From contig JAHLKC010000040.1 of NCBI GenBank assembly GCA_025449115.1, positions 62,001 through 126,000 on the forward strand: DNA of 64,000 nt, given 5' to 3'. Under the pieces are notes generated by a model. It did no database searches, was not told where the DNA came from, and saw only the letters and a list, made by a program, of their open reading frames with translations. The position numbers were made by a program, and so were the translations under genes. This document shows positions 1 through 64,000 of the stretch, one piece after another (the stretch's first letter is position 1; the number at the start of each line of letters is the position of its first letter). Origin of the DNA: Chytridium lagenaria. Lineage: Eukaryota; Chytridiomycota; Chytridiomycetes; Chytridiales; Chytridiaceae.

Positions 1-113
1 GCGAGGGGCGTACCAGTGTCGCCAACCACAACGAGGACTTGGTGCTCGTGGGTTGCTTTGAGGAGATCATCACGATGTTGGTATATCGGTAGACCTTGAC
101 GTATTGCCTCCAT
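1..113 (-). CDS. DEAH-box RNA helicase, first exon only (partial)
   Basis: The reverse strand starts ATG at 113 and reads MEAIRQGLPIYQHRDDLLKA, followed by HQVLVVVGDTG. This is the segment just before and into the Walker A motif of DEAH-box helicases (family form: LPI...R..LL.A....VLVVVGETGSGKTT). At position 14 the exon meets a GTACGC donor, so the SGKTT half of the P-loop should lie in the next exon, off the window. The start is close to the P-loop, as in short-N-terminus members of the family; an upstream exon cannot be excluded. It is divergent from MGM101, with about 70 bp between the two starts, so they may share a promoter. Which DEAH subfamily (splicing or ribosome biogenesis) cannot be told from about 33 residues. 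Confidence 0.6.
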   Translation of the reverse strand, partial: MEAIRQGLPIYQHRDDLLKATHEHQVLVVVGDTGTPL

Positions 114-182
114 AATGACGGCTGATCCGGACACCAGAAAAGTTGTCGAAAGCCAAAAAAATCCACCACCCTTCAACGCAAG

Positions 183-1421
183 ATGGTGCTTCTCGTAAAA
201 CTCCTCCAACGCACCAACCATGCCGCATCCCCATTCGTCCCTTTCCTCAGGTCCGCGGCAATGTACGAGACCCGATGGTTAGAGGTAAACTATAACTTTC
301 TTACTTCCTTCTCTGTTGCGCGTTTCGTTGAATTTACACCACCTGCTGTGATATCATCCAGTTTAGGGCCAAACCCATAGCCGTAACTGTACCCTCGTTC
401 ACTCCAGCAATTAAATCCTTTACAACCGCCTCCACCATCACCGCACCACCTTCCGAGCCCGTCAAGGCCAAGGATCCATCCTTCCCTGCCTCATCGACCT
501 TTGAAAACGAGTTGGCGAAACATGCTGTCAACGAAGGGACTGGAATGGGAAATCAAAACGAGACTGCTACTGGAGTAAAGATGGAGAGAGGCGGGAAGGA
601 TTCTCCTATGTCGGCAGATGACCTGAGCACCAGTTACAGAGGCGCTTCACAGGAGCCATTTCCCAGAGAAGTTATTGATGTTCTTCTGGGGGAGATTCCA
701 GAGAAGGACATCGAGATAAAACCGGGTGAGGTTTTTTCTCTCTCGTTTGTGTGAAATAAGGGACTATTTAAATCCCATTACTTTTACATAACTTTCACTC
801 TCTTTGGCGCGAGTTTCTGATTTATTGATTCCGTCTACATGAAGCTTTCTCTGTCGTTTTCTTTTTGGGTTCTAACGTTGTTCAATGTAAAACAGACGGT
901 ATGATCTATCTCCCCGAAATCAAATACCGCCGCATCCTTAATCGTGCCTTCGGCCCCGGGGGTTGGAGTTTAGTTCCCCGTGGCCCCCATACCATCCTCA
1001 ACCGTACCATCTCCCGCGAATACGCTCTCTTCTGTCTTGGTCGTTTCGTTTCTCAAGCTCGCGGCGAACAAGACTATTTTTCTGAAGATGGATTACCTAC
1101 TGCCACTGAGGGCTGCAAATCCAATGCTTGATGCGGTGTTGCAAGGATCTGGGAGTAGCGAGTGAATTATGGGATCCGGCTTTTGTGAGGGAGTTTAGGG
1201 ATCGGGTTTGTGTGAAGGTGATGGCGGTCACAACGAGTGGGATGCGAAAGGGGATCTGGAGACGGAGGGATCGGACGCTTGATGGGGGTATGAAGGAGGA
1301 GGGAGTGACCGTTGGGGCGAGTGCAGACGTTGCAAAGTCGGCTACGTATCAGAAGACGGCCGCTGGGAAGCCGGTGGCGTATCAAAGGCCAGCGGGTGGG
1401 GCACTGAGAAAGCAATTGTGA
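183..1421 (+). CDS. MGM101: Mitochondrial genome maintenance protein Mgm101
   Basis: Mgm101 is a Rad52-like single-strand annealing protein of mitochondrial nucleoids needed to keep mtDNA. I see three exons: 183..284, 362..725 and 896..1421. The first encodes a basic N-terminus suited to mitochondrial import. The second is Ser/Thr/Pro-rich and ends in the conserved start of the core ([20 protein letters not shown]). The third carries the core: [67 protein letters not shown]. Both splice junctions keep the frame across conserved sequence. Within [16 protein letters not shown] the frame jumps by one base near 1127 (GCTTGATGC; a third base of the Ala codon appears missing). No intron fits there, so this is a sequencing indel or a real mutation. 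The tail after the core is Gly/Ala/basic. Confidence 0.9.
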
Positions 1422-1677
1422 CGAAGGTGAAATGCGGAGGGAGCTTGTGAGGAAAGTTCATATTAGTGCTTTTTGTTCTTTTGTCATTATGGCTATAAGT
1501 GCATATATTTTTTTATTAAAAGCGACTCTGTCGCAATGGGTAGCGCCTGGTTCATTAAAACTTATACAACCAAACTTAACGAAAACCAAGTCACAAAGAA
1601 AAACAAGCTTTTGTTCAACGGGAACAAGATAGTGCTAAAAGGCCCAAAAACTCAAAAGAAAAAAACAAAACCAGCAA

Positions 1678-4600
1678 CTAAAGGTTAATATGGAAAAGAC
1701 GCTTTACAAAATAGTAGAAGCAAGCCCATTCACGTTTCATTAATGAAACCCTCCACCACCTCCCCATGACCACCATGATAATTTGCGCCCCCGGCTCCAA
1801 CCCCCTTCCCTCTCTTACCGGCATGATCTTATCCGCGACCTCCGCCTGCTTCTCCGAAACCTCCTCCATCTGTCTCATCCACATAGAATAATACGTCCAC
1901 GTCCTCCTCATCAATCCCATCAGGTTTCGCGCTTCCTCTCCACGTTTCAAAAGCTCCGCATGAGTTCCCCGTTCAACAATGCGTCCATCCTTCAATGACG
2001 AGAATAGAGATCGGCATCGACAACGGTGGAAAGACGATGGGCGATGACGAGAGTGGTTTTGCGGGACGTAAGTTGTTTGAGTGAGCGTTGAATGAGGGCT
2101 TCGGTGGTGTTGTCAAGAGCGGAGGTGGCTTCATCGAGAAGGATGCTGATAAAATAATGAAAAAGAAAATTAGTCATAAAAGGTAAATGGGGTAAACGAA
2201 TAGGAATGAGGAGAAGCATTAACATGTCGGGATTCTTGAGCATGGTTCTAGCAATAGCAACCCTCTGCTTCTCGCCTCCAGACAACCTTAATCCACGCTC
2301 ACCAACACGCGTTTTCGTACCCTTTAAGCCAAAATTGTCAGCAAAGGTCTTCGAAAGTACCCTAAAAATACAAACCATCAGGGAACGTCGTAATCTTGTC
2401 GTGAATCTGCGCCATCTTCGCAGCATCAATAACAGCATCATCATTTTTCTTGGTATCTCCGTACGCAATGTTGTACTAAATAAAAATGGAAAGAATCAGT
2501 ATATTGCGACAAGAGATGCGTAGATTACGAAAACCGAATTAAAAAACGCGAGAAAATAATAGCATCACTTACAGCAATAGTCTCGTTAAACAATACCGTA
2601 TCCTGGGGTACAACTCCAACCACCTTCCTTAGTGACTTTTGAGTAACCTTCGAGATGTCTTGTCCATCGATAAGAATTCGTCCGGAAGTTGGGTTATACT
2701 ATAAATCAAGGAATTAGGTGTAAGATATTTTAGGGAAGAGGCTAATTAACTTACGAATCTAAAGAGCAACCTAAACACAGTACTCTTTCCAGAGCCCGTG
2801 GCTCCAACCAGCGCAACTGTAGACCTGGACGGGCCTCGAAAGACAGATTCTTAATAGCAGGTTGACGAGCGTCGTAAGCGAACGAGACATCGTCTGAATG
2901 CCATGTAAGTATACAAAATAAGATGTTGAGAAATCAGTATATGTAGTAAAAGAAGCCGATACTGACCAAACACAACCGTGCCTCCTTCGGAAACGCGAAG
3001 TTCTGTAGCATCAGACGCGTCCTTGACGTCAGGGTGCTCCGAAAATAACTCAAACATGCTCTCCATATCGATGAAATTCTATAACCATAAGTTAACATAA
3101 CTTTTCCATAGGAATGGAAAATGAAAAAGGCGCAAAAGTAAAAATGAAAGGAAGAGTTAAACCAAATTCTTTTGGTAGTATACCGAGACTGGGCAAGAAA
3201 AATAAACACAAACCTGTTGAATAACCCTATAATACGTCCCCAGCCAATTCAACGGCTGATAAAGCTGGATCAAATACGTCACAAACATAATAAAATGCCC
3301 CACGGTCAACTCTCCATCGACAACCCGTTTCGCAATCAACAGCGTCCCAATAACCATTCCAAGAGTAATGACGGTGTTTTGCGCAGTGTTGAGAAAATAC
3401 ATAGATGCGTTGGACTTCCAATCGGCAACCTGGTAGTTCTTGATGGAGTCTTCAAAGCGGGTGACTTCATAGTCCTAAAATTAGGTAAGTGGGTGAAAAG
3501 TGTGGAGTATTTCACCTCATTATTGTAGTACTTCACAGTCTCAAAGTTAAGCAGTGAGTCGACAGCACGCGCGCGAGAAAGGTTATCAAGCTGTTAAACT
3601 CATTAATTAGTGCATCGACAAATGAGAAAGAAGAAAGAATATCATTACGTCATTCATCTCTCGCCTAAATTTGGTCCTCCACTCAGTAATAATAATAGTC
3701 AACGCGATGTAAAATGACATGGTTGCAAACACAACCAAACCGGCGCTGAGGTCAAATGCGGCAATGAGGAAGATAACAGCGACACCGATATCCACGAAAA
3801 TCGGGAAAATGCTAAAGACAATACCGGAGAGGAGAGAACTGACGGATGACGTACCGCGATCCATCACACGAAGAACTGAGAAGACAATTAGGTTCACATT
3901 GGAATGGAAAATCGGGAATAACAAAAGAATTGCGTGGGGGAGATACCTTCGCCTGTCTTGCGGTTAATGTGGAATTGGAGACTGAGGTTGTGAAGATGCC
4001 TCAGCATCGTGACACTAATCTCCCTGGCGTTATATTGGGCGACAGGGATCCAAAAGATGTTTTGAAGCGTGGTTACAAGACCAACGCTACCTTGCAGATA
4101 TCGGAAGAAGCAATAAGTGAGGATGGCGCCCCCTAACCAATAAAAAACACACAAGTAGGTATTAGTGTATAAAAATTCTTAGCTACAACGGAATATCACT
4201 ACTTACAAACGTAATAAGGACCCTTGTTCTCGTTATTCGGGTCTAACAACGAATCCACCATAAGCTTATACTGCCATGGAACCGCAACATTGACGACTCT
4301 TCCCGCAATTAGCATTAGAAACGACAGTCCAACCATAGACTGCAAATAAAATCCTTTTGGCCACATGAATGGGAGGAGCTTCCCAAAGTTTTTGACAGTA
4401 AGAGCCCACGACGACGTATTCTTTTTTTGAGATTTCTTGTTGGCTTCTCCCTCTTCAGCATCTTCGAGATCAGGAACCGGTGTGGCGGTTGCAGGTTTCG
4501 ACGCCACGGTGAAGATGAGAATGAAGGTGGTGAGAATGAACCGAACGATGAAGGAGACGGAGAAGGTTATATCGAGGAGGGAGTTGACGGGTGAGGTCGC

Positions 4601-5296
4601 CAAGGTTGAGATGAAAGAGACGGGGTTGGGTGATGACAGTATAATCGTCCATTGGTAAGCTTGAATGAGATCCAGAGTAAAAGCGACAAATTGGAATGGA
4701 GAGGAGGTGAAGATTGGAGAGAGAATGAGAGATGATGCGAAGAGGATCCAGGCAAGGAAGGTGAAGCTGTCTGCAAGGATTCGGGGTGGCAGGAAGGTAA
4801 GTTGGGGGAGGGTTGTGGGAGATGGGGTAAAGAGGAAGAGGGCGTCGACAATGAGGGTGGTGACGAGGGAGAGAAGAATGCCAAGGGTGAAAATGAGGAT
4901 AATATTGAGGGTTGGAGTAGTAGAGGTGGTGATGTTTGCCTAATGATTGTGACGAAACAAAGATCAAAGTGGTGGTTTGGTTGTAAGTATAAAACTCCAT
5001 GTAGATCGGGCATAGGCATTACAACGTATTTCGGACGCTACAAGCAAGTGCACTCCGCAAATCAAGTAAATCAAGCGAGGGAACGAATGGAGAATGAAAC
5101 TACTCACCTCTGCAGCATTCCTGTTGTTGTTCAATAAACTTGTCCTCTCAGGATCGCTCGAGTTCCTTCTACTGGATCGAGCCATATACAAAACATACAT
5201 CGCCACCACCACCAGGATGGATGCGCTGATGGTGTCGAGCAAGCATGGAGCAACGAGAGCCCCCCTGAAAGTAAGGCCTGGGCAAAACGATGGCAT
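1678..5296 (-). CDS. HMT1/ABCB6-type ABC half-transporter (vacuolar heavy-metal tolerance)
   Basis: Half-size ABC transporter with an extra N-terminal hydrophobic domain (TMD0), as in fission-yeast Hmt1 and animal ABCB6/HMT-1, which move phytochelatin/GSH-metal or porphyrin substrates across organelle membranes. About 12 exons can be followed: 5108..5296, 4207..4939, 3947..4132, 3649..3875, 3516..3590, 3214..3474, 2967..3078, 2755..2893, 2573..2698, 2376..2475, 2224..2321, then 2145 down. Motifs in order: several TM segments, [11 protein letters not shown], Walker [14 protein letters not shown]-loop [14 protein letters not shown], signature [15 protein letters not shown], Walker [13 protein letters not shown]-loop VIAHRLSTV. 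Four apparent indels: one base missing before Walker A (about 2820), one extra A in the run at 2312-2315, and two near 1990-2005. The last 20-30 residues are uncertain; another frame ends near 1726. It could be a decaying copy, but neighbouring essential genes show the same type of indels. Confidence 0.88.
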
Positions 5297-5907
5297 GGTG
5301 AATTACAATTGAGTGTCTAAAAAACGCGCAACACAAGGCGGTTTTATAAAGTTTGGAACCTTTTTTGTGCTTAGAAATGCCATAGTCGTAAGCTGCTGAC
5401 TTTTACTTGCCAGAACGTTCAAAGATTGCCTTTTTCAATTTCCATGGAACCCCATTGGAATCAACGTATGCAAAGCTGCGAGTTTTTCGTGGGTCGGCCT
5501 ATTCTTTTTGCTAACATTATTTTATGCATTTACTCTGTCGGTGAGTGGTGGTGGTGGTTTGATTAATGTAAGGAAGTTAAACAGAAGCAAATACGAGAAT
5601 GTACACGAAAAACCAAAGTAATGAGAATCGTTTGCACAGGGACTTTCGGTGGGTGATAGGAATAGAGAACTAACAAGAATGTAACAAAAACTCCCACAAA
5701 CAAAGAATTTCTATAATCCGCCCTCTTCTCGCAACGCCAGACTAAAAGATGCAGGGCTGCAGAAGACTTGGATTGCATATCACTTTCCGCCTTTACAAAA
5801 AAAAAACGGAAAGAAGTAATAGAGAAAACAATAATGTATCGCTCCAAGCAAAATCAACAGCCTCCAATCCCGTCCTAGAGCGTTGGATCCAGTCATGACT
5901 TAAGATT
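5297..5907. other. Intergenic stretch between HMT1 and CFAP20 (no gene seen)
   Basis: Contains the HMT1 promoter side and the CFAP20 3' side. No open frame here has protein-like composition or a recognisable domain on either strand. Confidence 0.5.
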
Positions 5908-7013
5908 TTAAGCCTGTTTCTGGATAGGAAGGAACAACTTGAAACTCCGGGGGAAGTTCCTACGCAGAAGAAAAAAGGTGTTTTAGAAACATAACGCTTG
6001 GAATTAAAGAAAATGGGGGGTTAACCTTACCCCTCAGAGTAAAGTCTGTCAGAGAAGTAGATTCTCCGAATCCTGCAGTTGGCATGGATTTGAACGCGAA
6101 GAGTCTCAATGTAGTTTGTACCGTAAGCCCTACGCGTGAAATCGGGAAAGGTTGAATTGGATCTGATTCCATCCGTCGTCAAGTCTCATAGGCATCGTAC
6201 AAATGAACGCTTGACACGAGTAGTGGACTGTAAAGATAAAGTCGTCATTAGTTTTAGCAACATGAAAGTTTTATTCGGAGTCAGCAAGTTCTTCTTACCT
6301 GGTAGTTTGAAGCTCTAAACCTCCTTCTCACGTCTTGTCGTCCAACACCTGAACCTCAAACGTAAAGTATTTCTTCAAATTCTTGATGATCATAACAAGG
6401 AAAGGAAGCTTAATGCCCAAAGTCCTGTTCTGATGGGCCGGGCAGGTAATGTAGTTTGTCGAGACATTTGTACCAATGATCTCGAGGACTGAAGACTGAA
6501 TGTCGTTGTCGGTGATACGCTTGATGTGGCCGTTGCGGACTTTCTTGTCCCAGATTTGTAGAGGTTTGGAGCTGTTAAGGTTGACGTGTGAGTTTTCAGG
6601 ATATGTTGGTTGTGAACCAGAACATCAGAAAGAAACAGCACTTACCCAATCTGTACAGAATTGACAGGAACCCCGACTTAAGTTTTCCATTTTATGTGGT
6701 TGATTGTAAGCAAGATTTGTGGTTAGTATATCAGACAGCCGGAAATCTAGGGTGGATCAGGATCCAACAATCAGAAGTCGTCTAAAGACATCACTGCTCC
6801 ACCATCATCCATCATCCACTTTGTCATTTGACGTAAAGTGATGATCACACAGGAGATGTCGAGTTGATAAGTTGTTTGAGTGTTTCAAAAACCACTTGTC
6901 GCAAGTATTGACCCCAGCAACACCCTCATCTCTCTAAGCTCCCTCACCCCATCTCCATCTCAACCGCTTCCACCTCAGTCATCTCATATTACCTGGAAGG
7001 TGTTCCTGAACAT
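5908..7013 (-). CDS. CFAP20: Cilia- and flagella-associated protein 20
   Basis: CFAP20 is an inner-junction protein of axonemal doublet microtubules, very conserved in organisms with cilia and normally lost with the flagellum. Exons: 6993..7013 (MFRNTFQ), 6646..6676 ([11 protein letters not shown]), 6299..6571 ([19 protein letters not shown] to [12 protein letters not shown] then [10 protein letters not shown]), 6031..6227 ([59 protein letters not shown]), 5908..5959 (ELPPEF then LFLPIQKQA, stop). The match to the family is nearly residue for residue. Single-base indels break the frame at about 6332 (base missing in AAG-ACGTG), 6208 (CC to C), 6144-6146 (extra C), 5943 (extra base), and probably at two exon ends inside G runs. 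Such a small, constrained gene with so many homopolymer indels is strong evidence for consensus errors. It supports a zoosporic organism. Confidence 0.93.
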
Positions 7014-8737
7014 GACTGCAGAGCAACTAGCCGATGATTGTTTGAGTAGTCGTATGCAGCTAACCCGTCTTTGTCGTAGTCGCTCGTCGTTCCCTTTTCC
7101 CTTAACCCTTTCGAGGTTATTGTTTGTTGAGAACAAAAAGTTGTTTGCAAAGAACCAACTTGACCAAGTCGATCCAACAATTTTTGTTAGATTTATTTTT
7201 TCAAAGTTCCAAAGCGGAGAATTCAATTTGTTTGAACAAGATGTGAGTTTAGTCAAGCCATATTTTTCAGGAGTAGCCTTAAACGTAAAAAGTGACCGTC
7301 GCTCTCACTGAGCTCTAAAGGCCCTTACTTCATTCGAAAGATGGTGTAAGCTTGTTTATAGACTTATGTATAGTTTTGCTTTCTTTAAAAAACATCCGGC
7401 TTAGGGTTATGATATTATAGGCTTGAAAAGCCGCGGTGGAGAATGCGCTTTGGGAAGATGGGCCGGCCTTTTTTGTGGTGATAGCCTTTTACGATGGAAT
7501 AAGAAAATATTGCAAAATAATTAAATAAGGATATTTAACCATTTTTAGAAATATAATAAAGGTGAATCTCCTGTACGGCAAGCTGCAGCTAGCAGTCGTG
7601 TGATTTCAATCATGGGAGTCGTCTGACCCAATTCATCCGCATTAATACACGTAGATGTAAAAAAATGGTCGGCGATGCAGTAGAGACGTTGTTGGCGGTG
7701 TCGACGGTATAATCGAATCTTCTTTTGTGATTTAATGAGCTGACCGTTTCCGTAACAAGAATTTGTTCGGTGATAAGCAACATCAGATGCCGCGTCTCCC
7801 CGATTATATTAATGCCCGCAATACGTCCCTAGTGACCTTTATGGAAAATACTATGTTAACCGCGGGATTGTTGTTCGCAAGGAGCTCTCGTCATCAAGGC
7901 CCAGAAATGGTAGCGTGGTGAATCTTGGGTCCCGAAAAAAAGTAAGAAAGTAAAAATGGTCGCAACATCGACTTCAAATATTATGGCGGGTTTGAACAGC
8001 CAATCTGCAGACTGAATAGTAGTGCTCTCTTGCTCATGCCCGAAAGAGTACCTATCGACTCAATACAACTCCGATCTTACAAAGTGATGCACAAGAATTC
8101 TCAAATGTTTAGGAGAACGTGTTTAATAAACCAAAGAAGAATCGGCAATCTTTTTTACATATAAACCATTAATTTGTTTCGACTCAGGGCTCACCAATTC
8201 GACCTCATCTTGTGGCATCGGCACTTTCGAAGCTGTGCATTTTTGTGAATGCGTAAGATCAGATAACTTAGATGCATAAGTATTGTGTCTATTCATAAGT
8301 AGAAGAGATATATAAGTGGGGAGCCCGTCCGCTCTATATCACTATCCGGGTCGTTGACTGTTGATGATGCTGATGCAGTATAAAGTTTATTCCATATCCT
8401 TTGACGACGAAGTCGCGGTGTTGAACTGCGACTGTAGCCGACAACAGGCGAACGATGGCTGGATGGATGGATGGATGCAAATCCCCCACTCCCTTTCCAT
8501 CAATCCATAAAACTGACAATTTCCATGCTTTGTTGTGTTTATGAAGTAACTTGACATTTGACACTTGATACCCCGCTACAGTCAAACCCAGTGCGCTCTA
8601 AGCTCTACGCTCAACCTCGACCTTCAAATTTCTCAACATCGTGGTTACATTCAATCCTGATCGAACGGGAAGGAGTGGCTATATTGGTTTATAGGCGACA
8701 GTAACAAGAAAGAGGCTCGAAAGAAGGGAAGAGCATC
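7014..8737. other. Long intergenic region (no gene seen)
   Basis: Upstream regions of the divergent CFAP20 and glycosyltransferase genes. AT-rich patches, a short GATG run near 8458-8475, and only short open frames without protein-like composition. No repeat family, tRNA or element end was recognised. Confidence 0.45.
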
Positions 8738-11520
8738 ATGCAAATAGAGGATGACGATAAGGGACATGCGCCGCTTCAAGGCAGCTTCCGTACACCATTT
8801 CAAGTATTTCAAAGCGCATGCAGGCATGTCGCTGCTTCCATCAACAATGTTGCTCTCTCCTTCACCACGTCAACCACAAGACCATTTCTAGACTCTGAAA
8901 AGGCAAAAAAAGGCGCCGTTGCCCTACGATCATCATCGTCACCGTCATCATCATCATTACATCTGCCATCACTACACTCACTACAACCAAACCAAGGAGC
9001 AACTCCCAATAACTCTGTGGAGGGGTTTCATCTTATTGCACAGACGACGAGCTCTTCTTTGAGGTTAAAGTCAAAAAGAATTGTCTCTTGGATATTCTTG
9101 TTGTTGGCTTCAGTTTTCGGTGCTCTCTTTGTATACTATGGATCAACTTGGATACTGAGGCCGTTAAGCCCGAATGTGACTACTGGATCAGAGTGAGTAT
9201 TTTCTTATCTTTTTGCCTTGGTAGTTATGACAAGGACAGGTCTACTTTGAAGCAAAGGAAAAGCCCCCACTAAAAAGCCGTCTTTCGAGCTCTCACACGC
9301 TTCTACGTCAGCAGGAGCAAGCAGTTGGACGGGTAACTGACCCACAAGGCGGGACGGTGTTTTAAGCTATCCGAACTCTGCGTAGCAGAACGAACAATTA
9401 TAGCTTTAGCATGGACAACTATCTGATTGCCACTTTTAAAGCGATATTTAATTTCACAGCATTTCATACTTTCTGATACTTTCACGCCATTTACTTATCT
9501 TAACGGTTTTATCCATCCTTTTCATATTAGCAACACTGAGAACCGCCCGTTCCAAAAAATTCTCAACAACAACATTAACCAACTCGACATCACCTTCCCC
9601 CATCAAAACGCCTCGTCTCCTCTCCTGCCCTCCATCCCTCAAAACCCGAGCGAAACCCACATAGTCACAGACGAATTCGTCACATCTTGGGATGCCGTCT
9701 CGCTCGAGAACCTCCGTCTCCTCACAGGCAGTGACAAGCCTCCCAAGACGGGTGAAACCGGCACAAGATATCTCAGGGTGACCGGGTTTCAATTCTGTCA
9801 TATCCTTAATAACTCAACGTTTGATACAATGATTCCAGTGAGTCATTGGGGGGGTCAGACAATTGCGGAACGGGATAGACCGATTGAGAATGTGGTGCAA
9901 TTGATTGATGGCATTGCGAGGCAGGTTATGGGGCAGATGTATGGGAGAAATCAGTTCTTGGATCCAGAGGTAATTGCTATTTCCTTTTATAAAAAAAATT
10001 CAATCGATACTCCCGCACCTCCCATTCAAATGCGCTTCATTGTAAACTCACTTTTCTGTCTATATGCAGGAAGTAACCCGGTTCTCATGCTACTGCGCGG
10101 CAGACGGCGCAAACACCGTTGCCAGACTCTCCGACGCCCGTCTCCTCCATTCTGTCAATGCGCAAAGCTACTTTTCTTCCCAACTCCCCTCCATCATCCC
10201 CCCACCACGTCGTCGAGACCGCATGCGTAAACGTTTCTACAAAGTACAGTAATCCTAACCCTGCTACATTTACTAACACATCTAACAGGTGGCCTATCTT
10301 ATTGCAGTCCGCGGTGACGCTCACATCTCAGCCAACGTCAAAAATCTCATTGACGAACTCGACGACGGATCCGCCATCATCCTTCTACACGTTGACATTG
10401 ATGCCGAAAAAACGTACCAAGAACTCGTTGTCTTTGTCCAAGAACGTGAAGATCGTATCCGGTCTCGTCTTCCACCTTCCAGATCAAAAGAAAAAGGGAA
10501 CGTGTATTTTTCAAAAAAAAGGTTCAAGAGCATATCGAGACATATCAGTTTGTTGTGGATACAGTTGAATGCATATTGGGAGTTGTTGGATTTGGCGTAT
10601 TGGGACTACGTGGTGAATTTGTCACCTATGGATGTGCCGTTGAGAAAGTCAAGAGAGCTTCAACGGATATTGTCTTTGCCGGAATACAGAGGACTGAGTT
10701 TTATCAGTCATTGGGCGGATTTCGGTAACTGTCTCTTCATCATCTTATTTCATCAATCTTCCCTGATCCATTCTCGCCATCTAACAACCTCTAATCATGC
10801 CGCTTTACAGATAAACTCGCTCTCCGAATGACTCGTCCCCACCTCGCGCGCTACGACGCCAAATCCACTGAGAAAACCATTTTCCATCCCGCGAGACTGG
10901 CATGATGTTTCCACCGTTTCGGAAATGGAAAATGTGTCAACAGAGTCCTTGGATGATTCTGTCGAGAGATATTCCAAGATTTGTGAGATCCAGTGAGGAG
11001 GCGTTGATGGTGTTGGCGTATATGGAGCATACATTAAAACCGGATGAGACGTTCTTTTGTTACAGTGAGTACCAAACTCGTGTACTTTCTTTAGAGCAAT
11101 AGGGTTTTGATTTTATATGGAGTTCCTCATCTTTTTTGCTTCCTTCATTGATTTCGCCCGATCAATTGTTTCCTCGCTGGTTTTCTATTTTTTTACCCAC
11201 TTTCTAACTTCTTTTTAGTCATAATGAACACTCCCCACCTCCGCCCCCGCTCTCTGAACGACTCCAAACGTTTCGTCCGCACAAAACCCCTCACCCTCAA
11301 CGACACCAACGATCTCGGCTGGCCGACCTCCTCTACCACCTACGTAGACGCCGAGATCCATGATCCGCGGTATCTGTTCATCTCAAACGTAGATTTGCGG
11401 ACAGATGAAGGATGGGATCTGTGGGAATGGATGCAGAGAAATCAGGTGAATCGGTACTTGCATAAGATGGAGATGTATGGAAATTTGGGGGGGAGAGAGT
11501 TTGTGCCGCCCGTTTTATGA
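8738..11520 (+). CDS. GT14-type (Branch/core-2/xylosyltransferase-like) type II membrane glycosyltransferase
   Basis: Golgi-type enzyme predicted to add a sugar to a glycan or protein. Exon 1 (8738..9192) encodes a cytosolic Ser-rich head and one TM anchor (SWIFLLLASVFGALFVYYGS). Exon 2 is 9531..9969, exon 3 starts at 10070, and the catalytic exon starts at about 10288 with VAYLIAVRGDAHI. The following segments match the Branch/GT14 pattern: ALIEL-like LIDELDDGSAIILLHVDID, WDYVVNLSPMDVPL, then WMILSRDIPRFV, EEALMVLAYMEHTLKPDET, and after an intron NTPHLRPRSLND and a C-terminal stem. The frame shifts once between about 10860 and 10905 (start of the PPFRKW/ILSRD part). Length of about 700 residues fits fungal members. 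The exact sugar and acceptor cannot be inferred. Confidence 0.8.
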
Positions 11521-12067
11521 ATAGATGGAGCGGTTGTTAACGGGAGCGGTTATTTGGGGCTGGGAGAGTTTAGTGGTTATTACTTTTATAACATGATGAC
11601 GGAACACACAAGTCGTTCGCTTTAAATTTATCTTAATGAATATACATTATGGCTATAAATATTGCTCAGTCTACGTCTCAGCTTAAAATATTTAATCGTG
11701 TAAAGAGATGAAGACTACGGAAAGGAAAATTTGGGAAGACTGGAACTTGCCAGGGGTATGCACCAAAAGATATTCCTTCACAAAGAATTCAATACCCCTT
11801 TCACTTTGTTAAAAAACGTTGAGAAAACAAGGTCATGTATGCGGTGTTGACATTCACACCCAATAGAACATTCAATTTATTTGTTCTAACTTAATTGAAA
11901 CATGAGTTTTCCGTGTGTGAAAATAAAAAGAGAGAAAGGAAACTACAAAAAGTTTTCCGGTCGTAAAAAAGAAAATCATAAGCTAGGAGGGAGCTATAAG
12001 ACGATAATTAGACTTCCCACTCAAAATTAATAACAAGGTAACTAACCAGTCTATTTTGTCTCCAAAC
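11521..12067. other. 3'-3' intergenic stretch between two convergent genes
   Basis: AT-rich spacer receiving the ends of the GT14 gene (+) and the E2 gene (-). No coding signal seen. Confidence 0.5.
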
Positions 12068-13773
12068 TCAACAACTCGGGTTCTCAATGTAATTCTTCCA
12101 AACCCTCACAAACCTCGCTACCGTCGCCCCATCAATCACTCTATGATCCGCATTCCAGCTGACAGCCAAAACCTCCTTTGCGACAATCTTCTCCGTCTTC
12201 CTCCCATTCTCATCCTCAACCATCTCAAACCTTGGGACGCGAGTGCTTTTAACCAATCGCACCGATACAGACTTCTGTCGTCACGAGAACAGGGTGGAGG
12301 TAGGTGCCGCCAATGGAACCAATGTTGGAGAGTGTGATGGTGCCACCGGTGAGGTCAGCAGAGGTGAGGGCGTTCTTTTTGCCGGCTTCTTTAAGACGGT
12401 CGAGCTCGGCGGCGATTTCAAGGATGGATTTAGATTCAACGTTTTTGACGTTGGGAACGACGAGACTATAATTTTATGGTTAATATGGTGAAATCAAACA
12501 GTCATAGGTCGGTGGAAGAGAAATCGTAAAGTTAGCGAATTAAGAAAACCCAGAATCAACTCTACGTAAACAAGAAAATGACAAAATCCTCATATATCAC
12601 AATGAAAGTTATGGGATGTAATGAAACAAAATGGAAAAACAGCATACCCATTAATCGTATCCATCGCAATCCCAATGTTATGATGAGATCGATATTGAAG
12701 CTGCGCCTTCCCCACATCCTCCGCATTCAAAATCATCGCATTCAAGATCGGGTGCTCTTTCAACGCCAACGACATTGCCTTCAAAAAGATTGGCATATAT
12801 GTCACCTTCTTCACCCCATATTTCTTCCCCACATCCCCATGCTTCAAAAATGCATTCAACCCATCTCTGTATTTCGCGAGGTTGTTCAAAATGACTTCTT
12901 CACTGTATCCGAAATGAGGGATGGCGAGGGATTTAGTCATTTGCTTGAACATGGCTTTTTGGATCGCTGTCAAAGCGACGGGTTGCGTGGTGTCTTGGGA
13001 GATCTTGGCGGGAGGTTGAACAGCGGGGGTTGACACGGGAGTAGGAGCAGCAGCAGGGGCAGCAGGTGCGTCAGTGTAGTTTAATACATCCTCCTTTAAA
13101 ATCCTTCCATTCTTCCCAGTACCAACAACCAAACTCAAATCAACTTTCATCTCCCTCGCAACCCTCCTCACTGCAGGGGTTGCAAACACATTCGCATCCC
13201 CACCTTTCACCCCCGCGCTCGATTCAGCAACCTCAACCTTCACCTCCTCCTTCACCTTATCAGCAGCCGCTGCAACAACGGGCTCCCCATCCTCGGTCTC
13301 AACCTCAACAAGCGGACTCCCCACTTTCGCCATATCCCCCGTCTTGTAAAACAATTTTGTCACAACCCATCATACCGAGACGTAATCTCCACCGCGGCTT
13401 TGTCACTCTGAACCTCGCAAATACGAGTAAACTGCTCGATCCTGTCACCGGGCTTGACGAACCATTGGATGACCTCGCATTCAGTAATACCTTCACCAAT
13501 GTCGGCTAGGTTGAATGGGACTTTTGCAAATGGCGTTGGGGTTGCGTGGAAGAACCGAGGAAGGCGTGTAGGGGTGCGAAGAGGCATCTAAAGAAAGAGT
13601 GTGAGATGGGGCATATCATATAAGTGCGTTTCCTTACCGATCTCATACGAGAAAATTGGTTAGATTGCTAAAGAAAGGTTTAGATGACGATTAAAGACGA
13701 CATAATGGGCAATGGGGACACATACGGAGCTCTTGACGGCCCATGCCAGTCGTGATCCTGCGAGCCTGTTCAT
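12068..13773 (-). CDS. Branched-chain 2-oxoacid dehydrogenase E2 (dihydrolipoyl transacylase), mitochondrial
   Basis: Core subunit that carries the acyl group from E1 on its lipoyl arm to CoA in valine, leucine and isoleucine breakdown in the matrix. Exons: 13726..13773 (start [16 protein letters not shown], a basic presequence), 13638..13667, 12648..13587, 12068..12465. Domains: lipoyl domain with [16 protein letters not shown] (lipoyl Lys in SDKA), an Ala/Pro linker, E1/E3-binding domain ([30 protein letters not shown]), second Pro/Ala linker, and catalytic domain with [32 protein letters not shown] and the active-site block [12 protein letters not shown]. The GYSEEV and MDT forms resemble the BCKDH rather than the PDH E2. 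One G appears missing at 13366-13368 (DGVV) and one extra T near 12250 ([10 protein letters not shown]). Confidence 0.92.
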
Positions 13774-14156
13774 GCTTCGTTGGCTCCTGTTTGAGAAATG
13801 GTTTTTGCAACAAAATTGTCTCCGGATGAGCTCGGAATCGAAAGCTCCTTTTTTTTCTCGAGTTTAGTAACCTTATCGGCAAGGATGGAGCCGGAGGAGC
13901 GCGGGTGGTTTTTGCGCATAAAAAGGGAAATGTAAGACGGATTAACTGGTAGGAGAAAAACCGAGCATTAAATGATGGCAAGGGACGCGTGTGGGTATGT
14001 ATGGGTATGATTGTGGAGTTGGGACAATAATCGGAAGCATTTTATGTTTTCTCTTAATCTATTTGGTGGAGAACAAGGGCGGAGTGGAGATGAGCGCGAC
14101 GAGAAAGTTTATAAATACTGAAAGAATAGGGCGGAGAAGGGGGAATTTACAATGTG

Positions 14157-14187
<31 letters not shown>

Positions 14188-15577
14188 CTTTGATATGTAC
14201 AAACTTGGCTAAAAAAGTATGTGCACTTTTTTACGTATGAGCCATGTCTGGACGTAACGCTCTCAAAGCATATCTCATACGTTGCTTCGCCCACCCTCGT
14301 GGCATTCTCTTGAAATCACCAGCACTATATAGGTAGTCCATCTTCAATTCATCCTTACGTATGCCCCTTCATATTCAATTCACTACATTTCATGGTCTCT
14401 TTCAAGTATTGAAAGAGAGCAACTAACATCATCTCCATATCATTTCTCCCTCCCCATATTGTTCTAGCAACTTTAGAGTCGCCGGCGGGCTGGCTATGCC
14501 GAACCGCAAAACCTTTTTTTTTGTTGGGCGGTACGCGGATGTCAATACGTTAATCCTTGTGTCCTCAAGGCGAACCAAAAGGCAACAACGCCACGAGCTG
14601 ACCCTCGAAATCTCTAAAAATTAATATAAGCCCTCCCTAGCACGCACGTCGTCCGCAGAGGTCGTCATCTTGCACCGTCGACTACCTGACGTACATGGTT
14701 TGACAATTTAACTCTTCGTCACGCGACTTCACAGCTTTCTCCTCAGGTCCTCAACGCCGCTGCTTTTCATGGCAATAAGCTTCATTAACTTTCAGCTCTC
14801 TTGCAGAAAGTCCACATCGAATTAAGTTGGCCATAATAAATATTTCCATGATCAATTTCCAAATATAAGGCATCGTCCAAAGGATTTCGGTAAAAGGATT
14901 ATTGTAAGTCCTCCATAGTTGTTGTTGAGAAGTGTTGGGAAAAAGATGATTAGTTTGGACGATTCAGTTTTCAACTTCATCATCACATTGTGCTTCGATA
15001 TAGTCATTTCAAGTAAATCTAAATACCAGTCAGCTTAAAGCATATAATGGAGTTGACGGGTTGACTGCTGAGACTTCCTTATTTCCTTTAGCAACAACAT
15101 TTCTATAGCTTTAGACGGCTCTATATAAAAGCCATTGGATAAACGTGCCCAAGTTGATTACAAGTAATGAGGAACAGTACCAAGTTTTACTCAACTTTTC
15201 TAAAACTAAAGCTTGAATGCAACACATAGCGTTCTACTTAAGATCTGGAGTCCAAGGCTAGTTTGATGGAGGTGAAGCGTCGTCGCCTTTCCATCACCTA
15301 ACCAGCTGATAACATAAGCAATGCACGGAGAGACTGGAGTGATGGTCGCAGAGGAGACGATGATGATAATGATGATGACGATGAAGGGTGACTACGATCA
15401 TGATGTTTGAAGAGTCGGTGAGCAAAGCGTGCCTTGGTTGGGTGAGCCACAACTATCGGACATGAAATTTATTTGATACGTCACAATGAGTAAAACCGTG
15501 TCGCCCATTATAAAGCATCATCCAAAACCCACCTTTTTTTTTTCAACCATTCAACTTTGAATAAAACTCATTCAATA
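13774..15577. other. Long intergenic region with a 30-nt poly-T tract
   Basis: Shared upstream region of the divergent E2 and LRR genes. It holds T30 at 14158-14187 and a GAT/GATG-rich patch at 15357-15390. No gene, tRNA or rRNA was recognised. Confidence 0.5.
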
Positions 15578-17060
15578 ATGACATCCACAACGACAACAAC
15601 GGATGACTGCACCATCCTCTACAACGCTCTCGGTGCAGACCGTGCGAGTTTCATGGGATTCAATCTGGGCGATAACTGCTGCGCAGCTGGTCGAAATCGT
15701 TGCGATGCGAACCAGATGATCACCACTTTGTACGATTCACTCCTAATATTGCTCAATTGTGACGCTTATTGCTACAGGGATCTCACAGGCCATGGACTTT
15801 CAGGATTAATTCCATCAGGACTTTCCAACCTTAGAAACCTCAGACACATTTGGGCGAATAACAATAACTTCACGGGAAACATTCCTATTGCATTGGCGGA
15901 CATGAAAAGCCTAGAATACGTGTTAGCATCTCATCCCCGCTCCTTTCATCTTCTAAACCCTTTTAGGTATTTTGAGAATTGCAGCCTATCAGGTGCCGTA
16001 TCATCAAAGTTTGATGACGTTTTATTGTCTTGTAAGCACGATGTTCATGCCTTTAATAATGTCATTAGCAAAATTACGCGAAATCATTTTAAAGATGGAG
16101 ATTTCAGTGCTAGACTTATCGCAAGATCCAAAGCGGATGCAAAGTATATCATGATACCTTCTTGGTCTTGCTTGACCATTGACGATTTATTTTTCTCTAT
16201 AGAAATATCGCATTGTACCCTCAAATTGACGATACACGTACCACAACAGATATCCCGAAAGCGTCACCTGCCACCAACATTGAACCGTCTGCAGCCAGCA
16301 GCACTCCGTCGGGGCTGATTGTAGGCGTGGTTGTTGGATTAGGTCTGGTCTTGATGATAGCAGCCATCTCCGCTATTTACTATTTCCGTACGAAAAAACG
16401 TGATCCTAAACTTCCACCACCCTCTAAGGATATTGAAACCGCACCGCAGTCAGAGTTTCTGACATCACCTGCTACAAAAATCGCTCCAAAAGAGGAGCCC
16501 ACTGTCTCTGTCAAGGGGCCGTTATTTCGGGGAGATGTAAAGGGACGGTCCATACTATTTGATGGTTTGGGGAGCGAAACGATGGCAACGGATTATATTT
16601 CACCAGTCAGTGCAGTAAATCAAGAGCAAGAACGTTTGATGGAAACGATGTCACAAAAGGCTGCGGTGGACGTTGGATTGCATCCGAATAAGTTCTTATA
16701 CATGCAAGAACAACCGGAATGCCCCGTCACCATGGATACGCTTCCACACTAGATATAACGCAAACGGGTGAATGGCTCCATAGTTGCGGGATCGGGGAGG
16801 ATGTTTTGGCGTTGCTAAAAGGTACATAATGGCCTTTTCAATATTCCTGTTAACGGTCTTGTTTTATAGAAAAGGGCGTTGATGGATATCAACTGATGAT
16901 TATGACTGATGCAAGGTTGATAGAGATAGGGATGACGTCGAGGGAGCTTAGACAGGTGCTTCTGTTTATGGTAGATCGTTTGAGAACGTCAGGAGCGTCA
17001 AGCGCTTCAGGAAGTTATCCTGGTGCGGAAGGAAATGCGCCGCCTATATACCATGGCTGA
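15578..17060 (+). CDS. Membrane protein with LRR ectodomain, one TM helix and cytosolic SAM domain
   Basis: ATG at 15578 opens a Thr-rich start and a plant-type LRR cap with paired cysteines (DNCCAAGRNRCD). Introns 15730..15777 and one ending near 15967 join DLTGHGLSGLIPSGLSNLRN, NNNFTGNIPIALADMKSLEY and YFENCSLSGAV, i.e. two to three LRRs of the LxGxIP class. A later exon has a Pro/Thr/Ser stalk, a TM helix (GLIVGVVVGLGLVLMIAAIS) and a basic stop-transfer YYFRTKKRD. After a frameshift near 16748 (one base missing) the C-terminus TGEWLHSCGIGEDVLALLK (intron 16822..16869) EKGVDGYQLMIMTDARLIEI GMTSRELR is a SAM domain. SAM domains oligomerise or bind partners, so this looks like a receptor-like sensor without kinase. 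No clear signal peptide is visible; an upstream exon may be missing. Confidence 0.72.
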
Positions 17061-18061
17061 TTTTGTATGTACTTACGGAGAGGTAAACACAATAAAAAAA
17101 AACCACCGTTTTATAAAATAACCTTCAAGAAACTCAGCACGAAGTTGGATTATTTGGTGATTGACTGTGATAAAAATGAAGCTTTTGAAATGCAGGCATT
17201 CTATAATTATACGTATAATGTACGATTTTTCCCCCCCAGAAGTATGAAATGCTGGATAGAGTAGAGTGCTAGAAACATATAATAGGATTTTGTTTTATCC
17301 GTGCTTTCTTTGTTCCAAATCTGCCCCTCGCCGTAGTCAACGTCTGGTCTTCTCCAGTATCACATACCACGCTGGCCCTAAGATGAGCATTAAGTAGTCT
17401 TACCAGAGGATGCCTCCGTCATGTCTTCAGACACACCGCGTATGCTTCATGGCATTCAGTTATCCTGCGTAAGGCCCATTTCAATTAACCCCACTTTGGC
17501 TCATGGGTATGCGAAGGGGTAGACAAACAAACATTACGAGTTTTTCGTGACAACATATATCCACTCGATAACGTTGAGATTGCAACGGAATCTTCAAAAG
17601 AAACCGATCGATGGAGTGGAGTTGAGACAAGGTGTCTATACTTTATGTATATTACTAGATCGGAGGAATCAATATTATTGAGTAAGAATTTTTATATTTG
17701 TAAGGTATTTAACGGGGATGGAGCATCAAACGTTTGAAGTTTTTTAACGGTGCCCTTTACAGGAATGATTCGGAGATTTTTCTAGGCACACACGCGAAAA
17801 CATAAGAGAAGAAGAAAAGAAAGGGGTAGTTGAGGGTGAAAGGAGCTGGTCAATATCCTAAAAAAAAAACCTTGGGCTAAAAACAAATGAAAAGAAGAAA
17901 AAACAGGCCTCACAAAAATGCATATTTTTCAAGCACTGGAGGTTATGAAGAATGATAAACAAGAAAGTAAGAAAGTACATAAAAAATGATCACGACAAAA
18001 GTAAGCATGAAAATTCTGTGATTCAAATTCGCAAAGCATAACACGTATTCCGATAACGCCC
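17061..18061. other. Intergenic region, no gene seen
   Basis: Convergent spacer between the LRR-SAM gene and unknown-family copy A. AT-rich, with A-runs near 17092-17103 and 17861-17880. No open frame of interest. Confidence 0.5.
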
Positions 18062-19634
18062 TCAATTCATCGCATCTTCAGAGCTGGCTTCCACAGTCAA
18101 AGTAGTCCGCGATGCATTCTTCTTCTTCCTCTCACCACCATCCTCTTCCATGTCATCCACTGATCGTTTTCGAGAAAATGGTGCGGCTTCCACACATAAG
18201 CTTGCAAGTTCATCGGTAAGAGCATTAACGGAGGTTGAATTATCGGCGGCACTGCCAGTTGTTCCGGATTTCACCCTAGTAGATTGACGAGCGGTCGCCA
18301 GCGACGCGGAAGTGGCACCCACAGCATGTCGTGCGTTCGATTGCAAAGTACGTTTTGGAAAAGTAACTGGACCTTTAGACCGGAAAGTTTCTTAATTCTA
18401 GTAGACTTCCGGTGCACAGAGCGATATTTGGAAAATGAAGAGGAAGATGGAGTGGCCGCGGTAGCAACGAGTGAATCTGCGGTGGATGAGGATGGTGCAG
18501 CGGACTGGCTGGCCAGTCTTAAAATCTGCGATGAATGTGCTGCGATGCTTTCCGGGTAATCCCATACAGTGACGACTCTTTCCATGTGTGTGTATTTCGG
18601 CGCGATAATGCGCCTATCGCCTATAAAGGAAACAGCAGCCGGAGATTTGACAGGCGCGTTGGATGCTGAGACCTGGGTGAAAGCGGTAGGCGGATTTTTA
18701 ACAGGTGCATTGGATGACGAAACTTGTGTAGAAGGCACAAGCGTTGAAGGTATTTTCGCTACGGTGGCCACAAATCGAGCAGGCGACAAAGTCAAATGTT
18801 TCGCCGTTCTCAGAGATCCTGAACTTTCCTTCATCAAACTCAAAGCCACTGTTGAACCCAGCGAGGCAGCATGCATTCTCTGCGAAGCATCACTCTTTAG
18901 GAATGATGCGGCCTTTCGTGCCGTTCTTCTTTGTTTGCAACTCTCCTTCAATGTTTCTTCAAAAGACACGGATAGACACATAATTTTCTCCCAGGCGTCG
19001 TCGCAAGCCATCTCGAGCTTCTCAATATTCTTTCCTTCCGCAGCTTCGACTTCCAATGAAGCTTCAACCAAAAAGATATCCCTTCGCAATAAATCAATCG
19101 TGCGAGTTATTTCAGTCATAAAAAATTGTTCAACGGTGAACCTTCCAGTGTAGCTTACGGTAGCTAAGACCTCTAAACGGCGATTTAGATATTTTCGAGG
19201 CTCCTCTAAATTTATAGGTTAAACATGATGTGAGACGTGCGTTAATGTACCTTGTACCATTTGATTAACAACTGCTTGGAGGAACGCATGATGGTCGGTG
19301 ACTCCGGGGTTCGCTATTTGATCTTGACAGAGAGTAGAAATAAGTTTTTTGTTACAACAGCCAAGAGGCAGTAATACTCACGCTCATGGGCTATGGTGAC
19401 GAAACGTCTAAAGGTTATTATGGCTTGAGAAAGATCTTCTAATAAACGTTAACATGAACAACTGTCGTTAGTTTCAATGCATCAAAATGTAATGGTAGAC
19501 TATGCATTACCGAGTGCAGTGGAAAAGCTTGGGTTGAAAGCCGTCTTCAAATTTCGCGAGTCCGGATTTGGGGTAGCTGTGTTGGTCGTGGCTTCCCAGG
19601 CCATACCACCGCCGCTAGGAGATGTAGGGGCCAT
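18062..19634 (-). CDS. Unknown family, tandem copy A (helical, nuclear-targeting-like C-terminus)
   Basis: I do not recognise this family. Start taken at 19634 (MAPTSPSGGGMAW). Exon 1 19511..19634 ends NLKTAFNPSFSTAL; exon 2 19382..19438 has LSQAIITFRRFVTIAHE; then GVTDHHAFLQAVVNQMVQ; then a long exon with EPRKYLNRRLEVL, YTGRFTVEQFF, a charged helical segment (EVEAAEGKNIEKLEMACDDA) and CKQRRTARKAASFL. A Ser/Thr/Ala-rich disordered middle contains the conserved VVTVWDYPES. One frame change near 18370 leads into the C-terminus, where SRKRSVDDM and ERKKKN form a bipartite NLS-like block. Every block has a counterpart in copy B next door in the same order, and intron phases agree. The function is unknown; a nuclear, protein-binding role is only an inference. 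Confidence 0.6.
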
Positions 19635-20064
19635 ACTGGCAATCTTCCAAGCGACTTCAGCAGTTAATGCGGTAAGGATATGTGGTTGAGGAGTGATGAT
19701 CCAATTTTTGACAATTCGATGTAAATATTGCAAGATATATTCATGCTTTAAAACCTTTTTTAGGATAAATAGCAAGAAAAGATAGTTGCGAATTTTAGAG
19801 CATAAGGCCGGCGGGAGATGTACTGAATGAATAGAAAAACTATAAGGGAGATTTCTTCTCAAAATCAAGGGCGTGTTTTAAAGTGGGGAAAGAGGATAGT
19901 AGAGCCAAGACCAGAATATTAACTTTTAGCATTTTTGAGAAGAGTAGTGGGCCACAAATTCGATAAAGAGACGAAGATAAGCGATGCTGACGACGACCGA
20001 TTCTGTTTTCGCGTAAAACATCCAATGCATTCCAACTTCCTCATCCATCAACTTCGCGATCAAA
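19635..20064. other. Spacer between the two unknown-family copies
   Basis: Carries the copy A promoter side and copy B 3' end. No separate gene supported. Confidence 0.45.
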
Positions 20065-22253
20065 CTACACGCCAGATCGCATGCTAGAGCTCAACGCCAC
20101 CTTTGCAAAACATCTTTTCTTCGAATCAGACTCCTCATGTTCACGGCCTAAGTCCATGTTATCAGAGGACCGTTTCCGGGAAACCGGGTTAATATCACTG
20201 GTTTGAACACCATGAACCTCATTCATAGCATTTGCTAAACCTTCGTGCGTGGCAAGTCGATCCTCATAGAAAACTTTCCCAGATCTTCACATAAGAGTCG
20301 ATAGAGATATCAACGCAAAAGGTAGGTTTTACCAAATATGGGGGGATAATGTTGTTGAAAGGGGTTGCCAATGATACCGAGTGGGATGAGGGAAAGGTTG
20401 TGAAGGATGCGGCGGACACGTTTGATGATAAAGTGGTGGGTGTTTGGTCGACATTTGGAGTGCTGGAACAAGTTTCACGAACTTGCAAAGGTACAGGCAC
20501 AGGTGAACTCGCGAGGATAAAAGCAGCCGCTTTCTGGTTCGCAGTAGGCTTTTGAGGTGTAGACGAAGTTGTGGACGAGGAAACTGCTTTATATTGCCAA
20601 GTGCTTGTCGAAGACCCTGATGGTTGTGGTGCGAGACGGCTTGCGTACAGAGGGGGTTTCATTAACGAAGCCGCCGAAGCCGTAGCCTGTGTTGAAGGTG
20701 GTGTGGTGGCTGAGTGGTGTGTGCGTTGAACTTTCCAAATTGTGATAACATTGTCATGTAATACGACTCTTGGTGTGGCGATTGGCCTAGAAGCATTCAA
20801 AGGACCAACGCGTGTGGAAACTGAGGGTTGAGTTGCTCCAGGGGCTCTGATTGTGAGTCCAAAAAAGTCTTCTGCGGCGGGAGGGCAGGTAGCAAGCTTG
20901 GAGGGTGGGTTTAATGGTGAGGCTTTAGTGATATTAAGGGTCCTTAAGTGCGGTTTTAATGAGGAAGGTTGTGTGGAAGGTTTCGCGGTTGCGGTGGGAG
21001 CGGGTAGTTTTTGATCAGTGGTCGCGGGTCTTGAGTTCACCTTTGGTTCGGGACGTTGTGTGGAAAGTTTTGTGGGTGTGGTGCAGGAGGGGACTCTTTG
21101 AACAATGGCCCCAGGCCTCGCGTAAGGTTTTTGATTGTGAGAACGAACAGAAGATATGGCGAGTTGGTTAGAGGCAGGCTTCGAGGAAGGTCTTTGGGGT
21201 TGGGGGCAAGTGGAAAGTTTGGCGGGAGGGTTTTGGGCCTGGACTTTAGTAACGGTATCGAGTTGTGCGAAGGGGGTTTGAACTACAGGTTTGGGGATTG
21301 CTTTGGCGGAAGGATTATTCTCAAATGTGTGCTCTGCAATATGACCAAGAAGTATTGACCCCGCCTTACGGGCTTGCCGTCTAAATTTGCTGCATGAGAG
21401 CATGGCGCAGTGAAACAGAGAGGTTACGTTATGAATCCTATTCCAAGCTTGGCTGCACAGTTCTTCAAGGGATTCCACGTTGGTTCCACTCCCAGCCTCT
21501 ATCTCCATAGAGTCCTCGTAAAGGTAGACCGTCCACTCCAAGTCTCGACGCTTTCCATAAAATGCGGCAGAGAAAAACCTTTCAGCGGTGAATCTTCCAT
21601 TATAGGGCATATCCCTGAGTTTTTGATAAAGCAAATTGCACGGCTCCGCTAAAGAATGATCAGGGTTCGCCACTTTCTGCAACTAAAAGAAGATTGAGCA
21701 CGGACTTACTTTGAAGCAGTTGACTCAATACTTTTTGAAGGAGCGGTTTATGAGAAGTTTTTGCGAGGCTAGCCAATTGATCTAAACACGAAAAGTAAAT
21801 AAGTCGACTGAACAGCATAAAAAGTTGTTTACAACGACTCACTAGTTTCCATCACAGAGACAAAGCGACGGAAGCTCTTGAGAGTGTTGTCCAAGTCGTC
21901 TGATGAAAGGTCAGTTTACTTGTTGTTAAGGATATGGAAAAGAGATCTGATCGTACTTAATGCTATCTTGAACTTTTCAGTGAATGCCGTAACCGGTTCG
22001 TTGTTTCCAATAGTAGCGGTTCCCAAAGCCATGCCCTTCCTTGTGGTTGCAGAAGAGAGCTTATCATTAACGGCTTTACTTGTTGTAGGAGCAATGTCCA
22101 TCTTGTTGACAGCTTCGGTAGCTGATGAGATAAAATCTATTTGGTTGACGCCTCCACTTGTTGGAGCAGGGGTCATCCTGTTGACGGTTTCACTTGCCGT
22201 CGAGTTATCTCCATCTGGTTGACGGCTTCACTTGCTGCTGGGACAGAGGCCAT
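20065..22253 (-). CDS. Unknown family, tandem copy B (with 13-residue N-terminal repeats)
   Basis: Paralogue of copy A, same strand, about 430 bp upstream of it. Start at 22253 (MASVPAASEAVNQMEI). The N-terminus has about five degenerate 13-residue units of the type ASEAVNQM (absent from A), with one base missing near 22205. Then TAFTEKFKIAL, exon LDNTLKSFRRFVSVMET (aligns with FRRFV of A), SHKPLLQKVLSQLLQ, EPCNLLYQKLRDM, YNGRFTAERFF, a charged helix, CSKFRRQARKAGSIL, a long Pro/Ser/Thr/Lys-rich disordered region, NVITIWKV (aligns with VVTVWDY), and after one apparent indel near 20270 a C-terminus with VSRKRSSDNM and DSKKRC, ending at TAG 20065. Without that correction the open frame stops at 20264. 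Function unknown. Confidence 0.58.
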
Positions 22254-23120
22254 TTTGGTTGACTGTGCCTAGAGCCTTGTCGACTACAGTAATGTAGCCT
22301 AAGGTGGGTGATGAAAAGGATCCTTAAACGTCAAGGTTGGAGAAAGAGTCGGTGACTTTTGTGTCCACCATGAGTATGAAGATGTTCAGCCGCTCCCTCA
22401 CATCGACGATCCCACGAATATAAATCATTCATTACATCGTACACGAATGCAAGCACTTGTTGCGGATTCCTCCCGCCATAGCCTATTCAGAGGCACCTCT
22501 TCTTTAATCCTTCAACAGCTTTCTACAAAGTTGACAAACTCCATGCGACGCGTTGGCCTGGATCGCGTTCAAGTGTACATCGTCATTTTAATAATCGTAT
22601 GCGTTTATCGGTCCCCTTGCAATCGTTTTATCAGATAACCCATCCCATCAACACATCCGCACTCTCCGCTCCCACACCCCCTCCACAACTCCGATCCCCG
22701 CCTTCCTGCACCCACAGCTCAACATTCCCCGCCCGTCTCAACGCTTAATTCCCAACCCGTGATTCATGCTAAAATCCCTCGTCATCGCATTCCACCCTCC
22801 CCCATCATGCATGTAGTTGTTGCCGGGGGGGCGGTGGTGCAGGCTCTGATGCTGTTTGTAGACTAGGACTTGCACATGTATTAATGGGGTGAAGGGGTGG
22901 GGAGGGTCACGACGATAGAGACCTTTTCTTTCAATAACACGTAAAGAAAGTTACAGGGTAATTGAGACATTTCTTTTTGGGTCAACAGCGTCATCGCAGT
23001 AGTTAATGGCTTTAACTTCGGCTGTTTCACGGATTTGGAGGTTATTTTATCAACAAGCATTCGGACTCAAAATCGGTTCTCGTTCTGAAAAAAAATCCTC
23101 TCAACTTTCCATCATTCAAC
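22254..23120. other. Intergenic region, no gene seen
   Basis: Upstream regions of copy B (-) and the first EXPERA gene (+). Pyrimidine-rich near 22640-22720; a G-run at 22827-22834. Nothing coding recognised. Confidence 0.5.
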
Positions 23121-23818
23121 ATGCCCACAGCCCAACTCAAAAGCCTATTCTCTAGGCCTGCCGATCTATTCTTCACCGTCTACTGCATCATCCACATCCC
23201 CGTAAGCATCATATCCCCTTAATTTTGAACTCATACTCGCAGATCACCCTCTTCATCGCTACCCAAAACATCTTCCTGGTAAAGCACCTCTTTGTCGAAA
23301 TAAGACTAAATCCTGCAGCTGAATACTTTCCTCTGGCGTTGAGAGATGCTCTCGCCGGGTTTGCCAAGAACTCGGGCGATCCATGGCTTTCCACTATTGT
23401 CGCCAAGAAGCCTCTCCCAGCCTGGTGGCTTGCGTTTATCTGGTAAGACTGAAACGATGTAATCCCTGCTAACTGATTAAAGGTGTGAACTTCTCATCCA
23501 GCTCCCCTTCTTCCTCTACTTCCCGATCGCCGCGATCTCTCGTAAGCAAAACGGAAGAAAGCATGAATGCTGATTGAATAATTAAAGGTACCCCTAGCAT
23601 CCGTATCCGTCCATCATGTACGGCATCCATGCGGCAACCTCGCTTGCGCCGATTTTGTTTGAGGTGTCAAAGTTGTATCCCGTCAAATCAGTCAAGAGCA
23701 GTTTTACAATCTTCTCGGTTCATATGTCCCCTTTCTCGTGATTCCCCTTCTTCTTGTGGTTCGGATGACTGTGTTTTGGACCGAACCCGTTGTTGCTGAA
23801 AAGACCAAGAAGTTGTAG
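23121..23818 (+). CDS. EXPERA-domain ER membrane protein 1 (TMEM97/EBP-like), spliced copy
   Basis: Four-helix ER membrane protein of the EXPERA superfamily (sigma-2 receptor/TMEM97, TM6SF, EBP), linked to sterol handling. Exons: 23121..23201 (MPTAQLKSLFSRPADLFFTV, YCIIHIP), 23243..23442 (ITLFIATQNIF, FAKNSGDPW, PAWWLAFIW), a third starting CELLIQLPFFLYFPIAAIS, and a last with SIMYGIHAATSLAPILFEVS, YNLLGSYVPFLVIPLLLVVR and a Lys-rich end EKTKKL. Conserved family marks are the RPxDxxFxxYFxxHIP start, DPW/WW, the CELLxQLPFF helix and the PxxxxPLLxxxRM helix. One base seems missing near 23610 and one near 23702. The lysine-rich tail could aid ER retention. It is followed, convergently, by the alpha/beta hydrolase. 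Confidence 0.82.
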
Positions 23819-23988
23819 TAGAACATGGTGTTATTTCATTTTTTTTCGGTTGAGTTGTGGCCGCTCTCGTTTTTGTAAACGGCAATGTTTGTTTTTTTTT
23901 TTGTTGCAAGAAATGCCTTTTTTTTTAAAAAAAAGACTAGTATATTACAATGTCGACCTGCTGCCGTTAGTGTCTAACCGGACCTTTT

Positions 23989-25537
23989 CTAAGCCGTCAA
24001 ATAAACTCCTTGAGCATGCATTGATTTCCTGCCAACCCGATTAATTTCGTGTAAAAAAGAAAAAAAAGAAGATTCATTTACATCTGGGCATTCCGAGGGC
24101 AAAGCGTGTCCTGCACCGTGAAAGTATTTCACCTCGTTTGAAGAATTTTGGCCATGTATTCGGAATTACTAGGATGAATGAGGTTATCCCATGTTCCTGT
24201 AGCAACAATGACGGGGATCTTGTATTCGACAATTTTCTTGAGTCTGGCGGGACTCACGTAATGGGTCATAGCGGCTGCGAGCTATTAAACGCGTTAGTCA
24301 AATACAGAACACAAGGGATCGGTAAGATACCTGACCCAGCGCGCCAGCGGTTGCTGAACCCTTGTTTTAGTTCCCCTTGCGCTCATAACTTTAAGGATTG
24401 CCTCTCCGTTGTGAGGCCCGGGTTTTTCGTGGACTTTGCGGCGAGCCATTCCTAGAGTGTTGTAAGTAAACGAGAATACTAGATCAACGTACCGGTGGGA
24501 ACAGGAGATCTCTCATGCTGGTGAGTTTTGATTGCATGTCCCTGATCATGAGGAGTTTTGGGATGTTGTAGATGGCGGAGGTTGGGGGGAGAGTGAAACC
24601 GGCGTGAGAGGAGATGATGGTTAAGGAGCCGATGAGTTCGGGGGCGAGAAGGGAGAGCTCTTGAGCAATCTACGGTTGAATAGGATATTGGAATGGGTTA
24701 GAAACATCAACTGAAAAAAAGTATGTTTGAGAATAAGACTTCACTTACCATACCACCTTAGGAAGAAAACATGGAGGGGAAAAGTAGCGTAAATACCAGG
24801 TAAAACAAAACCCAAATTGACGCCAAAATGATGGATCACACCCACCCATCGAAACACCAACAACATGAACATTCGACTTCCATCCAAGCCACATCAACAG
24901 ATCATAAGCATCCTTCGCCATCTCCGAAGTCCTAAACAAAATCCATAAGCCAATCAAAACCTTTAATTCAGAACTCACGTATATCGCCCAACAGGAGCAT
25001 CCGACATACCGACTCCGCGATTATCAAAGGCGGCGGCAGTGTATGGAGGTAAGGAACCGAAATAATCGTACTGTAGATGTTGGCGGTTGGGGTAGTGTGG
25101 ATGTGGGGTTTACCTGAAAGTCCTAAAGACGGGAATGAGTGAAGGAGGTTTGGGGGGAATACGGCTTACCCAAGATTGCATGGCAACGTTCAGACCTGAT
25201 TGGAAAGGATGGTTTGTTTGTTGAAAAAGGACGATGGAAGCGTTTGCGACGAACTTACCCATGCTGTTATTTAGTGGAGGAGGTTGGAATTTCGTTAGAA
25301 TTCCAGGAATTAGAGATGGTTTATATAAAAGGAAGGGATAGATGTGATGCATAGCAAAGTAGGGAGTGATCGTAGTTTCATTTGCCAGCTAGTGAATGCA
25401 AAGTAGGTAGAATAGGTCGAATGCACGGATAAAGAAACTTACATGAAAAGCAGCTTTACTGGGCCTGCTCCATGGACCTCGTAGTAGAGCTGAACAGGCA
25501 CCTTCTGCCTGGTCTTTGCGACGGTTGCGTAAGGCAT
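23989..25537 (-). CDS. Alpha/beta-hydrolase fold protein
   Basis: Start at 25537 (MPYATVAKTRQKVPVQLYYE, VHGAGPVKLLFM). Later exons encode FDNRGVGMSDAPVGRYT, TSEMAKDAYDLLMWLGW, the nucleophile elbow VVGVSMGG (catalytic Ser), AQELSLLAPELIGSLTIISS, KIVEYKIPVIVATGTWDNLI (catalytic Asp in GTWDNLI) and FHGAGHALPSECPD (catalytic His). The family form matches fungal hydrolases of the epoxide-hydrolase/lipase type with an oxyanion HG near the N-terminus. Several short introns interrupt the 25.4 to 24.7 kb part. One base appears missing near 24136. The last 30 residues run into a T/A-rich stretch and the stop at 23989 is less certain. Substrate unknown. Confidence 0.78.
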
Positions 25538-25902
25538 TTTAGTTCTCAGAGACGGGGTAGCTCGTTAGAGATAAAAGTGCAGGTAGTAGTAGTAGTGGAT
25601 ATAAAAATAAACGTTTTTGCACAGTAGCTTAAGAAAACGAGTAGAGTTAAATGATGTTGGATATGGAAAGGTTATAGGATTTTGGAATATTTATTCCAAG
25701 TAAACGTTCCTCAGGCTTCAAAGTCCGTCACCATCTCGAACAGTAATTAAACCGATAACGGCTAAATAGACAAGTTACCATGTCAGCTGACGGGATATCT
25801 TTCTCAAATTTCTTGAAAATATTTTCAACCTTTGGGATTTTGTAAAATCGAGTTTTGTTTATTTCGGAAAATATTTTCTATCAAAGTCAAAAGCAAGCGA
25901 GT
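25538..25902. other. Divergent promoter region between hydrolase and EXPERA gene 2
   Basis: AT-rich spacer of about 365 bp between two divergent starts; no coding signal. Confidence 0.45.
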
Positions 25903-26441
25903 ATGGCAACCTCACGTCCCTTCTCCAAACGCCCTCTCGACGCTCTCTTCCTCTTCTACTTTCTCATCCACATCCCATCACCCTCCTCGTCGATGTCCAA
26001 CCCCTCGTATCCCTGTTCCATCAAAACCTTTACCCTCCTATCATAAAACAAGCCTTAACCTCCTACATTGAACTCTCTGGCGATTTTCTCATGTCCCAAA
26101 CCCCTCCATCAACCTGGTTCCTCTCCATCCTCACCTGCGAGCTCCTCCTCCAATTCCCTTCTTTTTCTACGGCGCCTACTGTCTGTGGGTGGATACTCCG
26201 ACCCTTCGAATCCCTGGCGCCGTTTACGCTGCGCATGTGTTGACAACGATGGTACCCATCTTGGCGTCATTTACGTTCTCAGGGAATCTTCAGACGAGTC
26301 AGCAGAGGATGGTGGCGTTTGGGTTTATGGACCTTGGTTGGTGATTCCGTTGTTGTTTCTTTGGAGAATGACGTTGGGTTTGAGGCTTGGAGAAGGGGGG
26401 CTTTTGACGATGCGGTAAAGTCCAAGGTCAAGAAGAATTGA
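25903..26441 (+). CDS. EXPERA-domain ER membrane protein 2 (TMEM97/EBP-like), intronless copy
   Basis: Second EXPERA gene, 2.1 kb from the first and apparently without introns. MATSRPFSKRPLDALFLFYF then IHIP gives the typical start. After a missing C at 25974-25976 the frame continues ITLLVDVQPLVSLFHQ, YPPIIKQALTSYIELSGDFL, STWFLSILTCELLLQFP (second missing base), FFFYGAYCLWVD, AVYAAHVLTTMVPILASF, then YGPWLVIPLLFLWRM after another G-run error. A run GGGGGG at 26395-26400 probably hides a frame change; the better end is VKSKVKKN, stop at 26441, a Lys-rich tail like that of copy 1. Predicted sterol-related ER protein. Confidence 0.78.
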
Positions 26442-27243
26442 ATGATGATTCGAATGGGAATTCAATGTATACAATCTCTATCTTTTTGTTTTTTCTAGAA
26501 GATTTCCTTGCTTTGGGGGGCTGCAGTGCACACCTCTAACCTTTTCTGATAGTAATGTGATCGTCTTTTTATATTTTTTGTTTTCCGTTTGTTTCTCTTG
26601 TAGCTTTTCTTTTCTTTTTCTGCTTCTTTCGCGGCAATGCATGCCTCCCTCTTGGCGCGCATGAGTTCTTATTGCTTTCGTTGCTTATTGTAACCTCTCC
26701 GCTTCATCTCCGTACTTTTTCAATAACACATTTCAATACTTGCGCGAAACGAATCATATCTTTTGGAGAAAGCGAAAATCGCCAAACCATCCTTCTTGTT
26801 CAAATAAACGGACACATTCCCAAAAAAGCATCTCCACAATACCTCCAAAAAGGCAATAAAATACACCAAAACCATCGTAAATAAGATGCAACAAAAAAGG
26901 TAAAAAGAGATTCTTAGCAACATCGCGCAGATGCAAATAATAAAAACAAAGAGAACAGAATAATGCAATATTCGGAAAAAACGAATGAAAAATGCAAACG
27001 GAAAAAAACACCTGAAATCCTTCAAAATAAATTATCAGCAACAAAGCAACATGCCAAAAAACCAACTGTAGCGTGCATAGAAAAAAACCACCCTTCTCAT
27101 CCGCGTCTCATCTCCCCCACAAAAAAAAAAGTCCACAACAAAAAGATTAATATTTGTGAATGCATAGAAAACTCTCCCCCGTCCCCCCCCCCCCCAAAAA
27201 AAAAAAGCAAAACAAAAAACAAAACAAAACGACCCCCCTTACA
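26442..27243. other. Intergenic region with A-rich low complexity and a poly-C/poly-A junction
   Basis: Convergent spacer before the GRAM-VASt gene. Very A-rich from 26930 to 27240, with C13 then A11 around 27183-27206. No gene seen. Confidence 0.5.
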
Positions 27244-30200
27244 TCATCGTCCCTCTCCAGAAAGCGCAACCCTCAAGCCCTCACCTCCCCCGCAAGATGC
27301 GACACAACCCAACCAACATCCCAACAACCCCGCAATAACTCCCATCACCACCATCTTCCAATCCAACCTCTCCACCCCCTCCATCAACCCTCTAATCCCA
27401 TTCTCAACTCTCCCCCCAACATCTCCACAACATCCCCAGCCTCCACCCCTTGTCCTTCCCATAATGCACCACAGGCGTGACGCCACCCCCCTTCTCATCG
27501 CTCTCAACACGACATCCACCATCCTCCAACTCCCTCAACGCCACCGCAAACGCTCGATGAAATTCAACAATCTTGGGTGTCATGGCAAACAGGACGGCCT
27601 TTTGCGCAAACTTGTTGACGGGTTTCACAAAATCCACTTGAAACGTGGCTCGAACGCGGGTCATGGTCGGTTGTTCGCCGCGCGTGAAACAGAGTCGAAG
27701 CGCCGTCTGGAAATAATCCTGAAAAAACGTCAGCGTCAAACAGGTGGTTGGGTAGAACATGTCAAGGGGAATAACGATAAGAAAAATAGAGGAAACCAGG
27801 AAAATATAGCTAGGCAACGCTGAACAAGGAAAACATATCAACAGCTCTGAACAGCGAAAACAGGAAACGGGGCAACATAGAAAAAAGAAAAGAGGAAATC
27901 AGGAACATAACCAAGCAACGCTGAACGAAAGAAAAACATATCAACAACTCAGAACAGGGAATCCAGGAAACAGGGGAGAAAACCAGGAAAATATAACTAG
28001 GCCACGCTGAACGAAAGAAAAACATATAGACAACCCGGAACAGGGAGTACAGGACAGGGGGAACAAAAACGAAGAAAAAACAACATACCCCACAATAACC
28101 TCCGGAGTCGTCGACACCGAATAAACACAAACATACCCATCACCCTCCCCTCCACCTTCTCCAAAACCTTCGTTCTAGGATTCGCCACCCCCAACGTATA
28201 GTATACTCCCAACCCCTCTCCCCTCCCACCCCTCCCCACTCCACCCCCCACAACCACATCCACACACTTCCGATTCCCCTCCAAAAACCGTCTCCTAAAC
28301 GTCTCCTCCACATACACCTTCCTAAACAACGTCTCAACTTCACTCGCATACGTCTCATCAATCAAAAGGATGGATTGATCGTGGTGCGGGGCGCACGGGC
28401 AGGTGACAGCGGGGGCAGAGGAGAGGAGGGAGGCTGGGATGAAGGGTCTTGGAGGGGGACGTCGTATGGGGTGGGGTTGGAGGAGGGTGAAGGTTTGTCA
28501 AAGTCTTCGGTGAAGACGGCGACGGCGCTGTTGGGGTTTTGGATGGACCAGAGTTTGCAAAAGAGATCAAAGGCGGCGTCGCGGGAGAGGAAATTGTGGA
28601 AAATGTGCTGAAATGATAACGGCAATGTGAGTCGTTTTCATATTACAATAAAGAGTGATCGGAACGTAGAGGAGGAAAAAAAGTTACCTTGTTTTGCCCA
28701 TCGACGACGAGTATAGCGTTAGGAATAACACCGACAAGTTTGTGTTTTTGAATAGACGTGATATTTGCAAACGCGATTGACATCTAGCAAAGTAAAAAAA
28801 ATAAAAAAATAGGTGTTTTAGCCAGCGTGACTTGCGACACAACACACTTGGATAACATACCTTAAACGTCCCAAACACGCTAGACGCAAAGTAAAGACTC
28901 TGTGACGTGACATAAAGCCTCCCCTGTGCCATTAAAATTCCAGGTGGTCGTTGAAACGCGCAATGAAAGTCTAGAAAAAGCAAGGTTCTCAATAAAATAC
29001 AAGTAAAACAAAGAAATTGTGAGGAAAACCAAAGCAGCACAAAGGTTCTTAATAAATTCAAGTAAACAAAGCAAGTGTGGGGAAAACCAAAGTATACACA
29101 AAGGTTCTCAATAAATTCAAGTAACAAAGGAAGTTTGGGGAAAACCAAAGTATACACAAAAGTTCTCAATAAAACACAAGTAAACAAAGCAAATATAGGG
29201 AAAACCAAAAAACACACACCTTCATACAAGTCTCCCCTCCCAACCTCTGGAAAAATCTTTCTAAACTCCTTCCATCTCTTATCCCCACCTCCGTCAACCC
29301 CAACTCCGCACACGACGTACTCGCCGACGCCCTCAACGGTGATCCATTTTCGTCTCCGCAGGACTCCGCTCCGAATCCTCCAAACACCCTGCGAGGTACA
29401 CGTTGACGCCCGTCCCGGTGTCTCGGCGCGCACAGGCGTGATGGCGGTGATGGAGGCCGAAGTTTTCCGACTGGAACGATCACCAAGGACAGCGCCGAGA
29501 GATGGAAAGGTTTGGGGTTTTCGGTTTCCGGCGTCTGCGGATTTAGCGCGAGGTCTTGGGGTTGGGTTTTTGGAGTGGTGTGGTGATGGTGGTGGTGGTG
29601 GTGGTGATGGTGATGGGAAGCGTCTGGTGATATGGAGTCTGTGTCGGGTTCATCGGTGAAGCTAAGAGAGGGGAGAGTTGGATGGGGGAGGGGAGGGAAG
29701 GGGTTGGGTGGAGGGGGTTATGGAGTGTTTGCGGTAGTTTTGGGAGTTGGACATGGTGTTGGCGACAGAGCCCATGATGGAGGCGCCCCATGCTAGGATG
29801 TTGTTTCCGGTTGTAGAGACGGGATTGTGAGGTAATGAAGCGGGCACGGAGGTGAGGTGATCGGAGGGAGCGTCATGAAAGAGTTCTTCGTTACTCGCAA
29901 AAGTGATGGTGCTGCGGTTGGTGGTAGCCATGACAGGTGAAGTTGCGGTTTTCCCATTCTTGGATTTACTCCTCAAAACTGAAAGTTTACGAGATGACGA
30001 TGGGGCGGCTGTTGAAGTGGAGCCTTGTTGTTGCGATGCGGTTGACCACTTGCCTAAAGATGTTGTCAAGGGTTTGGTTGGGGAGGTTGCCTTGGCGGTG
30101 CTTTCTGTGGTTGAAATGCTGGACGATGGCATGTCGGATGTGGAGTTGGAGTCGATGGAGGAGCAGGAGGCGGCACGAGATTTGAACATGGTAGGAAGGG

Positions 30201-30324
30201 ATGGGCTATCTGGTTTAAGAGAAAGGCGGTGACGGCGGGTGGGTTGATCTGAGGGTGATGGTGAAGACAAAGGCTTAACCGAGGATGGCTCGACTAGGAA
30301 GATGCCACTAGGAATAACGGTCAT
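27244..30324 (-). CDS. GRAM-VASt protein (LAM/Aster sterol-transfer type)
   Basis: LAM/Ysp/Aster proteins sit at ER contact sites and shuttle sterols through a VASt (StART-like) domain. Start at 30324. A long Ser/Thr/Pro-rich disordered N-terminus is followed by the GRAM domain: WKEFRKIFPEVGRGDLYE, intron 28971..29219, DFHCAFQRPPGILMAQGRLY and SLYFASSVFGTFK (28861..28970), SIAFANITSIQKHKL and GVIPNAILV (28688..28783), HIFHNFLSRDAAFDLF (28607 down). After a Pro/Ser linker the VASt domain runs from IDETYASEVETLFRKVYVEE to VSTTPEVIVG, intron 27719..28088, DYFQTALRLCFTRGE and VRATFQVDFVKPVNKFAQKA. A C-terminal hydrophobic helix (MVVMGVIAGLLGCWLG) would anchor it in the ER. Frame changes occur around 28150, 28370, 27480 and 29450. 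Two introns contain minisatellites. Confidence 0.78.
27719..28088 (-). repeat. Intronic minisatellite, about 86-101 bp unit, three copies
   Basis: Within the VASt intron the block ACCAGGAAAATATA..TAGGCAACGCTGAACGAAAGAAAAACATAT..AACAGGGA recurs with its ACGCTGAAC core at 27817, 27918 and 28004. Copies are diverged. Confidence 0.75.
28971..29219 (-). repeat. Intronic minisatellite, about 59 bp unit, four copies
   Basis: Intron between GRAM exons; the unit reads (plus strand) GGTTCTCAATAAATTCAAGT then AAACAAAG..AGTGTGGGGAAAACCAAAG. The TTCT(C/T) core is at 28986, 29046, 29105 and 29163. Donor GTGTGT and acceptor CTAG flank it and join DLYE to DFHC in frame, as expected for the GRAM domain. Confidence 0.8.
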
Positions 30325-31097
30325 TGAGGTGAAGGTTTGCCCTTAACCTCTTGTATCTCTCTTCCCAAGTCTTTTCCGTTCTAGTTGACACAAATGTGCT
30401 CTTTTGAAGCCCTAGGGCGTCGCTTCTCAAAGAAAGATTGTCCTCGAGCAATAGTCAGTTGGTCTCTCCAAAAACAGCACGCCGATGACAGAGAGAGTGC
30501 ACCCTGCAAACTGAAGCAGGTAATGACGTGTTGCTAATGAATGGAACGGAATGGATGGATGGATGGCGTGTGTGGTGAGGGTACACCTTTTTTAATATTT
30601 TTCTTGTGTCGTTAATTCTTCCAACCAAAAACCCTATCTATTCCACAAAAAGAAAACCTTGTCGTTATCCGCCTTTTTTGTTATTTTATTTATTTGATAA
30701 TAAATATCCTGATTCCTGTCCGCGTGAGGTCAAATACAAAATAAAATAAATAAAATGAATAAAATTAAAATGAAATCTGGCGTGATTTCTGTTTTCTTTC
30801 CTTTAAAATAGAAATCTCAAGTAAGATATTTACACAGAGATTTCTAAAATATGCAAGTGTGTGTTGTTTGTTAAAAGATTTGTTGAAATTTGTTGAAATC
30901 AAAAATGTTTGCAGCAGGTAATAATATTCACAACCGAGTTGTGCTGGTTGCCTCTGTTGTTAGTTTGTTACCCCACATCCGTAAGGACAACTGGCCATCG
31001 CATGACGGAATGTCCATTTTATAACTTGGAACGCCTCCATTCGCTTTCTGAACCTGAAACTTATTGACACCCCCATTTAATACGTACTGAGTAGGGA
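30325..31097. other. AT-rich divergent intergenic region
   Basis: Promoter side of the GRAM-VASt gene and of the CHID1-like gene. Low-complexity AAAATAAAATAAATAAAATG patch at 30738-30775. An N-terminal exon of the CHID1-like gene may lie here (ATG at 30905 followed by a GT), but I cannot support it. Confidence 0.45.
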
Positions 31098-32617
31098 TTG
31101 GACAACAAAGCTGTTACTACCTCTTGCTCTGCTATGCGTTTGGCAATAGGATGTCACTCGGAGATCATTCTTGGGAGCGATGACTACAACATCAATGTCT
31201 ACGATCGTGATCTCGTCGTACTGCATCCCATCACCAGCGACATTATCAAACAACATAACATTTATCATCGGGCGAATGCGCATACCAAGGAGACAAAGGA
31301 GGTGAGATTGTAGCTATCACTTTGAGTTCAGACCACCTTACCCTTATGTTTGTGGGGTCTTTTGGAAGCAAGGGTTGAGTTTTGTTTAAAATCCATGGGA
31401 CAATTCACGTAAAGAAGCTAACAATACATTATTCCTTTATTACTCACCAGAACGTTCTCGTCTATGTCACTCCATGGAACAATCACGGTATATATATAAT
31501 TTTATCTTTTCATTCTCTTATGGAACCGGCCCGCAGGCTACGACGTTGCAAAAATGTTTCGTGGCAAGTTCACCCACATCAGCCCTGTTTGGTACACCAT
31601 CAAACCCGTCTCTGCAGTGGCGTACGAGCTGACCGGCTCGCATGATGTGGACAAGGGATGGATTGAAGATGTGACTCAACCCACTGACGAATTGACACCC
31701 AAAATCGTACCTCGATTCCAGCTTTCAGAAATCGCGAGGGACCATATTGTAGAGTTGGTGAAGGAAACAAGGATGCGATATCCAGCATATGCGATTTGAT
31801 TCTAAGAGAATGCATGTAAGCGCTTAAATTATATAATATCACCAATCTAATCAATGTTTTTAGCAACCAAAACTTTGACGGGTTCGTCCTCGAGTTCCAT
31901 TTATCTGGTTACACTCCTACATTGATTGAGACGCTTTCGATTCGTGCAAAGGCTGCACAGCTCCAATTTTTCCTCGTCATTTTCCCTCAACGGCCGGATC
32001 AACAACAAACCGTTTTCGATCGCTCCCATTTCGACCTATACAAAGATCTCGTGGACGGATTCTCTTTAATGACTTATGACTTTTCAAATTCCCAAAAGTG
32101 AGTCCCCATCCCTTTTACTTCACCAGTGCGCGTTTGAATAGGAATTAACGTTACTACTTTATGTTTCTATTCTCAGCCCTGGCCCTAACGCCCCCCTTTC
32201 CTGGATCGAAGAAAACATACTCACCCTCTGCCCCGACTTTGAGGACCGTCCTAAACTCCTCGGGGTCTCAACATGTACGGCAACGATTTCACGCTCCCCA
32301 ACGGCGGTGGTCCCATTGTAGGAAGGCGGTACATTGATTTATTGCAAAAGCACGCCCCCAAGTTGGAGTATGTCGAGTCAGCGTCTGAACACAAATTTAC
32401 GTACATTGAGAAGGGTGAGAAGCATGAAGTGTGGTATCCGTCGTTGAAGAGTCTGGATGAACGGTTGCTGGCTATTGAGGAGCTGGGGACGGGGATTTCG
32501 GTGTGGGAGATTGGACAGGGGTTGGATTTTTTTGTAAGTTTTTCTTCTTTTTTTTTTAATTGATTCGATTCTTTATATGCTAAGTTGCTAATATTGTTGC
32601 AGTACGACCTTTTTTAA
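31098..32617 (+). CDS. Chitinase-domain-containing protein 1 (CHID1)-like, GH18 fold
   Basis: CHID1/SI-CLP proteins are GH18-fold, secreted or lysosomal saccharide-binding proteins, usually without the full chitinase motif. Exons: up to 31301 (NIYHRANAHTKETKE), 31451.. (NVLVYVTPWNNHG), then YDVAKMFRGKFTHISPVWYT, ELTGSHDVDKGWIEDV, IVPRFQL; next FDGFVLEFHLSGYTPT, DLVDGFSLMTYDFSNSQ; then PGPNAPLSWIEENILTL, LNMYGNDF, IVGRRYIDLLQ, VWYPSLKSLDERL, GISVWEIGQGLDFF and a last exon YDLF with stop at 32617. Blocks and order match animal CHID1. In the strand-4 motif the sequence is FDGFVLEF, so the DxxDxDxE acid chain is incomplete, as in the family. One indel precedes LNMYG (GGGG at about 32262). The N-terminus and signal peptide are not resolved. 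Confidence 0.85.
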
Positions 32618-33193
32618 AAGCGTTGGTCTGATTCTACGATATGTATCAAACAAAACCTGGCACTTTTTCTCGGGGTACTTCTGCGTAATGTCTCATGTTA
32701 TTGTCACGTCCAAACCTACCATTCTTGTACTTTGAATTAGGAATTGTGCTTTTATATTATTTTATCATCCGTTGTTTTCTTTCATGGGCAATAAAGATGA
32801 TCAGCTCTCACACCAAAATACCTCAAGTGATAGATTACGGTATGCTACCAGCTCAAGCTAACGCATCCTTCTGATCTCCATATTCATGATCTTGCTCCAA
32901 AGGCCAGGCTGAAGCACTAGTTTTTACCTAGGAATTAATAGATTACTTCCCATCTGTTGAGGTTTTCAGTTGGTTTGTCGTGTAGTGCGCAATGTTTTGG
33001 AAAACGTTCCTCGGTCGCACTGGAACCACCTCGTTAGCAAAGGGACTGTTCGTGATCATTGGATGACCTTCATGCCTCTAATGGGATTCATTCAAAGCAA
33101 GTTTCAAACATATACAGCAGACATCACTCCTGGTCCTGTCAATCAAGAGTAACAAAGTCGTACTGCCGCCGTCGTATAAACGAATTAGATAAA
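32618..33193. other. Spacer between CHID1-like gene and Fanzor gene
   Basis: No convincing coding frame. It should contain the Fanzor promoter or a missing 5' exon, and the left end of any mobile element. No terminal inverted repeat was found by eye. Confidence 0.4.
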
Positions 33194-35279
33194 ATGAATT
33201 CTCTCACAAGCTCAAGGAAATCAGCCATCGCCGGAAGAATGGAATCAGCAATTAATTCCAGGAAGAGACCAAACACTATTGATTTTGGGACCCCTTGTCT
33301 TTGATTTAAGGACACTGCTGATCCTTGAAATTAGTAATATCCAAGAAGAAATATCGAAAGGTTCTTTTGCGCCGCCTCGCTACTATGACCCTCGTGGGTT
33401 CCGTCAGTTCAGTATGATGCCTATCCCACAAGTCAAACCAAAGTACATGCCGATAAGTACTGAAACACTTGCTCTCATATTGGAGGCCGACTCTAATTTA
33501 CCAAAAGAGTTGAGGCATGTAAAAGTAAGTCGTTTAAATTACTGATTACAATTATAGTATTTTACTACTGCATTATACTAACAACCTTTAAATTGGTTTT
33601 TTGACACAGAAACCAGGATCGTCCAACGTGGACAAGTGGCAACTATGGAATCTTGTTTTTCGATTCCCACATCGTCATGGGGTTGACGGCGAGCTGCAAT
33701 TTCCACCGTTACCTGACCTCGCAAAGGAGGTGAAGGATTATAAATGCTACTTTGGCTTTCGACTCACCACGGACGGTTATGGAGCCTCTTGGACATTAAA
33801 CGAAAAAGAGTTAAAGGTGCAGACATAAATATTCGCGAGTGTGAACTGGACAAGGCTGATAGCCTCACGAGCGACAAGAAGATTGTATTGGATCCTAAAC
33901 AAGTCGTCGCCTTTTTCGACCCTGGTGTAACTGATCCACTTAATGGATTCTTACGCGTGCCATTTAATGCGATACCCGAAAGAACTAAAGAAAAGGGCAG
34001 CAAGGGTGCTATCAAGAGGAGAAAGAGAAAGAAGAGGAAAAGGGTAAAGGAGAGTGAGGCGATATTGGTAGATGAAGCTGAGAGCCTTCAGTGGAGGGAA
34101 AGGAATTGATGACGGATATGAAGAAGAAGCAAAAGTCAAAGAAGAGGGATCAGTTAAAGAAGTCAGAAAAGTCAAAGAAGATGAAAAAGACAAAGAAGAA
34201 AAGGCGAGGGGGAAACGAAGAAAACGTCGTTGCCGTAAGAAACCACCTTCTACAATGCAGCCGCCATCGATAAAGAACCCTCATGCCAAAGGAGAAAGAG
34301 GGGACCCAGAGTGGGGGTGGGGGGAAATCCCTGACGACTTGAAGAGCCACATTGTAGTTATCTAAGATCCCATATTACCAGCCGCGAATGGCACAACGAG
34401 GCTGGCCACGGCGTTCATAGGCCTGTTAGCGAGGAGGTAATACCCAGACAGTTAAGTGATATCTATATACGACTGACTTTGGGTTTTAAATCTTTCATGT
34501 TTTTGCTATAAACAGGTGAAGACGGTGCGAGAAAATATCCCGTCAAAGACCTCATCCGTTGATGATTTATGCAGTTCGTGGAATACACATCATACTTTTA
34601 TGAGGTAAGACTTTCAATGTAAATAACAACTTAATAATTATGTTTTAAGGTATTATATCGTCACAAATATCGGGAGCGAGATCAACGATTTCGCAAGTAC
34701 GTGAAGGAACAGAAGGCATTGGATAAGCTGATAAAAAAGCTTTGCCACGGTAAGAAGATGTCTTGTTAGTTCTGTTTTTTCTTAAACATTACAATAGGAT
34801 ACAAGGATGTCGTCATCGTGGTCGGCTCAGGAGCTTCATTCTTTTCGAACCCTAATGTTTCCAAGAACATCAGAGGGAAGCAAAAGGGGCCGATGAAGAA
34901 ACTGCTGAGAGCAATGGTGCGAAAGAAGGGGTGGGTGAAGAAGGTCTTGATGCAAAAGGAGCCCTATACTTCATCCGTCTGCCCTTGCGAATTGAAGTTG
35001 TAAGTAGAATCATTTATTATTATAATTGCTGCTCTGTACCAACCGACTCCAAATTATAACAGAGGGAACCTGGAAAAGGTTCGAGGTCAAGGAGGACCAC
35101 AAGGCTCCCCTATCCACTCTGTGTTGAGCTGCAAAAGCTGCTTCACATTATGGAATCGGGATGTTCTTGGTGCCCTCAACATTATGCGATGTTGCATTAT
35201 GGTCGCAATGGGCCATGATTACCCCTTGCATAAGAGCCTTCCCATGCACCGGAAAGACGACGAACCCTTAATCACGTAG
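33194..35279 (+). CDS. Fanzor1 (eukaryotic TnpB-like RuvC nuclease), multi-exon
   Basis: Fanzors are eukaryotic relatives of IS200/605 TnpB and Cas12; characterised ones are omega-RNA-guided DNA nucleases. N-terminal start uncertain (MNSLTSSRKS at 33194, then a frame change by 33290). Ordered family signatures: RGFRQFSMMPIPQVKPKYMP (33400s), splice 33525..33609, KWQLWNLVFRF, TTDGYGASWTL, RuvC-I VVAFFDPGVTDPLNGFL (33900s), a Lys/Glu-rich insert (34000-34240), SREWHNEAGH, exon 34516..34604, LYRHKYRERDQRFRKYVKEQ, KDVVIVVGSGASFF, then KEPYTSSVCPC, intron, NLEKVRGQGG, CKSC, and RuvC-III LWNRDVLGALNIM. Putative catalytic acids (D of DPG, E of KEPYTS, D of NRD) are kept. The first zinc knuckle is CPC instead of CxxC. 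Indels at about 33290, 33818, 34100, 34365 and 34604. Stop TAG 35279. At least five host-like introns. Confidence 0.88.
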
Positions 35280-35340
35280 AGTGTCGCCCTCACCAGATGA
35301 TGGGCGAGAAAGCTTTCGTGGGCCATGAAAATGGCATAAT
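35280..35340 (+). ncRNA. Candidate omega-RNA scaffold 3' of Fanzor
   Basis: Directly after the stop codon: stem TCGCCC (35284-35289) with GGGCGA (35302-35307), a palindrome GAAAGCTTTC (35308-35317), and stem GCCAT (35322-35326) closed by a GAAA tetraloop onto ATGGC (35331-35335). TnpB and Fanzor guide RNAs are encoded at or just past the nuclease 3' end, so position and structure fit. This is an inference from hairpins only; no family alignment was possible. Confidence 0.4.
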
Positions 35341-36102
35341 ATTTAATATTTATTTAGTAGCCTGTTGGATTTCTATTTATTATTAGTGCTGTTGCCGAGA
35401 CCAATAGAGCACCCTTTGATTAGCCAGAAGCAGAATCGGAATAGGTCGCTGGATTTATGACAGAATATTCTGCGATTCCATTTGTATGTTTTTTTTAGGC
35501 TGAATATACAAGCAAGGGGTTTAAGATCAAGTCAGAGCACCAAGCCCAAAGGTATATACCAACAAGGAATGGGATAAATACAAGGGCAGGTTTTTTCTCT
35601 TGATGAAGAGAGGCAGTGGGATATCACTAAGGCTTGATACTTTTTTAATTATCAACATAATATATGCTGGTAATACAAGAGTGTGCACAGAATGTTTGAA
35701 AATGGGTAAAAGCCTATATTAGGTAAAGTACGCGCAGCACTCTATCTATTCTATATGGGTATATACCTATGGATAATATGAATAATATGAATAATAATAG
35801 CTATGGAGGTATATACCAAAGCACAGATGAGGTTGTGTTCCTTGTCCTTTGCACCTTTTCAATCTGAATTAAATCTGTATCACCTTCACATCTCCAAGCC
35901 TCAAATCATTAATAATAATAAGAGATTAATAATTAATTAATCTAATTCTTTTATTAATTAGAAACCAGATTTCACACCTCACACCCCTCCCTCTCTCTCT
36001 CTCTCTCTACTCTCTCCAGTTTATTCAACTTTGCTCACCATCAAATCACTCTAATCCTCCATTCGCGTATTCTCTGTAAGGAATATCCTCATACTACACA
36101 TA
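35341..36102. other. AT-rich region downstream of Fanzor with GGTATATACC palindromes and a CT microsatellite
   Basis: The 10-bp perfect palindrome GGTATATACC occurs at 35551-35560, 35758-35767 and 35808-35817; the last two flank an AATATGAATAATATGAATAA patch. A (CT)n run lies at 35983-36008. These may mark the right side of the element that brought in the Fanzor, or be plain low complexity. Confidence 0.55.
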
Positions 36103-37185
36103 ATGCCAGAGGAGCTTGAGTTGACGCTGTTCTTCTTGGTTGATCATCGGGCACATCTACAGCAAACTTACGTGGAGCGAGTGTTGATATGCTAATCCCC
36201 CTGTTATTTCCTCTTTTACACAGAGAATCAGCATCCCAAAACGTTCAGAGGGCAGCTCTAACGCCAAACACCTCTTCCAAGATTGAATTCGACAACCTCC
36301 TACAAGAACTCGACGACCTCACATCCTCTCCCACTTCCATAACCTCTCACCAATTTCTACCGCAAAACCTCCCCACGGCCCGTCCACCGACACCCTCTCC
36401 ACCTTCACCGACTTTGCTCTCCACTCTGGCGCCCTCCTCAAACTCTCTCCAGACGGTTCCTGGCGTCGTCTCTACCTTCTCCTGACCCCTACTCATCTCC
36501 TGACCTTCTCCTCAAAACACCCACAGAACCCCTCCTTGAAACCCTCGACATCTCCACAACCTCCTCCATCGATGACATTCAATCGATCCCAGGTCAAGAC
36601 GAAGCCGCCTACATCCTTACCATCGCAGGTGACATTCCCGTTACCATCGCTGCATGCCCTGCTATCGCTCCAACAGTCTGGAAACTCCGTTGCTCGTCAA
36701 GAGCACATATCTCAGCTTGGCATACCGCCATTTCAAACTCTCTACGACGACACCCCCCTTCCCCACCAATCCATCCCATCTACCCTGGTACCATGGTCAT
36801 CCCCTGGCCCGCACCTCCTCAATAGCAGGTCGCCACCCTCACATGCGTCAACCCCTCTCCGTCGCATCCTCTCCACAATGCCTCCTCCTCTTCAAATCCC
36901 CACCACAATCACCACTCCCTTCCCATCCCCCGTCTCCCCTGTCTCCTACCCGCGTGTGCAACGAGGACCCATGTCCGCACCACTCATGTCAAGTCTCCCA
37001 CCCCCGTCCGCTCCACCACCTACTGCTCCTCTGCCACCGGTTCCGGGCGCGTATAGGGCGTCGATGATGACGGTGGAGGAGGCCGGGGTGGAGAGACGTG
37101 GGACGATTGGACATTTGAGGAGTTTGAGCGTGGCCGGACAGGGAATTCCGTATCGTGTCCCTGTTGATAGAATGATGCATACTTG
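36103..37185 (+). CDS. PH-domain protein with Pro/Ser-rich C-terminus
   Basis: Start at 36103 (MPEELELTLFFLVDHRAHLQ). An intron (about 36165..36222) joins TYVERV to ESASQNVQRAALTPNTSSKI and FDNLLQELDDLTSS. After a frame change near 36370 comes a pleckstrin-homology-like domain: ALHSGALLKLSPDGSWRRLY, LLLTPTHLLTFSSK, LETLDISTTSSIDDI, AAYILTIAGDIPVTIAACPA and VWKLRCSSRAHISAWHTAIS, with the typical W in the last helix. A second frame change leads to a long Pro/Ser/Thr-rich tail with a conserved-looking end (GVERRGTIGHLRSLSVAGQG). PH domains bind phosphoinositides or proteins at membranes; ligand and partners unknown. Confidence 0.65.
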
Positions 37186-37641
37186 AAAATTACTCCTCCC
37201 ATAAACTGGCGGTATTCATACCCTTACTACCCCCTTGATGACCTCTTAATTTTAGACCAAAACCATTTTTCAGTTTTTCTTTAAGCTTTCCCTGATATAA
37301 ACCAACCTCTAGATTTTAAATGCCTCATTTTGAATACATTTCCGCGTTGTTTTTTATCGTTTCTCGCCATCTTTTCCCATTGTTCGCGTTCATGCCACGC
37401 TTTTTCCCATACTAAACGGTGTTTGTTCTTTACTTGAATTCTCTGCGCTTTGTGAACGGGGATTTTTCACGTAGATTGAAAATAGAGATGAAACCCCATG
37501 AACTCTTTACTATTCCTAATAAAGAAAACCAAAAGATGCTGTTCATTGAAAGCATACATGTTCAGCATTGTTGATTCTCTCCAGCCATCCACCAAAAAAA
37601 AATAAATTGACGGTGATACCATCCACATTAAAAACCCACCC
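37186..37641. other. Intergenic spacer, no gene seen
   Basis: AT-rich promoter-type region between two genes on the same strand. Confidence 0.45.
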
Positions 37642-40600
37642 ATGTCCTTCATCTCAAAGGTCATCTCGACCGCCGAACAACCTCTTCCATTTCAAGACGC
37701 CATCCCCGACGATGCGTCCCCAAGCCAGTTTCACGCGCAATCCTCCAACTCTGTGTAGACGGCATCGATGCACGGATTCAAGAAATCCAGGTACCCTCAT
37801 TGGTCTTTTCAACCGCTGACGGCTTAGAACGACATTATGGAGGTGTTTCGGATGAATAAGGAGGAGCTTGAAGGGTTTTTGAGGGTGGGAGATGAGGCTG
37901 TGAAAGAGGGGATGAGGGTGTCGAAGGAGGTTTTGGAGACGGTGGAGAAGGTGCAGGGAGAGGTGAGGGGTGTTGGTTTTTATGAGGTTGATAAGTGTGT
38001 TTTTTAGGATGGTGTTGTTCAGGGTTGGAGAGACGGTTGAAGGAGGTTGAGGAGATGAAGGTTGAACGACATCGGAGGGAGGTTGAGGCGAAAGGACGCA
38101 GTTGATGGAAGAGGTTTGTGGGGTTTTTTTTTTTTGGTGGATGGTTTTAAAGAATGTAGTTTGACGCATATGAGTTGTGTTTTCATGAACATGTTTTGGA
38201 TGGGGAGTATGATCAAGCGGCAAAGATGGTTGAAGAGATGGTAAATGTTTTTATAGATGTGGGTGCTGAGTAGTTTAGAAAGGATTTGTGAGGATTTGGA
38301 GAGCGTGCAATGTGATCGTGTTGGGGAGATGATTGTAAGTTTTATTGATGGAGGTTTTTTTAGATGAGACGGTAACATGCGATTTTAGGAGAAAACGTGG
38401 GGTGCGGATGATTCATTGAGGGGACGTATTGAACATGCTTGGGAAGATGCAGTTGGGATGGTTGGAGCCGCTGGAGGAAAGGAGGCGTTTACTTTAAGGA
38501 TAAAGAAAAAAGTAGCAGGTATGTGATGGGCGGTGTGGTGCCTTTTTTTGTTAAGACTTCGTTCGGGTTACAGTTCCTGGATCGATGACAAAGTACATTA
38601 CGCCATCGGGTCTTCTTTCAACGCTATTAATGATCCCATCGACGCCTTTACGACCATCGTCACCGATAAAGGAGACAACGTACCCGACGTTATTGGAATG
38701 GACGTTGATGCCGATTGTGAGGGCTTTACAGCGGTGTGTGTTTATGCCGCTTTTAGGGGGAGCGAAACAGCGGAGACGGTTGACGGTGATGATGGAGGAA
38801 GGGACGGTTGTTGTGACGATGCGCCATGATGTGACGCCACCGTCTTCTGTTGGGGATTTGGAAGCGTTCCCAGAGTTGAGGGAGGTGGTGGAGGTGTTGA
38901 GGGTAGTTGTTGAGGGGTTCCATGAGGGGAGGGAGGAGGTGAGGGGACGGGTTTTAAGGGTGTTTTGTGGGATGTGGAGGGAGGTGATGGGGATGGTGTG
39001 TGGGTATGTGGGTGGGAGGATACCGGATGGGGAAGGGTATAAGGAGTTTGAGGAGGAGTGTTTGAGGGTTTGTGAGAGGTTTGAAAGGGATGTTGAGGGG
39101 TTTTTTCGGGTGTGATGAAGGGTTTGGGGGGGGCATGGTGAGGAGGTTTTGTGGGGAGATGGGAGTTGGGTTTGTGGAGAAACGGTGTTGGAGTGTTTTG
39201 GAGAAGGCGAGGAAGGCGTGTTTGAAGGAGGATTTTGCGACGAGACGGAGTTTAGGGGTTGGAGGGGAAGGTAATTTTTTTTTCGAGTTTTTTCTTTTTT
39301 AACGTTGATACTTTGTTTTTTTGTGTTTGTTTTTCTTTTTTCGTAGATGTGTTGTTTTTTTGTGTTTGTTTTCTTTTTTTCGTAGATGCGTTGTTTTTTT
39401 ATGTTTGTTTTTCTTTTTTCGTTGATGCGTTTGTTTTTTTTCTCTGTTTTTCTTTTTTTTTTTTTTGATTTTGTCGTTGATGCATTGTTTTTTTTGTGTT
39501 TGGTTTTCTTTTTCGTTGATGCGTGTTTTTTTTGCCTTTCGGTTCTGTTATCTTTCTTTTTTCGATGCATTTGGGTTTTTTCGTTGATGCATTTTTTTAT
39601 AGATACGTTGGATGTATTTCCGATTTTAGAAAGGTATGAGGTTGGGGATGGGGAAGGGATTGTGAGGAGGTTATGGGATGAGAGTGTGACGAGGGAGGAG
39701 GTGGATGAGATGTTGGAGCCCTTTTAAGGTTTCCCGAGTGTACGGTATCCGTACGAGCTGTTGAAGTGATATCGTTATGTCGGAGTTTGTTGATGGAAGC
39801 CGCGACGCATGAAGGAAGAGGTGAGATTGTATTTTTGTTGTTGAAAAAAACACGTTTTTTTAATGGGAGTGTTGAAATTTTGGTAGTCGGTTTTTACTTT
39901 TACGAACGGTGAGGGATGTGATGGAGATGAGTGGGTATTTGATGACGAGACGGAAGGGATGCCACCGCATGTTGTGGCGTTGACGCATAATGATTTGATG
40001 GTTGTTGCGCATGAGGGGTGAGGATGGGGAGGGAGTTTAGAGGGGTTTTTGGGGGGTTGGGGTTGTGGATTTGGGGGTGAAGTTGAGGAGGTTGGGGAGG
40101 GAGGTGATGAGGGAGGGGATGGTGAGTGCTTTTTATTTTGTTGTTGTTTTTTTGAGAGTTGGTTTGTTTTGGTTGTTTGTTTTTTTATGGTTTTTATTGG
40201 CGGTTTCCTTTTTTTTTTTTTGCTTTGTTAGAGAGGGTTTTTGTATTGTTTTTTTGTTGGTTTTTTGAGACTTGATTTATTTTTTTTTGGGTTCCTTTTT
40301 TTTTTATTGGTGTTTGTTAGAGAGGGGTTTCTTTTGTGGGAGGGGATTTTATGGAAAGGTGGTTTTTTTGGGTTCGGGGACGGATGAGGTTTTGTTTTGA
40401 AATTGGGGATACTGATATTTTTTTTGTTGTTTTTGTTGTTTTTTGGCAGAAACGCGAACGGGAGGAGATTACGAGGACGATTGAGGAGGTGGATGGGTTT
40501 TGCGATTGGGGAGGATGAGGAGAGCGAGAAAGGGATGCGGTTAGAGAGATGTTTAAAGCAAGTTCAGATGCACCTTGAAAGGCTTTCAGCCATGTGGAAG

Positions 40601-41311
40601 GTGAGTTCCAACGCACCATACGTAGACTGACAGATTAGGCTGTTCTTCCGACTCTGCTGTACGCACACGCGATGCAACATGTGACGGATCACGTGTATCG
40701 GTTGTTGACGGGGAGGTGATGGGGTTACGAGATATTGGGGATCGGAGTCGCAGATTCTTGGGAGGGTGTTGAGAGGGTTTGTGGGGGGGGGAGACGGTGG
40801 GGGGAGGAAGTTTGGGGTTGTGGTTGGGATGTTGGGGATGGGGTTGAGGGGATTGTGGAGGGGGTGAGGGAGGGGAGGATTGGGGAGGAGAGTGGGTTTG
40901 GGGGAGGAGGGGGGTGAAGGGTGGGAGTGGGGTGAGTGGGGTTGGGAGTGGGTTGAGGGGAGTTGGGAGTGGGTTGAGGGGAGTTGGGAGTGGGGTTGTG
41001 AAGATGGGGGGGTTGTTGCTGGGGGGTTGTTGAGAGGGCGAAAGGGTTTTTGTTTGGGAAGCATGTGGAGGAGGTGGAAGAGGTTGAGAAGGAGGAGGAG
41101 GAGGGGTGGGATGCTTGGATGATGATGATGAGGAAGAGGGGATGGAGAAGACGGAAGAGGAGAGGAGGAGGAGGATGTGGATGATGGGAGTGACGAGGTG
41201 TGTAGAATGATTGTGGCTTTGTTTGCGGATACGCCTTTGAGACAGCAGAGTGTTGAGGAGGTGAAGAGGTTGATGGGGAGAGATGGAGGAGGAGGAGGGG
41301 GGAGGAAGTGA
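37642..41311 (+). CDS. ZW10/Dsl1-family protein (RZZ / Golgi-ER tether subunit)
   Basis: ZW10 acts in the RZZ complex at kinetochores and in the NRZ/Dsl1 tether for Golgi-to-ER vesicles. N-terminus MSFISKVISTAEQPLPFQDA, then a coiled coil (NKEELEGFLRVGDEAVKEGM, LERRLKEVEEMKVERHRREV) and FDAYELCFHEHVLDGEYDQA. Middle: LRGRIEHAWEDAVG, LLEWTLMPIVRAL, FPELREVVEVLRVVVEGF. The clearest marks are RFPECTVSVRAVEVISLCRS with LLMEAA, LLRTVRDVMEM, MPPHVVALTHNDLMVVAHE, VDLGVKLRRLGREVM, CLKQVQMHLERLSAMWK, AVLPTLLYAHAMQHVTDHVY and IVALFADTPLRQQSVEEV near the stop; all occur in this order in ZW10. Many introns, one (39271..39602) with a T-rich minisatellite. Several single-base indels (for example T-run at 39722-39726). 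The extreme C-terminus is Gly-rich. Confidence 0.82.
39271..39602 (+). repeat. T-rich intronic minisatellite in ZW10, roughly 40-bp unit
   Basis: Intron GTAATT...TATAG. GATG(C/T) cores followed by (G)TTG and T-runs occur at 39346, 39386, 39424, 39479, 39518, 39564 and 39586, giving about seven imperfect copies of CGTTGATGCGTTG-T(n)-GTTTG-T(n)-C-T(n). Confidence 0.7.
40938..40998 (+). repeat. 21-bp tandem repeat in ZW10 3' part
   Basis: TTGGGAGTGGGTTGAGGGGAG repeated almost three times. If coding, the unit is 7 codons and would not shift the frame; the surrounding G-rich stretch has no clear protein match and may be intron or repeat expansion. Confidence 0.65.
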
Positions 41312-42110
41312 GAGGGGTATAGGTGATATTTTTTAAGGGGTTAATGTATTTTTTTTTAAGGGGGGTGTTTTTGAAATATATTTTGATATTTGGATTATTA
41401 TTATTTCTTTTTTTATAAATAGTTTTTGAAGTGACTTGAATGAATGGGATCTTGTACACGTTGAAACACGCTTGGAAAGTCATTACTGGATTCATACCAA
41501 AATCTATTCATAACATTACGATAAATAGCTAAACGTGGTAGCAAACTGCGATTGAAAAAACGGTAAACCGCGTTTCGCAGTCGCGCGTCACGTCGAAAAG
41601 GCGGCCAAGAAGGAAAGGGGAAAGGCTGCAGCAAAGGGTAATAACGTTTCTTGTGAGAATAAAATGATTGTTATTTATTTTTGGATGAGAATTGTCATTT
41701 GAGAAAAGAAGGAGATGTCTATGTGATACAATAATGTAGGACATGTAATACAGAGGTTGTCAGGTGGTAAAGGGTTAAAATCAAAATCAATTGATTTGAA
41801 AATTATAATTCCATCTCTTTTGGTTCAATTAATAAAAGTAACTAATTATAATAATAAGTGAAATCAATGGGATCGAAAAAAATAAATAATCAAAAAAAAA
41901 AAAAAAATAGGTCCAAATATGTTTTTATTTTTAACTAATAATATTTATAATATTTATATTATAAAGACTTTCCCTCTCTCATCCATTATTCCCACCTCCA
42001 TCACTACTCCTTACGGAGACATAAAGAAATAAAAGAGTGTAAAGCGCACTACGTTTTATCGTTAGAAAAAAACCTCTTTTTCACTCTCTCCATCCCCAAC
42101 ACACAAAACA
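41312..42110. other. AT-rich intergenic region
   Basis: Very AT-rich (41760-41960) with an A16 run at 41890-41905. Ends in a pyrimidine-rich stretch before the next start codon. No gene seen. Confidence 0.5.
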
Positions 42111-44564
42111 ATGCTATCCTCCTTCTTTTCTCAACGGTCCTCATCCTCATCCTCATCTACATCCTCATCGTTTCTAAAATGGCGACCATCGTCATCTCAA
42201 AGTGGGTCTCTGCATGACCTGTTCCTGATCCTGTCAAAGTGGATCATAAGGCAGAGAGCAAGGATGCTGTTGTTTTTGAGGTTTGTTTTTTTGTTGTTGT
42301 GATAGTGATGTAGATGTAGATATTCTTTGTTTTTGTTTGCATGCCTTTGCTGTTAGTTACAATTGAAGGATGGGGAATGGATGAGTGTGGAGTTATTCTT
42401 GGTGGGATGTAGATTGGATGGGCAATGGACCTGGACGGATTGAGCTGCATGCCATGGATAACCTATGCCTCTTATTGTCTCTCCATCTGCACATGCATGC
42501 ATGCATGCATGCATGTTCACTCAGCCTTCCTCCCATTCCACACACATCCATCACTCTCTCCCATATTCAAATTCGCAAGTTGGAGTTTGGATCGGCATCG
42601 ATGGGGATGAGGATGAGGGCTTCTTTATCCCTTCCTAACCCCTCCAACCCCTCGACCCCTCACCCACCCACACACCAACCCAATGGTTTTTGTTAAACGT
42701 CTACCCTTATATTTATTTATATTCTATTAAACACATGGGGAAGGAAGGAAGGAAGGAAGGAAGGGGAAAGAAAATATTATATTTAATTGAATGAAGGTGA
42801 AAACGTGGGTGTTTGTTTAATAATAGTGTCTTATTCTTACTCACTCTTCATGCCAGTTATTATTTATTTTATTTATTATTTCTTTACTTGACCACTTGTT
42901 GCATTTAATATATGATGATGATGGGGCAGTAATTCAGTGGCATGGATTATATAATAGTATTAGGATGGATGGATGGAGTAATAAGTGATGGGTGATGATG
43001 GGTGCTTGATCTCATATGAGGGGTAATAAATAATATGGCATGAAAGGGCAAAGAATGATAATTTTTACAAGACAGCTAAACTGCTTATTTCCTTTTATGG
43101 AATATTATATTTATATTATTTTATTATTATTATTCTTGTGAGGAGGGGCTTTGTGTTATGGTTCACACTCCGCTTCTTATTAGTTATTTATTTATTATTT
43201 AATTATAAGGTTTACTTATCCTCCCATTTCACACTCTGGGTATCCATCCATCCATATTCATCCATCCCTCTCCCTTGTAGATATCCATAGTATCCTTTAC
43301 ATTTTATAACTAACCTTTACTTTTTATCATAAACAAAATTACATTGCTAAAGAAGAAGGCTCCCTCGTCGTCTTCATCACCATCGACATCATCATCATCA
43401 TCATCAGCAGCAACATTAAAGTCTCACCTCCTTCAATCCACCAACCTCCTTCGGCGTCCGTCAACTCCAGAAGCCCCATCTTCAGCTTCCTCCCAAAAGT
43501 CTTCATCCTCAGCCCGCGCTCGTCCAGCTTCATCTCTTGGTATCCCAATGACACGCGGAAAAACCACAACCTCAACCCTCTCCATCGACCCTTCCATCAC
43601 CTCAACCACGCCTTCAAAACCACCCCTTACCGTGTCAACCGACCCGAATCTCCCTCCCTCCCCGGCCCTCAACCGTCGCAGCACCACCCTCCCCGTTTCC
43701 CCCGTCTCCTTTAGGCCGCACCTCCTCCTCCTCGTCTTCCTCCTCCCCGCGTTCTCAATCACCTCACGATGACAAACGCCGCTCAACCCTCTCCACCCAC
43801 CTCCACCCACATCAACCCAAACCCTCCCCTCTCCGCACCCTCTCCGCCTCCCACGATGACCATCCCTCCCCCCCAAAACCCCGCCCCCTCACCACCCCCC
43901 TCCCACGTCCCGACTCTGGCGTCTCCATCACCTCCCGCAACACCCACTCCCCCTCCTCCCAAAAACTCTCCTCCTCCTCCGCCTCCTCCTCCACAAACGA
44001 CGAAGACGACGACACCCCACTCTACCTCGTTCGCCATAAATCCCAACAAGGCAACCGTGCCAAATCTTCTACCTCCCAGAAACGTTCCTCCATCATGTCC
44101 ACCACCTCAACCTACCTCCATCAACCACCTCCTCACGATCCTTACCATCGTCCTCCCTCCGTATCCTCCATATCCTCCACCTACCTCTCCCCTCACTACC
44201 CCCATCCCCCACTCCTCACCCGCTCCATGTCCGTCCCCGTCCAAAACCCATACATGCAAGCCCCATACGCTCCCTACCCCCCTCCAGCTCCCTACCCTCA
44301 ACCTACCCATACGCCCCCACCTACCACCCCTACCCCTACCCTCAAATCTCTTACGAAGATCCCAACCACCCTTACCCACACCCCCAACCCTACTTCCCAC
44401 CTCCCCACGCCTACCCCCACTACGATCCTTACACTCCACTCCACACCTCCCCACAGGATCACGCTGATCTCAAGACATCCTCGACGGATCATACGAGACA
44501 GGCACGGGGCACGCAGAACCCTGACGTTGAAAAGAAACGATCGAAAAAACGGAGCGAAAAGTGA
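42111..44564 (+). CDS. Long disordered Ser/Pro/Tyr-rich protein, one large intron
   Basis: Not recognised. Exon 1 starts MLSSFFSQRSSSSS, then in a shifted frame PVPDPVKVDHKAESKDAVVF ending at about 42280. A large intron of about 1.07 kb holds GCAT, AAGG and GGAT microsatellites. The second exon (about 43350 on) begins KKAPSSSSSPSTSSSSSSAA and is almost wholly low complexity: SRKRSS-like basic/serine tracts, SNDEDDDTPLYLVRHKS, TSQKRSSIMSTTSTYLHQPP, a Pro/Tyr-rich segment (NPYMQAPYAPYPPPAPYPQP) and a basic end EKKRSKKRSEK. Frame changes around 43745, 44095 and 44310 are needed to keep the most protein-like reading. It ends at 44564. Pro/Tyr-rich low complexity suggests a phase-separating or scaffold role, but this is only composition. 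Confidence 0.5.
42493..42513. repeat. (GCAT)n microsatellite
   Basis: Five tandem GCAT units inside the large intron of the disordered-protein gene. Confidence 0.9.
42741..42764. repeat. (GGAA)n microsatellite
   Basis: Six tandem GGAA units within the same intron. Confidence 0.9.
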
Positions 44565-45404
44565 ACTTTTTTTTTTTCACTCCACATATCCTTGAACCTC
44601 TTAAATTTTATATTCGTTTAAAAAGCGGGGGGGGGGGGGGGGGGGGGGATGGGAGGGGGTCGGGAAATCAACAAGCCTCATTTCTTTCTTTCTACCTCTG
44701 TTGCTTTTTTCCTACACCTTTTTTTATTTTTTTTTTTCCTTTCCCTCTCTCTTGCGCGTCATATTCTTAGACGCTGTCTTTAACACCTTTGTTTAACCTG
44801 TTTGTTTAACCTTTATCTCAAAACTGGATTGTTCTTGTTTCCTCTTTATTTCATTGACGGGCGTTGTCATATGGCAACCAAAAAAAAAAGGCTGGTTCTT
44901 TTTTTCAAAGTCTTTTGCCCTTAACAGAAAAATGAACAAAAAAAAAAAAAAAAACACTCACTTTGACTAATAAAAGTCATGTTTGCTTTTTATATGTGGT
45001 TTTTGTCTCTCATCTACGTAAATGGTGGTTCAGACCTTGTATTAAAAACAGTACGATAGACTCTCAACTCTCATTCGAATACCCCGTCCGTGTACCATAA
45101 AACATCTTATTCAAATAACCCATTCGTGTACCATAAAACAACCCCATGTTCCATTTCTAAAATTCCACAACCCACACATCCTTAAACTTGCCAACCCACA
45201 TCCCAAAAACGAAAACAATGAATCCCCCCCAAAAAAAGCATTAAACTAAAAAAAACCGGACGACAAAAACCGACGCAAAAAAATACGTCATAGATGCATA
45301 AAAAAAAGAAGCGACCGTAAACCGATAAATCATAAAGAAGCGTCAACATGCAGTGAAAAAGAGCGTCGCAAAAAAAAAAAGAAGCGATAAGAGGTTTAGA
45401 TGGA
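44565..45404. other. Intergenic region with a 22-nt poly-G tract
   Basis: G22 at 44627-44648, T runs near 44705-44750, A-runs at 44881-44890 and 44937-44954. Convergent spacer; no gene seen. Confidence 0.6.
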
Positions 45405-45800
45405 TCAAGGTATCGACGACTTTGTGTTCACCAAGTTCCTATGGACCCTCCTAAACCCAAAATACGTCACCACCGCCGTAACAACAATCAACCCTACGAC
45501 CCCCACCGCAAAGTACATCCCCCCTGTTGCCGATGAGATGTTGTCGGATGAAAACGTGGGGTTCTGGGGGCGTGGAGCGATGGTGGAGACCATGGTTGTT
45601 GAGAAAACGTCGAGGGTGGTGGTGGTGGTGGTTGTTGTGGTGGTGAAGGTTGTAGTGGTGAAGGCTGTGGTGGATGAAGGGAGGAGGAGGGTGGATTCAG
45701 TGAGGGTTTCTTCAATGTCGGTTGGGATGTCGGGGTCTGTGGGGATGGGGTCGGTGGGGATGGGGTCTGTGGAGATGGGGTCTGTTGAAACTTCGGACAT
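45405..45800 (-). CDS. Small single-pass membrane protein with Thr-rich stalk
   Basis: Single exon of 131 residues. N-terminus has five TDPIP/TDP units (STDPISTDPIPTDPIPTDP), followed by a Ser/Thr stalk containing a run of about 10 threonines (likely O-mannosylated if extracellular), a TM helix (MYFAVGVVGLIVVTAVVTYF) and a short basic tail (FRRVHRNLVNTKSS). The positive charges after the helix suggest N-out, C-in topology. No signal peptide is visible, so an upstream exon is possible; the frame is open and unbroken. Looks like a fungal cell-surface or mucin-like sensor; function unknown. Confidence 0.6.
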   Translation of the reverse strand: MSEVSTDPISTDPIPTDPIPTDPDIPTDIEETLTESTLLLPSSTTAFTTTTFTTTTTTTTTTLDVFSTTMVSTIAPRPQNPTFSSDNISSATGGMYFAVGVVGLIVVTAVVTYFGFRRVHRNLVNTKSSIP

Positions 45801-46029
45801 GGTGGTGTGGGTATGCTTTTTGTTGTAGATGCCTTGGTCTCTTTGTTCTACGGATGCCCGTTGATGCTGTCAAGATTCCCAGGTCGCAAACGACGACGTA
45901 GAAAGGTGGGGGGGGAGGGCAAGTGTGACGCAAAAAGAGTGACGGTCACTTTTCTGTAAAAATAAATAAACACAAATCCGAAAAGTTTTTTTGGTTCTGT
46001 TTCAAAACTTTTTGGCCTTTCATTATTCA

Positions 46030-47308
46030 TTATGGTTGAAGGAGTTCAATAAACAAGAGAAGGAATAACCCCCATCCCAGAATGGTTCCTGCGATACAGA
46101 CGAGGGTGAGGGTTTTGGCTACCGATGCGTAATGCCGTGCTGTTGAGGTTCTGCCGCGGATAGCGTATCCGTCAACCTGGAGAAAAAGGTGTGGTAGGTT
46201 AATCTACGGATAGGGAGGAGATGGATGGTGTTGATGAATAATTACCTTGGATGCATAAAAAACAGCACAGAGACCGATAGGAAGCGTACACTAAAAAAAA
46301 AAGGGGGGGGTATTCATAAGGCTCACGGAACAACAAAACAAGTCAACATACCAAACAAAACGTTGACAAAATCGACGCAATAATAGATGGCCCCAACCAC
46401 GTCGCCACCAAATCCGAAGATGGTACTATCGCCTCCTCCTCCGCATCCTCTGTCCTTATCGCAGTCCCTCTCTGCCTTACCACATGCGGAACCTCATCCT
46501 CATCCAATTCATCATCGTCCAGCAATGGCATTCGAGCTTGCTCCGCCCCTCTCACCGTTTCCCCGTCCCGCGATGATCGTCTCATCATGCTGGTGAACGC
46601 CCCAAAGGTGTTGGAGGCGACGCGGGTGAAGTGGTTTGTGGGGGTGCGTTTTATACCGTCTGGGTTTGTGGTTGGTGAGGAGGTGGAACGGGTGGGTTTG
46701 GAGGGTGTTGGGGTTTTAACGGCTATGGAACGTCCTGGTTGTTTTTGTTGGGAGTCGGTGGGAGGTTGAGGAGGTGGGGGAATGGGATCACCGTTGGATA
46801 GCCTTGTGACCACATTTGAAGAAGGAACGGTGGGTTGTCCAGAGCCAAACGAAGGTTCCATTGAAGCCTCGTCATCAAAAGTCAAACGTCGTCCTTGTCC
46901 ACTTGTTTGACGATTCAAAGTGGTTGTCGTAGCGGTTATCCTCGGCAACGAAGGGGTATTGCTGAATGGATTCGGACCACTGGTGGAAGGTGTGGCAACT
47001 TGATTCCATGGGGAGGAGGTGCTGTATTCAAACGGTTGTGGAGCACGGAATGCATTACGGTCCCATGGGTCAGAATCGAGATCAGGCACACCACCACCTA
47101 GCATGTCTTCGTTCTCGTAAAGACGCATGCTACCCGAAGATGCTGTCCTCAAACCTCCCGCCAATACTCCTCCGTTGGGAGCGGCTCCAGTTCCTCCTCC
47201 TCCACCACCTAGTAAGATGATGTTATCATCATCGTCATCAAGGTTATCGTTTCGGAACATGACGCGGGTAAAAGTGCCGGTTTTTGATCCTCCGATGATG
47301 ACTTTCAA
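46030..47308 (-). CDS. CD225/dispanin-family membrane protein with long disordered N-terminus
   Basis: Exon 1 (about 46354..47308) encodes about 300 residues: acidic start NLDDDDDNIILL, a Gly-rich patch, then Ser/Thr/Pro-rich disorder with a proline run, and LLDDDELDEDEVPHV. The C-terminal CD225 domain spans three exons: TWLGPSIIASILSTFCL, then CTLPIGLCAVFYASK, then VDGYAIRGRTSTARHYASVA and KTLTLVCIAGTILGWGLFLL, stop at 46030. Splice junctions restore the hallmark C-x-P-x-G-x-x-A-x-x-Y-S-K-V pattern. Dispanins have two membrane segments with a cytosolic loop and act in membrane-trafficking contexts in many organisms; this one's task is unknown. Divergent from the CHD gene with about 170 bp between starts. 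Confidence 0.8.
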
Positions 47309-47480
47309 TGCAGATTACAGACCAACAGTCTTTCCTGTGAATGCCAAATTTTCTTTTCTGGCCCATCGAAAAGCCCCTCTCCATTACCATCATCAACGTC
47401 CCTCAACCTCACAAAAACTCTCATCAATCGACTAACGCAAGAGGAGGGTTAATTCTACATCAAGTAGCTTCCCGTCCACC

Positions 47481-53584
<6,104 letters not shown>

Positions 53585-54199
53585 ATTGGAAGCGGTGCTT
53601 TGAGTATCTATCAGTGCAAGTGGACTTAAAATATTTTCTGAGTTGCTTTCTTTTGCTGTTAATTTAAAAGCGTCTTGCTACATATTTTTCTGTTTTTGCT
53701 GTTGGCCGGCTCTATTTTTTATGCCGTTATATTTTTGTTGTTGTTTTCAACCCTCCATCCCATTTGGCTACGCTTTTTTACGGCAGGGGATCTACTATAT
53801 ACATATTATTTTCTACATGTCTTTGACCCTAGCTGCCATAATTTCTGTATTTCTCTTGGAATGAAATATGAGCGGAAAAGGAAAAGATAATGATGAGGGT
53901 GACAGATAGGGCGGTGATAAGGAAGTTGAAAAAGACGGGGAGAAAAAAAAAGAAAATCAAAAAAAGGGGGGGGATAAATTATATCGTTTTGTATAACTAT
54001 CACGATGTTTCAGACATCTGCGTCCGAGATTTTCTCCTAAAGAATTTCATCTTTAATACCAGCTTTCAGTCCTCCCCTCTTAAATTACAACCCGTTTGTC
54101 AAATAGTGTGGGTTCAATTCTCTCTCCATCATCAACAGCCCACATTCCGTCATCCGTCACCCATTTGTTCATACGAATACATATCTATTTCCGGCACAG
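53585..54199. other. Intergenic region, no gene seen
   Basis: T-rich 3' region of the CHD gene, then an A/G-rich patch (53930-53975) and the promoter side of the F-box gene. Confidence 0.45.
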
Positions 54200-55755
54200 T
54201 TGGCATTCACTTTAAGTCCGGGACCCGGTCTCCAAGGATTTCTAAGTGAAGCCGAAGGCATCCTCGGCTTCCTCGCCATCATCAATACCATCTTCGTCAT
54301 CCATGCATTCACTTCGGCGCAGACATTCGAAGTGGCCGCATCCGGCATCATGCCAATTGAGCCGATTGATGACCCACATGCATGGTGGGAAATGTTACCG
54401 TCAGAGCTCTTCATATCTGTGCTTGCTAATATGGCGCTTCCGCAAATTTGGAGGTTGAGGGGTGTTTCAAAGGAATGGAAGGTAAGTATCTTCTTTCTAC
54501 TTGTTATGCATGCACGTACTCGAACTTACATTGCACGTTCAAGGCTCTCGCAGAGACGGTGTTCAGCCAGCGTTTAAAATCACATCGTCCATGGCTAAAA
54601 AGGTGCTGGGAAGCTTCCGGCACCGATATTTACTCTTCATCTGGTTCTTTTATCATCCCGAGGAGGCCATGGGTAAGTTTATTACATCTCTGCATTCAAT
54701 CGCTAATTATAAACTTGAATGAAGTTCCACGTCCTCGTCGCTTCTACTATTCTCATCTTCTCGGAAACTCTGTATCTCCTCGATTGAGGAAGGAGTCGAG
54801 GATGTCAAAGTCGTCAATCTCTACTGCGGCGCTGTGGATCATCAGAACCAAACGATCGATTAATTGCTATGTCAGATCCAGGATACAAGGAATCAGGAAT
54901 CACAGAAAAGGGTCACTCCGAGTCCACTTTATTCCAAATGTAACACTTAACCGCAACTCAAACCTCACACGAAACGAATGGATTCTCAAAGCAGTTCTAC
55001 GATTAACCCTGACCTTGACTGCACAGGATGTAAAGCAGTTGATCCTTCATGTCATCTGGTCTCTTCACCCTCATCACCGCAGATACGGATCTCTCCGGCT
55101 CTGATGTTGGTGTTTCATCGTCACCGTCAAACCCTCCCGCTTAACAACTACAAATCCACCTTAACGACATATGAAATGATCAGCGAGTTTCGTTCAAGAT
55201 GAAGGCAACCATCTTCCAACTATGCCTTTCTTTGGCGTTAATCATCACGCAGACCCATCGGCCAACCCGAATTCCAGCTCTCTTTGCCCCTTTACACGTC
55301 GCGGTTGATCGCATCAAAGTCTATACTCTTACCTCTTCGCCTCCATGTGCATGGCTTCCGCAAAAGCATGGAACCCACTGCAAAATCAAGGCATCCTCTT
55401 CCTTTCGTTCCTGCTCATACAGCTCGAGCAGCATTCTGGCCAAAAGAACCTCTCAAAACCGTTCCGATTAGGGAAGAACTCAGAGTTTCAGTATTTCCGG
55501 CGGCAAAGATCCATATGTTAAGGGACAAGCTAAAGAGGCCGGTCTCCCATGGACTCCTTCTTACTGGACCTTCGACGTTGTGCTGCATTGGTTGTCGTTT
55601 TCCAGCCGGATGAGACCGTTGAGAGCCAGGAGATCATAGCAAAGAGTGCAGCCAATGTGATATCGTACCTTAAGGAGTATGAGAGTGTGATGGAGGCCAG
55701 TAGGAATCGGAGGAGACAGGCCAAGTTGGCCAACATGCGGCCTTACTCCATTTGA
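54200..55755 (+). CDS. F-box protein (3' structure uncertain)
   Basis: The first exon contains a clear F-box: WWEMLPSELFISVLANMALP followed by QIWRLRGVSKEWK, cut by a GTAAGT donor; the next exon continues ALAETVFSQRLKSHRPWLKR CWEASG. F-box proteins link substrates to SCF ubiquitin ligases through Skp1. No ATG is in frame at the 5' end before about 54350 (MPIEPIDDPHAWW), so the start is open. Downstream pieces (FHVLVASTILIFSETLYLLD, EEGVEDVKVVNLYCGAVDHQ, then KYIKGQAKEA-like and ISYLKEYESVMEASRNRRRQ with stop near 55755) lie in changing frames; whether they all belong to this gene is unclear, and no substrate-binding repeat was recognised. Confidence 0.5.
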
Positions 55756-55946
55756 TGAGGTGCTGTCGGATGCAGTATTCTGACTTTTAATGTTGATCGT
55801 TATTTCTGTTGTTTTTTTTTGGAAATTGGCAAATGTTAAATACATTTTGGGTTTTTGACAAGGTGCAGTGATCCGGGCACCGAGCGACACCACCAGCCCA
55901 CCATCCTCCCCTCCACCATTCATAAACCCCATATTGAACGATTAAT

Positions 55947-57485
55947 ATGATCCGTAGAACATCACGTACTTTAAAAAAGAATCCCAGCTTTTCAGGCTCA
56001 ACAGTATCGGTCAACAAGCCAGCCATTATCGCTTTCAAGCAACAATCCCTCGCACACTCTTCATTCCTTCTCACACCCAGAGTCCTTCTCCCATCGCTCT
56101 TCATAGTTGCCACAATCTTCATTGCTATTGGAGCTATCTTGTTCTCTGCCAGTAAAAAACTCGCGGATGAGGTCATTATTGACTACACCAACTGCTCCCA
56201 AGATGCTACCACACTGTACACTTCTCCGTCGCAAGGGTCTGGATCATCATCGACAATTGAATCTTGGAGATATGACCCCATTACAAAAACTTGCTATGTC
56301 AGGTTCAGGGTATTTGAGGCGATACCGGCACCTGTGTTCCTGTACATCAGGTTGACTAAGTTTTTCCAGAATCACCGATTGTACGTAAAGTCAAAGAATG
56401 ACGAGCAGCTCAAGGTAATTTGCGCTGCTTCATATTAGACAACGTCGGATATCAAATAACACACCCTATTTTTATCTTATAATGTTAGGGAAAGGTCTTC
56501 CAAGGGGTACGAGCTTTGTTTAATTCTCTAGCAAGATCTGTGCATAAGAAGTTTTAACCCATCAATTATATCAACTATAGGCGGGTGATCTTGGATCTCC
56601 TGTCGACAAAAACTGTGGATGGCTTCAATACGCAAATTGCGAAGCTTCCGGTTCTAACGCTGTGAAGAACGTGGATTGCATTCCACCCGCAGACCAAAGA
56701 GATCCTTTGATTCAAAGAGCGGATCGCATGGCGCAATACTATCCATGCGGGTTAATCGCAAACTCTTTTTTTTTCAGGTACGAATAATACTTGCAGGACA
56801 ATATTCAGAATTGAAGAACCGCTTGGAGAGCACTACTAACACGTCACTAGACGATATCTCCAGCTTTCAGTGTACCGGTCCTGCCGTCAGTCCACAAAGC
56901 TCTGAGCCTGTTTGCACTATCCAGTCGCTTTCGATCCCAAACAGCTATGCTTTCTCTGACAAGAACATTGGTATCAAGCTTCCATATTTTAAAACCGGCT
57001 GGGCGACTTCGAATCCCACCCTTCAATCTCAAATCAATACTAGATTGATCCCTCCACCAGCATGGCGGAAAGCTTGGCCAAGCTTATATGGAGACGGGTA
57101 CAACGTGACCAACTTGCCTGATTTGAATGAAATGGAACGATTTCATAATTGGATGAGGCCGGCGGGGATGCCGACGTTCAGAAAGCTTTGGGGAAGGAAT
57201 GACGCAAGTGACTTTGAAAGAGGTGTTTGGGAAATTCAAATTGTAGATAGTAAGTCTTTCTTTCTGCCTTTTTATAGTCTTTGCTTGAAGATAACAAAAA
57301 ATCGTTATTTCCGTGTAGACTTCGAAACTCGACGGTACAAGGGCACAAAATCACTAGTTATTGCAACAGCATCGTTCATAGGATCGAAAAATAACTTCAT
57401 GGCACTTGCGTTCCTTGCTGTTGGGGTCAGCACCGGGACATGTGCCATCGCGTTCCTATGTCATCTCAGGGTATTCGAAAGGTAA
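55947..57485 (+). CDS. CDC50/LEM3-family P4-ATPase (flippase) beta subunit
   Basis: CDC50 proteins are needed for ER exit and activity of phospholipid flippases. Start MIRRTSRTLKKNPSFSG with a basic cytosolic tail, then TM1 (SLFIVATIFIAIGAILFSAS) preceded by LLTPRVLLP. Ectodomain: VIIDYTNCSQ, KTCYVRFRVFEAIPAPVFLY, RLTKFFQNHRLYVKSKNDEQ, then exons DLGSPVDKNCGWLQYANCEA, YYPCGLIANS, SFQCTGPAVSPQ, IGIKLPYFKTGWATSNPT, EMERFHNWMRPAGMPTFRKL and YGDGYNVT. C-terminal part after the intron near 57250: VIATASFIGSKNNFMALAFL and TM2 FLAVGVSTGTCAIAFLCHL, stop at 57485. Conserved Cys pairs and YPCGLIANS are family hallmarks. The mid-gene exon boundaries around 56415-56780 include likely indels. Confidence 0.92.
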
Positions 57486-57794
57486 TTGGAGGGGTTGTCT
57501 TTCCTGCTCTCAAGCTGTTGTCTCCTTCTTTTATATCTCTCTCTCCTATCCTCCCACTCCATCTTTTGCATAACGAAAACAAAGCTGATCCCTATATTCT
57601 CAAAATAGCCGAACTGGAAGTCGAAAGTATCTTTCATGGAACCGATAAAGCGACGTTGCGGCATCAACAAAATGCATTTTATTCCCATGTTGTTATTGTA
57701 TTTAACATAACTGTCTAATAAATTTAATAGACTCTAAGAGGCTCATTTTATTTCCATCTTCTCCTTTTTTAACTTCATCTGTCCCTTCAGAAGA

Positions 57795-59023
57795 ATGATG
57801 ACGATAAAAAAATGATGTCACTCCGTCGACTTGTGTCCCAGAATCGCAATAGGCATGTGGATAAAGAACTTCGAGTGGATCTTGACCTCACATGTAAAAC
57901 ACTTGCGCGTCGACAATACTGATGAAAGACATTACGCCAAACCTGATTGCGATGGGGTATCCTGCCAGGAATATGGAGGGATTGTACCGAAATCACATCA
58001 ATGATGTCTGTTGGATGTTTAAAGTGAAGCCTTCACTGACTCTTGAAAGGTGATCCGGTTTTTCGAAGCAAGACATCGGGATCGATACTACCTCTTCAAT
58101 CTTTGCTCTGAACGGAGCTATTCGCCAACACCCTTTAACAACCGAGGTGAGGTGAAGGAGAAAGGAAATGCCTAAGACAACCTTCCTTTGCAAGTGGCAC
58201 GATACCCTTTTGATGACCATCAGGCACCGCCATTCTCCCTTATCCCGTTGCTTTGCCGAGAGATTCAAGGATGGTTATCGAAAGATGAGTTAAATGTAGC
58301 TGTGATCCATTGTAAGGCGGGGAAGGGACGGACGGGGTTGATGGTGTGCTGCTACCTTTTGTTCAGCGGCCAATGCAAAACAGCGGAGGAGGCTATGCAA
58401 CTTTATGGGTCATTGCGGACATCAGATGGAAAGGTTCGCCCTTATGAATGCTCAACTTGGTTTTTGATACTGACTAGGGGCTTACGATACCAAGTCAGAT
58501 ACGATATCTACAGTATTTTGAAGCTCTCATTTCGAGAAGTCTTTCTTACGAGGTGCTGCAAATGACGCTGTTATCTATTAATTTGACTTTTCTGCCACCG
58601 CAACTCACAGGTTTATAGCTGTTTTATATTAATATTAACGACCGTAAGAAATTCGTGCAGAAGTTTGGACAGTGACGGACGCGGGCAATAAACAGCTTGC
58701 ATGGCGCTCGGAACCAGTAGTAAGGCTTAAATGCCCGCTCATCCATGATGCTTAATCTTTTATTCAAGGTAAAAAACAATCAAACTGGAGCCTTTTCCAT
58801 CCCCTCCACTCTCACCATGCATGGGGATGTCCGCATCATATTCTTTTCAAGAAACCGGCGGCTGTTTCAACTATGGGCAAATACTTTTTTCTTGGCCATG
58901 GATGAACATGCTGATTCTAATATTGTAGCCGGCTTTGGGGTCAGCGAGTTGGATGGTGCGCCACGAAAACAATACAGTGCGAATATGCGAGTCGAGTTGG
59001 AAGTTAAAAAGCTTTATTATTAG
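57795..59023 (+). CDS. PTEN: PTEN phosphoinositide 3-phosphatase
   Basis: Dual-specificity/lipid phosphatase reversing PI3K signalling. Start at 57795 or 57812 (an A7 run at 57805-57811 disturbs the frame): SLRRLVSQNRNRHVDKELRV DLDLT, a 35-nt intron 57894..57928, then YITPNLIAMGYPARNMEGLY and RNHIND, intron, VIRFFEARHRDRYYLFNLCS ERSY, intron, VARYPFDDHQAP, the catalytic P-loop VIHCKAGKGRTGLM (Cys/Arg present, with the two Lys typical of PTEN), LYGSLRTSDGK, intron, GLTIPSQIRYLQYFEALI. The C2 domain follows, ending MHGDVRIIFFSRNRRLF and QLWANTFFL; stop at 59023. No long tail after the C2 domain. All splice joins restore PTEN sequence. Confidence 0.92.
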
Positions 59024-59139
59024 CTTCCCAAAAATAAACTATTTCCAAAAAAAATGAGGCGTCCTGATTCTTGTATAAAAGGGGTATGAGGCCCCCATCT
59101 AATGTCTCCGCATCAGAAAGCGTACATCAAAATCAAATC

Positions 59140-59475
59140 ATGACCCGCTCTAAGAAATTTGAAGGAAGGAACATTAAGACTCCTGGGTAGCTAAACTATT
59201 GAAGTCCCCTTTTTGTTTTCAATAATACTAATGTGAGCTTATTTTATAGAAACAACGGGAAGTTTGGCGTCAAGAAGAACGGTTCTGGGAAAGGCAACTG
59301 GGGACGCGACGGCGATGAGCTGATGGACATTGACATTAGGAAGGTTGAGGCGAAGTCTCCCTCCAGTCCAAGTAAGATTCAGGTCATCCCCTCTCCCTTT
59401 GCCGCCTCCTCGCCAACAAAGCCAGGTACTGGGTCCTCTGGCACTAAGTCCAACAAGCGCAAGGCTCGGAAATGA
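59140..59475 (+). CDS. Small Stm1/SERBP1-like basic protein
   Basis: ATG at 59140 (MTRSKKFEGRNIKTPG), intron from 59188 to about 59250, then NNGKFGVKKNGSGKGNWGRD GDELMD, an Ile/Asp patch, a Ser/Pro/Thr-rich stretch and a basic end KSNKRKARK. The GSGKGNWGxxGDEL block resembles the GGxGxxNWGxxxDEL motif of the Stm1/HABP4/SERBP1 ribosome-associated family, and short fungal proteins of this form are common. About 90 residues. Assignment is by that motif only; an RNA- or ribosome-binding role is an inference. It sits 117 bp past PTEN and 118 bp before the DUF1769 gene. Confidence 0.55.
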
Positions 59476-59592
59476 ATGACGAATGATTTGAACTCAGCCT
59501 CCCTTGATACCAAAGTTTGAATAAAAGGGATTGCACAATCACATTGTTGTGACGCTTCATTTGGTTGAAAAAAAATACATTTGCCCTCCACT

Positions 59593-60701
59593 ATGGTGAA
59601 GGATGCTTCCGATTTGATCCTCCGTATCCGTGCTGGTCCTGGATATGACCAGGAAAACCTTCAAGTCGTCAACGTCAACGATGAGGCAAATCCTATACTC
59701 ATAGACTCTGAGCACTTTACAGGCTATCTCGTAGTTCGTATGCACAACTTCAACGGCATGACTCCTGAAAATAAGCAACCCATCCGCAACCCACCCTCAA
59801 ATTACTTCAAGGGGCATCATCGCCGCTACTCCATCATGGTGCAAGGTCGTTGGAAAAAGGCCTGGAACGGTGATGAAATCATTTTCGGGATTGATGCAGA
59901 TCAAAGAATAGAACACCCAGGAGTCAACCTCGAGTCAAAATTGCCAAATGGTTGGATCCTGGTATTGACGTTGACCTGTCGTCTGATCAACCTTGGGTCT
60001 ATACGCATTTGTGCCGCAATGAATTCCCTAGCCATATACCGTATCAGCGATCCGGAAATTTGGGATTTGACTTCTCATGAGGAGCAATCAGACCTCAATG
60101 ACACTTCTTCCATGGACCACCACACAGACCACCCCAAACGCTTCAAAGACATCTTAGCAAAAAGAAAAACCTCATTCACCCTCCAGCTCAAGTAGTTCTC
60201 TTCCGTCAACCCAAAGTCTCGATCAAAAACAAACTATTGACCCTCACCCCCACCCCTTCCCCGCAAACTACATTGGCCGTTGGTCATTCCACTCCCCCAA
60301 TCCCCGATTCTACCGGCCTTCTCTTTGATGCGCCTAATGCCCCCTCCCTCCCCTCCTACGAAAAGCGGAAACGCCACTTTGCAGACCCCGCAGCCCGTCG
60401 TGCCGCCCAAATCCATACAGAGAACATTTACGCAATGGATTTCTACGACGGGTATTTCGACTTTAACGCCGTGTGTCTGCGGCTCCCCGGCTTTTCTGTG
60501 AACGCGCTCAAGTACTATGATGGGCAACCCCTACGTTTTGTATGTAGGACGAGAGATCGATCTGTCACGTTTTTGCTGTGCATTTTGAATTGCTGGGAGA
60601 GGGAGGCGTTGGGGTTGCTTGGGGAGGCTGAGGAGAAGGTGGAGAACGGTGGCGAGGGAGGGAACGAGGGGTTTTTCGCACGATCTTCTACCACCCCCTG
60701 A
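59593..60701 (+). CDS. DUF1769-family fungal protein
   Basis: Fungal family of unknown function. Start ATG 59593 (MVKDASDLILRIRAGPGYDQ). The order of conserved blocks fits DUF1769: VNDEANPILIDSEHFTGYLV, VRMHNFNGMTPE, NYFKGHHRRYSIMVQGRWKK, WNGDEIIFGIDAD, then (frame change near 59940) DPGIDVDLSSDQPWVYTHLC RNEFPSHI, a Pro/Ser/Thr linker, and after another frame change GRWSFHSP and the C-terminal block AMDFYDGYFDFNAVCLRLPG FSVNALKYYDGQPLRFVC. Predicted cytosolic, no TM or signal peptide. Ends with a Gly/Glu-rich tail at 60701. Confidence 0.72.
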
Positions 60702-61254
60702 AGTTTTGGGCTGACGATGGGAGGGGCGATTTCAGGTTGAGCCTTAAAATGTTACGACCTCATGTGTTTTATGTTTTTTATAGTTTTTTAGTTTTGGGTT
60801 GATTGGTGCTTTCGAACGTAACTATGTCCTTTATGATTTCTTGGCCGGCGCAAGTGTTTATAGTGTTTTTTGGTTTATTATTTATAAGAAAAGCCATGCT
60901 CGTTCGTTCCTTGCGAAATCTTTTTTTTTGGGGGTGTGCTTTTTCCTTATATTAGTGGGTGTGTTTTTTTAGGATTTTCCAATATCACGGAAAGTATAAA
61001 AGGGTTCAGCTTATGGTTGAATGAATGCAAAGGTGAGTGCTGTGTATTCACCGTCTATAAAAAAAAGTGAATTACAACAATTATCATATCAAGTCAACGA
61101 CGAAAAAGAAAAAACAACATCACCAATTCACAAGTAGGTAGGCAGGTATACCGAGAAAGGCATGAAAAGAGCAAACACAGACGCCGACGCAATATAGTCA
61201 TGGAACGAGTCGGAGAAGGAGGAGAAGGATGGGGTGGGAGAAAAAGACATTTGT
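60702..61254. other. Convergent spacer, no gene seen
   Basis: T-rich 3' region of the DUF1769 gene followed by A-rich 3' region of the membrane-protein gene. Confidence 0.45.
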
Positions 61255-63969
61255 TCAGAAGGCCGGGTTCTCGGGGACATTTAAAACTGACCTAGTCTCT
61301 GTCCCTACAAAGAAGAAGACGACGGCAACCATTGCGATGAGCATTTCAAGCCGTGTCGTGAAAAAACTCAAGAGAAAGTAGGCTTTCCTAGGCCTCGAGG
61401 GATCAACCAGAACAAAGAGGCCAGAATCGTAGAGTACTCCTAATGCTCATTAGCAAATATGCACAAAAATAATATAAAGTCTTGCTAAAAACATCAAATT
61501 AGTCGGATGAACTTACCCACAGCACCCTCCGCTAACGTTCCATTACTCCCTTCTGCAAATCTTCTTGGCACAACCGCAAGCGTCACAACCCTCGCATTCC
61601 CAAATGCTCCCGCTAACCCGGCCAACTCCGTATTCCATAGAGTTTGCACCATCCAAGGCCCAAATATTGCATTTTCGACCAACGACGGTCTTGCCGAAAC
61701 AGGAATTCCATCAAAGAACGCCGCAACTTCCGGTGCAATAGCATAAGGGTCGATGGCTTGTGGTTCAATTCACCATCCAGCCGTCTCCGCTTCATGGAAA
61801 TAATGCTGTCGCTCTAGAAATGTTAGAGAGAACTTGTAAGTGAAAGACTTACGTCTGTTACGAAGGTGGCCGTTTCGCCATCAGCATCCATGGTTGCCCC
61901 TCGAACTCTCATTTGCGTCGGTGTGAGACCTCGTATATTTCTCATAGACTTAAAGTATCCGGAAGGATTCTCGCTCGTAACCCGTCTGGGATCATAATCT
62001 ATAGTATGATGGCAGATCTGTAAATAAACGCCACACTCGTCGTTCTATTGTTGGTGGCTATAAAGTGGGTTAAGTGAAAGAAAAATGGTTCTTAGCTAAC
62101 CTAGAACCGGATTCGTTAAAAATGGAATTCGTCAACATGAGGCGGTTCTTCTTCGCCCTCAGCTTTCAAAGATGCGATTTCCTAACATAAAAATAAAATA
62201 GAAATTAAGACCTTAGAAAGTCTTCATAGTAGTAGACGGTCTTGAGAATTGAAGCCTATAAAACTTACCGCAAAAATTTTCTCGGATCTTCCACTCGGAT
62301 GAACCTTTTAATAATCAGCTAAGACACTTAACTAACTAATTCGAAAAAATATGACACTCAATAAACACCTGCTTCAAATACAATTATTGCCGAAAAATGG
62401 AAAGTATCATCATCAAGCGACTTATATCTCATATCGAGAACAGCAAAATCCCCTTCTCTGAAAATTGCAGTATAATCAGTATGAGTGCCAGCCATAAATA
62501 AATACAGAAAAAACTTGGACAATAAAGCAGCCGAAGCCAATTTTTACGTACCTCGCGTAGAGCTCAATGAGAGCAAGTGTAGTCCCGCTAGAACTCTTTT
62601 CTACGCATAAAAAGGATTAATATAGACGTTAAAAAAGAATCGGAAACCATACGCACCATATCTCGGCCTACAATAGTGTCCCGAACTCTAGCTTCCATCC
62701 GTCTCTCGCAAAAGCCTTAGCCCTTGCTTCATTCTTTACAATCCTAAAGCTGCGAATCAAGCTGCCTATGACACACATACGAAAAAGGAGAGTATCATGA
62801 GGAAAAAGAGAAGTTTGAACGAGAATTAATAAGAACAAAGAAAAAAAGATAGAAAAGTTACCTAGAGTAAAGAAAGTTCCCAGTGTAGCTATATGCGAAC
62901 CGATGTATCCACATATTACCAGGCATCTCCCATGAGGGTATTGAGTTCTGGTTTTTGAGATTCAGAGCAAGCCCAAAATCCAGGATCTGTGATCATCCTC
63001 TTCAAAAACCACTTACAATCTTTCATGTGTATTAACGTCGCATTCCAAAGCAAAAAAAACCGCAAATAAAACGAGGTAATCTGAACAAGGCAAAGATTCA
63101 GCTTTGAACTTACCTGCTCCATCCCCAAAATCTTCCTCATCTACTTCCATCTCGCCCTCACGCACCATTTCCCATCCCCACCAACGTCCACCACATCCCC
63201 AAAATATTGTACAAACTCCCCTTCAACCCGATACCTCACAAACGCCAGCTGCGGGGTTGGCGTTTTGTGTCTAGCAACCGTCACAAGGTGTATGCGTCCA
63301 TCCAACCTCCGAGCACTCATCAAACGTGCATTCACGGTATTCCGCGCCGCAAGTCCAGCATTCGGCGGGGTGGAGGTGGTGGAGGGGTATATCTCGTGAT
63401 GAGGGACGTTAAAGGTAGAGCGTAGAGCTGGAAAATAGCTGTCGAGGTTTAGTTTGTGTCTCGGGTGGAGGTGCAATACCTCGAATTGGTTGCACGTTAT
63501 TCGTGGATGGATCATTCTGTCCATCAGTTGAAGCATCCGCCAAGATGGTCTGCCCTGGAACTGTTGAGGTCATAGACGGTGAAGCCTCCGCGGTTGCCGG
63601 GTTCTTGACAACGCGGGCGAAATGCACGACCTGCCGATCGTCGGTGGGAAGAACATTATATTGAAATCGGAAACATCGGTGGGGTTGGCTGGTCTCACAG
63701 AATACGGAAAATGGATTTGGGATACGGCAAGCAGTGTGGGGATGGGGAAAGTCGGTGAATGCACGTATATGAGGCCTGTGTTTGGTAAAAAAGCCCATTC
63801 TCGTCAGCCAGTAAACGATGCATAACAAAAGCTATCGCAAAACAGTGGAGCGTAATCAACAACGTTCACATTACGGCAGTTCGTCTTTCGCGAGGTATGC
63901 TGTAGGATGCTTACCGAATATGAATATCAACCCTGCAGAGAGTATGATGAGGGACCTCCCAATCGACAT
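61255..63969 (-). CDS. Predicted type I-like membrane protein, many short exons, function unknown
   Basis: Not recognised. Start at 63969: MSIGRSLIILSAGLIFIF is a signal-anchor or signal peptide cut by a GTAAGC donor. Next exon: IYVHSPTFPIPTLLAVSQIH, FPYSVRPANPTDVSDFNIM, then (frame change near 63650) TDDRQVVHFARVVKNPATAE. Further pieces: LAFVRYRVEGEFVQYFGDVV, DPGFWACSESQ, MPGNMWIHRFAYSYTGNFLY, SFRIVKNEARAKAFARDGWK, FREGDFAVLDMRYKSLDDDT FHFSAII, YDPRRVTSENPSGYFKSMRN IRGLTPTQMRVRGATMDADG, then APEVAAFFDGIPVSARPSLV and AGAFGNARVVTLAVVPRRFA. The C-terminus has a TM helix LEMLIAMVAVVFFFVG and a short tail, stop at 61255. The bulk between the two hydrophobic ends should be luminal/extracellular and beta-rich. 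The exon borders are only approximate. Confidence 0.55.
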
Positions 63970-64000
63970 CTCTTCAAGAATTTGCTATTAAAATTTATTC

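Follow-up and report, generated by a model that had tools for sequence, protein, structure and literature searches.

The window analysed here is a stretch of 64,000 nucleotides of Chytridium lagenaria DNA (C40:62001-126000), and the genome searched comprises 41.9 Mb in 356 contigs. On the plus strand of the window lies a 5'-truncated, frame-broken copy of Fanzor1, a eukaryotic cousin of the CRISPR nucleases. The copy belongs to a repeat family, hereafter lineage A, and was probably inserted by way of RNA. The features of the locus are as follows.

About 32941..35338, + strand: 5'-truncated Fanzor1 copy of lineage A, probably a retrocopy (similarity to another copy, C25, from 32934-32941; common 3' end)
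32961..33152, + strand: coding remnant (..DHWMTFMPLMGFIQSKF..) upstream of the start given by the first-pass annotation, homologous to residues 180-224 of the protein P0001
33318..33524, + strand: exon piece with RYYDPRGFR and KPKYMPI
33525..33609, + strand: intron 1 (GTAAGT..CAG), GT-AG
33610..34436, + strand: exon piece with broken frame, carrying TDG, DPG, a Lys/Arg-rich insertion and SREWHNEAGH
34437..34515, + strand: intron 2, GT-AG
34605..34649, + strand: intron 3, GT-AG
34750..34797, + strand: intron 4, GT-AG
34798..34999, + strand: exon carrying VVIVVGSG and, ahead of CPC, the shifted Glu (codon 34959)
35000..35062, + strand: intron 5, GT-AG
35063..35279, + strand: last exon with NLEKVR, CKSC, WNRD (Asp codon 35160) and the stop
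35272..35338, + strand: 3' end with two neighbouring hairpins and the terminus GGGCCATGAAAATGGCATA, common to 16 close copies

The first-pass annotation had described a Fanzor1 gene with a series of ordered motifs. These motifs were found on the plus strand in the order given, spread over exons with five short GT-AG introns between them, and the stop lies at 35277-35279 as proposed. The start at 33194, in contrast, had been placed too far downstream: coding sequence homologous to paralogs is present already from about 32941, and the element extends from about 32941 to 35338.

The assignment to Fanzor1 was borne out. According to excerpts of PMC10711439, DPG and a shifted Glu are the fingerprints of Fanzor proteins, and TDG is that of Fanzor1. 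TDG, the motif of the Fanzor1 WED domain, lies within TTDGYGAS at 33769 and is also present in the paralog C117. The first RuvC acid is found within FFDPGV (Asp codon 33918). The shifted Glu is followed by six residues and then Cys (E-PYTSSV-C), and it is kept in both of the other lineages aligned. The finger pattern, TSSVCPC..CKSC..NRD, contains [TS][TS]xx, four Cys and then RD, the first Cys pair being CxC and not CxxC. Between the first Asp and [TS][TS] lie about 293 residues, calculated as the genomic distance minus introns, a figure that is only rough because the reading frame is broken there; it exceeds the range of D-x(125,275)-[TS][TS] given for Fanzor1 in the accessible part of the published description. 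The over-long stretch contains the Lys/Arg-rich insertion. Judged from its translated motifs (TDG, DPG, shifted Glu, four Cys and last Asp), the window copy is of the Fanzor1 type. SpuFz1 of Spizellomyces punctatus and GtFz1 of Guillardia theta have the same TDG, DPG, shifted Glu, finger and motif order. The last acid is Asp in the window copy and SpuFz1, but Asn in GtFz1. The Asp-Glu spacer is about 290 residues in the window copy versus 158 in SpuFz1, the latter value being derived from the residue numbers in the available portion of the SpuFz1 report. Truncation and frame breaks set the window copy apart from SpuFz1 and GtFz1.

The joined peptide was compared with Fanzor/TnpB profiles, the check that the first-pass annotation had recommended. 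The exons joined across the frame breaks pass Pfam PF07282 (E 3.9e-6, 27.4 bits versus a cut-off of 26.3), whereas the NCBIfam match, guided_TnpB (E 1.5e-5, 24.4 bits), is far below its curated cut-off of 100. When the exons were scanned one by one, no family scored above cut-off (best 16.9 bits), and the window copy was not among the matches listed in a six-frame genome search with PF07282. A profile built from three Fanzor lineages of the genome was compared with the PDB and matched the Guillardia theta Fanzor1 (9cer) with E 0.016 over profile positions 61-380; five ryanodine receptor chains that outranked it matched 44 positions near the finger and were set aside as chance. With a two-lineage profile, GtFz1 was the top PDB row (E 0.057), matching in weak pieces with TDG, DPG and ExxTSxxC..WNR in order. 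PDB searches with single sequences gave none or irrelevant matches, and when the joined peptide was searched against proteins, none of 6449 candidates reached E 0.001. The sole match in a protein search with an alignment was P0001. In viral contigs, 17 stretches fitted the pattern, of which none was confirmed. The structure of P0001 predicted from one sequence was unusable (mean pLDDT 33.1).

Other Fanzor-like sequences are present in the genome. C117 (L029/L089) is a lone, longer Fanzor1 paralog, the gene model of which ends ahead of the second and third RuvC acids; these lie downstream in the DNA. Its only protein match is P0001 (BC829DRAFT_421071) of Chytridium lagenaria, a chytrid, in agreement with the zoosporic-fungus host that had been suspected from the window. 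L001 (C7:75004-78144) and L002 (C86:75610-78750), which are 96% alike, form a third TnpB/Fanzor-like lineage. This lineage scored above the PF07282 cut-off in the genome search, and the open frame in C86 has 385 codons. The stretch C168:65209-65574 matches the N-terminal part of Fanzor with 38% identity and was absent from the other searches.

The view that the locus is a gene, "not an obvious dead copy", was not supported: it is one of the copies of a repeat family, lacks its 5' part and has a broken frame. Similarity between C25 and the window copy begins at 32934-32941. Upstream of this point the coding frame of C25 runs on (..ETSRDYFPSVEVVQLVCRVVRNVLENV..), matching P0001 from residue 70. 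Because the window copy begins partway through a coding exon, the upstream remainder of which is present in C25, it lacks the N-terminal part. Position 32934 was rejected as a true 5' end common with C25, which reads on upstream in frame, and position 32966 was rejected as an intron acceptor, C25 coding straight through it. The Asp, Glu and Asp that had been reported as kept are indeed readable, but the protein is missing its N-terminal part.

Frame breaks occur in three regions of the window copy, one near 33300, another near 33826 and a third between 34107 and 34380. Some of these breaks may be assembly errors, because the adjoining GH18-like gene also appears split. The frames of this chitinase-family gene (window 31500-32600) appear broken, which hints at assembly indels; a GH18 match in one piece of it is under cut-off. 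The split neighbour and the readable catalytic residues would agree with a working Fanzor1 gene at the locus, the frame breaks of which are assembly errors. The truncation, however, cannot be accounted for by indel error, and the start within an exon that C25 continues rules out an intact gene here. In addition, the differences between the window copy and 12 other copies amount to 51/20/22 at codon positions 1/2/3, a count in which differences common to several copies are counted repeatedly; no third-position excess is present. A working gene is thus hardly credible. C25 likewise contains in-frame stops, and no full-length open copy was seen among the lineage A copies read.

The genome contains 16 close lineage A copies, the window copy and 15 further ones, and an additional fragment at 68% (C11). 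The 16 copies have a common 3' point 59 nt past the stop, and their 5' ends vary, from 32934 to 35161 in window numbers, with C25 extending further. The shortest copy is 174 bp. The terminus GGGCCATGAAAATGGCATA was found with at most one mismatch in 14 of them; nine further places in the genome with 2-3 mismatches are unrelated. C50 and C113 terminate in ATGGCATA, and their hairpin carries a deletion. C265 is cut off by a contig end, internal deletions are found in C7:21110 and C224, and the middle part of the copy at C7:227162-228535 (L009, L058) is inverted, with a gap adjoining. Whole introns were kept in 10 of 10 cases, in six copies, among 12 lineage A copies examined besides that of the window. 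Breakpoints fall inside introns in C1, C50 and C224. Introns 2-5 are retained in C25 and C265, in which 219 and 222 of 235 bases, respectively, were aligned. Copies of spliced mRNA are ruled out by the kept introns, and a cut-and-paste element by the varying 5' ends and by the sole inverted pair in 32920-35350, which is internal.

Lineage B shows 37-49% amino-acid identity to lineage A in two exons. Nineteen of its 21 DNA matches reach query base 617-636 of 636, their starts being spread from query base 1 to 579, and the shortest match is 55 bp. The 25-nt end of lineage B occurs at 7 places in the genome, every one inside a lineage B match. Two copies, C35 and C2 (L036, L033), have a common 5' start and similar 3' parts, unlike the other copies.

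The final 67 bases of the window copy fold as two neighbouring hairpins. In 15 copies, 98.0% of 344 cells pair, compared with 35.0-52.8% when the structure is slid. Covariation is thin, with one pair altered on both sides, and the covariation score was reached by 36 of 500 shuffles. The 3' end of lineage B also forms hairpins, of different sequence. Four matches to known RNA families at the 3' end were all under the gathering scores. By comparison with known Fanzors, the 3' hairpins may represent a guide RNA scaffold.

The hairpin 3' ends of both lineages would suit one-ended rolling-circle transposition of the Helitron2 type, in which copying starts from the 3' hairpin end and an early stop gives 5'-truncated, intron-keeping DNA copies. 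There are 30 Helitron_like_N matches in the genome. In the available sections of PMC3627910, the paper on topic in the literature on Fanzor, target-site duplication and truncation, Bao and Jurka (2013) ascribe 5'-truncated Chlamydomonas Fanzor1 copies to such transposition. These elements, CRe-1, CRe-2 and CRe-3, are likewise 5'-truncated with intact 3' ends, introns and variable duplications (7-19 bp), and they were read as Helitron2, with Helitron-shared ends and T-rich sites. The junctions of the Chytridium copies bear on this reading.

Target-site duplications were examined in both lineages. When 14 lineage A copies were compared with mismatched pairs, one clear case was obtained (C7:415773), C50 stood at 1.6%, and most copies were at control level. 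For 13 lineage A and 2 lineage B copies together, the duplication sum was 93.5 versus 69.5 (sd 5.0) in 20,000 permutations (p 0.0002), and p was 0.001 without C162; most lineage A copies, that of the window included, were again at control level. The candidate duplication of the window copy, TTAATA, is not significant. The signal was stronger in nine lineage B copies, with a sum of 73 versus 37.8 (sd 6.1), which none of 50,000 permutations equalled. Duplications of at least 8 bases were present in 5 of these nine copies versus 2 of 72 mismatched pairs: C162 (14 bp), L090 (13-14), L092 (13), L093 (8) and L095 (8). The other four, L091, L094, L096 and C4, had no clear duplication. L100, which belongs to a subfamily with a different 3' end, has a duplication of 12 bp; by eye, L097, L098, L099, L101 and L102, which stood outside the nine-copy permutation test, have none.

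The 5' duplication reads G|ACA in L090, L092, L095, L100 and C162, that is, in five of the six clear cases; that of L093 does not open in this way. G|ACA was also observed at the lineage A copy C75b. The last bases of the element, ATACA, overlap the ACA that opens the duplication. In C162 and L092, and only in these among the copies read, exactly GGGTTAGGGTTA lies between the duplication and the element. Across the genome, VNGGGTTAGGGTTA matches 72 places, true telomere starts included, versus 7 for the backwards-read pattern. GGGTTAGGGTTA, far commoner than this control, also occurs well inside contigs and may mark insertions generally in this genome. Six other telomere-motif places among L103-L108, all picked for AA before the repeat, were read. 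At one of these, L106, the motif precedes an RT-like fragment: the sequence continues as a stretch with 75.5% identity to L080 across 98 bp, inside an RVT_1 match. Its translation reads as Gypsy-like.

These junctions weigh on the Helitron2 reading. According to the consulted parts of PMC4778049, Helitrons leave no target-site duplications, whereas duplications are present here. The caveat is that the CRe copies filed as Helitron2 have duplications too, according to the sections of PMC3627910 cited above. The same parts of PMC4778049 state that the left end of Helraiser is essential and the right end dispensable, which fits poorly with Fanzor copies that have no left end. The ACA overlap and the telomere repeats find no ready place in rolling-circle transposition. 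A genome-wide search with the 19- and 25-nt Fanzor ends, allowing up to 3 mismatches and thus revealing only near matches, gave no Helitron-linked match. Unlike the CRe elements, lineage B has G|ACA sites and two 5' junctions with telomere repeats, and no shared end was found in that search. We consider the Helitron2 origin unlikely.

The pattern fits target-primed reverse transcription: the 3' end is fixed, the 5' side is truncated, duplications and an overlap of terminal bases are present, and two 5' junctions carry telomere repeats. We therefore infer an RNA intermediate and regard it as probable that unspliced Fanzor RNA was copied in this manner. The template would be an unspliced Fanzor1 transcript ending just past the two-hairpin 3' end. 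For lineage B, the primer would come from a nick at G|ACA; ending in TGT, it could pair with the last bases (ACA) of the RNA. Reverse transcription would halt early, leaving the 5' side truncated, and the upstream side would be closed afterwards, at times with two telomere repeats. The target site would end up duplicated. Several points count against RNA-mediated insertion: the Fanzor copies have no poly(A) tail, a clear duplication is missing from several of them, that of L093 departs from G|ACA, Helitrons are present in the genome, and kept introns are unusual for RNA-mediated copying.

Break repair could also bring telomere repeats to such junctions, by capture of RNA or DNA and healing of ends by telomerase with no dedicated element. 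In mammals, according to excerpts of PMC2246262, repeats are added to breaks by telomerase, sometimes accompanied by duplications, and telomerase RNA can be retrotranscribed; here, another telomere-motif place adjoins a different fragment. The fixed 3' end and the common G|ACA site argue instead for a recognised template and target, and we judge break repair very unlikely.

In the proposed target-primed reverse transcription, the enzyme would have been borrowed from another element. The genome search listed 150 RVT_1 matches. LINEs usually show 5' truncation, variable duplications and a short overlap at the 3' junction, and some RVT_1 matches are, from a reading of their lengths, LINE-like. 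Retrotransposition in trans by a LINE is therefore a rival reading. The kept introns, however, are a feature described as special to Penelope-like elements in the part of PMC3846280 available, and a LINE source is in our view somewhat unlikely. A Penelope-like element acting in trans would be the foremost candidate, although we assign this kind of enzyme tentatively, as possible rather than probable. It is favoured because that part of PMC3846280 describes how Penelope-like elements disperse intron-containing genes in trans and how, in the endonuclease-lacking kind, telomere repeats are added where the 5' end is truncated. The copies of bdelloid rotifers reported there contain introns and have duplications and telomere repeats at truncated 5' ends, as here. 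The moved rotifer gene sits between Penelope terminal repeats, whereas none turned up in Chytridium, for which a Penelope-like enzyme is putative, and the genome-wide search with the 19- and 25-nt ends gave no RT element sharing them. The literature searched, mostly outside subscription journals, contained nothing linking Fanzor and Penelope and nothing on Penelope-like elements in Chytridiomycota; Fanzor and chytrid occurred together only in PMC10432273. The words Chytridium, telomer, Penelope and target-primed do not occur in PMC3627910.

The short copies can be compared with the ghost guide-RNA loci of Spizellomyces punctatus, which, in the portions of the reports available, have a scaffold without a protein gene, comparable to the copies of 55-250 bp here. 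Inverted repeats flank the ghost loci at either side, the window copy has none at its ends, and the Chytridium copies, unlike ghost loci, have only the 3' end in common. The same portions state that no transposase was found between the repeats of Spizellomyces Fanzor elements. A wider hypothesis, quite unlikely when taken as a whole, is that Fanzor1 forms a guide-RNA system here that spreads by retrotransposition. Its transcripts would be copied from the scaffold end by a Penelope-like reverse transcriptase, the copies of 55-250 bp would become protein-less scaffold loci reading new guides from their flanks, retrotransposition would build a guide repertoire, and the Helitron-ascribed Chlamydomonas cases would represent the same process. 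Breaks for insertion might even come from the nuclease itself.

Our results suggest that the copies of lineages A and B were dispersed via RNA, a reverse transcriptase having been borrowed for this purpose. Such insertion marks in a fungal Fanzor1 would offer a testable answer to the question of how such a gene moves without a transposase of its own, namely with the reverse transcriptase of another element. The Helitron reading of the Chlamydomonas copies deserves a second look, and the present findings suggest a possible origin of guide-scaffold loci without a protein gene.
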